A stretch of DNA of 39,243 nt from Acidobacteria bacterium RIFCSPLOWO2_02_FULL_67_21 (lineage in GTDB: Bacteria > Acidobacteriota > Vicinamibacteria > Vicinamibacterales > UBA2999), in contig MEKU01000048.1 in assembly GCA_001767195.1 (NCBI GenBank), positions 23,649 through 62,891 of the forward strand, written 5' to 3'. Below, in pieces: positions 1-39,243 of the stretch. A program made the position numbers and the translations under genes. Below the pieces are notes generated by a model. The model had not been told where the DNA came from and searched no databases. It worked only from the letters and a program-made list of their open reading frames with translations. Within the stretch, counting starts at the first letter, position 1, and each line of letters starts with the position of its first letter.

Positions 1-1468
1 GATCGAGCGGGTCGTTCGGCTCGACGTACAAATCGCGCCTGCCGTTGCCGTTGGTGTCGAGCACCAGCACGGTCCAGCCCTGCGCCTTCTGTTCGTCGCC
101 CGTCTGATCGAAGACTTTGGTGTTGAACCAGCCGACGACGGGGCCGCCGCCGCAGAACCACAGCGTGCTGTCGGCATCCTCGGCGAAGTTCAGGTGATGC
201 GTGCCGAAGCAGGTATCGATGGTGGTGAGCTTCTTCGACTTCGGATCCCACATCGCCACCTGCCGGCCGCTCTGATTGATTGGAAACGCCTGCGCCGAGG
301 GATGGCTCGACCCCTCGCGGCAGAACGCCGGAGTCTCCTGGGGCCGTACGCGCGACGCCACCCAGACCCGCGCCTGCGCGTCCATCGCAAAGCTGTGGGC
401 GTTGGCCTGGCTGTTCCAGATGACCTCTTCACCCCAGTAGGGCGACGCCGCCTGCGGTCCGGTCGCGGCCGTGCTCGGTGTCCGCGGATCGCGCACGCCG
501 AGCTTCACCTGCGTCGTCTGATGGGTCGCGGGGTCGACGACCGGCATGTAATCGGCGCTGGCTTCGAGCGCCCCGTACACCGGTCCGTTGGCGTTGACGA
601 GCGGATTCCGCTTGTCGCTCGTAATCTCGTCGTGCAGGTACACCTTGGGGTCCGCCCAGTCCCACAGCGTCACGACCACGTTGCGCTCGATGCCCTGCGG
701 CCGCGGCGGCGCCGCCGCCGGGTACTCGCCGGCGGCAATGCGGTCGGTCCAGTCGCCGTACATCCCCAGCGCGCGTCCGCGGCCGACCTGCGTGAGGCGG
801 CCGATCATCGTGCCCCCCGCCTGGCCCGACTGGATCCGCCGCTCCCACGCGGCGGCCGACGAGTCGAACACGCCCAGGCTCGCCGGAATCGTGCGCGTCG
901 CCTTGTTCCCGAGCTGATGACAGCCGAGACACGCGTCGGTGCTCACGGCCCCCGCGATCCACTGCGCCTGGTTCCTGATGTTCGCGGAGATGCCGTTGCC
1001 CGTGGGGCCGGTCCCTGGAAATTCGCTGTCGCCGGGGATCCGAAGCAGAGACAACCAGTACTGCGCCGGATAGTATTCGGCCGCGGCTTTCGCGTTCGGG
1101 GCGGGAACCGCCGTGAGACTCACGACATTGCCGGGTGTGTGCTGCACCTTCGGCGAGTCGACCAGTCCGTAGCCGCGCACCCAGATGTTGTAGGTCGCTT
1201 TGGGAAGGTCGGGCACGAGGAAGCGCCCCTGGTCGTCGGTCACGACGATCCGCACGAACTTCGTCGGCAGACCCGTGGTCTCGGCAATCACCCAGACGCC
1301 GGCCTCCGGGCCGCGCGGCCCGGTGACGACGCCGCCGATGTCGTCGCCGTCGATAGCCACCGCCGGGCGCTGCCCGTCGAGCTGATGAGTGCCCACCCCG
1401 AGGAGCCCGGCCACTACCACAGCGACCGCAGCCGCGGCGGCCCGCCGATATCGAATTCGTGTAGCCAC
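1..1468 (-). CDS. Exported heme-c / carboxypeptidase-regulatory-like protein (3' end outside window)
   Basis: The frame is open from a GTG at 1468 to the window edge, about 489 codons, so the C-terminus is missing. An AAGGAGG ribosome site (1474-1480) lies five bases upstream and decides the start. The N-terminus has basic residues followed by an Ala/Val/Leu-rich segment, a signal peptide or anchor. Residues about 40-105 look like a carboxypeptidase-regulatory-like beta-sandwich (GGVVTGPRGPEAGVWVIAET, later DDQGRFLVPDLP). A c-type heme motif CLGCH follows at residues 180-184, then a propeller-like region. The order matches the protein at 2858-4711, so the two are probably distant paralogues acting outside the cytoplasmic membrane. 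Substrate and reaction are unknown. The domain order is seen directly; an electron-transfer or dehydrogenase-like role is inference. Confidence 0.8.
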   Translation of the reverse strand, partial: MATRIRYRRAAAAAVAVVVAGLLGVGTHQLDGQRPAVAIDGDDIGGVVTGPRGPEAGVWVIAETTGLPTKFVRIVVTDDQGRFLVPDLPKATYNIWVRGYGLVDSPKVQHTPGNVVSLTAVPAPNAKAAAEYYPAQYWLSLLRIPGDSEFPGTGPTGNGISANIRNQAQWIAGAVSTDACLGCHQLGNKATRTIPASLGVFDSSAAAWERRIQSGQAGGTMIGRLTQVGRGRALGMYGDWTDRIAAGEYPAAAPPRPQGIERNVVVTLWDWADPKVYLHDEITSDKRNPLVNANGPVYGALEASADYMPVVDPATHQTTQVKLGVRDPRTPSTAATGPQAASPYWGEEVIWNSQANAHSFAMDAQARVWVASRVRPQETPAFCREGSSHPSAQAFPINQSGRQVAMWDPKSKKLTTIDTCFGTHHLNFAEDADSTLWFCGGGPVVGWFNTKVFDQTGDEQKAQGWTVLVLDTNGNGRRDLYVEPNDPLD

Positions 1469-1579
1469 GCTGACCTCCTTCAATTGCCGGTAGAGAGAGA
1501 GGACAGACTACGCCTCCCTACTGGAGGGATCAAGGGCGATTGGGGCTGGCCGTCGCATTGCAGCCTCCGGAATTCCGTA

Positions 1580-1603
1580 CGTAGTGCCGGGCTTCAGCCC
1601 GGC
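1580..1603. repeat. CGTAG-type palindromic repeat (REP-like copy A)
   Basis: CGTAGT is followed by a perfect 8-bp stem, GCCGGGCT (1586-1593) and AGCCCGGC (1596-1603). The same layout, CGTAG next to a short G+C stem, recurs at 16722-16748 and 18064-18090 and in the cysS repeats. It lies in non-coding DNA between the 1-1468 gene and an SDR remnant. No T tract follows, so a dispersed repeat fits better than a terminator. Confidence 0.55.
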
Positions 1604-1621
1604 CAAAGCCGAAGGTCAATC

Positions 1622-1758
1622 GTGAAGCTCAAGCCACCCGGCCATCAGGTCCTGGTCATTACGGGCGCCTCCAGCGGAATCGGCCTGACCACCGCCGAAC
1701 TCGCGGTGACAAGCGCCGCCTGTTCGACGTGAACTTCTGGGGCATCGTGTCCGGCCAC
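1622..1758 (+). pseudogene. Remnant of a short-chain dehydrogenase/reductase (SDR) gene
   Basis: From GTG 1622 the frame reads VKLKPPGHQVLVITGASSGIG, the first beta strand and the TGxxxGxG cofactor loop of a classical SDR. After LTTAELAV it runs to a stop at 1730-1732. In another frame, from 1714, it reads RRLFDVNFWGIVSG, the typical SDR helix-4 segment (N-F-W-G) normally found about 90 residues further on. The middle of the gene, including the Asn-Asn-Ala-Gly strand, and everything after SGH (the YxxxK catalytic part) are missing. The remnant therefore records an internal deletion plus a C-terminal loss. It cannot make an active enzyme. Confidence 0.75.
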
Positions 1759-1760
1759 AC

Positions 1761-1766
1761 TAGAAT
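1761..1766 (+). promoter_or_regulatory. Candidate -10 box (TAGAAT) for the 1801 gene
   Basis: TAGAAT lies 34 bases before the ATG at 1801, leaving a leader of about 28 nt with a good ribosome site. No clear -35 box is visible, so this is a weak call. Confidence 0.35.
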
Positions 1767-1800
1767 ACGGGTCCACACGCTCACGCGCGGAGGAGGAACG

Positions 1801-2823
1801 ATGAGACGAATGACTCTGGCGGCCGGGGCGGCCGCGATGCTCATGACAATCGCCGCCGCCGGCCTGGCGCAGCAGCAGGCCGGACAGGCCTTCTTCGTCG
1901 GCAACCGCCTCGGGCTGCCGATCAATCCCGGCGACGGGGCTTTCCAGGCGATGTCGTCGAATGTGAAGGTCTACGGCGCGATCTACTCGGCCGAGAGCTG
2001 CTCGTATGACGCCGACCGCGGCGTCATCGTCGTCCCGAACCGGGGCGTCGCGCAGAACGTCCAGACCAACAACGGCTGGGTGTCGTTCATCAACCACGAC
2101 GGGTCGGTGCACACGGCGCGGTGGATCGGCATCCAGACTCCCGACCAGCGTACTGCCCTGAAGCCGCCGCTCGTCCTGAACGAGCCGCTCGGCAGCGACA
2201 TCGCAGGCGGCATGCTGTATGTCGCGGACCGGGATGGCGGCACCGCTCCCAGCGATCCGGCGGTATCGGTGGTGCGCCGGTTCAATATGAAGACGGGAGC
2301 GCCGGCCGGGGAAACCCGGGTGGAGCGGTCCACCGGGTTCAACGACATCGAGGTGGCCGACGACGGGACGATCTATGCGACGCAGACGGGTACCGGCGGT
2401 CAGACGCCGGATCCGATGAGCTGGCAGGTCTGGAAGATCACGCCGGACGGCAACGCGTCGATGTTCGTGCAGGGAGCCCCGTTGCGACAGCCCAACGGCA
2501 TCGCCTTCGACCCGCAGGGCAACATCGTGGTCATCAACATCGGCACGGCCGACGTGCTGACGTTCTCCCCGGCCGGTCAGCTGCTGAAGACCGAGACGGC
2601 GGTGCAGCCGGGCAACGACGGCCTCGTCATCATGAAGGACGGCACCAAGTACGTGAGCAGCGTGCAGAACGGCGGCGTCTCGCGCATCCGCCCCGGCCGG
2701 CCGGCCGAGCTCATCGCGCAGAACATTCCGAACCCGGCGTCCATGTGCTACGACGCGGGAGCGAACCAGCTGGTGATCCCGATGAACGCCAACAACGGGC
2801 TGGCGTTCATCCCGCTGCGGTAA
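1801..2823 (+). CDS. Exported SMP-30/NHL-type beta-propeller protein
   Basis: 340 residues. AGGAGG at 1791-1796, four bases before ATG 1801, fixes the start. Residues 1-23 form a Sec signal peptide ending near GLAQQQ. The mature part repeats strands typical of six-bladed propellers: GFNDIEVADDGTIYATQTG, RQPNGIAFDPQGNIVVINIG and NDGLVIMKDGTKYVSS. This resembles SMP-30/gluconolactonase/streptogramin-lyase-like propellers, but I cannot confirm metal-binding catalytic residues. It converges on the 2858-4711 gene across a shared hairpin. A periplasmic or surface location is inferred from the signal peptide. It may be a binding protein, a lactonase-like enzyme or a structural propeller; the substrate is unknown. 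Confidence 0.85.
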   Translation: MRRMTLAAGAAAMLMTIAAAGLAQQQAGQAFFVGNRLGLPINPGDGAFQAMSSNVKVYGAIYSAESCSYDADRGVIVVPNRGVAQNVQTNNGWVSFINHDGSVHTARWIGIQTPDQRTALKPPLVLNEPLGSDIAGGMLYVADRDGGTAPSDPAVSVVRRFNMKTGAPAGETRVERSTGFNDIEVADDGTIYATQTGTGGQTPDPMSWQVWKITPDGNASMFVQGAPLRQPNGIAFDPQGNIVVINIGTADVLTFSPAGQLLKTETAVQPGNDGLVIMKDGTKYVSSVQNGGVSRIRPGRPAELIAQNIPNPASMCYDAGANQLVIPMNANNGLAFIPLR

Positions 2824-2826
2824 ATG

Positions 2827-2853
2827 AAAATGGCGGGTCCTTTCGGACCCGCC
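2827..2853 (-). terminator. Hairpin between convergent genes; terminator
   Basis: GGCGGGTCC (2832-2840), loop TTTC and GGACCCGCC (2845-2853) make a perfect 9-bp stem between the stop codons at 2823 and 2858. On the minus strand the stem is followed closely by TTTTCATTTA, so it fits an intrinsic terminator for the 2858-4711 gene. On the plus strand the T run is weak. The stem resembles the palindrome at 18064-18085 but lacks its CGTAG flank. Confidence 0.7.
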
Positions 2854-2857
2854 GGTC

Positions 2858-4711
2858 TTAGTTCCTCGACGTGTCGTGGCGGAACTGCACGCGGGCGATC
2901 TTGCCGACGCCCGTGTACGGCACCCAGACGACCGGCCCCTCGGGCGTATCGTGCACCGCCAGATGGCGCGAGTTCGTCCCGCGCGACGGCAGCGGATACA
3001 TCGTCATCTGCCCGGTGGTGGGATTGAGCTTCCCGAGCTTGTCGTCGGCCGACATCCCGAACCAGACCATGTGGCTCCGGTCCGGGAACGGCTTGTACGG
3101 CTGTCCCCACCGGCCGTTCGGCACGTCGTGCAGCTTCACAAACGTCTTGGTCCGGGCGTCGAACTGGGCGATCTTCCCGGTCCAGTACGTGCCGGCGTAG
3201 ACGTAGTCGCCGGTGCGATCGGCGCCCAGGCGGCGCGGGCCGTGCTGCCCGAGCGCCGAGTTGTGATCCCACGACCCCACCTTGTTGTAGATCTCGATGT
3301 CCTCGGGCCGGATGTCGGGCGACTCGAACTTCGGCATCGCAATCTCCGTGACGTCGCCGGTCTTGTTGTCGACGACCGCCATCTTGTCGATCGCGATCTG
3401 CGAGAGCCACACGTTGTCGAAGCGATCGACGTCCATGTCGTAGGGCCGGCTGTCGGCCGTCGGCGTCTTGAATTCGGTGACCTCGCCGGTCCTGATGTTC
3501 ATCCGGACGGCGCCAAGTCCCGTCGATCCCCAGGCCCACGTGCCCGTGGAATCCTCGCCGGTGCCGTGCGACATCACGGTCGGCACCCTCGAGTGAACCC
3601 TGATGGTCTTGGTTCTGACGTCGAAGCTGGTGAACTGGCGGCCGCCGAACCAGATCCGGTCACGGGCGGGATTCATGCTCACCGAGCCGCCGATGAAGTA
3701 CGGGGTGCCCTCGAAGTCGAGCGCCATGTCGTGCGTGCCGCTCTCGTTCTCGCGCGTGCCCCAGCTCCAGTCGGCGCCGGTCCGATACGTGTTGCGCGGC
3801 GTGTACGGCGCTTCCTGCGACACCGTCTTGCCGTCGCGCAGGAAGTACAGGGTGGATTTCCCCGTGCGCTGATCGACTACGCCGACCGAGCCCTGCGGCC
3901 GTTCGGTCGGCAGCGTGTACTCGGTGACGACGATCTGCGTCTCGAGCCCCTTCGGGCGCGGCCACGCCTGCGGCTTCAGCGGTGCCGGGGTCGGGCCGGC
4001 AACCTTCACCAGGTAGGGAATGAGGTCCTTCCGATAGAACCGCATCAGCTCGGTGTGGATTCCCGTCGGCCCGCCGAGCGCGTCCTTCAAATCTTCCGGG
4101 AAGGGGCTGCCGCCGGCACGCCGGCCCACCGGGTCGCCCGCCCCGTCATCCGGGACGCTGCCATCGGGCGCGATCTTCAGCATGTTGTCGAACATCGTCT
4201 CCCAGCTCTCCGCGTCGAAGCGCTTCTCGAGCCAGTTGGCCGGCAGGTGGCAGTTGCTGCAGTTGTTGAGCACCACCATCTTCATACGGCGATCCTGCGA
4301 CGTCTCGTCCGGCAGGCGGTCGAGCCATTCGGCCGTGGACAACTGCTGCGGGAGGATTTCCGGGAGCGGCTTGAGCGTGAAGTCCTGGCGCGCGGCCTGT
4401 CCGGGCGCGATCGTCGCCTGGGCCACCGGACGGTCGAAGCCGACCGCCTGCGCCGAGACCTCGTAGCGGCCGGCATCGATCGCCGGGAACGCATAGAGGC
4501 CGTCCTGGTTGGTCCAGACCGAGATCCTCACCGGAGAACCTTCGGCTTCAGCAGACACCGCGACGCCCTCCATCGGCTTGCCAGCGGCGTCCCGGACCGT
4601 GCCCGTGAGCTCCTTGCTCGGGGCTGGACTTGTCGAGATAGCTGGCAGGGTCGCCGGAAGCGCCAGCGCCACCAGAGCCAGTGCGAGGAATAACGCCCGT
4701 GATCGAGACAT
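2858..4711 (-). CDS. Exported carboxypeptidase-regulatory / heme-c / Vgb-like propeller protein
   Basis: 617 residues; ATG 4711 is preceded by AAGGAGG (4718-4724) at six bases. Residues 1-28 are a signal peptide. About 34-95 are a carboxypeptidase-regulatory-like domain (ELTGTVRDAAGKPMEGVAVS, NQDGLYAFPAIDAGRYEV). CSNCH at 151-155 is one c-type heme site. Residues about 260-610 are a propeller with repeated strands such as GTWAWGSTGLGAVRMN and DNVWLSQIAIDKMAVVDNKT, recalling virginiamycin B lyase-like (Vgb) propellers. It lies 36 bases downstream of the small cytochrome c gene (4748-5101) and is probably co-transcribed with it. That suggests a periplasmic two-protein redox unit, though the substrate is unknown. 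The heme motif and signal peptide are seen directly; the Vgb-like fold is a family inference and lyase activity is not implied. Confidence 0.85.
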   Translation of the reverse strand: MSRSRALFLALALVALALPATLPAISTSPAPSKELTGTVRDAAGKPMEGVAVSAEAEGSPVRISVWTNQDGLYAFPAIDAGRYEVSAQAVGFDRPVAQATIAPGQAARQDFTLKPLPEILPQQLSTAEWLDRLPDETSQDRRMKMVVLNNCSNCHLPANWLEKRFDAESWETMFDNMLKIAPDGSVPDDGAGDPVGRRAGGSPFPEDLKDALGGPTGIHTELMRFYRKDLIPYLVKVAGPTPAPLKPQAWPRPKGLETQIVVTEYTLPTERPQGSVGVVDQRTGKSTLYFLRDGKTVSQEAPYTPRNTYRTGADWSWGTRENESGTHDMALDFEGTPYFIGGSVSMNPARDRIWFGGRQFTSFDVRTKTIRVHSRVPTVMSHGTGEDSTGTWAWGSTGLGAVRMNIRTGEVTEFKTPTADSRPYDMDVDRFDNVWLSQIAIDKMAVVDNKTGDVTEIAMPKFESPDIRPEDIEIYNKVGSWDHNSALGQHGPRRLGADRTGDYVYAGTYWTGKIAQFDARTKTFVKLHDVPNGRWGQPYKPFPDRSHMVWFGMSADDKLGKLNPTTGQMTMYPLPSRGTNSRHLAVHDTPEGPVVWVPYTGVGKIARVQFRHDTSRN

Positions 4712-4747
4712 GACTGTCCTCCTTGCGCGAAACGCGTGGGTGAGGCG

Positions 4748-5101
4748 CTAACGAATCCTTAAATACGCAATGATGCGATCGAGTTGTTCCGGCTTGAACG
4801 TGTATTTATAGGCCGGCATCCGCCGCGGGATGCCTTCCTGAATACGCATCCGTACGTATTCTTCGGTGACTCCCGGCCGCTTGAAGAGCCCGACGAGGTC
4901 CGTCACCGCCACCCCGACCTCCTTCGTCTGCCCGGTCGGGTTGTGACACAGGAAACACGTCTTGTTGAAGAAGGTTTCGCCTCTCAGCTCTGCGTCGGTC
5001 TGAGCCTTTCCTGCCGTCGCGTACCGCGACTGCGCGCCGAGGCTCAGGGGCAGCATGAATACGGACGCCAGGACCGCGAGACCGGCAATATGACGACCCA
5101 T
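4748..5101 (-). CDS. Small periplasmic c-type cytochrome
   Basis: 117 residues. ATG 5101 follows a GGAGGAAG ribosome site. Residues 1-23 are a signal peptide (cleavage near LGAQS). A single heme-attachment motif CFLCH is at 49-53 and a likely axial methionine at 95 (RRMPAYKY), with a closing helix LDRIIAYL, the usual layout of a monoheme class I cytochrome c. It is the first gene of a probable two-gene operon with the heme/propeller protein at 2858-4711, for which it may be the electron acceptor or donor. That partnership is inferred from adjacency. Confidence 0.88.
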   Translation of the reverse strand: MGRHIAGLAVLASVFMLPLSLGAQSRYATAGKAQTDAELRGETFFNKTCFLCHNPTGQTKEVGVAVTDLVGLFKRPGVTEEYVRMRIQEGIPRRMPAYKYTFKPEQLDRIIAYLRIR

Positions 5102-5268
5102 TGTTCACTTCCTCCAGTCTATTAGAGCGATGACAGTTTTGCGGAAATCGGTGCGTACGTCAACGAAATTGCCTGCAGGGCGGACGGATGGTTTCGGGCA
5201 AATCGGCCTCGTCCCGGGACCACCGCTCCAGCGGCTCGAGCGCCCCGGGTTCGGGCATCCTGCTCCGC

Positions 5269-5661
5269 TCAGAAGGACCCGTGACTGCCGCGGGCGCCGA
5301 TCGACATACCCACGTGAACGGCCAGCAGGCCCAGCCCGACATGCCCGGCGACGTTCCAGAGCGCGGCCGGGGCCGAGTGCGTGCGCATGAGCGTGATCGT
5401 ATCGAAGCCAAACGTCGAGAATGTGGTGAACCCGCCGAGCACGCCCACGAACAGGAACTCGCGCCAGTAGAAGCGCAGCTCGATGCGCTCGGAGATCAGG
5501 AGCCCGGCAAGCAGGCCGATGACGAGACATCCCGCGATGTTGACGGCCAGCGTGGCAAGCGGAAAGCGCATCAGCGGCCAGCGGGTGTGAATCAGGTGAT
5601 TGACGCCGTGGCGCGCCAGCGACCCGAGCGCGCCGCCGGCGGCGACTGCAAACCAAACCAT
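5269..5661 (-). CDS. crcB: Fluoride ion exporter FluC/CrcB
   Basis: 130 residues, the usual size of this four-helix dual-topology fluoride channel. Diagnostic segments are GGALGSLARHG near the N-terminus, the VNIAGCLVIGLLAG helix and GGFTTFSTFGFDT, which supplies the central Na+ site and the Phe/Thr fluoride track of the family. ATG 5661 is chosen because AGGGAG stands just before it; a GTG five codons upstream is in frame but would remove that site from the leader. The protein exports F- and protects enolase and pyrophosphatase. A fluoride riboswitch (5733-5788) lies in its leader, which supports both the assignment and the regulation. There is a single crcB copy here. Confidence 0.95.
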   Translation of the reverse strand: MVWFAVAAGGALGSLARHGVNHLIHTRWPLMRFPLATLAVNIAGCLVIGLLAGLLISERIELRFYWREFLFVGVLGGFTTFSTFGFDTITLMRTHSAPAALWNVAGHVGLGLLAVHVGMSIGARGSHGSF

Positions 5662-5717
5662 CTCTGCTCCCTTCACGCGACTGGATTGTGAGCGGGGCGA
5701 GAGGCCGGCGAAGAGAG

Positions 5718-5739
5718 CTCCCGCGGATCGCCGCAGGAG
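5718..5739 (-). promoter_or_regulatory. Expression-platform hairpin of the fluoride riboswitch
   Basis: On the minus strand CTCCTGCGG, loop CGAT and CCGCGGGAG pair over nine bases (one G-U). The first arm reuses the CTCC that the aptamer needs for its pseudoknot, so hairpin and ligand-bound aptamer exclude each other. No uridine tract follows, so whether it stops transcription or acts in another way is undecided. Fluoride would be expected to disfavour the hairpin and raise crcB expression. Confidence 0.6.
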
Positions 5740-5788
5740 TCATTGGCCGTCCAGTCGGGGCCGGCGGTTCAGGTGGACTCCACCACCA
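5733..5788 (-). ncRNA. Fluoride riboswitch aptamer (crcB motif) upstream of crcB
   Basis: Read on the minus strand, the leader has the crcB-motif parts in order. The first stem is GGTGG/CCACC around TGGAGT. Next is AACC and a GCCG/CGGC stem, then CAATGACTCCTGC, which matches the known 3' consensus (the AATGAC and CTCCT portions). GGAGTC of the first loop pairs perfectly with GACTCC at the 3' end, giving the expected pseudoknot. It lies 71 bases before the crcB start. Motif order and pairings are seen in the sequence; fluoride sensing is established for this RNA class; function here is inference. Confidence 0.85.
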
Positions 5789-5799
5789 ACGAGACGTCC

Positions 5800-5805
5800 A
5801 GTCTA
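5800..5805 (-). promoter_or_regulatory. Candidate -10 box (TAGACT) for the riboswitch-crcB transcript
   Basis: TAGACT on the minus strand would start RNA near 5793, just before the aptamer at 5788, so the leader would begin with the riboswitch. No good -35 box is visible. Confidence 0.4.
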
Positions 5806-5811
5806 TCAGCC

Positions 5812-6762
5812 CTAGCGCGTCGTCGCCGCGGGCCCCGCCTGCACGGGGTTGGTCAGCGTCCCGACCTTCTCGATCGAGCAGACGCTCGTGTCGCCCGCCT
5901 TCAGATAGACCGGCGGCTTCCTCGCCTCGCCGACGCCGCCCGGCGTGCCGGTGCCGATGAGATCTCCCGGCCGCAGCGTGGCACTGCTCGACGCAAACGC
6001 GATCAGGTCGCGCACCGTGTGCGTCATGAGCTCAGCCAGTCGGAGCCGTACCGGCCGTCGGCGCGATCCTCACGGTCCGACACGTCGGTCATCGCCATGT
6101 AGCCGAACACGTAGTCGAGCGCGCGGTCGATCGACACGTGGCGCGCCTGCCGTCCGATCACCGCCACCAGCTCGCACTCGTAGTCGATGCGCGTGCGGCC
6201 CGCGGGAAGGACGATGGTCTCGCCGTCGGCAATCAGAGACGACTTCAGCTTCGGGAAGAGATTACGGGTTGCCCCGGCGGTCGCCGGGGTGACGGTTCCA
6301 GAGCCCCGGGATCCCGGCGAGCACCTTCTCGTCGATCACCGACGTGGTGCCCGACGTCCGGCCCGCCTGCGCCATCTCGTTGGCGTGCTCCTCGTAATTG
6401 CGCGCGGCCATGAGAATCGCATCGGGATCCGGAAGCGGCGGGAGAATCCGCACCTGCGACCGCTGGTAGGCGAACTCCGGAGCGCGGCGCCGCGCCTCGC
6501 CGGCCAGGCGGCCGAGCCGATCGGCCATGGCCGCGTCCCAGCCGCCGATCAGCTCCTGCAGCGTCGCCGGGGCGTTGACGCCGGCCCGCGACAGATCGAC
6601 CACCAGCGCATCGTCCACGACCAGCCCGGGAAACGAGCAAGTCTGTTCCTGGAACATGCCCAGCTTGTAGGGCACGGGGGCGTTCTGCGCCTCCCCTGCC
6701 GCGCAGCCGGCGCACGTCGCTGCTGCAATTGCCGCCATCAGTCCATTCCGCATCCGCCTCAT
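5812..6762 (-). pseudogene. Fumarylacetoacetate hydrolase (FAH)-family gene, broken by a frameshift and an internal deletion
   Basis: The frame starts at ATG 6762 with a hydrophobic, signal-like N-terminus and runs through the FAH segments DAILMAARNYEEHANEMA and PGLWNRHPGDRRGNP to a TAA near 6265. Removing one A there restores YLFPKLK and continues in another frame with RTRIDYECELVAVIG, LDYVFGYMAMTDVSDR and GRYGSDWLS to a TGA near 6026. The C-terminal core LMTHTVRDLIAF, LRPGDLIGTGTPGGVG and AGDTSVCSIEKVGTLTNPV then follows in the next frame (6027-5812). Between SDWL and LMTHTV about 40 family residues, normally including the GPFIVP part, are missing. Two independent lesions make a working enzyme very unlikely. 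The family hydrolyses C-C bonds in acylpyruvates and related acids. Confidence 0.85.
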
Positions 6763-6846
6763 CGCGTACCTCACGTGGGTCTCACCGGGGGGACCTATTG
6801 TGACAGGCCCCCGCGAGAACATCGCGGCACGGAACAATGCCGGCTC

Positions 6847-7347
6847 TCAGGCGTGCTGACGCGTGACCGCCGCGCGCGCGACCAGCGGCGGCAGTGCTCC
6901 GGCCAACCCGAATCCCAGCGCGGCGACGCCCCACTCGGCGCCGGCGAGCGGCAGGCCGAGCCATCCGTCGACCGACAGGCTGCCGGCGCCGGTGAATGCC
7001 ACGCTCAGCGCCACGGCGCCGATGACGAGCGGGTACTCATATCCACCCTCCTGCGCGAAGAACCCCTTGTCGAAGTGGACCCCCCAGATGGCGACCGCCA
7101 TGGTCGCGAGAATCGCAGCGGACGCAAGCGGCGTCAGCAGCCCGAGCGCGAACGCCAGCCCCCCGAGGCCTTCGGCGAGGCCCGCCACCGTCGCCATCAC
7201 CCTCCCGGGCCGAAAGCCGATCGAGTCGAAGAACTGCCCCGTCCCGGCGATCCCGTCGCCGCCGAAGATGCCGAAGAGCTTCTGCGCGCCGTGCGCGGTA
7301 ACGGTGAGTCCGACCACCAATCTGAGCAACATGAGGCCGATTTCCAT
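6847..7347 (-). CDS. DoxX-family membrane protein
   Basis: 166 residues from ATG 7347, which follows GGGAGGG by eight bases. Four hydrophobic helices are visible (MLLRLVVGLTVTAHGAQKLF; VMATVAGLAEGLGGLAFALG; ILATMAVAIWGVHF; PLVIGAVALSVAFTGAG), the size and plan of DoxX/DoxD proteins. HGAQKLFG in helix 1 and FFDSIGFRPG in the first loop are typical of the family. It is transcribed divergently from an HxlR regulator (7447) with a palindrome between them, so control by that regulator is likely. Such DoxX proteins are often linked to thiol or electrophile stress; the function here is not known. Confidence 0.9.
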   Translation of the reverse strand: MEIGLMLLRLVVGLTVTAHGAQKLFGIFGGDGIAGTGQFFDSIGFRPGRVMATVAGLAEGLGGLAFALGLLTPLASAAILATMAVAIWGVHFDKGFFAQEGGYEYPLVIGAVALSVAFTGAGSLSVDGWLGLPLAGAEWGVAALGFGLAGALPPLVARAAVTRQHA

Positions 7348-7368
7348 GGCTTTTTCCCTCCCGGCACG

Positions 7369-7391
7369 GTTACCAGCCAAGCGCTGGTTAC
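7369..7391. promoter_or_regulatory. Palindrome between divergent doxX and hxlR; candidate operator
   Basis: GTTACCAGC (7369-7377) and GCTGGTTAC (7383-7391) form an imperfect inverted repeat with one mismatched pair and a six-base spacer, in the 99-bp divergent intergenic region. HxlR regulators bind such dyads near their own promoters, so this is the best candidate operator. Binding is inferred from position only. Confidence 0.45.
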
Positions 7392-7446
7392 TTCTTGTGC
7401 CTAGGCCCATGATGGGTGCATAGTGAGAACGGCGCAAGGAGGCACA

Positions 7447-7845
7447 TTGAAGTCACCTGGGCACACCGATCATCCTGAGGGCGCGTGCGTCGCAATCCGC
7501 GAAGTGCTCGACCGTGTCGGCGACAAGTGGAGCGTGCTGGTGGTCGAGCGGCTCGGCGGCGGCCCCAAGCGGTTCGGCGAGCTCCGGCGCAGTGTCGAGG
7601 GCATCTCGCAGCGGATGCTGACGCTCTCGCTTCGCGCGCTCGAGCGCGACGGCATCGTCACGCGAACGGTGTTTCCCACCGTGCCGCCGAGCGTGGAGTA
7701 CGCGCTGACGCCGCTTGGCCGCACGCTCCTCGAGCCGATCTGCGGCCTGGCGGGCTGGGCCGAGAAGAACCGAGAGAAGATTCAGTCGGCGCGCGAGCGC
7801 TTCGACGCGCGCGCGAAGCGCAGCCGCGACCTGACGGCACGTTAG
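7447..7845 (+). CDS. HxlR-family winged-helix transcriptional regulator
   Basis: 132 residues from TTG 7447. AAGGAGG (7436-7442) lies four bases before that TTG and would be inside the gene if the upstream GTG 7423 were used. The protein shows the HxlR core: [20 protein letters not shown], then the winged helix [20 protein letters not shown], then [12 protein letters not shown] and the wing [12 protein letters not shown]. The Cys before the first helix is the position used for redox or electrophile sensing in several HxlR proteins. It probably controls the divergent doxX gene and itself. Confidence 0.92.
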
Positions 7846-7989
7846 CCAAGGAGAACTGCGCCCAGCCGAGGCACGGTTTCTCACCTTCATCCTTCCGGCG
7901 TGAAGCCTATCGCCCTCGGACTCGATCTACTCCTCCAGCGTGACGGCGCATGTGAGATCCTTTAAGCTGAAAGGCGGAAGGATTCGATC

Positions 7990-8223
7990 GTGGCTGCGCT
8001 CGATTGGTCCCAGTGCGCCGTTGTTGAGAGCATCCCAGGCAAGGTCAGCGGGGCGTGGGTGTTCAAGGGCACGCGCACGCCGGTCGCAGTAGTCTTCGAG
8101 AATCTGGAAGACGGCATGACCATTGACGAGGTGATGGCCCAATTCCCGGTGACGCGGGAGCAAGTCAAGGCCGTACTCGAGTTCGCCGCCCGCAGTTTGG
8201 ACGCGCCCGTGTCCGGGCGCTGA
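7990..8223 (+). CDS. DUF433-family antitoxin-like protein
   Basis: 77 residues from GTG 7990 with a weak GGAAGG upstream. The sequence matches the DUF433 pattern: an IPGKVSG opening, VFKGTRTPVAVVFENLEDG, then the helix-turn-helix TIDEVMAQFPVTREQVKAVLEF. DUF433 proteins are usually paired with a downstream DUF5615 PIN-like protein as a presumed type II toxin-antitoxin module. Here the stop TGA (8221-8223) overlaps the ATG of the partner by one base (TGATG), so the two are translationally coupled. Confidence 0.88.
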   Translation: MAALDWSQCAVVESIPGKVSGAWVFKGTRTPVAVVFENLEDGMTIDEVMAQFPVTREQVKAVLEFAARSLDAPVSGR

Positions 8224-8483
8224 TGCGTATTCTCTTCGACAACGGTACGCCCAGGGGTGTCGCGAGCGCGTTGATGGGCCATGTCGTCGACGAATTTGAG
8301 CTATTCCTCACCACCGATCGAAACATTCGCTACCAGCAGAACCTGACGGGTCGGAAGATCGCGATCGTGGTCCTCGGCAAGGGTCGTTGGAGGCTCATCC
8401 GGGCCAGGCTTCCGGAGATTGCTGCGGCAGCGAACGCGGCGACGCCTGGCAGTTTCACCGAGGTCGAGATTCCGCTCGACTAA
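8223..8483 (+). CDS. DUF5615-family PIN-like toxin, internally shortened
   Basis: 86 residues, whereas DUF5615 proteins are usually about 110. The N-terminal strand MRILFDNGTP keeps the acidic residue of the PIN-like fold, and FLTTDRNIRYQQNLTGRKIA keeps the second half. Between GHVVDEFE and LFLTTD the usual segment with GWaxLxNGELL is absent, without a frameshift. An in-frame loss of about 25 residues is the simplest reading, and the toxin may be inactive. It is coupled to the DUF433 gene by a one-base overlap. Nuclease activity is inferred from the fold and has not been shown for this protein. Confidence 0.8.
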   Translation: MRILFDNGTPRGVASALMGHVVDEFELFLTTDRNIRYQQNLTGRKIAIVVLGKGRWRLIRARLPEIAAAANAATPGSFTEVEIPLD

Positions 8484-8576
8484 TCTCGATATCGCGCAGT
8501 CGCCAACGGCCCTATTCAGACGCAGCAACATCGTTCATCGCTGCGGCGTCTTTCATTACCTATCCTCTCCCCACGC

Positions 8577-8582
8577 TATAAT
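8577..8582 (+). promoter_or_regulatory. Candidate -10 box (TATAAT) upstream of the amidase gene
   Basis: A perfect TATAAT lies 149 bases before ATG 8731 in a stretch that is less G+C-rich than the rest of the window. The leader would be long. No clear -35 box is visible. The rest of the 8484-8730 gap shows no gene. Confidence 0.35.
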
Positions 8583-8730
8583 CACAGCCGCTTCACCCCG
8601 CATCCGTGTTGCTGACTGCCCCTACACGCCGTTGCCCCGCCCACGCCAATCCGGGCGGTCAATTTATACGTGCGCTGGCGCGCGAAGTTCAAGGACTCGA
8701 GCGCGGCGGGACGGCACAAACGGCAGCGTG

Positions 8731-10287
8731 ATGCGTCATTTCATCCAGATAGCGACGGTCGGTGCAGTGCTTTGCGTGACATCGCCCGCGGCGGCGCAGG
8801 CGCCGTTTCATCTTGAGGAGGCGACCATTGTCAGCATTCGCTCGGCATTCGCAAGCGGGCAGCTGACCTGCACGCAATTGACCAAGCTCTATCTCGACCG
8901 CATCGAGGCTTACAACCTGAAAGGTCCGTCGCTTCACGCCATCATCAATGTGAATCCTGAGGCGATGGAGTCGGCGGCCGAGATGGACCAGGAATACCGG
9001 GCCAACCGCGCGGGCGTGGGCGCGCTTCACTGCATCCCTCTCGTGCTCAAGGACAATTTCAACACCGCCGACATGCCGACGACGGGCGGCAATGTCGGCA
9101 TGAAGGATTCGCGCCCCTCGGCCGACGCCTTTACCGTGGCGAAGCTGCGAAGGGCGGGTACGCTCATCCTCGGCAAGGCGAACCTGCAGGAATTCGCGCG
9201 GGGCGGTATGTCGACATCGAGCCTCGGCGGTCAGGTGCTCAACCCGTACGACCTCACACGCACGCCGGGCGGCTCGTCGGGTGGCACCGGCGCAGCGGTC
9301 GCGGCCAACCTCGCGCTCGCGGGGACGGGCAGCGACACCGGCCAATCGATCCGCTCGCCATCGTCCGCCAACAATCTCGTTGGCGTACGCCCGACGCGCG
9401 GGCTTGTCAGCCGCAGCGGCGTCATCCCGAACAGCCAGACGCAGGACGAGGTCGGTCCCATCGCGCGCACCGTGACCGATGCGGCGCTCGTCCTCGACGT
9501 CATGGCCGGATACGACCCGGCCGATCCGATCACCGCCTTCGGGCGCAGACATCAGCCGGCGAGCTACACGCATCTGTTGCACGCGGAAGCGCTCAGGGGT
9601 GCGCGCATTGGCGCGATGACGAATCTTTTTGGAAAGGACGAACGGCACCGTGAGGTCAACAAGGCGATGGAGGGCGTCATCGCCAGGATGGAGGGCCAGG
9701 GAGCCACCGTCGTTCGCTTCGAGCTTCCCGAATACGATCGGCTTCTTCCCATCATCGCCACCGACCGCTACGAGGCGAGGACAGTCACGGAAAAATACTT
9801 CGCCGCTCTTCCACCCAACTCGCCGATCAGGAGCTTCGGCATGCTCGTGGCGGCAAAGACCTCCGCTGTGCAGAAGACGCTGGAAGCCGAATATGCCATT
9901 GCCGACGGCATGAACAGCGCGGAATACAAGGACCGGATGCTGAACCGCGACAAGCTCCGCCTCGCGGTGGCGAACAAGATGGCGGAATTGAATCTCGACG
10001 CGATCCTCTACCCGCACCAGAGAATCCTGGTCGTGCCGGTAACCGCCGTCGACCAGTTGGAGCGCAACGGCCCGCTGTCCAATGGGACCGGCTTTCCGGC
10101 GGTCACCTTTCAGGCGGGATTCTCCGTAGCCACCGCCACGGCACCCTTGGGCGTTCCAATAGGGGCCGAGCTGCTCGGCCTCGACTTCACCGAAGACAAG
10201 CTTCTCTCCTACGCCTACGTGCTGGAACAGGCGGCCAACCCCCGCAAGTCACCACGCAGCACGCCTCCCCTGCCGGGCGAACCGTAA
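8731..10287 (+). CDS. Exported amidase (amidase-signature family)
   Basis: 518 residues from ATG 8731 (no strong ribosome site). Residues 1-23 are a signal peptide ending AAAQA. The amidase-signature catalytic triad is visible: Lys107 in PLVLKDNFNT, the cis-serine in TPGGSSGGTG (182-183), and nucleophile Ser206 in GSDTGQSIRS, where the more common DxGGS has Gln for Gly. The family hydrolyses amides through an acyl-enzyme. A signal peptide suggests action outside the cytoplasm, for example on peptides or exogenous amides. It sits between a toxin-antitoxin-like pair and an IS21 element in the accessory part of the window, so recent acquisition is plausible. It could equally be annotated as a glutamyl-tRNA amidotransferase A homologue, but the signal peptide and the lack of gatB/gatC argue against that. 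Confidence 0.9.
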   Translation: MRHFIQIATVGAVLCVTSPAAAQAPFHLEEATIVSIRSAFASGQLTCTQLTKLYLDRIEAYNLKGPSLHAIINVNPEAMESAAEMDQEYRANRAGVGALHCIPLVLKDNFNTADMPTTGGNVGMKDSRPSADAFTVAKLRRAGTLILGKANLQEFARGGMSTSSLGGQVLNPYDLTRTPGGSSGGTGAAVAANLALAGTGSDTGQSIRSPSSANNLVGVRPTRGLVSRSGVIPNSQTQDEVGPIARTVTDAALVLDVMAGYDPADPITAFGRRHQPASYTHLLHAEALRGARIGAMTNLFGKDERHREVNKAMEGVIARMEGQGATVVRFELPEYDRLLPIIATDRYEARTVTEKYFAALPPNSPIRSFGMLVAAKTSAVQKTLEAEYAIADGMNSAEYKDRMLNRDKLRLAVANKMAELNLDAILYPHQRILVVPVTAVDQLERNGPLSNGTGFPAVTFQAGFSVATATAPLGVPIGAELLGLDFTEDKLLSYAYVLEQAANPRKSPRSTPPLPGEP

Positions 10288-10543
10288 CACCGCCCTTTCC
10301 CGCTGGGTCTTCGGTGCATTGCACTTGGCTCGTCCCGACGAAGTGCCGGGCGACAGGTTGACGTTTGACTCAAGCTGCAGCAGTTCAGAACCTTGAGCTG
10401 CGATCGCGATGCGCGGCAGCTTACCGTGCCCCTCACGGTCCACCGGCGTTTCCACCGATCGACGACCGCCCAGGATGCCCCAGGACGGCCGGTCGGACGT
10501 CGGATCGACCCGGCGTATCCCCTCGACGTGTGGCCGGACCCGT

Positions 10544-11305
10544 TCACTGCACGGCCTCCTCGGCGCGCAAATCGGTCTGCACCTTGGTGCGCCAGCTCCG
10601 GGGTCCACACTTGAGCACATGGGCGTGATGCAAGAGCCGATCGAGGAGCGCCGTCACCGCGGCGGTGTCGCCGAGGAGCTTCCCCCAATCGTCCACAGGT
10701 CGGTTTGACGTCAGAAGCGTCGACGTGCGCTCGTAGCGGCGCATGACGACTTCCAAGAGATCTTCTGCCGCGGTGTGCGGGGGCTTGCGCATGCCGAGGT
10801 CGTCGATGATGAGCAGCGGCACGGTCGCGAGATCGGCGAGGTAGATCTTGCGTGTGCCATCCAGGGTGGCGTCGGTGATCTCTTCGAGGAGCGTGTGCGC
10901 TTCGCGGTAGAGGACGCGGTAGCCCTGCTGGATCACCGCGCGCCCGATGGCTTGAGCGAGATGGCTTTTGCCCGTGCCCGGTGGGCCGAGGAAGAGCGCG
11001 TCTTCGCGCTGGCCGACGAAGCGGCCCGTGGCGAGGTCGTGGATGAGGGCGCGATTCATCTTCTTGTTGAAATCGAAGTCAAAGCGATCGAGCGTACGGT
11101 CGGGATCGCGAAAGCCGGCCTGTTTGTGGCGGCGCTCGAGGAGCCGGTCCTGTCGCCGAAGGAGCTCGTCGGACACCAGCGTGGAGACGAGGTCGATCGG
11201 GATGAATTTCTCGGTCTGGGCTTGGCGCAATCGGGTTTCGAGGACGGCCGCCATGCCGGAGAGACGCAGTTTGCGGAGCGCGTGATCGAGTTCGACGAGA
11301 TTCAT
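10544..11305 (-). CDS. istB: IstB, ATP-binding transposition helper of an IS21-family element
   Basis: 253 residues, normal length. The Walker A motif GPPGTGKSHLAQAIG, Walker B LLIIDDLGM and sensor LLTSNRPVDDWG place it in the AAA+ IstB/DnaC group. The C-terminal HHAHVLKCGPRSWRTK is typical of IS21 IstB. The ATG at 11305 overlaps the istA stop as ATGA, giving translational coupling. IstB loads onto target DNA and activates the IstA transposase. It looks intact, but its partner istA is frameshifted here, so the element is probably not self-mobile. Confidence 0.93.
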   Translation of the reverse strand: MNLVELDHALRKLRLSGMAAVLETRLRQAQTEKFIPIDLVSTLVSDELLRRQDRLLERRHKQAGFRDPDRTLDRFDFDFNKKMNRALIHDLATGRFVGQREDALFLGPPGTGKSHLAQAIGRAVIQQGYRVLYREAHTLLEEITDATLDGTRKIYLADLATVPLLIIDDLGMRKPPHTAAEDLLEVVMRRYERTSTLLTSNRPVDDWGKLLGDTAAVTALLDRLLHHAHVLKCGPRSWRTKVQTDLRAEEAVQ

Positions 11306-12827
11306 GAGAGGTCTCCTGTTTTGCGGTCAATCAGATCGCGGTAGAGCGTGAGTTGCCGGATGAGCGGATCGACTTGGCGTAAGGTCAGCGGGACGGGCGG
11401 CCGCCGTTCGACGTACTTGCGCACGAAGCGATAGGTGGGCATACCGATCTCGAGCGCCGCTTTGGCGGCGTCCTCGACGACGGCCACGCCATGGTTTTTC
11501 GCGAGCGCGAGGGCACCCTGGATGCGGCGGACGCCCGGTACGCCGTCGTGCTGCTGGATCTGCGTGCACACCGTGCCGATGTGCGAGCCGGCCGACGTGG
11601 CGCGGGCCAGGAGCGCCAGCGTCGAGGGCGGCGTCCGCGCGGGGCGGTCCTCGTCGTGGACCTGATACCAACCGCGGCGGGTGCGCAAATGCTCGCGCAG
11701 GAGTTGGCCGGTCTTCGGCGACAGCAGCCGGACGTGGAGATCGTTCCACTGCACCTGGACGCGCTGCCCCAGCCACCCGGGCGGCGCCCCGTAATACGCG
11801 CCCTCGACTTCGACGCAGCCGCTGAGATGGACCGTGCGGTCGCCGAAGCGGTAATAGCGAAACGGTTCGACGGGGAGCGGGCCGAGCGCCGGCCGTTCCT
11901 CGGCAAACATCACGGCGACCTGGCGCTTGGTCGTCCCGTGGATGCGCGTATCGGCCCAGTGTGTTTCCCAGCGGTCCAAATACGCCTGCGCCGCATCGAG
12001 CGTCTCAAAGCGCAAGCCCTTCAGCGGCGTCTTTTGTGCGTGGCCGACGCCGGCTTCGACTTTGCCTTGTCGCGGGGCTTCGCTGGTCGCGCGGGGACGA
12101 TCGCCGTCCCGTAGTGCCGCGCCCAGTCCGCATAGGTCCGCTGGACCTTCGGCTCATACCGGCACGGATCGACCACGCCGGTCCGCAGTTGATCCGGCAC
12201 GACCACCGCGGAGACGCAGCCCCAGTACTCCACGGTGCGCGTGTGGCTCTGGATGAAATCGACGCTGCGTTGCGTGAGCGTGGCCTCAGCGTAGGTGTAG
12301 TTGGAGGCGCCGAGCACGGCGACGAAGAGTTCGACGGGGACGATCTCGCCGGTGGCCGGATCGACCAACGACGGCCGCTGCCCCGCATAGTCGACAAAGG
12401 TTTTCTCGCCCGCTGTGTGGACCTGGCGCATCGAGGTGCGCTGCTGCGCCAGCCAGCGCCGATAGTGCCCGCAGAACGCCGAATACCGGTAGCCGTCCGG
12501 ATGGGCCGCCAGATACTCGAGATGCAGGAGCTCCAGTGTGACGCCAGGGCGACGCAGCTCGGTGTGCATCCAGACCAGATCGGGTCCCGGCCGGGCGACG
12601 GTCAGCGCGAGCTTCGGCCCGTACAGCGTCCGCTCCAGGGCGTCATCGCTGAGCGTGCCGACGGCGTCCCAGGTGAGCGCCATCGCCTTCGCCCGCGTCA
12701 CCACCGAGGCGACCGCGCCCGCACTGATCCCCAGACTCCGGGCCGTGTCCCGGTGACTGCGCCGTAACGTCCATTTCAACCGAAGAATCTTTCGAATGTG
12801 TCGCATGAGCAGTCGTTCCATGGCCAT
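11302..12827 (-). pseudogene. istA: IstA transposase of an IS21-family element, frameshifted
   Basis: The first part runs from ATG 12827 (ribosome site AAGGAG at 12832-12837) to a stop at 12021. It contains the helix-turn-helix RDTARSLGISAGAVASV and the catalytic Asp motifs TFVDYAG and VVPDQL. The second part (to 11302) continues in another frame with GLRFETLDAAQAYLDRW and the usual IstA C-terminus. Around 12066-12074 the frame reads RPAKPRDKAK and then leaves register; adding one G would give AKVEAGVG, which carries the third catalytic residue (Glu) of the DDE triad. A one-base deletion therefore separates the last catalytic residue from the first two. It may be a real inactivation or a base-calling error. 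Confidence 0.85.
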
Positions 12828-12893
12828 CGCACTCCTTGGGGACCAGATGTCGCCGAAGATGCGATGGTAGAACCCGACGCTCAGCGTCGCTCG

Positions 12894-12980
12894 GTGATCA
12901 CGATGGCGTGCAATCCGTGATCACGACCCGTGGAACGGGTGATCACGATGCCGTGGAATGAGTGATCACGATGGCGTGGC
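12894..12980. repeat. Four 22-23 bp direct repeats at the IS21 end
   Basis: GTGATCACGA begins at 12894, 12917, 12939 and 12962, spaced 23, 22 and 23 bases, each followed by a variant of TGGCGTGGAAT. The core GTGATCAC is itself a palindrome. Multiple terminal repeats of this size are known transposase-binding sites in IS21-type elements, and the position just upstream of istA fits. Confidence 0.7.
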
Positions 12981-13041
12981 GCGCGCACCGCCGTCTTCAC
13001 CCATCTCGGCCGGCCAAGCGGCGCGGCGCTCGTCAACCCGA

Positions 13042-13168
13042 GGCGACGGGGACAGGATTGGGACAATGGGCGATCGACGGCACCTCGGACGCGATGCCGA
13101 TCAGCCGATTCATTGAGGAAAAAATGGAGGCGCCGTCCGGATTTGAACCGGAGATGGAGGTTTTGCAG
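13042..13168. repeat. attL-type direct repeat containing the 3' half of tRNA-Cys
   Basis: 127 bases matching 14984-15110 with three mismatches by eye (all near 13055-13059). The last 49 bases are the 3' half of tRNA-Cys from the anticodon loop to CCA. No 5' half follows, so no tRNA can be made here. The other ~78 bases match the DNA that encodes the tail of the integrase remnant at the other end. Confidence 0.85.
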
Positions 13169-13264
13169 CCTGAGGAAGTTACTCGACGGAAATCGAAGAA
13201 AGACTCGTAAAGTGGCGCACCGCAATGTCTTCGGTCGCTGGCACGAATTGGCTGGCGTTGGCTG

Positions 13265-13300
13265 AAATTGTCCCCAATCTGGTCGCCACGGGGACAATTT
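13265..13300. repeat. 11-bp inverted repeat with GGGGACA cores
   Basis: AAATTGTCCCC (13265-13275) and GGGGACAATTT (13290-13300) are a perfect dyad with a 14-base spacer, followed by another GGGGACA at 13302. GGGGACA or close variants also occur in both att repeats. These are candidate binding sites for the lost integrase or excisionase. It lies in the 172-base gap between attL and the xis-like remnant, where I see no gene. Confidence 0.5.
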
Positions 13301-13340
13301 CGGGGACATCGCAAACAGGCGACTCCTTTATCCTAGACCC

Positions 13341-13480
13341 GTGGCACAGAGTCCCCCTCAACACCTTCCACTGTTATTAACGGTCGACGAAACCGCGAAC
13401 CTCCTGGAGTGACTAAGACAGCGATCTATGCAAGACGGGTGATTGCGGAACGGTCGGCCACCAACGCGGCTACTCCGCAG
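13341..13480 (+). pseudogene. Excisionase/AlpA-like helix-turn-helix gene, frameshifted
   Basis: From GTG 13341 the frame reads VAQSPPQHLPLLLTVDETANLLE and stops at 13410-13412. Adding one base before 13409 gives LLxVTKTAIYARRVIAERSA in the +1 frame, joining into the typical excisionase pattern (LLTVDExAxLLRVxKxAIYA). It stands near the left end of the element, where xis genes are often found. The gene is inactivated by a one-base loss, and the C-terminus beyond about 13480 is not recognisable. Confidence 0.65.
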
Positions 13481-13485
13481 CGGAC

Positions 13486-13518
13486 AGGTAAACACTACGG
13501 CAGCGCAAGTGTTTACCT
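13486..13518. repeat. 11-bp inverted repeat AGGTAAACACT / AGTGTTTACCT
   Basis: A perfect dyad (13486-13496 and 13508-13518) with an 11-base spacer. TAAACACT recurs at 13551-13558 and AGTGTTTACC at 14873-14882 beside the integrase remnant. Four occurrences inside the same 2-kb element suggest a protein-binding site of the former element. Confidence 0.55.
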
Positions 13519-13640
13519 ATCCCCGTTCCGGCCGCCCCCGAGGCCACAGATAAACACTGCGCGACTAGAACGAGGACCTATCGTGGCGGCGACTGCTTCT
13601 TCGCGTGAACCGATCACTACGGACGACAGAACCATCGAGC

Positions 13641-13666
13641 AAGGGGCCGGAGTCCCACGGCCCCTT
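13641..13666. terminator. Strong hairpin, possible terminator
   Basis: AAGGGGCCG (13641-13649) pairs perfectly with CGGCCCCTT (13658-13666) over nine bases. A T run is lacking, so termination is uncertain. Confidence 0.4.
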
Positions 13667-13681
13667 CCCGTTGCTCAACGT

Positions 13682-13710
13682 CCGCTCGCCCTTCTTGCGC
13701 AAGCGAGCGG
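13682..13710 (-). terminator. Hairpin just after the VOC gene
   Basis: CCGCTCGC (13682-13689) and GCGAGCGG (13703-13710) form an 8-bp stem nine bases beyond the stop of the minus-strand VOC gene. It is well placed to end that transcript, though without a T run. Confidence 0.45.
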
Positions 13711-13718
13711 CGCCGGGG

Positions 13719-14126
13719 TCACGTCAACGACTTCAGCACGGCCAGCTTGAACCCATCTGGGTCCGTGAGACGGAAGTAGCGTGCGCCCCACGGCGCATCG
13801 ACGGGCTCGGAATCGAGTCTGCCGCCGCTGGCCTTGATGCGATTCGCAATGGCATCGATGTCCTCGGTGGTCCAGATATTGAGTGAGAAGCCGAGGCCCT
13901 TGATACGCTCCCATCCCTTGGCGCCGTCATCCTGGTTCAGGTTGATGCGGACGTCGCCGGCTTTGAGCGCGACGAGGACAAGCCGGCCGTCCCGCTCGAA
14001 CGTACGGTCGACACCGAAGCCCACGACGTTCTGGTACCAGGCGGCACTCTTCTGAATGTCTTTCACGGTGATTGAAACGGAAGTCGAGCCGTGGAACCTC
14101 TCCGACGCCGGCGACGGATTGGTCAT
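13719..14126 (-). CDS. VOC-superfamily (glyoxalase/bleomycin-resistance-like) protein
   Basis: 135 residues from ATG 14126, preceded by CAGGAGA. The two beta-alpha-beta-beta-beta modules of the vicinal-oxygen-chelate fold are visible: VSITVKDIQKSAAWYQNVVGF at the start and APWGARYFRLTDPDGFKLAV at the end. His is missing from the usual first metal position (SVSITV), so metal binding may be altered. It is an intact cargo gene inside the tRNA-Cys element. VOC proteins include lyases, dioxygenases and drug-binding resistance proteins; nothing here tells which. Confidence 0.88.
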   Translation of the reverse strand: MTNPSPASERFHGSTSVSITVKDIQKSAAWYQNVVGFGVDRTFERDGRLVLVALKAGDVRINLNQDDGAKGWERIKGLGFSLNIWTTEDIDAIANRIKASGGRLDSEPVDAPWGARYFRLTDPDGFKLAVLKSLT

Positions 14127-14228
14127 GCGTTGTCTCCTGGAATCGATAGTCGAAGATCGTGCTTGGAACCTCGGCACTTATACGGTTCGGCTCAGGATAG
14201 CCAAAAACGGCAGGAAACAGTTTCTGTC

Positions 14229-14442
14229 GTGAAGGTCATCCACTGGACGCCGCGGCCCCGTGCGGACCTGGCCGCCATCCGCGCCTTCATCGATGAAGAC
14301 TCGCCGCACTACGCCGCGGTTGTCCTCTCCAGGCTCATTGCGGCCACGGAGCACCTGGCGGTGTTCCCGGAGTCAGGTCGCTCTGTCCCGGAGTTCCAGA
14401 ATCCCGTCGTTGGTGAAGTGATCCTCCGCCCCTACCGCGGCG
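14229..14442 (+). pseudogene. ParE/RelE-family toxin gene, 3'-truncated
   Basis: From GTG 14229 the frame reads VKVIHWTPRPRADLAAIRAF, then SPHYAAVVLSRLIAATEHLA, VFPESGRSVPEF and GEVILRPYR. These match the helical hairpin and first strands of ParE toxins. The final strands (YRIVYRV and the closing R-R motif) are replaced after PYR by unrelated sequence (GDSRSARRARW). No antitoxin gene is visible upstream. The toxin should be inactive. The frame stays open to 14783 but overlaps the opposite gene and is not coding there. Confidence 0.75.
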
Positions 14443-14471
14443 ATTCTCGATCGGCCCGCCGCGCCCGATGG

Positions 14472-14750
14472 TCAGCCCTTGACGATGTTGTGAACCTCGA
14501 AGATATCCGGCGGGTTGGCGAACTGGATGCCGACGCCGGCGAGGATCGGCATCAGACGCTTGCCGAAGGCCTCGAACTGCTCCCGCGAGTTCCAGATCTC
14601 GCTGACTTTAAGGTTGCCATCCGAACCGAAGCAGACGTGGTAGTCGAGGCCGGCGGGTGGCCATTCGCCGGCGTTCTTGATTTGGCGAATCGTCTCGTCG
14701 TAATTCTTGGCAGTGAGGGCGATGGGACTGAAGCGGACGACGATGCTCAT
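14472..14750 (-). CDS. Small dimeric alpha/beta-barrel-like protein
   Basis: 92 residues from ATG 14750 with GGAGG eight bases upstream. The pattern is a strand, a long helix (NYDETIRQIKNAG), then strand, strand, helix and strand (KVSEIWNSREQFEAFGKRLM, IFEVHNIV). This resembles the ferredoxin-like fold of the antibiotic-biosynthesis-monooxygenase-like superfamily, where WxSREQFEAF is a common motif. No cofactor site is recognisable. It is a second intact cargo gene in the tRNA-Cys element. Function unknown. Confidence 0.75.
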   Translation of the reverse strand: MSIVVRFSPIALTAKNYDETIRQIKNAGEWPPAGLDYHVCFGSDGNLKVSEIWNSREQFEAFGKRLMPILAGVGIQFANPPDIFEVHNIVKG

Positions 14751-14983
14751 GATATGAACCTCCGTGATCGGGGTTGCGAATAGATCCGGCGTGATCGTGA
14801 AGCGACACGTCGTCGCTGCAAATCATACCAGCGCAGCGGTGTGGAGATCGGATCGGTCCTCAGTGGCGGCCAAGTGTTTACCGAAAAATGGCAGCTTGGC
14901 CCCCCAGGCGGGTCGGTGTTCGACCGCTACAACATCGTGAGCGATGGCGACCTGCGCGAGGCCGTGCTGAAGCTCGCCGCGAA

Positions 14984-15140
<157 letters not shown>

Positions 15141-15200
15141 GATCGAACTGGGCGGGATGAACGGGGGTCCGCCTTCGCGCCTGCAGCGCTTCGGCGAGAC

Positions 15201-15239
15201 AGCTTTCACTCGCCGGCCCACGGCTGGCGAGTGAAAGCT
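15201..15239. repeat. 14-bp perfect inverted repeat between the tRNA genes
   Basis: AGCTTTCACTCGCC (15201-15214) and GGCGAGTGAAAGCT (15226-15239) are perfectly complementary around an 11-base loop. The inner edge touches the encoded CCA of tRNA-Gly. It could be a processing signal, a partial terminator or a small transposable-element footprint. Confidence 0.65.
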
Positions 15240-15313
15240 GGAGCGGGAAACGGGATTCGAACCCGCGACTTCGACCTTGGCAAGGTCGCACTCTACCACT
15301 GAGTTATTCCCGC
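15239..15313 (-). tRNA. tRNA-Gly (anticodon GCC)
   Basis: The acceptor is GCGGGAA/TTCCCGC, the anticodon stem CGACC/GGTCG with loop TTGCCAA (anticodon GCC), and the T loop GGGTTCGAATCCC. CCA is encoded. It starts 21 bases after the galT stop and lies 98 bases upstream of tRNA-Cys in the same direction. Confidence 0.96.
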
Positions 15314-15328
15314 TCGCGACGAATATTT

Positions 15329-15334
15329 ATCATA
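15329..15334 (-). promoter_or_regulatory. Candidate -10 box (TATGAT) for the tRNA genes
   Basis: TATGAT on the minus strand lies 15 bases before the tRNA-Gly 5' end in a short A+T-rich gap. It would start transcription a few bases before the tRNA. No -35 box is clear within the galT end. Confidence 0.4.
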
Positions 15335-16336
15335 TCAGAGGCGGATATCACGCAGCACCTGGGCCGCCTCCTCCGGCGACGTCGGGTTCAGGTAGAAGCC
15401 GGTCGCCCACTCGAAGCCGGCAATCTTGGTCAGCTTCGGGATGATCTCGACGTGCCAGTGGTAATAGTCCCCGGCCGGCTCCCCCACCGGCGCGCTGTGA
15501 ATCAGCAGGTTGTACGGCGGCATCCGCAGCGCCTGGTTCATCCGCCGGAGGATGTCCCCGAGCAGGCGCGCCAGCGACGCCAGCTCGTGCCGCGGCGAGT
15601 CCTCGAAGAGCGCCTGGTGCCGGCGCGGCAGCAGCCACGTCTCGAACGGAAACCGGGACGCGTACGGCGCCAGCGCCACCACGTCGCCGTTCTCCGCAAT
15701 GAGCCGCCCGCCGTCGCCCAGCTCCTGCCGGAGGATGTCGCAGAAGACGCAGCGCTCCTTCGTCTGGAAGTGCGACCGCGCGCCGTCGACCTCGTCGCGC
15801 ACCTCGCGCGGCACGATCGGCAGCGCGATGAGCTGCGTGTGCGAGTGGTCGAGCGAGGCGCCGGCCGCGGCACCATGGTTCTTGAAGATGATCATGTAGC
15901 GGAACCGTTGATCCCGCTTCAGATCCTGCACCCGTTCCGCCGCCGCGCGAAGCACCTGCTCCACCGCCTCGTCGCCGAGCGTCGCGAGGGTACCCTCGTG
16001 GCGCGGCGACTCGATGATGACCTCGTGCGCGCCGATCCCATTCATCTTGTCGAAGAGCCCCTCGGCCTGCCGCTCGAGCGCCCCCTCGACCCGCAGCACC
16101 GGAAACTGGTTCGGCACGACCCGCAGCGTCCAGCCGGCCGTGTCCGGACCGGTGCCGTTCCGCCCGTACGCCAGCAGCTCCTTCGGCGTCATCTGCTCGT
16201 GCCCTTCGCAGAAGGGACACGAGGCGTCGGGCGCAATCTGCACCGACTCGAGACGGAAGTCGCCCGGGCGCTTCCGCCGCTCCGTCGAGATGATCACCCA
16301 GCGGCCGGTGACCGGATCCTTGCGCAGCTCACTCAT
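15335..16336 (-). CDS. galT: Galactose-1-phosphate uridylyltransferase
   Basis: 333 residues, near the family norm. It transfers UMP between UDP-glucose and galactose-1-phosphate in the Leloir pathway through a His-UMP intermediate. The active-site motif DHSHTQ is at 163-168 with His166 as the expected nucleophile. CPFC (40-43) and CVFC (196-199) are metal-site cysteine pairs, and YYHWHVEIIP is the second HIT-type motif. The start overlaps the yraN stop by four bases (ATGA), so the two are coupled. No galK or galE is in the window. A related HIT-family ADP-sugar phosphorylase is a possible alternative activity. Confidence 0.92.
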   Translation of the reverse strand: MSELRKDPVTGRWVIISTERRKRPGDFRLESVQIAPDASCPFCEGHEQMTPKELLAYGRNGTGPDTAGWTLRVVPNQFPVLRVEGALERQAEGLFDKMNGIGAHEVIIESPRHEGTLATLGDEAVEQVLRAAAERVQDLKRDQRFRYMIIFKNHGAAAGASLDHSHTQLIALPIVPREVRDEVDGARSHFQTKERCVFCDILRQELGDGGRLIAENGDVVALAPYASRFPFETWLLPRRHQALFEDSPRHELASLARLLGDILRRMNQALRMPPYNLLIHSAPVGEPAGDYYHWHVEIIPKLTKIAGFEWATGFYLNPTSPEEAAQVLRDIRL

Positions 16337-16698
16337 GCCGTGAATGCATTCGTGTAGACCTCAATTGTCGGCCGGCCGCCCTCGAAGTCGATCGCCACCA
16401 CGTCGAACCGGCACGGCGTGTCGTGCAGCCGGTGGCGCGCCACGAACTCGCTTGCCATCCGGACGAGGCGCCGCTGCTTCCAGGCCGTCACCGCCGCGCC
16501 GCCGCTGCCATACCTGCCGCCGTGCCGCGCCTTCACCTCGACGAACACGACCGCCGTCCCATCGCGGGCCACGATGTCGATTTCGCCATGGCGGGATCGA
16601 TAGCGCCGGGCCAGAACTGCGTACCCGCGCCGCTGCAGCTCGCAGCACGCGAGATCCTCGCCCATTTTACCGAGGATTTGACGGCCGTCGGTGGACAT
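16333..16698 (-). CDS. yraN: YraN/UPF0102-family putative endonuclease
   Basis: 121 residues from ATG 16698; a TTG six codons upstream is less likely. The YraN signature is clear: LGKMGEDLACCELQRRGY, then RYRSRHGEIDIVARDG and VVFVEVKARHG, which give the E-x(n)-D-x(n)-ExK residues of the PD-(D/E)XK nuclease fold. The family is widespread and often lies near rnhB or tRNA-related genes; its role is not settled. It overlaps galT by four bases and follows the aminotransferase after 45 bases that contain a palindromic repeat. Confidence 0.92.
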   Translation of the reverse strand: MSTDGRQILGKMGEDLACCELQRRGYAVLARRYRSRHGEIDIVARDGTAVVFVEVKARHGGRYGSGGAAVTAWKQRRLVRMASEFVARHRLHDTPCRFDVVAIDFEGGRPTIEVYTNAFTA

Positions 16699-16721
16699 TG
16701 CGGCCGAAGGTCGCAAACGCC

Positions 16722-16748
16722 GGGCCGACCTGAAGGTCGGCCCCTACG
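16722..16748. repeat. CGTAG-type palindromic repeat (copy B); supplies the aminotransferase stop
   Basis: GGGCCGACC (16722-16730), TGAA and GGTCGGCCC (16735-16743) form a 9-bp stem, followed by CTACG (CGTAG on the minus strand). The TAG inside it (16744-16746) is the stop codon of the aminotransferase gene, so the repeat spans the gene end. Confidence 0.7.
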
Positions 16749-18114
16749 CATGCCTCGGGATCGCCCCGAGCGCTTCGTCGAGGATCTCGACGGCGATGTC
16801 GGCCTGCTGCCGCCTGAGGATGAGCGGCGGCGAGAGCCGGACGGCGTTGCGACCCGCCCCAAGGACGAGCAGGCCGCGCGTGAAGCACTCCTGCACGAGC
16901 GCGTTGCGTTCGGTGGTGGCCCGCTCCTTCGTCGCGCGATCGCGCACGAGCTCAACGCCGATCATCAGCCCGCGCCCGCGCACGTCGCCTACGATCGCGT
17001 GCTTTTCCATCAGCGCCTTCAGCCCGGCCATCAGATGCGCGCCCACTGTCTGCGCGTTCCGCACCAGCTCGTCGCGAAGCAGCCGGATCGTGGCCAGCGC
17101 CGCCGCGCACGCCACCGGGTTGCCGCCAAACGTGCTGGCGTGCGACCCGGGCGGCCACGACATGACCTCCGACCGCGCCGTCGCCACGCCGAGCGGCAGC
17201 CCCGACGCGATCCCCTTGCCGATCGTCACGATGTCGGGCTCGACGCCCACGTGCTCGGTCGCAAACATGCGTCCCGTGCGCCCCATCCCCGACTGCACCT
17301 CATCCACGATCAGCAGGATGCCGTGCCGCGCGGTCAGCTCGCGCAGCTCCTGCAGGAACGCGTCGGGCGGCACGATATACCCGCCCTCGCCCTGAATCGG
17401 CTCGACGATGACCGCGGCCACTTCGTCGGGCGCCACGAGGTGCACGAACAGCTGCTGCTCGATGAAGCGGATGCTCTCGGCGGCGCACGCGTCCGGAGAT
17501 CCGGTCCACCGGTACGGATCCGGATAGGGCGCGTGATAGACGCCCGGCACCATCGGCGCAAACCCTTTGCGCTGCGCGACCTTGCTCGCCGTGACCGCCA
17601 GCGAACCCATCGACCGGCCGTGAAACGCGCCCAGGAACGCGATGATGTGCTGGCGCCTGGTGTAGTACTTGGCCAGCTTGAGGGCCGCCTCATTGGCCTC
17701 CGTGCCGGAGTTGCCGAAAAAGGAGCGGCACGCGCCCCGCATCGGCGCGACGGCGGCCAGTTCTTCCGCGAGCTTCACCTGCGGCTCGTAGTAGAAGTCG
17801 GTACCGGACATGTGGAGGAAGCGCCCCGCCTGGTCCACGATGGCGCGCACGACGTCGGGATGCGAGTGGCCGGTGGAGGTCACGGCAATGCCCGCCGTGC
17901 AGTCCAGGAAGACGTTGCCGTCCACGTCCTCCACGGTGGCGCCTTCTCCACGGGCGATGACGAACGGATAGTCGCGCGTGTAGGACGGCGACACGACGCG
18001 GCCGTCGCGCTCGATGATCGCCCTCGCCTTGGGGCCCGGCAGGCTCGTCCTGATGCTCGGGCCGCCGGGTCCGAAAGGACCCGGCCTACGTGAAGTATCC
18101 GTCGTCGTGCTCAT
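16744..18114 (-). CDS. Class-III PLP aminotransferase (GABA/acetylornithine type)
   Basis: 456 residues. ATG 18114 overlaps the cysS stop as ATGA, which fixes the start although the frame is open further upstream. The fold-type I class III motifs are present: GNVFLDCTAGIAVTSTGHSH, SFFGNSGTEANEAALKLAKY, AFHGRSMGSLA, VEPIQGEGGY, LLIVDEVQSGMGRTG and the PLP lysine in TIGKGIASGLPLG. IRTSLPGPKARAIIERD at the N-terminus resembles 4-aminobutyrate aminotransferases, but acetylornithine aminotransferase cannot be excluded. Residues about 9-18 are encoded by palindromic repeat C, and repeat B gives the stop codon, so both ends of the gene carry repeat DNA. Confidence 0.9.
   Translation of the reverse strand: MSTTTDTSRRPGPFGPGGPSIRTSLPGPKARAIIERDGRVVSPSYTRDYPFVIARGEGATVEDVDGNVFLDCTAGIAVTSTGHSHPDVVRAIVDQAGRFLHMSGTDFYYEPQVKLAEELAAVAPMRGACRSFFGNSGTEANEAALKLAKYYTRRQHIIAFLGAFHGRSMGSLAVTASKVAQRKGFAPMVPGVYHAPYPDPYRWTGSPDACAAESIRFIEQQLFVHLVAPDEVAAVIVEPIQGEGGYIVPPDAFLQELRELTARHGILLIVDEVQSGMGRTGRMFATEHVGVEPDIVTIGKGIASGLPLGVATARSEVMSWPPGSHASTFGGNPVACAAALATIRLLRDELVRNAQTVGAHLMAGLKALMEKHAIVGDVRGRGLMIGVELVRDRATKERATTERNALVQECFTRGLLVLGAGRNAVRLSPPLILRRQQADIAVEILDEALGAIPRHA
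18064..18090. repeat. CGTAG-type palindromic repeat (copy C) inside the aminotransferase 5' end
   Basis: GCCGGGTCC (18064-18072), GAAA and GGACCCGGC (18077-18085) form a 9-bp stem, followed by CTACG. It is translated in frame as part of RRPGPFGPGG near the start of the aminotransferase, ahead of the conserved domain. Confidence 0.7.
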
Positions 18115-19652
18115 TTCTTTTTCCAGCGCGTCCCGCCAGGATTGTCCTCGAGCAGCACGCCGAGATCGGCCAGCTGCTGCCGGACGGCATCGGCGGCGGC
18201 GAAGTCGCGCCGCTGCCGCGCCGCCTGGCGTTCCTGAATCAGCCGCTCGATCTCGTCTGCCGGAATCGGCGGCTGTGCATCCTCGGCCTGCCGGAGGCTG
18301 ACGACCCCCAGCACCCGGTCGAAGTCTTCGATCGCCTGCCGCACGGTGGCGGCGTCGGACGGGGACAACTGCCGGGCGTCGATTGCTGCATTCACATCCC
18401 GGACCAGATCGAAGACGGCGGCCAGCGCGGCCGCAGTATTCAGGTCGCTTTCGAGGGCGGACCGAAAGGTCTGGCGGGCGTGGGAAACGATGTCCGCGAT
18501 TCTCGACGGCGGGTCCGCCGGTCGATGCGATTGCGTCTCCGGCGGAACCCGCCCCACATCTGAAGGGGGATGCGGACGCGTCTCCGGCGGAACCCGCCCC
18601 ACATCTGAAGGGGGATGCGGACGCGTCTCCGGCTGGACCCGCCCTACGTCTTCCAGGCGGGCGAGAAAGTCGACGATGCGGCGGATCGCCTCCTCCGCCT
18701 GATCCATGCCGGTCCAGGTGAAGTTGAGCTGCTTGCGGTAATGCGACGAGAGCAGCAGGTAGCGGAGGGCGGATGGCCGGTGTCCGCGTGCGGCGATCTC
18801 GGCGAGCGTGTACACGTTGCCGAGCGACTTCGACATCTTCTCGCCCTCGACGAACAGGTGCTCGACGTGCACCCAGAAGCGGGCAAACGTGCGCTTCGTC
18901 GCGCCTTCGCTCTGCGCAATCTCGTTCTCGTGGTGTGGAAACACGAGGTCGATGCCGCCGGCGTGGATGTCGATCGGCGGATCGCCGAGCAGCCGCAGCG
19001 CCATGCCGGAGCACTCGATGTGCCACCCGGGGCGGCCGGGGCCCGTGCCGACGTCCCATGACGGCTCGCCGGGCCGCGCGCCCTTCCACAGCACGAAGTC
19101 GCGGGGGTTGTCCTTCGAGTACTCGTCGACGTCGACGCTCGCGCCTTCCTGCATCCCTTCGGGGTCGAGTCGCGCCAGACGGCCGTACTCCGGAAAGCTC
19201 GCGATGCGGAAGTAGATCGAGCCATCGCGGCGGTAGGTGTGCCCGTTGCGCTCGAGCGCCAGGATCACCCCGCCCATCGCGCGGAGGTTCTCCTCGTCGG
19301 TGGCGCGCGGAGTGGCCTCGGGCGTCTCCATGCCCAGGAGCTTCGCGTCGGCGCGGAACACCTCAATCCAGGGGTCCGTATACTCACGCAGCCCGACGGC
19401 CGCCTGCTGCGCGCCGGCGATCGTCTTGTCGTCGACGTCGGTGTAGTTGACGACCTGGCGCAGCTGATGTCCGCACACGTACTTCAGCGTGCGCCGGAGC
19501 ACGTCCAGGCAGACAAACGTCCGGAAGTTGCCGATGTGGGCGCGCGCGTAGACGGTCGGCCCGCAGGCATAGAAGCGGACGGTGTTGTCCCGGGCCGGCG
19601 CAAACGGCTCTTCGCGGCGCGTCAGGGTGCTGTACAGGTTCAGCATAGTCAT
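18111..19652 (-). CDS. cysS: Cysteinyl-tRNA synthetase with a repeat-derived insertion
   Basis: 513 residues, against about 460 in E. coli. The HIGH box is HIGN (39-42) and KMSKS is at 272-276. The zinc ligands are Cys30 (ACGPTVY), Cys214 (HIECSGM) and His/Glu in HHENE (240-244). The extra length is three tandem copies of a 15-residue unit (335-349, 350-364, 365-379) placed between the catalytic/stem-contact part and the helical C-terminal domain (FRSALESDLNTAAALAAVFD). All known catalytic parts are intact, so the enzyme should work. A second in-frame ATG lies two codons later. It is 12 bases downstream of ribF and overlaps the aminotransferase by four bases. tRNA-Cys is encoded about 3 kb downstream on the same strand. 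Confidence 0.95.
   Translation of the reverse strand: MTMLNLYSTLTRREEPFAPARDNTVRFYACGPTVYARAHIGNFRTFVCLDVLRRTLKYVCGHQLRQVVNYTDVDDKTIAGAQQAAVGLREYTDPWIEVFRADAKLLGMETPEATPRATDEENLRAMGGVILALERNGHTYRRDGSIYFRIASFPEYGRLARLDPEGMQEGASVDVDEYSKDNPRDFVLWKGARPGEPSWDVGTGPGRPGWHIECSGMALRLLGDPPIDIHAGGIDLVFPHHENEIAQSEGATKRTFARFWVHVEHLFVEGEKMSKSLGNVYTLAEIAARGHRPSALRYLLLSSHYRKQLNFTWTGMDQAEEAIRRIVDFLARLEDVGRVQPETRPHPPSDVGRVPPETRPHPPSDVGRVPPETQSHRPADPPSRIADIVSHARQTFRSALESDLNTAAALAAVFDLVRDVNAAIDARQLSPSDAATVRQAIEDFDRVLGVVSLRQAEDAQPPIPADEIERLIQERQAARQRRDFAAADAVRQQLADLGVLLEDNPGGTRWKKK
18516..18650 (-). repeat. Three tandem 45-bp repeats within cysS
   Basis: Units 18606-18650, 18561-18605 and 18516-18560 encode DVGRVQPETRPHPPS, DVGRVPPETRPHPPS and DVGRVPPETQSHRPA. 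The DNA contains CGTAGG or a variant next to GGCGG-GTT-CCGCC, the plan of the CGTAG palindromes elsewhere in the window. Because 45 is divisible by three, frame is kept. Confidence 0.9.
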
Positions 19653-19664
19653 TGACGAATGGGT

Positions 19665-20603
19665 CTACACGCTCAACCTCGCGAACAGCCGTTCGGCGCG
19701 CCGGCAATCCGCCTCGATCTGCGCTTTCAGGCCGTCCACATCGTCAAAGCGCCGCTCGTCGCGCAGGCGCAGCACGAACGCCAGCTGCACCGGCTTGCCG
19801 TACAGCTCTCCCTCGTATCGCAACACGTGCGTCTCGATCGTCGTCGCCGAGCCGCTGCCGAACGTCGGGTTGACACCCACGTTGGTCACGGCCGCATGCA
19901 CGACACCGTCAACCGTCAGCGTGGTCGCATAGACTCCGTGCGGCGGAATCAGCTCGTTCAGCGTTTCGAGGTTGGCGGTCGGAAAGCCGAGCTCCCGCCC
20001 GCGGTGGCTGCCTTCGACAACGGTCCCGACCAGCCCGTACGGGTGACCCAGGAGCGCCCCGGCCTCGTCGACCCTGCCCTCCGCGACCAGCCGGCGGATC
20101 CGCGTGCTGCTGACGACGAATTCCTTGTACCGCACCGGGTCGATCTTCTCCGCGCGAAAGCCGAATCGCTGGCCGAGCGTACGGAGCAGGCTGAAGTTGC
20201 CGCTGCGCTCGTGCCCGAAGAGGAAGTTCGCGCCGACCCACACCTCCGCGACGCGCAGCCACTCCACCAGCACGGTGCGGACGAACGTCTCGGGCTCCCA
20301 GCGCGACATCGCTTCGGTGAAGCGGACCACCGCCACACACCGGATGCCGGCGCGCTCCAGCTCGCCCAGCCGCTGGCCGATCGTCATCAGCAGCGGGGGG
20401 GCCTTGTCGGGCCGGACGATGCGCGGGGGGTGCGGGTCGAAGGTCATCGCCATCGGCACGCCCCCGTGCTCGGCGGCGCCGCGCTTCACGCGTTCGATGA
20501 TCTTGAGATGGCCGCGATGCAGCCCGTCGAAGTTGCCCAGGGCGAGCACCGGGTGCACGAGCCACGGCGGGCGTGGATCGTCCGGGAAGTGCAGTACGTC
20601 CAT
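19665..20603 (-). CDS. ribF: Bifunctional riboflavin kinase / FAD synthetase
   Basis: 312 residues, standard length. The N-terminal nucleotidyltransferase domain has ALGNFDGLHRGH (HxGH-like) and SSTRIRRLVAEG (the KMSKS-like ISSTxIR motif). The C-terminal flavokinase domain has GRELGFPTANL and NVGVNPTFG. It converts riboflavin to FMN and then FAD. It lies in a minus-strand run between an MBL-fold gene (six bases upstream) and cysS (12 bases downstream), probably one transcript. Confidence 0.96.
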   Translation of the reverse strand: MDVLHFPDDPRPPWLVHPVLALGNFDGLHRGHLKIIERVKRGAAEHGGVPMAMTFDPHPPRIVRPDKAPPLLMTIGQRLGELERAGIRCVAVVRFTEAMSRWEPETFVRTVLVEWLRVAEVWVGANFLFGHERSGNFSLLRTLGQRFGFRAEKIDPVRYKEFVVSSTRIRRLVAEGRVDEAGALLGHPYGLVGTVVEGSHRGRELGFPTANLETLNELIPPHGVYATTLTVDGVVHAAVTNVGVNPTFGSGSATTIETHVLRYEGELYGKPVQLAFVLRLRDERRFDDVDGLKAQIEADCRRAERLFARLSV

Positions 20604-20609
20604 CCAGGG

Positions 20610-21446
20610 CTACGACGCGTCGACCGTGACGTCGAGCACGAGGCCATCATATGCCAGTTCGACGGCCTCGGGCAGCCGCGCGCTGGTCTCGGCGTGGCCG
20701 AGATCGTGCGCCATGTGCGTCAGGTACGCGCGGCGCGGCGCGATGCGGCTGATCGCGTCGAGCGCCTCGGCCACGGTGAAATGCGTCGCGTGCTTCCTGT
20801 CCCGCAGCGCGTCAATGACCAGCGTCTCGACGCCCGCCACGAGCGGCCACGAGTCGTCCGGAATCGCGCTGCAGTCCGTCAGATACGCGACACTGCCGAA
20901 CCGGAATCCGAGAATCGGCGTCGGACCATGCCACAGAGGGACGGGGACAACGCGCAGGCCCGACACGACGAACGGGCGGCCGTCGATCTCGTGCGGCTCG
21001 ACCTTCGGGATCCCGCCTCCCTGACGCGGCACCCCATCGAAGACGTAATAGAACGTCCGGCGGATGCTCTCCCATGCCTGCGGGGCGGCGTAGCACGGAA
21101 TGGCGGCGCCCTGCACGGCGTTGAACCGGCGGATCTCGTCGAGGCCGAGGATGTGATCCGCATGGCTGTGGGTGAAGAGCACGGCGTCAATCCGGGTCAG
21201 GCCGAACGTCAGCGCCTGCTGCCGGAGGTCCGGGGACGTGTCCACGAGAATGCCGGCGCCCCGCACTCCAGGCACCCCAGGCACTTCAGGCACCTCCAAG
21301 TAGATCGACGGCCGCCAGCGCCGATCGCGCGGGTCGGTGGACCGGCACACGGCGCACGTACAGCCGATCATCGGCACGCCGGCGGACGTGCCGGTGCCAA
21401 GGAAGGTGATACGGGCGTTCACCCCTCGACTGGGCTCGGGGCTCAC
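20610..21446 (-). CDS. MBL-fold metal-dependent hydrolase (PhnP-like)
   Basis: 278 residues if started at GTG 21446, which overlaps the DUF1844 stop (GTGA); GTG 21422 is an alternative start. FLGTGTSAGVPMIGCTCAVC is typical of PhnP-like proteins, with the two cysteines of the extra zinc-binding element. FTHSHADHILGLDEIRRF is the HxHxDH metal site, followed by LTDCSAIP and LTHMAHDLGH. The group includes phosphodiesterases acting on cyclic phosphates. No phn genes are nearby, so the substrate is open. A run of 9-bp repeats (21263-21298) adds EVPEVPGVPGVRG in a loop near residue 55. Confidence 0.88.
   Translation of the reverse strand: MSPEPSRGVNARITFLGTGTSAGVPMIGCTCAVCRSTDPRDRRWRPSIYLEVPEVPGVPGVRGAGILVDTSPDLRQQALTFGLTRIDAVLFTHSHADHILGLDEIRRFNAVQGAAIPCYAAPQAWESIRRTFYYVFDGVPRQGGGIPKVEPHEIDGRPFVVSGLRVVPVPLWHGPTPILGFRFGSVAYLTDCSAIPDDSWPLVAGVETLVIDALRDRKHATHFTVAEALDAISRIAPRRAYLTHMAHDLGHAETSARLPEAVELAYDGLVLDVTVDAS
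21263..21298 (-). repeat. Four tandem 9-bp repeats in the MBL gene
   Basis: GCACTCCAG, GCACCCCAG, GCACTTCAG and GCACCTCCA follow each other on the plus strand and encode a short Val-Pro-Gly/Glu run in frame. The unit length keeps frame, and the run falls in a surface loop before the metal-binding core. Confidence 0.8.
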
Positions 21447-21766
21447 GGAATGATGATGCGGGACTTCGGCTCGGAAGACGGGGGCGTGCTGCGCGTGGCA
21501 TCGACAAACCGCAGCCGCAGCTCGTAGAGCACCGAATCGAGCATCTGCCGTTCCTCAGCGGTGAGGTTCCCCTTCGTCTTCTCGGCGATCAGCATGAGGA
21601 TGTCGATCATCTGTGCTGCCGCCGGCAGGTTCATCTCCCCCTTCTCACCGCTGACGGGGTCGGGGATGTCTCCGAAGTGCACCGCCGCTGTGTGCGCAAG
21701 CGACAGTACGAACGCTGCGAAGCTGATGCCGGACTGCTCGTCCGCGCCGGTTGTCTCGTCGGCCAT
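21443..21766 (-). CDS. DUF1844 protein
   Basis: 107 residues. The DUF1844 core is visible: ISFAAFVLSLAHTAAVHFGDIPDP followed by NLPAAAQMIDILMLIAEKTKGNLTAEERQMLDSVLYELRLRF, mostly helical. The family is common in Acidobacteriota and Deltaproteobacteria and has no known function. It is the first gene of the minus-strand run to galT and is divergent from mazG with only 41 bases between. That gap holds the palindrome ATGGTACCAT (21782-21791), which may belong to overlapping promoters. Confidence 0.9.
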   Translation of the reverse strand: MADETTGADEQSGISFAAFVLSLAHTAAVHFGDIPDPVSGEKGEMNLPAAAQMIDILMLIAEKTKGNLTAEERQMLDSVLYELRLRFVDATRSTPPSSEPKSRIIIP

Positions 21767-21807
21767 GTCTACTCAACCCGGATGGTACCATACCAGCCGG
21801 AGACGTC

Positions 21808-22635
21808 ATGGCTGAGACTGCGGAACGTAACAGCGCGGGCGCCCGGTTCGACCGCCTGGTGGAGATCATGCGCGCCCTGCGCGCGCCCGGCGGGTGCCCC
21901 TGGGACCGCGAGCAGACGCATGCCTCGCTCCGCCCGTTCGTGCTCGAGGAGACCTACGAGGTGCTGGAGGCGATTGAGGGCGGCTCTGCCGACAGCCTGC
22001 GCGAGGAGATCGGCGACTACCTGTACGAAGCCGTCTTCCTCGCGCAGATCAGCGAAGAGGCGGGCGACTTCTCGATTGGCGAGGCCGTCGACTCGATCTG
22101 CGACAAGCTCGTGCGCCGGCATCCCCACGTGTTTGCCCGGCAGCAGGGCGACGCCGACATCACGACCGCGCAGGTGCGGGAGCGGTGGGAGACGATGAAG
22201 GCGCGCGAGCGCGGAACGGATGCCGCCCGGCCGAAGACGACGCTGAGCGGGGTGCCGAAGACGCTGCCGTCGCTCCTCCGCGCGTACGAGATCAGCGCCA
22301 GGGCCGCCGCGGTCGGCTTCGACTGGGCCCGCGCCGCTGATGTGTTGAACAAGATCGAGGAGGAGGTTGCCGAGGTGCGCCGCGAGGTCGAGTCGGGCGC
22401 GACCGGCCACCTCTCGCGCGCCGAAGAGGAGATGGGCGACCTGCTCTTTGCCATCGCCAACCTCTCGCGCAAGCTCGGGATCGAACCTGAGTCGGCGCTC
22501 CGGCGCGCCAACGAGAAGTTCACGCGGCGATTCGACGCTGTTGAGGCGGCCTTTGCCGACCGCGGCCGATCGGTCCACGATGCCACGCTCCAGGAGATGG
22601 AGGAGGAGTGGCAGCGCGTGAAGGAGGCGTCCTAA
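21808..22635 (+). CDS. mazG: Nucleoside triphosphate pyrophosphohydrolase MazG
   Basis: 275 residues from ATG 21808 with GGAGA upstream. It has the tandem MazG domains of the full-length enzyme. The first has GGCPWDREQTHASLRPFVLEE, YEVLEAIEGG and REEIGDYLYEAVFLAQI (the EExxE and ExxD Mg2+ motifs); the second has KIEEEVAEVRREV and RAEEEMGDLLFAIANLSR. It hydrolyses NTPs and aberrant dNTPs to monophosphates. The TAA stop (22633-22635) shares two bases with the inverted-repeat element that follows. It converges on comEC across that element. Confidence 0.95.
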   Translation: MAETAERNSAGARFDRLVEIMRALRAPGGCPWDREQTHASLRPFVLEETYEVLEAIEGGSADSLREEIGDYLYEAVFLAQISEEAGDFSIGEAVDSICDKLVRRHPHVFARQQGDADITTAQVRERWETMKARERGTDAARPKTTLSGVPKTLPSLLRAYEISARAAAVGFDWARAADVLNKIEEEVAEVRREVESGATGHLSRAEEEMGDLLFAIANLSRKLGIEPESALRRANEKFTRRFDAVEAAFADRGRSVHDATLQEMEEEWQRVKEAS

Positions 22636-23140
22636 CCACGAAGATCACGAAGACAGCGAAGGGCACGAAAGCCTTCATTCAGACGACGATTCTCCTGAGT
22701 CCGTGCTTCAAGACCGCGACGCGGAAGTTGATCAACAGGCCGCCGCGCAATCCGGTCGTGCGCAGATATGAAATCAACTGTGCGCGGTGCACTTCGTCGA
22801 GCTTGACGACGGATTTCAGCTCCACGATGATGGCATTGCCAACGATGAGATCCACGCGCTGTCCGGCGATCTCGATGTCGCGGTACTTGACGCGCACCTG
22901 CCGCTCCGATTCGTAGGACGGACCGAGCGCCTCGAGCTCGATCTGCATGGCTTTCCGGTAAATAGACTCCAGGAAACCTGGCCCCAGTGCCCGATGGACA
23001 CGGATGGCACATCCGATGGTGGAGGACATCACGTGCTCGGCGTGTGCGTCGAGAGGCGATGGGATGCGCATACGATGTGCGGGCGATAAGCGTGATTCGT
23101 GACCTTCGTGATCTTCGTGATCTTCGTGTCCTTCGTGGTT
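22634..23140. mobile_element. Putative element: GxxExxY gene framed by inverted 9-bp repeat arrays
   Basis: Left arm 22634-22672 is AAC plus four 9-bp units (CACGAAGAT, CACGAAGAC, AGCGAAGGG, CACGAAAGC). The right arm, inverted, 23140 to 23093, is AAC plus five units (CACGAAGGA, CACGAAGAT twice, CACGAAGGT, CACGAATCA). Both ends start AACCACGAAG. The unit fits exactly between the stop codons of mazG and comEC and holds only the GxxExxY gene. The same ends occur without a gene at 27464-27552. No clear target-site duplication is seen. Mobility is inference. Confidence 0.6.
22679..23071 (-). CDS. GxxExxY protein (PD-(D/E)XK-like)
   Basis: 130 residues from ATG 23071. The name-giving motif is GFLESIY (32-38), preceded by IGCAIRVHRALGPG. 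A nuclease-like D-x(n)-ExK core follows: Asp74 in RVDLIVG and Glu84/Lys86 in IIVELKSV, then QLISYLR and GLLINFRV. This is the usual GxxExxY layout, and these proteins belong to the PD-(D/E)XK superfamily; biochemical function is unknown. The frame is open upstream to an ATG at 23143, which would add a His/Glu-rich stretch (NHEGHEDHEDHEGHE) translated from the right repeat arm. I prefer the later start but cannot exclude the longer form. Both flanks are inverted 9-bp repeat arrays. Confidence 0.88.
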   Translation of the reverse strand: MRIPSPLDAHAEHVMSSTIGCAIRVHRALGPGFLESIYRKAMQIELEALGPSYESERQVRVKYRDIEIAGQRVDLIVGNAIIVELKSVVKLDEVHRAQLISYLRTTGLRGGLLINFRVAVLKHGLRRIVV

Positions 23141-25581
23141 CATCGTCGTGTCCCCATGTACGTTCGAATCTCGACCTCTCGGCCATCGGTGGCGACGGCG
23201 ATCTGACCGTCGCGGTCGGTGCGGTAAACCCGGGCGCCGACGGCGGCCAGGCGGTCGAGCACCTCCGGCGACGGGTGGCCGAAAGAATTGCCGCGGCCGC
23301 TGCTGATGAGGGCGATCTGCGGGCGCCAGTGGTGCAGCAGCTCGTGCGACGTGGACGTGCGGCTGCCGTGATGGGCGACTTTGAGGATCCGCGTGGGGGC
23401 GGGCGTGAGCTGCGGCAGGATGGCGCGCTCCACAGCGGCGCTCACATCTCCCAGCAGGAGCACCGCCACACGCCCGTACAGCAGCTCGAGCACAACCGAA
23501 TCATCGTTGCGCACGCGCCGGCGCTCCCACTCCTCGGGCGGCGGATGAAGGACCCGGATGCGCGCGCCGGCGAGATTGCGCTCGTCCCCGGCCCGCAGCG
23601 GACCGACTCGGGTGCCACGCGCACGGGCGCGCGCCAGCACCGCCTGGAGCGGCGCGTGATCGTGAACGGCAATGCCTTCCCAGACGACCGACGGATGGAA
23701 ATCGTCGATCGCCGCCGGCGCCCCGCCGATGTGATCGGGGTCGCCGTGCGTGAGCAGGAGCCGGTCGAGACGCCGCAGCCCGCCGGCCCAGAGCGCCGGC
23801 GCGAGCACCCGGGTGCCGAGCTCCACATTCCCACCTCCGAACGGCATCCCTCCCGCATCGACGAGCAGCGTCGACCGGTCCGGCAACTGGACCAGCACCG
23901 CTTCTCCCTGCCCGACATCGAGCATCGTCAGCCGCAGCCCGGACGATAGCGGTGCCGTCGAGACCGGGATCGGCCGGCCGGTCACGATCGCGCCTGCTGA
24001 GGCTACGAGCACGAGCAGCCCGGCCACCCGCGCCGCCGTTCGCGGCAGGAGCACGAGCGCCAGCCCCGTGTAATACAGCGCGACGACCCCGAGGGGCGGC
24101 GGAGGCACACGCGCGGCCAGCCAGGGCGCCGCGTCAACCAGCCCCGCGCTCCCGACCAGCGCGCCCGCCGCCTGGCCGGCAAGCCATCCGGCCGGCGCAG
24201 CGAGCGGTCCGAAGGCGTCGAAGATCGCCACCGCCATGCCGCCGATCTGCACGATGCCCATCAGCGGAACCGCGGCCAGGTTCAGGACGAGCCCCGCCGA
24301 CGTCACACGGGAGAACGTCGTGGCACTCACGGGAAGGAGCACGGCCTCCGCCGCGGCGGATGCTGCCAGCGAGGCGATCAACCACCTGGCGAGGCGGCTC
24401 CCCGCCGGCGCCCGACCCACCCGGCGTGCCGCTTCGAGAAGTGCCCCGGTCGCACCGAACGTCAGCAGGAAACCGGCGTCGCGCACATCGAGCGGCCGCG
24501 CGCACAGGATGAGGGTGCCGGCAAGCCCGATCGCATGCCAGGGGCCCGTGCGATGGTCCAGCAGCCGCGCGCTGAAATAGACAATGCCCATCAGCGTCGC
24601 GCGCCAGACGGAGGCGGCCGCGGTGACCACCGTCGCGTACGCGGCAAGCACGCAGATAGCACAGGCGGCCGCCCGCCTCCCTGTCATACCGAGAAGATGG
24701 AGGCATGCCAGCGTGACGGCCGCCAGGAGGCCGATGTTGCCGCCCGAGATCGCAATCACGTGGTACGTGCCGGCCGCCTGAAGGCGAAGCCGCACCTCGT
24801 CGGGCAGGCCCGTCCGGTCGCCAATCAGCACGGCCGTGACGATGGCGGCCGACACCGGGCCATGCGGCGCCACCCATCGGTCCATGCTGCGCCGCACGTG
24901 CCGGCGCACGACGGCTGCCGCCTCCGCGATCGGCCCGGCCCTGGACTCGACGTCAACCAGGAGTCCGCTCTTCACCGAGCCAAACAGGGTGATGCCATCG
25001 AGCGCGAGTGCCTGCTCGAAGTCGGGAACGCCTTCGTTCAGGTACCGCGCCGGTCGCCTGAACGTGGCAAACGCGTGGATCGTCCGCCCGGCGCGCCATT
25101 CCTCCGCCGCGCGGCGGGACGCTCCGCCGGCGACCAGCAGCCCCACTGTGCCTGCGGTGGCCTGCCACCGGCCTCTCAACCGGATCGCCACGACGTCTGC
25201 ACTGAGCCTGACGCCGTCGGAATCGACGGCCGCATCCTCCAGGAGAAGGGCACGGACGCCGATCGGATCGTGGCGAGGCGCCGGCGCCACGGCGCCGATC
25301 GCGAATCCACCGAGCTCGTGGTCGAGCGCGGCCCGGAGCGGCGTGCGAAGCGCCGTGTCACGCGCGTCCACGGCGACCGCTGCGGAGCCCGCGAAGAATG
25401 AGGCCGCAACGAGCGCCGCGGTCAGACGCCCCCGCCTCGCCCACCACGCGACCCATCCGCCGGCCAGCAGCGCCGCGGCCGCCAGCGCGGGTGGAATCAC
25501 CCACGTGGAGATCAGGCCGAGCAGCGAACCCGCGATCGTTGCCAGCGCGGGCAACAGCCCGACGACGCTCACGACGGGCAC
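23140..25581 (-). CDS. comEC: ComEC/Rec2-family DNA uptake channel
   Basis: 813 residues from GTG 25581. The N-terminal part has two membrane helices and a DUF4131-like domain. The middle is the multi-helix competence domain with SAAIVTAVLIGDRTGLP and YHVIAISGGNIGLLAAV, the hallmark ISGxN region. The C-terminal third is a metallo-beta-lactamase domain with TMLDVGQGEAVLVQLPD, LLTHGDPDHIGG and KVAHHGSRTS. The protein carries single-stranded DNA across the inner membrane during natural transformation. No other competence gene is in the window. The stop overlaps by one base the end of the inverted-repeat element shared with mazG. Confidence 0.94.
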   Translation of the reverse strand: MPVVSVVGLLPALATIAGSLLGLISTWVIPPALAAAALLAGGWVAWWARRGRLTAALVAASFFAGSAAVAVDARDTALRTPLRAALDHELGGFAIGAVAPAPRHDPIGVRALLLEDAAVDSDGVRLSADVVAIRLRGRWQATAGTVGLLVAGGASRRAAEEWRAGRTIHAFATFRRPARYLNEGVPDFEQALALDGITLFGSVKSGLLVDVESRAGPIAEAAAVVRRHVRRSMDRWVAPHGPVSAAIVTAVLIGDRTGLPDEVRLRLQAAGTYHVIAISGGNIGLLAAVTLACLHLLGMTGRRAAACAICVLAAYATVVTAAASVWRATLMGIVYFSARLLDHRTGPWHAIGLAGTLILCARPLDVRDAGFLLTFGATGALLEAARRVGRAPAGSRLARWLIASLAASAAAEAVLLPVSATTFSRVTSAGLVLNLAAVPLMGIVQIGGMAVAIFDAFGPLAAPAGWLAGQAAGALVGSAGLVDAAPWLAARVPPPPLGVVALYYTGLALVLLPRTAARVAGLLVLVASAGAIVTGRPIPVSTAPLSSGLRLTMLDVGQGEAVLVQLPDRSTLLVDAGGMPFGGGNVELGTRVLAPALWAGGLRRLDRLLLTHGDPDHIGGAPAAIDDFHPSVVWEGIAVHDHAPLQAVLARARARGTRVGPLRAGDERNLAGARIRVLHPPPEEWERRRVRNDDSVVLELLYGRVAVLLLGDVSAAVERAILPQLTPAPTRILKVAHHGSRTSTSHELLHHWRPQIALISSGRGNSFGHPSPEVLDRLAAVGARVYRTDRDGQIAVATDGREVEIRTYMGTRR

Positions 25582-25876
25582 GCTGCAAGTTGGCGCGCTT
25601 GGCTGCGGCGCGCAGACGCCAGCGACTTACGGAAGCGTCATTGCAGAAACGGCCTCACCACGCCTCGATCGCGGTTGCAGTTTCTGCCGGCAGATCGTGA
25701 CGGCGCTGGTGCGTGACTGTCCGGTACCGACACGTAGACGTCCAGAGACGAACACGCTTTCATACCGCGTCGGTTTGAGACGTGTCGACGCCGCTTCCGC
25801 GCAGATATTTTCATCGTGCGGCGATCGCGCTGCGCTACACTGCGGCGCAACCCGTCTCCCAAATAGTGTACGAACG
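25582..25876. other. Divergent intergenic region between comEC and the DHp/NtrC pair
   Basis: About 295 bases with no gene that I can support. TACACT at 25836-25841 is a possible -10 box 36 bases before ATG 25877. No convincing -35 box or sigma-54 promoter is seen. Confidence 0.4.
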
Positions 25877-26083
25877 ATGACAGAACCGAGCGCTTCGAAC
25901 CGCGTCACGCACGATCTCGTACACGAATTCAAGAACCACCTCGCCGTGATCGTCGGCTTCTGCGATCTGCTGCTTCGCGAGCTGCCCGACACCGATCCGC
26001 GCCGCGAAGACGTTCTCCAGATGCAGAAAGCAGGGCGCGACGCGCTTGCGCTGCTCCCCCGCCTGACCACGCGCATGCCATGA
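25877..26083 (+). CDS. Stand-alone histidine-kinase phosphoacceptor (DHp) domain protein
   Basis: 68 residues from ATG 25877. The sequence VTHDLVHEFKNHLAVIVGFCDLLL is an H-box helix of HisKA type with His16 as the likely phosphoacceptor, followed by a loop and a second helix (REDVLQMQKAGRDALALLPRL). That completes a DHp helical hairpin. No sensor and no ATP-binding domain follow: the stop at 26081-26083 is followed at once by the NtrC-type gene. It may be a phosphotransfer partner, a dimerisation antagonist of a full kinase, or half of a split kinase. Adjacency makes the neighbouring regulator the first candidate partner. The fold is a confident reading; the role is inference. Confidence 0.8.
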   Translation: MTEPSASNRVTHDLVHEFKNHLAVIVGFCDLLLRELPDTDPRREDVLQMQKAGRDALALLPRLTTRMP

Positions 26084-26089
26084 GTGTGG

Positions 26090-27463
26090 ATGGCTGATCG
26101 GCGCCCGGTCCTGCTCGTCGTCGACGATGAGCCCGCCATCCTCGGCATCGTGCGGCGGTTTGCCGAAAGCGAAGACTTCGACGTGGCCACCCATGCAGGA
26201 GGCCGCGATCTGGTCGCCGAGCTCCCGGCGCTCAAGCCAGACGTGGCGCTCGTCGATCGGAACATGCCTGAGGTCGGCGGCCTCGACATCCTGCGCACCA
26301 TCCGCGAGATCGATCCCGCCTGCCAGGTGATTCTGATGACCGGGGAGGCCACCGTCGACTCCGCGGTCGAAGCCGTCAAGCTGGGCGCGCTCGACTACCT
26401 CAGCAAGCCGCTCGATTTCGATCGCCTGCGCGAGCTTCTGAGTACGGTCCGGCACGGAATCGAGCGGCGCCGGAGGCTGCTCGCGGCCGACACGGAGCTG
26501 GCGAGCCGGTTCGAGTTCTACGGAATGATCGGGCGCAGCCCCGCGATGCAGGAGCTGTTCGATCTCATCCGGCGGCTGGCGCCGCATGCGCGCACCGCCC
26601 TTCTCACCGGCGAGACGGGCACGGGCAAGGAGCTGGTCGCCCGCGCGATGCACAGGCTCGGGCCTCGCCGCGACCGGCGCCTGGTGGTCTTCAACTGCTC
26701 CGCGATCGTCGACACGCTGTTTGAAAGCGAGCTCTTCGGCCACACGCGCGGCGCCTTCACCGGCGCTGTGGACTCGAAGGCCGGGCTCTTCGAAACGGCA
26801 GACCGCGGCACGCTCTTCCTCGACGAAGTGGGCGAGCTGCCGCTCGCGGTCCAGGCCAAGCTGCTCCGCGCGATCGAGTACGGCGAGGTGCAGCGGGTCG
26901 GATCGAGCGAGGCACGCCGCGTCGACGTCCGCACGATCGCGGCGACGAACCGGCGGCTGAGCGACGAAGTCTCCGCGGGGCGGTTCCGGCAGGACCTGTA
27001 CTACCGCCTCAACGTCGTCGACATCGGCCTCCGGCCGCTGCGCGAGCGCCGGGAGGACATCCCGTATCTCACCGCGGCGTTCGTCAAGGAATTCGGCGAG
27101 CGGTTCGGCAAGTCGCTGACCGGCGTGAGCCCCGGCGCCGAGCGGCTGCTGCACAACGCGCCCTGGCCAGGCAACATCCGCGAGCTGCGCAACATGATCG
27201 AGCGCGCGTGCATGCTGAGCGAGGGGCGCATGCTCAGCGAGCGTGAAGTGCTGCATGCGCTGGGTGGGGCCACCCAGCGCGGGCCGACCCTGCCGCAGCC
27301 GGCGGCGCAGGCCGACAGCCTGGACGCGCAGCCCCAGCTGGATGGGCGGACGGTCGAGCGCGTGCTGCAGCAGGTCGGCGGCAACCGCTCGGCCGCGGCG
27401 CGCCGGCTCGGCATCAGCCGCCGCGCGCTGTATCGGCGCCTCGACGCGTTCGGCCTGCGATGA
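26090..27463 (+). CDS. NtrC-family sigma-54-dependent response regulator
   Basis: 457 residues from ATG 26090; a GTG at 26084, directly after the upstream stop, is an alternative. The receiver domain has the acidic pair VVDDEP and phospho-acceptor Asp56 (VALVDRNMP) with the later Lys in DYLSKPLD. The AAA+ domain has Walker A GETGTGKE (174-181), GAFTGA (221-226), which contacts sigma-54, and LFLDEVGELP. The C-terminus has a Fis-type helix-turn-helix (GGNRSAAARRLGISRRALYRRL). Phosphorylation would drive hexamer formation and open sigma-54 promoters. The only histidine-kinase-like neighbour is the stand-alone DHp protein. Target genes are not evident here. Confidence 0.95.
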   Translation: MADRRPVLLVVDDEPAILGIVRRFAESEDFDVATHAGGRDLVAELPALKPDVALVDRNMPEVGGLDILRTIREIDPACQVILMTGEATVDSAVEAVKLGALDYLSKPLDFDRLRELLSTVRHGIERRRRLLAADTELASRFEFYGMIGRSPAMQELFDLIRRLAPHARTALLTGETGTGKELVARAMHRLGPRRDRRLVVFNCSAIVDTLFESELFGHTRGAFTGAVDSKAGLFETADRGTLFLDEVGELPLAVQAKLLRAIEYGEVQRVGSSEARRVDVRTIAATNRRLSDEVSAGRFRQDLYYRLNVVDIGLRPLRERREDIPYLTAAFVKEFGERFGKSLTGVSPGAERLLHNAPWPGNIRELRNMIERACMLSEGRMLSEREVLHALGGATQRGPTLPQPAAQADSLDAQPQLDGRTVERVLQQVGGNRSAAARRLGISRRALYRRLDAFGLR

Positions 27464-27552
27464 AACCACGAAGGGCACGAAGAACGCGAAGAACACGAAT
27501 TCCTTCGATCCGGAGCGTTCGTGACCTTCGTGAGCTTCGTGTCTTCGTGGTT
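27464..27552. repeat. Gene-less inverted array of 9-bp repeats (MITE-like)
   Basis: Left arm: AAC, CACGAAGGG, CACGAAGAA, CGCGAAGAA, CACGAATTC. Right arm, inverted: AAC, CACGAAGA, CACGAAGCT, CACGAAGGT, CACGAACGC. A 12-base spacer separates them. Ends are AACCACGAAG as at 22634-23140. It lies directly after the stop of the NtrC-type gene and before carB, between convergent genes, where it may also act as a terminator hairpin. Confidence 0.85.
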
Positions 27553-27559
27553 GACGTAA

Positions 27560-30817
<3,258 letters not shown>

Positions 30818-30832
30818 TCACCATCAGCCACC

Positions 30833-30911
30833 GAGACAAGCCACAGAGACACAGAGGCACAGAGACAAATGTCTTCTTACTCTGTGTCTCTGTGACTCTG
30901 TGGCCCGTCTC
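30833..30911. repeat. Inverted array of 8-bp CACAGAG repeats between carA and carB
   Basis: GCCACAGAG (30840-30848), then CACAGAGG and CACAGAGA on the left; inverted CACAGAG units on the right ending CTCTGTGGC (30896-30904). GAGAC (30833-30837) and GTCTC (30907-30911) extend the symmetry. The plan is the same as the CACGAAG elements but with an 8-bp unit. It fills most of the carA-carB gap and would fold in the transcript. Confidence 0.85.
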
Positions 30912-30917
30912 ACGTGA

Positions 30918-32057
30918 TTAGCGCTTCTCCATCGACTCGAGGAACTGCTGGAACAGGTAGTCGGCGTCGTGCGGTCCCGGCGACGCTTCGGGATGATACT
31001 GCACGGAAAAGATCGGCTTCGAGGTGTGACGGAATCCTTCGACGGTGCCGTCGTAGAGGTTGAGGTGCGTCACCTTGACATCCGACGGCAGCGAGCCAGG
31101 GTCGACCGCGAACCCATGGTTCTGCGACGTGATCTCCACCTTGCCCGAGCTCAGCTCCTTGACCGGATGATTGGCCCCGCGGTGGCCGAACTTCAGCTTG
31201 AACGTCTCACCGCCCACCGCCAGGCCGAGAACCTGATGGCCCAGACAAATCCCGAACATCGGACGGTCGCTCTGCACGAGCTGGCGGACGTTGTCGATCG
31301 CGTACGGCAGCGCCGCCGGATCGCCCGGCCCGTTGCTGAGAAAGATGCCGTCAGGCTCTGTGGCCAGCAGCTCCCGCGCGGGCGCGGAGGCCGGAAAGAC
31401 GTGCACATCGCACCCGTAGGCGTCGAGACGACGCAGGATGTTCCATTTCACGCCGAAATCGTACGCCGCGACGCGCAGCCGGCGTGACGCCCGGCGCGCC
31501 GGCGCCAGCCCGAACTCGGCGTGATCCGCGTCACCGGCCGCCGGCGCCCGATCCCGCCACTCGTACGCGCGATCGCATGTGACCTCGCGTACCAGATCGG
31601 ACCCCTCCATCTTTCGAATCGCACGAGCCTTCTCCACGAGTTGCTCCGGATCGACCTGTCCCGTGGCAATCACGCCGCGCATGACGCCCGCCGAGCGCAG
31701 CACGCGCGTCAGCGCCCGCGTGTCGATGTCGGAGATGGCGACGATGTTGTGGCGAACGAGATAGTCGCGAAGCGTCCCGTCGGCCCGCCAGTTGCTGGCG
31801 AGCGGCGACTCTTCCCGCATGATGAAGCCGGCCACGCGCGGCGCCTGCGACTCCGCGTCGCCGGCCGTCACGCCGTAGTTGCCGATCTGCGGCGCGGTCA
31901 TCGTGACGATCTGCCCCGCATACGAGGGGTCGGTCAGGACCTCCTGGTAGCCGGTCATGCTCGTGTTGAACACCACCTCGCCGGCGGCCTCGCCGAGCGC
32001 GCCGGCGGCGAGCCCGCGATACCAGGTGCCGTCTTCGAGTGCCAGAACTGCGTTCAT
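30918..32057 (-). CDS. carA: Carbamoyl-phosphate synthase small (glutaminase) subunit
   Basis: 379 residues from ATG 32057. The N-terminal CarA domain has [20 protein letters not shown]. The class I glutamine amidotransferase domain has the nucleophile Cys in [13 protein letters not shown] and the His/Glu in [11 protein letters not shown]. It releases ammonia from glutamine and passes it to CarB. It begins three bases after the PEGA gene and precedes carB, so the three are probably one operon. Confidence 0.98.
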
Positions 32058-32060
32058 GAT

Positions 32061-32675
32061 TCAGTCAAACGAGGCGCCGACGCGCCGACGCGCCCCCGCC
32101 GCCACGTCGGTGGTTGTCACCCACGTATCGTGGCCGAACAGCTCCATTCGGATCCGGTACGTCCCGGGCCGCACACTATTCATCGTCATTGGCGTCACGC
32201 CCACGCGGACGTCGTCCAGGTAGATCGTGGCACCGTTCGGCCGCGAGTCGAACTGCAGCGTCCCGGCCACAGGGGCCGGCGGCGCGGCCGGCTTCGGGGC
32301 GACTGACAGAGCGGGCCTGGGAGCCGGCTCCAGGGCAGGGCCCGGCGGCGCCACCGGTTCTTCGATCACGGCCGCAGGCGCGGCCGCCGTCGGTACTGCC
32401 CCGGCGTCGGTGCCAACAGGCATCGCGGGAGAAGGCGGCTGCACGGGACGCCGCGCCTCCGCAAACGGCGGCACCGGCGGCGCCATCCGCTGGCCCACCA
32501 GGAAGCCGCCGCCAAAGCCGGCCAGCAGGCCGATCGCGAGCAGGCCGACCGCCATCATCCCTGAGCCGGACGAGCGAGGGCCCGGCTCGTCGGCCGCCGC
32601 CGCATCGCCAACCGGCATCGGATCGGCAGCCGGCTCGCCTGGCGGCACCGGATCGCGGAGCGGCAGATCGATCAT
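32061..32675 (-). CDS. Membrane-anchored PEGA-domain protein
   Basis: 204 residues from ATG 32675, the first ATG in a frame that stays open upstream; no ribosome site marks it, so a start up to about 40 codons earlier (possibly a rare CTG) is possible. One membrane helix (GMMAVGLLAIGLLAGFGGGF) is followed by a long Pro/Ala-rich linker and a C-terminal PEGA domain: GTLQFDSRPNGATIYLDDVR, GVTPMTMNSVRPGTYRIRME. PEGA domains are small beta-sandwiches often found outside the membrane or in surface-layer and kinase-linked proteins. The tie to carA, three bases downstream, is probably only transcriptional. Confidence 0.75.
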   Translation of the reverse strand: MIDLPLRDPVPPGEPAADPMPVGDAAAADEPGPRSSGSGMMAVGLLAIGLLAGFGGGFLVGQRMAPPVPPFAEARRPVQPPSPAMPVGTDAGAVPTAAAPAAVIEEPVAPPGPALEPAPRPALSVAPKPAAPPAPVAGTLQFDSRPNGATIYLDDVRVGVTPMTMNSVRPGTYRIRMELFGHDTWVTTTDVAAGARRRVGASFD

Positions 32676-32849
32676 GGGCGCAGACTGAGGCGAGTCTCCG
32701 CGGCCGTCGAGTTGAAAGATGTCCCCGGTCAGTGGCAGAACTCCTGGAGCGGATACGCCCGCCGTCGGGACGAAGGCGTGATCAGGTCGGTGGATCGTAA
32801 CATGCGCACCGGCGCGGAGACAGGGCGCGACGGAAGGCGCGCCGCGGGA

Positions 32850-32855
32850 TTGACA
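32850..32855 (+). promoter_or_regulatory. Candidate -35 box (TTGACA) for bshC
   Basis: A perfect TTGACA lies 31 bases before the first-choice bshC start (GTG 32887). The -10 region (about 32873-32879, CAAGAGT) is poor, so the call is tentative. Confidence 0.35.
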
Positions 32856-32886
32856 CCTCCCGCAACGCTCTGCAAGAGTAGCCTCG

Positions 32887-34506
32887 GTGTTCCCGCACGC
32901 CGGCATTTCAGCGACGGCCAGCCGCATTCCCATCGAGATTCGCCGGTTTCCCTGGATCAAGCGCCTGGCGGTCGACTACGCCTTCGACTATTCGCGGCTT
33001 GCCGACTTCTTCGCGGGCAACCCGGCAGAGCCGGACGCGTGGCGTGAGGCGATCCGGCGCACGCAGGCCCATCCGAGACAGCGTGGCGCTATGGCGGACG
33101 TCATCGAGGCGCAGCTGCGGCGGCGCGGCGCGCCGCCACAGGCGCTGGAGGCCGCCGCACGGCTGCGCGACCCGCAGACGGTCGCCGTCGTGACCGGGCA
33201 GCAGGCGGGCCTCTTCGGCGGTCCGCTCTTCACGCTGCTCAAAGCGCTCACCGCGCTGCAGCTGGCCGAGCGTCTCTCGCGCGAATACCACGTGCCGGCC
33301 GTCCCCGTCTTCTGGATCGACGCGGAGGATCACGACTGGGACGAGGTCCGGCGCTGCGGCATCCTCGACGGCGATCTGAACCTGACTGAACTGTCACTCG
33401 GTGAGCCGCCCGGCGCCGGCAGCAGTCCCGTGGCCCGGGTTCGCCTCGACCAGTCCACGGGCGCGGCGCTCGACGCGCTGGCGGCAGCGCTCCCCCCGAC
33501 CGAGTTCACCGGGCCACTCATGCAGCGCCTGCGGGTGGCGTACCGGACCGGCACCGGCATGGCCGACGCCTTCGGGGACTGGATCGAGTCGGTGCTCGGC
33601 TCGCGCGGCCTGGTCCTGTTCGACGCCGCGGATCCGGCCGCCAAGCCGCTGGCGGCCGGCCTCTTCGCGCGCGAGATCGAACGCCCGGGCATCACGTCAC
33701 GGCTGGCGGCCGCCGCCGGCGCCGCGCTGGTGGCCCGCGGCTACCACGCGCAGGTCGAGCCGCACCCGGACCACCTGGCCCTGTTTCATCTCGACGGCAC
33801 GCGGACGAGCCTGAGCGTGGGCGACGCGCCCGCGCGTGCCGACCGGGTGCGCACGCACCCGCAGGAATTCAGCCCCAACGTGCTCCTCCGGCCGCTCGTT
33901 CAGGACACGCTGTTCCCGACCGTCTGCTACGTGGCCGGGCCCAACGAGCTCGCCTACCTCGGGCAGCTGCGCGGCGTGTACGAGGCGTTCGACGTCCCGA
34001 TGCCGCTGATGCATCAGCGATCCACCGCCACGATCGTCGACTCGAACGCGATGCGCTTTCTGGCGCGCCACGAGCTGCCGCTCGAATCGCTGCGCCATCA
34101 GGACGAGAGCGTGCTCAACCAATTGCTCGAGTCACAGATTCCGGCGGCGGTCCACCAGTCGCTCGAAGAGGCCTCGCGCACGGCGGCCGATCGGATGGAG
34201 GCGCTCGCCCGCACGCTGGTCCGGCTCGATCCGACACTCGAGGCCTCGGCGCGCTCGACGCTCGGGCGCATCCAGGACGACCTGAAGAAGCTGCACGCCA
34301 AGATCATCCAGGCGGTCAAGCGCAAGGACGAGACGCTGCGCCGCCAGTTCCGGCACGCGCGGGCCCAGGCCTTTCCGGGCGGGCATCCGCAGGAGCGCTC
34401 CGTCGGATTCGTCTACTTCCTCAACATGTACGGCGACGGGCTCATCGACCGGCTTGCCGAGGAGCTGCCGCCGGATCAGGGGACGCACTGGGTGATCGCG
34501 ATTTGA
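32887..34506 (+). CDS. bshC: Bacillithiol biosynthesis cysteine-adding enzyme BshC
   Basis: 539 residues from GTG 32887, the usual length. The opening SRIPIEIRRFPWIKRLAVDY is typical of BshC, as are VAVVTGQQAGLFGGPLFTLLK (nucleotide-site region), VPVFWIDAEDHDWDEV and CYVAGPNELAYLGQLRGVYEAF. It is thought to add cysteine to glucosaminyl-malate in the last step of bacillithiol synthesis. Presence of bshC points to bacillithiol as a low-molecular-weight thiol. bshA and bshB are not in the window. The next gene overlaps its stop (TTGA). Confidence 0.95.
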   Translation: MFPHAGISATASRIPIEIRRFPWIKRLAVDYAFDYSRLADFFAGNPAEPDAWREAIRRTQAHPRQRGAMADVIEAQLRRRGAPPQALEAAARLRDPQTVAVVTGQQAGLFGGPLFTLLKALTALQLAERLSREYHVPAVPVFWIDAEDHDWDEVRRCGILDGDLNLTELSLGEPPGAGSSPVARVRLDQSTGAALDALAAALPPTEFTGPLMQRLRVAYRTGTGMADAFGDWIESVLGSRGLVLFDAADPAAKPLAAGLFAREIERPGITSRLAAAAGAALVARGYHAQVEPHPDHLALFHLDGTRTSLSVGDAPARADRVRTHPQEFSPNVLLRPLVQDTLFPTVCYVAGPNELAYLGQLRGVYEAFDVPMPLMHQRSTATIVDSNAMRFLARHELPLESLRHQDESVLNQLLESQIPAAVHQSLEEASRTAADRMEALARTLVRLDPTLEASARSTLGRIQDDLKKLHAKIIQAVKRKDETLRRQFRHARAQAFPGGHPQERSVGFVYFLNMYGDGLIDRLAEELPPDQGTHWVIAI

Positions 34507-36788
34507 GGACTGACAGGGGGCGAGGGGGCAAGGGCCTTGCGCCGTATGTCGTCGGCACGGCGGCCATCCTCGGCATCCTGCTCCTGGGCACCCTTGGCTA
34601 CTCCTACGTCTCCTATTCGCGCCTGATCGACGCGCGGCTCCACGGCGAGCGCGAGCGGACCCTGCCGAGAGTCTATGCCCGGCCGCTCGTGCTCCGGCGC
34701 GGTCAGGCGCTCAGCCGGCGCGAGCTCGTCACGCGGCTCAACGATCTCGGCTACGCCCAGCGGCCGGAGGCCGACGCCCCCGGCGAGTTTGCGCTCGAGC
34801 GTGGCGTGATCGCCATCCGGCCGCGCACGAGCGAGCTCGGCGAGCGGGTCGTGCGTGTCGCGCTCGGCGACCGGATCCAGCGCATCGAGATCCCCGGGCG
34901 CGGCGCAGCGGAGGCCGTCGAGCTCGACGAGCCGCTGCTGACCGCGCTGATGACCGCGGGGCGCGAAAAGCGCCGCCGCGTCCCGCTCGCCACGATTCCG
35001 ACCTACGTCCAGCAGGCGGTCCTGGCCGTCGAAGACCAGGGCTTCTACTCGCATCCCGGCATCAATCCGATCCGCATCCTGGCGGCCGTCGTCACGAACG
35101 TGTTCGGCGACAACCCGAACCTGGTCGGGTACAGCACGATCACGCAGCAGCTTGCCCGCATGTTCTTCCTGGCCGACGAGTTCAATGCGGAGCTGACCGC
35201 CGGCGAACGGTCCTACGGCCGCAAGCTCCGCGAGGCGCTGATGTCGCTGATTCTCGAGCGGCGCGCCTCGAAGGACGAGATCCTGGAGCTGTACCTGAAC
35301 GACGTCTACCTGGGGCAGCGCGGGTCGTTCGCCATCCACGGCGTGGCGGAGGCGGCGCGCCTCTTCTTCGGCAAGGACGTCGCCAACCTCACGCTCGGCG
35401 AAGCGGCGGTGATCGCCGGCGTCATCCAGAGCCCCGGCCCCCGGTCGCCCTTCGTGCACCCCGATCGCGCCGTCGAGCGCCGCAACGTCGTCCTCCGCGC
35501 GATGGCCGACGAAGGCTCCGTCTCGGCGGAGGCGGCCGAGCGCGCCGCCAGGGAGCGCCTCCAGGTCGTGGCGCGGTCGGTCGACAACGAGGCGCCCTAC
35601 TTCGTCGACATGGTCAGCGAGCAGATCGCCGGGACGTTCCCTGGATTGACGACACAGCCGGGCCAGGTCGACGTGTTCACGACGCTCGACCTCAATCTGC
35701 AGCGCGCCGCGCTGGATGCCGTGCGGGAGGGTCTCACCCGCGTCGACCGGCTGCTGGCGCGCCGGCGCCGCCGGGAGCCCGCGCAGGCGGCGCTCATCGC
35801 GGTGGATCCGCGCACGGGCGAGGTGCTCGCGATGGTCGGCGGCCGCTCGTACAACCAGTCGCAGTACAACCGGGTGGTGGCCGCGCGGCGCCAGCCCGGA
35901 TCGATCTTCAAGCCGTTCGTCTACCTCGCGGCGTTCGAGTACGCCGCGGATGAGGGGCGCGCCGACCTCACGCCCGCCTCGATCACCGTCGACGAGCCGG
36001 CCACGTTCACCTTTGACGACCAGGTCTGGGAGCCGCGCAACTACGACGACTACGACGGCGAGATCACGTGGCGCCGGGCGCTCGCGATGTCGCGGAACCT
36101 CGGCACGATCCATGTGGGCGAGGCGGTCGGGTTCGACCGCGTCGCCGCGCTCTGGAAGCGGGTCGGGGTCGGCGCGCCGCCGCGCGCCGTGCCCGCCATC
36201 ACGCTCGGCGTGTTCGAGCTGACGCCGCTCGAAGTGGCCCAGGCGTACACGCTGTTCGTCAACGGCGGCAGCGTCCGCCCGCTCCGCGCGCTCCAGCGGA
36301 TCGAGACGGCCGCCGGACCGCTGCGGCCGAAGGCCTCGCCCCCGCGGCGGGCCGCCAGGCCGGACACGACGTTTCTGGTCACGAGCATGATGCGCAGCGT
36401 GCTGAACGAGGGCACGGCGGCCGGCGCGCGCACGGCCGGGTTCGCGCTCGACGCCGCCGGCAAGACCGGCACGACCAACGACCTGCGCGACGCGTGGTTC
36501 GTCGGATTCACGCCGGAGCTGCTGACTGTCGTCTGGGTCGGCCACGACAACAACCGGCCGCTGGGCTTGACGGGCACGCAGGCGGCGCTGCCGATCTGGA
36601 CGGCGTTCATGACCGCCGCGCTCGCAGGCCGGCCAGACCTCCCCTTCAACCCGCCGGAGGGCGTGACCTTTGCCGAGATCGATCGCGACACGGGCAAGCT
36701 GGCGCTGCCCGGCTGCCCGCGCGTGTACCACGAGTCGTTTCTCAGCGGGACCGAGCCGGCGGAGTACTGCGAGATCCATCGCTGGTAG
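34503..36788 (+). CDS. Class A penicillin-binding protein (PBP1b-like)
   Basis: 761 residues from TTG 34503, overlapping the bshC stop. One N-terminal membrane helix (YVVGTAAILGILLLGTLGYS) is followed by a UB2H-like region (about 55-110). The GT51 transglycosylase has Glu177 in AVEDQGFYSHPG, then STITQQLAR and ELYLNDVYLGQRG. The transpeptidase has SIFK (467-470), SRN (530-532) and KTG (654-656), the full set of penicillin-binding motifs. It polymerises and cross-links peptidoglycan on the outer face of the inner membrane. Coupling with bshC is positional only. Confidence 0.95.
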   Translation: MRTDRGRGGKGLAPYVVGTAAILGILLLGTLGYSYVSYSRLIDARLHGERERTLPRVYARPLVLRRGQALSRRELVTRLNDLGYAQRPEADAPGEFALERGVIAIRPRTSELGERVVRVALGDRIQRIEIPGRGAAEAVELDEPLLTALMTAGREKRRRVPLATIPTYVQQAVLAVEDQGFYSHPGINPIRILAAVVTNVFGDNPNLVGYSTITQQLARMFFLADEFNAELTAGERSYGRKLREALMSLILERRASKDEILELYLNDVYLGQRGSFAIHGVAEAARLFFGKDVANLTLGEAAVIAGVIQSPGPRSPFVHPDRAVERRNVVLRAMADEGSVSAEAAERAARERLQVVARSVDNEAPYFVDMVSEQIAGTFPGLTTQPGQVDVFTTLDLNLQRAALDAVREGLTRVDRLLARRRRREPAQAALIAVDPRTGEVLAMVGGRSYNQSQYNRVVAARRQPGSIFKPFVYLAAFEYAADEGRADLTPASITVDEPATFTFDDQVWEPRNYDDYDGEITWRRALAMSRNLGTIHVGEAVGFDRVAALWKRVGVGAPPRAVPAITLGVFELTPLEVAQAYTLFVNGGSVRPLRALQRIETAAGPLRPKASPPRRAARPDTTFLVTSMMRSVLNEGTAAGARTAGFALDAAGKTGTTNDLRDAWFVGFTPELLTVVWVGHDNNRPLGLTGTQAALPIWTAFMTAALAGRPDLPFNPPEGVTFAEIDRDTGKLALPGCPRVYHESFLSGTEPAEYCEIHRW

Positions 36789-36793
36789 GGCTC

Positions 36794-36799
36794 TATAAT
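36794..36799 (+). promoter_or_regulatory. -10 box (TATAAT) placed for a leaderless xdhC-type mRNA
   Basis: A consensus TATAAT ends seven bases before ATG 36807, so transcription would be expected to start at or next to the A of the start codon. No Shine-Dalgarno precedes the ATG. No clear -35 box is seen. Confidence 0.6.
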
Positions 36800-36806
36800 C
36801 AATTCG

Positions 36807-37643
36807 ATGAACCAGGAGGTCTTCGCCGCCCTGACCGAGGCGCTCAAGCGCGGCGAGGGGGTGGCGCTTGTCACGATCGTCTCCTCGACCGGCTCGACGC
36901 CGCAGCGCGTCGGCGCGAAGATGCTCGTCCACGCAGACGGCCGGACGGTCGGCACGATTGGCGGCGGCTGCTACGAGAACGAAGCCTTCTGGAAGGCGCG
37001 CGAGGCGATCACGACGCGCAAGCCGGTCACCATGCAGTTCGAGCTCAACGACGACTTCGCGCAGGAGACCGGGCTCGTGTGCGGCGGGCAGATGGAGGTC
37101 TTCATCGAGCCGGTCGAGCCCTCGCCGGAGCTGTACGTGTTCGGCGCCGGACACGTCGGGTACTTCGTCGCGACGATGGCGCGCGAGGTCGGCTTTCAGG
37201 TCCACGTGATCGACGACCGCGAGAAGTTCGCCAACACCGACCGCTTCGGCGCCGGCATCGACGTGATCGTCGAGCACATTCCGACCTGGCTCGAGCAGCA
37301 TCGGCTGCCGGCGACGGCGTACGCCGTGATCGTCACGCGCGGCCACACGCACGACCTCGACACCATGCGCGCGCTGGCGGCGAGGCCGATGCGGTACCGG
37401 GGCCTCATCGGCAGCAAGGCCAAGGTGAAGCGCATCTTCGACGCGCTCGTCGAGGAGGGCGTGGCGGCCGATGCGCTCGAGCGCGTGCACGCGCCGATCG
37501 GCCTCGATATCGGCGCCATCACGCCGCAGGAGATTGCCATCAGCATCGTGGCCGAGCTCATCGCGGTGAAGCACGGCAAAGTGACCGACCCCAACGCGCC
37601 GGCCGTCAGCATGCGCTGGGACGGAGCGCTTGCCCGGCGTTGA
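36807..37643 (+). CDS. XdhC/CoxI-family protein
   Basis: 278 residues. The N-terminal XdhC_CoxI domain has VSSTGSTPQRVGAKMLV and TIGGGCYENEAF; the C-terminal Rossmann domain has ELYVFGAGHVGYFVA and later YRGLIGSKAKVKRIF. Family members bind molybdenum cofactor and help sulfurate or insert it into xanthine dehydrogenase-type enzymes. No molybdenum hydroxylase gene is adjacent, so the client is unknown. The gene is probably read from its own promoter at 36794 as a leaderless transcript. Confidence 0.92.
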   Translation: MNQEVFAALTEALKRGEGVALVTIVSSTGSTPQRVGAKMLVHADGRTVGTIGGGCYENEAFWKAREAITTRKPVTMQFELNDDFAQETGLVCGGQMEVFIEPVEPSPELYVFGAGHVGYFVATMAREVGFQVHVIDDREKFANTDRFGAGIDVIVEHIPTWLEQHRLPATAYAVIVTRGHTHDLDTMRALAARPMRYRGLIGSKAKVKRIFDALVEEGVAADALERVHAPIGLDIGAITPQEIAISIVAELIAVKHGKVTDPNAPAVSMRWDGALARR

Positions 37644-39216
37644 GTCGCCCGACGCGCCGGCCGCACAGGCCCTCCGCAGCACCGCGGTCCTCCCTCCACC
37701 CGCATCATCCGCGTTCCGCGCGCACGTAGTCGCGATTGTCCTGGCGCTGGCCGCCGTCGCCCTCGGCGTCCGGTTCGGCACCTTCGCCGCCAGCGGCGCT
37801 GACGCTTACGGCTACGTGAGCCAGGCGGACCTCTGGCTGCGCGGCACGCTGATCGTCGAGGAGCCGCTCGCCGACCAGGCGGAGTGGCGATACGCCAACT
37901 GGACGCTGGCGCCGTTCGGCTACCGGCCCGGCGACGACCGCGGGACGATGGTGCCGACGTATTCGCCGGGCCTGCCGCTGGTGATGGCGGCGTTCAAGGC
38001 GATCGGCGGCGCCGATGCGGTCTTCTACGTGGTCCCGCTGCTCGGCGGGCTGTCGGTGTGGCTCACGTTTCTGCTCGGCTCGCGGCTCGGGGGGCAGGAA
38101 GCCGGCCTGATCGCCGCCGCCGCGCTTCTCGTCAGCCCTGTCTTCCTGTTTCAACTGATGTGGCCGATGAGCGACGTGCCGGTGTCGGCCTGGTGGCTGG
38201 CCGCAGTCGTGCTGGCGCAGTCCGGAACGACGATCGGAGCAGCGGCCGCCGGCCTCGCCGGCGCGCTCGCGATTCTGACGCGTCCAAATCTTGTCGTCCT
38301 GGCGCTACCGCTGCTGGGATTCGTGATCGTCTCCGGCCCCCACCGGCGGACGGTCCGAGCCCTGGCCTGCCTCGCGGGTCTCGGAGCCGGACCTCTTGCC
38401 GTCGCGCTCCTCAACCGCCACCTGTACGGATCGGCGCTCGCGTCGGGCTACGGAACCTTCTCGACCATCTACGCGTCAGCGTACGGAGCCGTGAATCTGG
38501 TGAACTACAGCACGTGGCTGCTGCAGACCCAGACGCCGTTCATCCTGCTCGGCTGCGCGGCGCCGCTGCTGATGCGACGGGACGCCGATGGCCGCCCGCG
38601 CGGCATCGCGATCGCCTGCCTGCTGTTTGCGGCGACGGTGCTGGCCTCTTATCTCTGGTACACCCCGTTCGACAGCTGGACCTACCTCCGCTTCCTGCTG
38701 CCGGCGTTTCCGCTGATGCTCGCCGCGTCGGCTGCAGTGCTCACGCGGCTGCTGCGCGACATGCCATGGCGCCGCCCGGCGGCCGGCGGGCTGGTCATCG
38801 CGCTGGCCGTCTGGGGGCTCTGGACCGGACGCCTCGCCTTTCATGTGGCGGAGGAGGAATCGCGCTACGTGGCGGCCGGACGCTTCGCGCGCGAGCTACC
38901 CGGGGATGCCGTCATCCTCTGCAACCAGCACAGCGGCAGCCTGCGCTACTACTCGGGTCGCATCACCATGCGATTCGAGTGGCTCGACCCCGACATGTAT
39001 CAGCCCGCCCTCGACCATATGCGCAGCCTCGGCCGCCCCGTCTATGTCGTGCTCGACGACTGGGAGCGCGAGGTCTTCCGGGCGCGCTACTCCCCGGTGG
39101 CCGACCTGTCGTGGCTCGACGAGCCTCCGCTGCTCCTCGCGGCGCGGCGCGTGTATTTCTACGCGCTGCCGCCTTCAGCCCCGCCGGCCCGCCGCGCGGC
39201 GCTGGGCTATAATTGA
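37630..39216 (+). CDS. Polytopic membrane glycosyltransferase-like protein (GT-C type)
   Basis: 528 residues from TTG 37630, overlapping the xdhC-type gene by 14 bases; no later ATG fits well. It has one helix near residue 35, then an outside loop with Asp-rich DAYGYVSQADLWLRG, and about nine further helices, ending in a soluble C-terminal tail. This is the plan of GT-C (ArnT/PMT, GT39-like) enzymes that use polyprenyl-phosphate sugars. The Asp in the first loop (SGADAYGY) could be catalytic. Acceptor unknown. The last codons (GYN) contain the -10 box of the next gene. Confidence 0.8.
   Translation: MPGVESPDAPAAQALRSTAVLPPPASSAFRAHVVAIVLALAAVALGVRFGTFAASGADAYGYVSQADLWLRGTLIVEEPLADQAEWRYANWTLAPFGYRPGDDRGTMVPTYSPGLPLVMAAFKAIGGADAVFYVVPLLGGLSVWLTFLLGSRLGGQEAGLIAAAALLVSPVFLFQLMWPMSDVPVSAWWLAAVVLAQSGTTIGAAAAGLAGALAILTRPNLVVLALPLLGFVIVSGPHRRTVRALACLAGLGAGPLAVALLNRHLYGSALASGYGTFSTIYASAYGAVNLVNYSTWLLQTQTPFILLGCAAPLLMRRDADGRPRGIAIACLLFAATVLASYLWYTPFDSWTYLRFLLPAFPLMLAASAAVLTRLLRDMPWRRPAAGGLVIALAVWGLWTGRLAFHVAEEESRYVAAGRFARELPGDAVILCNQHSGSLRYYSGRITMRFEWLDPDMYQPALDHMRSLGRPVYVVLDDWEREVFRARYSPVADLSWLDEPPLLLAARRVYFYALPPSAPPARRAALGYN
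39208..39213 (+). promoter_or_regulatory. -10 box (TATAAT) embedded in the last codons of the membrane protein gene
   Basis: TATAAT encodes part of the final Gly-Tyr-Asn and ends 27 bases before an ATG at 39241, the last three bases of the window, which may start the next gene. No -35 box is clear. Confidence 0.45.
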
Positions 39217-39243
39217 AACACTCTAAGCATCTGACACGCAATG

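Follow-up and report, generated by a model that had tools for sequence, protein, structure and literature searches.

The GxxExxY Gene Lies between Inverted Heptad Arrays

In the window (the whole 39,243-nucleotide stretch of DNA analysed here), a GxxExxY gene (PF13366) is enclosed by inverted arrays of CACGAAGNN, made of 9-bp units, in the gap that separates the mazG and comEC stop codons. The left arm (22634–22670, + strand) consists of AAC followed by four 9-bp units, CACGAAG, CACGAAG, AGCGAAG, and CACGAAA, of which two are exact and two degenerate. The right arm (23095–23140, − strand) is an inverted array that, once reversed, reads AAC followed by four exact CACGAAG units and one CACGAAT. 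The preliminary description of this DNA had placed the gene between four units on the left and five inverted units on the right, and both the array parse and the complementarity of the arms (81% for one 36-nt pair and 88% for one 33-nt pair) agree with it. Its claim that the unit sits exactly between the two stop codons was also borne out, with an overlap of 1–2 nt on each side; the first bases of the left arm overlap the mazG stop codon (22633–22635), and the last base of the right arm is shared with the comEC stop codon (23140–23142). The window contains 15 copies of CACGAAG, a count reached by none of 100 dinucleotide shuffles.

Upstream, mazG (21751–22635, + strand) is the convergent neighbour of the unit, while comEC (23140–25581, − strand) borders it on the other side. 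The GxxExxY ORF (22679–23143, − strand) has 154 codons and matches PF13366 (E = 2.3e-36) and TIGR04256; the stop codon of comEC overlaps the ATG of this long ORF (ATGA). Its first 17–18 codons (MNHEGHEDHEDHEGHES) are arm sequence translated in frame, and comparison with orthologues puts the probable real start at MRIPSP, window position 23071. The PF13366 gene is the sole gene inside the unit, and no transposase is found there. In the window ORFs at 22679–23143 and 25835–27496, in-frame heptad arrays give rise to the recurrent peptides HEGHEDHEG and FFVPFVV, strings that could pass for conserved protein termini in annotations. A fluoride riboswitch (Rfam RF01734) is located at window positions 5727–5796 (− strand).

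The GxxExxY Protein Is a Predicted Nuclease

An AlphaFold2 model of the GxxExxY protein (pLDDT 95, pTM 0.88) gave Cas4 SSO0001, RecE, and lambda exonuclease as its best Foldseek matches, with E values of only ~0.01. A Cas4 HMM profile matched the sequence weakly (E = 7e-4), and a defence profile library returned weak Cas4-profile matches only. Phage family profiles gave no match, and a search by sequence found no relative with a solved structure. Three residues are invariant (H26, E84, and K86) and three nearly invariant (D74, Q98, and Y102); the conserved H, D, ExK, and QxxxY correspond to the residue pattern of RecB/Cas4-like PD-(D/E)XK nucleases. The fold model and these residues predict a minimal Cas4/RecB-like PD-(D/E)XK nuclease. 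Fold and residues are the features it would share with Cas4/RecB-family nucleases, from which it differs in consisting of the ~115-aa core alone, with neither a helicase partner nor a CRISPR context in the window. GxxExxY is annotated in many bacterial phyla without a function and is mentioned only in passing in the open literature that was searched. A text search for the longer array strings returned no papers; of the thousands returned for the short repeat letters, the 40 ranked first appeared unrelated.

Inverted Arms Accompany GxxExxY Genes in Many Phyla

In order to assess the generality of the arms, we used a set of 59 related genomes that includes the own genome (G000) and many draft bins; PF13366 is present in 30 of them. 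Arms were scored as the best inverted match between 300-bp flanks, fixed flanks that miss degenerate arms, and were compared with pseudo-gene controls instead of off-diagonal pairing, since the genomes share units; about 1% of loci are expected above the threshold by chance. Inverted arms exceeded the 99th percentile of 1,500 pseudo-gene controls at 39 of the 47 GxxExxY genes of the related genomes. The same held for 57 of 76 GxxExxY loci in a collection of named genomes scanned with six query sequences, here relative to 800 same-contig controls. The 76 loci belong to Planctomycetota, Chloroflexota, Cyanobacteria, Spirochaetes, Proteobacteria, Bacteroidetes, Verrucomicrobia, Nitrospirae, and others; two cultured hosts, Sphingobium sp. 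AP50 (L207) and Calothrix elsteri (L180), have arrayed copies. The search for paired arrays around GxxExxY genes of related genomes, which the preliminary description had proposed as a check, thus found arms at most of the genes, as did the scan across phyla. The pairing of gene and repeat is well supported.

The letters of the unit vary by gene and include CACGAAG, CACAGAG, CACGGAG, CACCGAG, CGCCAAG, CGCAGAG, AACGGAG, and CGCAGAT; the step is 8 or 9 bp in most cases. PF13366 was detected in none of 50,697 phage records and in 8 of 72,556 plasmid records.

Gene-Free Hairpins Are Dispersed in the Own Genome

A gene-free hairpin of the CACGAAG family occupies a convergent gap in the window (27464–27552), between a sigma-54-type response regulator gene (ending at 27463) and a large carbamoyl-phosphate-synthase-like gene (− strand, ending at 27560). 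It folds into 7-bp stems with small internal loops between them and has a DNA fold z-score of −6.0. Genome-wide, a three-unit array pattern allowing at most two mismatches gave 105 matches, compared with 0 for the reversed control pattern, and a single PF13366 gene stands against dozens of hairpins. We parsed about 30 distinct hairpins, each formed by AAC, usually four heptads, a loop of ~10–20 nt, and the inverted array followed by GTT, resulting in the ends AAC-CACGAAG...CTTCGTG-GTT. Loops and spacers are different in every copy, and thus no recent burst is visible in this genome, a point against the explanation favoured below.

Solo hairpins lie mostly 2–12 bp from the stop codon of a gene, and 0 of 19 classified fell in a divergent gap, these position classes being approximate because gene calling relied on a simple codon-position score. 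We tested whether convergent gaps are preferred and found no such preference; the hairpins follow a stop codon closely and were never classified to a divergent gap (n = 19). A search of the hairpins against Rfam matched no family.

This location, with most hairpins ~10 bp or less from a stop codon, is what could be expected if the arrays were 3′-end RNA hairpins (terminators or mRNA stabilisers) under selection, inside which small orphan genes such as GxxExxY accumulate. The hairpins indeed fold strongly as single strands, with DNA z-scores of −4.8 to −13. Furthermore, the facing spacer dinucleotides between heptads pair in 27% of positions in the own genome versus 38% in shuffled pairs (p = 0.001), which hints at selection on shape. 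Such a role leaves unexplained the turnover of the hairpins between congeners, the genome-specific match of gene arms and dispersed repeats, and the difference in unit design between PF13366 and PF05635 genes, all described below, and we consider it an improbable origin of the arrays.

The reduced pairing of facing spacers in the own genome looks as if internal loops were kept; it was not seen in the hairpins of the relative G024, a small sample. Also in the own genome, two opposed CACGAAG arms 3 kb apart (L045 1402–4494, equal to G000:C32:8701–11793) surround a gene whose product has a MUG113/T5orf172 (GIY-YIG-type) domain. Nested long palindromes, for example, GAAAATGAGTC...GACTCATTTTC, occur inside some of the hairpins as well as in the 3′ flank of gene-bearing elements (L268, L269, L225, L228, L109).

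Arm Units Match the Repeats Dispersed in the Same Genome

Dispersal was counted genome-wide for three units, CACGAAG, AACGGAG, and the 8-bp CACNGAG family. CACGAAG is abundant in 10/10 genomes with CACGAAG arms versus 8/49 others (p = 7e-7), AACGGAG in 3/3 genomes with AACGGAG arms versus 1/56 others (p = 1e-4), and CACNGAG in 8/10 versus 6/49 (p = 5e-5) when decayed genes with both arms are counted; these Fisher p-values are optimistic because the relatives are phylogenetically non-independent. AACGGAG pairs number 59 in G058, 17 in G015, 4 in G051, and 3 in G013, with almost none in other genomes, and the genomes with an AACGGAG-armed GxxExxY gene are exactly G058, G015, and G051. The case of G051, with AACGGAG arms and no dispersed copies, counts against the explanation favoured below. 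In addition, four relatives (G012, G014, G026, and G031) have an abundant unit family with no detected PF13366 gene; G026 and G012 hold relics, and G014 and G031 are unexplained or incomplete.

The more similar two proteins are, the more similar their arms tend to be (Mantel rho 0.39, p = 0.0005). The seven GxxExxY genes of G024 carry mostly different arms. In G015, ~60 bp, including non-repeat spacer, are common to the gene arm and six gene-free hairpins, as expected for a parent and its gene-free derivatives. A comparable arrangement surrounds another gene family of the relatives, PF05635 (four-helix-bundle, 23S-IVP), in which 27 of 30 genes (L279–L308) have inverted short tandem arrays. These arms mostly have a 7-bp step, e.g., GGCAGCN, TAGCCGG, or CGGGAGT, and the GxxExxY motif was never found in the 27 arms. 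The period is 8–9 in 34/39 GxxExxY arms versus 7 in 23/27 PF05635 arms.

If a different enzyme (such as a RAYT/HUH transposase) or an unknown factor spread the hairpins, GxxExxY would be a passenger of the arms, either hitchhiking or regulatory. Y1_Tnp genes are indeed present in 42/59 relatives, and RAYT-type palindromes occur in the same gaps, as in G007. However, a heptad pair within 1.5 kb was found at 0/30 Y1_Tnp loci, and G015, G009, G041, and G051 have GxxExxY with arrays and no Y1_Tnp; on these two grounds, RAYT was rejected as the driver. The arms also fit the protein family and the unit type too specifically for a passenger. Taken in its general form, the action of some other enzyme appears unlikely.

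Hairpins Turn Over between Congeners

All three CACGAAG hairpins of G024 that were tested have empty orthologous sites in its congener G029, where the flanking genes are joined by a few to ~50 bp compared with ~105–160 bp in G024. Another congener, G001, is also without the two G024 hairpins on contig C19. G024 possesses a CACGAAG-armed GxxExxY gene and 61 array matches, versus 2 matches in G001 and 4 in G029. Insertion in G024 is the simplest polarity that the comparison of these sites suggests, though not a proven one. No target-site duplication was evident at the G024 sites, around which the congeners are only ~70–85% identical.

At an intergenic site with a CACGAAG hairpin in G024, the congeners carry other short arrays (ATCTCAG type and CACCAAAT type; L351 150–400 and L354), and the flanks there are on different contigs.

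The Gene Is a Stable Resident, with Relics at Its Home Loci

The mazG–comEC gap holds a GxxExxY gene in 14 genomes, other families of the order included, and in every case on the comEC strand. In the protein tree, the genes from this gap group together, with 6 label changes versus 11.5 in shuffles. Where the gene is missing from the gap, G026 has a hairpin with the same ends, G022, G025, and others have single-arm relics, and G011, G019, G038, G050, and others have a clean, empty gap. Examination of this gap in relatives, likewise proposed in the preliminary description, thus disclosed occupied, gene-free, relic, and empty states. With arms surrounding most genes and gap states that vary, the data run opposite to both outcomes that it had named as counting against a mobile unit. 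In G007, the gap (L073) holds a RAYT-type GGGTCAGACCC palindrome where relatives carry GxxExxY.

A second home locus lies 3′ of an apparent N6-methylase-like gene (named from sequence) and is occupied in G002, G009, G011, G022, and G039. At this position, the own genome (G000:C94, just after 124763) retains both CACAGAG arms and ~18 codons of a lost GxxExxY gene. It also contains 91 orphan CACNGAG array matches, which fit the decayed CACAGAG-armed gene at this second home.

The precise position of the gene in the loop of a palindrome, and the gene-free hairpin of G026 in the same mazG–comEC gap, could be read as homing, in which the gene-free hairpin is the intact target and the nuclease cuts it so that a copy of its own gene enters the loop that separates the arrays. 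The own genome argues otherwise, since dozens of gene-free hairpins built from the same unit stand intact there beside one gene copy, meaning that the hairpins are neither cut nor invaded. The gene-free home states, moreover, look like deletions, as gene remnants persist between the arms in G000 and G023. We rejected homing because intact hairpins are abundant beside the gene, and regard it as very improbable.

The GxxExxY gene is a stable resident, found in the same place and orientation as a single copy per unit family. The earlier proposal of a cassette that moves or is copied stands only in part. Gene-free hairpins disperse and turn over between congeners; movement of the gene-carrying unit itself is not supported, as it is single-copy, lies in one and the same gap, in one orientation, in relatives from several families, and carries genes that cluster in the tree.

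A Proposed Model: A Resident Gene with Hairpins Spread in Trans

The explanation that we favour, with a probability of roughly 0.6, combines a resident gene, a trans-acting nuclease, and dispersed gene-free hairpins in a REPIN-RAYT-like system with a non-homologous enzyme. Within a dispersed palindromic-repeat family, the unit in the window would be the member that is resident and bears the gene. The GxxExxY nuclease would recognise the heptad arrays and act in trans on gene-free hairpins made of the two inverted arrays, driving or licensing their spread. Insertion or copying of the hairpins would take place mostly right behind stop codons; their dispersal and polymorphism are observed, and the part played by the protein is inferred, as are recognition, cleavage, and mobilisation. 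Because PD-(D/E)XK nucleases lack an intrinsic strand-transfer activity, the model has to assume a host step, which counts against it. The gene itself would keep one home locus, passed on mainly vertically, and would decay by internal deletion, leaving its arms and an orphan hairpin population behind.

A small nuclease-like gene with cognate scattered hairpins suggests an unrecognised repeat-spreading system. The cognate repeat family gives GxxExxY a testable candidate substrate, and the link between the two could account for many scattered inverted heptad repeats, a large class, and would indicate repeated evolution of REP-like systems with unrelated enzymes. Should the nuclease drive the spread, it would represent a transposase-free route to genome-wide hairpin insertion.

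Comparison with Known Systems

Like a MITE with an autonomous parent, the gene-free elements retain the arms of the gene-bearing one and undergo turnover among relatives, and presence or absence at orthologous sites (the three G024 sites empty in G029) is shared with classical MITEs and IS elements. Unlike either, the system has no transposase, and the gene-bearing copy is not multiplying; no target-site duplication was evident in the comparison of congeners ~70–85% identical around the sites. A homing endonuclease gene interrupts its own target, and intact targets are not expected to survive alongside it while it is active; the GxxExxY gene coexists with dozens of intact hairpins.

The intervening sequences of 23S rRNA contain an S23/four-helix-bundle ORF and have been described as selfish (PMC4990558). 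They resemble the GxxExxY elements as a small ORF inside terminal inverted repeats that form a hairpin. In contrast, they sit in 23S rRNA and are cut from the RNA by RNase III, while the GxxExxY elements are intergenic and built of tandem heptads. The parallel design around PF05635 genes suggests a wider class. We tentatively envisage, as a possibility rather short of an even chance, a general, hitherto undescribed class of bacterial elements. In this class, each small non-transposase protein (a GxxExxY Cas4-like nuclease for 8–9-bp units or an S23/four-helix-bundle protein for 7-bp units) would spread its own family of inverted-heptad hairpins in trans, by a mechanism different from those of DDE, HUH, serine, or tyrosine recombinases.

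The closest counterpart is REPIN-RAYT (REPtron), which comprises REP palindromes and a REP-associated tyrosine transposase (PMC2817692, PMC3116915, PMC8266576). REPIN-RAYT is defined by a gene flanked by two inverted copies of a dispersed palindrome (PMC2817692), and the GxxExxY gene is flanked in the same manner. Both have a single-copy gene per repeat family, extragenic gene-free hairpins, coevolution of repeat and protein, and largely vertical inheritance with losses. The differences reside in the enzyme, the arm, and the distribution. GxxExxY matches only PF13366 and has no HUH Y1 transposase domain (PF01797); its arm is a tandem array of 8–9-bp heptads and not one GTAG-tagged palindrome; and the system was seen here across many phyla. 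The GTAG-type tetranucleotide head is a REPIN-RAYT feature (PMC8266576), and no conserved GTAG was found at the hairpin base in the aligned own-genome copies. By this analogy, the best reading is that the GxxExxY system is an analogue, not a member, of REPIN-RAYT, with a putative PD-(D/E)XK nuclease in place of the HUH transposase.

Follow-up and report, generated by a model that had tools for sequence, protein, structure and literature searches.

The stretch of acidobacterial DNA analysed here (39,243 nucleotides, hereafter the window) carries at positions 27464-27552 an inverted array of short repeats that encloses no gene, and its ends are identical to those of a nearby unit encoding a GxxExxY protein. 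The window is part of contig C48 in a 4.19-Mb, 99.5% complete assembly (genome G000). The locus therefore raises the question of whether the array is a mobile, non-autonomous relative of the GxxExxY unit, as an earlier note on this DNA had proposed, or a hairpin with another origin or role, such as a transcription terminator.

The gene-less array and the GxxExxY unit

Both elements are built from CACGAAG-type units, as the earlier note had described. In the array these are arranged four per arm, following the scheme CACGAAG-NN-CACGAAG-NN-CGCGAAG-NN-CACGAA and its inverted counterpart; after the spacer the right arm reads TTCGTG-AC-CTTCGTG-AG-CTTCGTG-T-CTTCGTGGTT (Table 1). The gene-less character of the array was borne out, but the spacer measures 18 bases in the present parsing and not 12 as first described. 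The folding energy of the array is -52.1 kcal/mol (z -8.2). The four element ends had been said to share their start, and AACCACGAAG was found at exactly those four positions of the window (22634 and 27464, and on the minus strand 23131 and 27543). With one mismatch allowed there were six window matches against 1.3 expected in shuffled sequences, and no shuffle reached six. The placement directly after a stop codon and between convergent genes likewise held. At the carB stop in relatives, an array was observed in G014 and array-like fragments in G015, G024, G006 and G031; in G011, G026 and G004 this site contained no array.

Table 1. Coordinates of the array, the GxxExxY unit and other features of the window.
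Feature	Positions	Strand	Remarks
Fluoride riboswitch (crcB motif)	5727-5796	-	
tRNA gene	15070-15140	-	
tRNA gene	15242-15313	-	
mazG-like gene	21808..22635	+	TAA stop uses AA of arm
GxxExxY outer arm, mazG side	22634..22669	+	
GxxExxY (PD-(D/E)XK nuclease family) gene	22679..23068	-	core reading from downstream ATG
GxxExxY outer arm, comEC side	23105..23140	-	gene's first in-frame ATG overlaps arm edge
comEC-like gene	23140..25581	-	TGA stop overlaps arm edge
Response regulator with sigma-54 interaction domain	26084..27463	+	TGA stop (27461-27463) abuts array
Left arm, gene-less array	27464..27499	+	four units: AACCACGAAG GG CACGAAG AA CGCGAAG AA CACGAA
Spacer (hairpin loop region) between arms	27500..27517		18 bases
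Right arm (inverted), gene-less array	27518..27552	-	end is CTTCGTGGTT
carB-like convergent gene	27560..30817	-	stop 7 nt from array; name from protein reading and position

The GxxExxY unit occupies positions 22634-23140. Its gene is intact and a full-length member of the known GxxExxY family (TIGR04256, 125 bits against a cut-off of 35; PF13366, PDDEXK_3, 125.9 bits against a curated cut-off of 22), and the catalytic-type residues H, GxxE, E, D and ExK are invariant across 25 relatives. The structure of the protein was predicted with confidence (mean pLDDT 93). The best structural matches in the PDB belong to the PD-(D/E)XK class, with modest scores, and include the Cas4-like SSO0001 and Hjc Holliday-junction resolvases; SSO0001 was the top match in VIA-align (Z 9.5, 98 residues, rmsd 3.2). 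Foldseek with the model returned no match at E<0.001, and a sequence search of the PDB returned nothing. Judging from this predicted fold, a structure-specific nuclease beside mismatched hairpins would make a natural pairing. The GxxExxY frame is open through the comEC-side arm (23105-23143) to an ATG at 23143 that overlaps the comEC stop (ATGA), and translation from there may give the protein an arm-encoded MNHEGHEDHEDHEGHE extension at its N-terminus; the same layout of arm, ATG and comEC stop was observed in locus L046.

Copies, placement and mismatches

Rather than being unique to its locus, the array is one of about 33 gene-less copies in a genome that carries a single GxxExxY gene. Genome-wide, AACCACGAAG has 27+31 occurrences, compared with 1+0 for a reversed-pattern control. 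A single-arm sequence model derived from 46 arms was used to search the genome and returned about 70 arms at E<0.004 followed by a gap down to noise, and the family therefore lies far above chance. They comprise 33 short paired arrays (a count in which one arm, at C53:4600, was placed by hand), three pairs around longer DNA, and otherwise only two single arms and a weak fragment. The three pairs bracket the GxxExxY unit, 0.5 kb on C21 and 3.1 kb with toxin-antitoxin genes on C32. In the last of these (C32:8698-11796; L024:2999-6097) two facing CACGAAG arms surround a GIY-YIG-type (T5orf172/MUG113) protein, a ParE toxin with its antitoxin and a Doc toxin with its antidote, possibly a cargo-bearing relative.

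Pairwise identity among the copies has a median of 0.76 and a maximum of 0.86, with differences in the variable bases and the spacer, and unit positions match the consensus in 96.8% of 1450 cells. No Rfam family matched the arrays. Scanning a collection of genome contigs identified one relative only, and none was found in viral contigs. A DNA-uptake-signal reading of AACCACGAAG was rejected because the sequence is nearly confined to the arrays.

All but one of the 33 paired arrays lie in intergenic DNA. The exception (C16:18318; L019:3019-3104) is inside the ORF of a transporter-like gene, and the matching site in G002 (L296) has a different palindrome-containing insert. The arrays also sit close against stop codons: using gene calls from a purpose-written codon-usage finder, with which the window's long genes were retrieved, 27 of 37 array-facing stop codons (73%) were located at -2 to +5 nt from the array edge, against 6.5% for random intergenic placement. 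The AA of the array completes a TAA codon in eight cases and its A a TGA codon in five. The residual intergenic DNA has a median of 9.5 bp, versus 55 bp at junctions with a facing stop. Such placement could arise either by targeting or by selection.

A strong hairpin between convergent genes invites the interpretation that the array at 27464-27552 serves as a bidirectional intrinsic transcription terminator, the secondary role that had been suggested for it. However, no U-tract follows the stem on either strand, the flanks being GACGTAAT on one side and TCATCGCA on the other; the single, weak terminator call was on the minus strand, within the left arm. Moreover, of the 40 units placed, 29 have neighbouring genes that share a strand, often with gaps of a few bases, as at atpD|atpC and rpsB|tsf. 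This operonic placement and the missing U-tract argue against the terminator reading, to which we assign only a very small probability.

Plain selection for pairing of the hairpin would predict matching variable bases in its two arms. Covariation favouring perfect pairing was sought between the arms, and the opposite was seen. The two arms agree at variable positions less often than expected by permutation, both in G000, where this avoidance of pairing was first noticed (identity 0.253 versus 0.375; 26 arrays, P 0.0004), and in the remaining genomes in which it was then tested: G014 (0.261 versus 0.442; 23 arrays, P <0.0002), G002 (0.367 versus 0.445; P 0.05) and other relatives (0.314 versus 0.392; P 0.10). 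Pooled, the identity is 0.285 against an expected 0.411 (sd 0.021). Descent from two founder end types was rejected as the source of the mismatches, since the main mismatch positions are unlinked within arms (X3-NN3b: p 0.97 in G000 and 0.36 in G014; one of eight linkage tests in G000, X3-NN2a, gave p 0.042). Because the units are conserved while the arms avoid pairing at variable positions, the folded strand appears to be under constraint, with 7-bp helices separated by mismatches.

Instability is a known property of long perfect palindromes, and the assemblies used here are fragmented, so the mismatch rule might instead reflect the instability of near-perfect palindromes or their loss from short-read assemblies. 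Survival of imperfect palindromes together with assembly bias possibly contributes. As the whole explanation we find it doubtful, given that the mismatches are limited to fixed positions, that the units remain 96.8% consensus and that NN2b, though a variable position, is mostly paired; it would in any case touch the mismatch rule only, leaving the evidence for insertion unaffected.

Insertion and association with GxxExxY genes

Empty sites had been proposed as a test of mobility, and the joined flanks of 18 arrays were used to search four related genomes. Many joined flanks align straight across the join, identifying empty orthologous sites in related genera (G004, G011, G002 and G026) and hence the arrays as inserts. 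The atpD|atpC junction (names from protein reading) is unbroken in G004, G011 and G002, and G026 carries an array at the same point. At the C26:27288 site, G011 and G002 have 8-bp CACCGAG-type arrays instead. With relatives bare at these junctions or carrying other unit types or unrelated palindromes, it follows that junctions are re-used and arrays gained or lost. No consistent target duplication was found by eye, the empty sites coming from genera 12-30% diverged. Among sites filled by CACGAAG arrays in G000, other palindromes were observed in G026 and G011 (L286, L287, L291, L292, L293), comprising TAAATGGGGTCGGAGG..., GAACC-type, TTGGGC-type, GTCTTTCGTC-type and CCCAACGC-type arrays; a given stop-codon junction thus seems to draw hairpins from many unrelated families.

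The comEC-mazG junction is found in several states. The gene and its arms are kept in ten loci that have both neighbours (two of which, L046 and L239, are identical in sequence), and the GxxExxY gene looks vertically inherited here. The junction holds a gene-less CACGAAG array in G026, a single arm in G022, and 26-79 bp with neither gene nor arm in G011, G012 and G075. Taken together, the copy number, the empty sites and the occurrence of gene-bearing, gene-less and empty states at one junction uphold the proposed kinship of the array with the GxxExxY unit, as a MITE-like form that lacks the gene.

The distribution of the arrays could also be understood if they were hairpins kept by the host at gene 3' ends, whatever their origin, for control of translation or mRNA stability at the stop codon. 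The proximity to stop codons and the retention of the units while variable bases changed would suit such a role, and REPs located within 15 nt of a stop codon have been reported to cause ribosome stalling and reduced translation (PMC12306157). Nevertheless, many relatives have nothing inserted at these junctions, essential operons included, so no single array is needed, and we judge this account quite improbable. Origin and function of the arrays are not mutually exclusive.

To relate arrays to the gene, an array was scored beside a locus when a unit array pointed inwards from at most 350 bp away. Such arrays were found on at least one side of 27 of 37 GxxExxY loci and on both sides of 15, compared with 0/26 Y1 transposase loci and 4/114 pseudo-genes, none of these on both sides (Fisher 4e-12). 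The 37 loci include seven additional ones, taken from multi-copy genomes blind to their flanks; the unit pattern was drawn after some flanks were known, so these figures lean upwards, and the same pattern was applied to the controls. The unit type beside the gene varies by genome (CACGAAG, CACGGAG, CACAGAG, CACCGAG, CGCGAAG or AACGGAG). The link extends beyond Acidobacteriota to Bacteroidota, Gemmatimonadota and Pseudomonadota and was present in four of eight plasmid-collection records examined (Bacteroides, Bernardetia, Gemmatirosa and Sphingomonas). The Bacteroides unit sits directly after the radA stop, a junction that is bare in Parabacteroides. We found no prior description of arrays flanking GxxExxY genes in the literature searched, which covers only a minority of subscription journals.

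Arrays are not equally frequent in genomes without the gene; equal frequency was the outcome that the earlier note had named as counting against its proposal. At least four arms were detected in 24 of 40 genomes with GxxExxY and in 7 of 59 without it (Fisher 6e-7, treating genomes as independent); conversely, the gene is present in 24 of the 31 genomes with at least four arms and in 16 of 68 others. The number of arrays does not rise with the number of GxxExxY genes. The gene was not detected in the array-rich genomes G014 (115 arms), G091 (77 arms), G026, G075 and G021, and completeness is 92-100% in G014, G026, G075 and G091. No other mobility gene was found within arms in the loci read from GxxExxY-free genomes. 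That gene-less arrays always share the unit type of their own GxxExxY gene was considered and rejected: this is true in G000, G011 and G046 and fails generally, the type flanking the gene differing from most gene-less arrays in G002 and others. In G002 one GxxExxY gene lies within CACGAAG arrays (L233) and another within 8-bp CACCGAG-type arrays.

More elaborate arrangements were also observed. In L240 (G058) the arrays by the GxxExxY gene form roughly three head-to-tail repeats, spacer included, which suggests nested insertion or local duplication. In G091 (L082, L168-L190) outer CACGAAG arms surround nested hairpins spanning about 200-290 bp, in which the stems still pair although their sequence has changed; no Rfam family matched them. 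Similar nested hairpins occur alongside GxxExxY in L111, L126 and L131.

A different enzyme, for example a Y1 (HUH, TnpAREP-like) transposase, might move the arrays as REP-like inserts, with the GxxExxY genes being captured passengers. A Y1 gene is present in 28 of 31 genomes with at least four arms and in 39 of 68 others (p 0.001), some array-rich genomes lack GxxExxY (G014 among the array-rich has six Y1 genes), and arms sometimes enclose other DNA such as the toxin-antitoxin block. REP partner genes typically have repeats alongside, whereas none of the 26 Y1 loci, which include one of the two Y1 genes of G000 (L213), has an array beside it; furthermore, G015 bears arrays without any Y1 gene, and passenger capture leaves the link between GxxExxY and arrays in four phyla unexplained. 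We consider this alternative unlikely.

Proposed mobilisation and comparison with known systems

In summary, the array at 27464-27552 is a genuine non-autonomous insert of REP/MITE-like character and a relative of the GxxExxY unit. The explanation we favour, by a modest degree, is that it belongs to the GxxExxY element family and that a nuclease drives insertion of the mismatched hairpin at gene junctions. The GxxExxY unit consists of a small PD-(D/E)XK nuclease gene between two inward-facing arrays, each composed of 7-bp units with 1-3 variable bases between them. Gene-less copies would be the arms without the gene, probably originating by internal deletion or copying of the ends, and would persist where insertion falls into the gap at a stop codon. 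The working form may be the folded strand, with mismatched bases between 7-bp helices. Acting in cis or in trans, the GxxExxY nuclease would recognise or cut the element ends in their mismatched hairpin or cruciform form, a step that would drive insertion at gene junctions. Mobilisation by GxxExxY is plausible, the presence of arrays tracking that of the gene, and we infer both the identity of the enzyme and every chemical step. Counting against it are the array-rich genomes in which the gene was not detected, array numbers that do not follow gene numbers, GxxExxY genes whose flanking unit type differs from that of most gene-less arrays in their genome, the apparently vertical inheritance of the comEC-mazG copy, and the failure to see a consistent target duplication.

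More tentatively, and at somewhat less than even probability, GxxExxY units may represent a new class of mobile element, in which a lone PD-(D/E)XK nuclease, neither DDE nor HUH, moves itself and many gene-less hairpins to stop codons. The structure recognised would be an imperfect hairpin that combines 7-bp units and programmed mismatches. If true, this would assign a concrete function, with testable substrates, to a widespread protein family and account for a class of REP-like repeats that lacks a Y1 transposase. Both the stop-codon rule and the mismatch rule provide sharp, countable predictions for any genome that carries arrays.

Among known repeats, the TAACTGA heptamer arrays of Beggiatoaceae and others resemble the present arrays in having 7-bp units and an intergenic location near gene boundaries. 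In the heptamer arrays the repeats are direct, lie for the most part ahead of start codons and include hardly any inverted pairs (PMC4679880), whereas the arrays described here are inverted, located at stop codons and have variable bases between units. Like REP/REPIN sequences with their TnpAREP (RAYT) partner, the arrays are short, intergenic, imperfect palindromes in many copies near stop codons, with lineage-specific types and a partner enzyme; stop-codon placement is a habit they share with E. coli REPs, whose hairpins require a bulge for recognition (PMC8266576, PMC12306157). REP/REPIN palindromes have a GTAG or CGTC tag at one end (PMC3733652), but no shared tag was found in the flanks of the arrays, which end in AACC...GGTT; in addition, their arms are tandem 7-bp units and their associated gene encodes a PD-(D/E)XK nuclease, with no Y1 gene beside them at the loci tested. 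Like the MITEs of bacterial insertion sequences, the arrays are gene-less, have ends identical to those of a gene-bearing unit and correspond to empty sites in relatives. Unlike MITEs, their copies are only about 76% alike (median) and their partner is no known transposase; no clear target duplication was seen in the comparison with the diverged genera. The arrays work like both REPINs and MITEs, and we file them under neither class because the end tag and the Y1 partner fail for the first and copy identity for the second.
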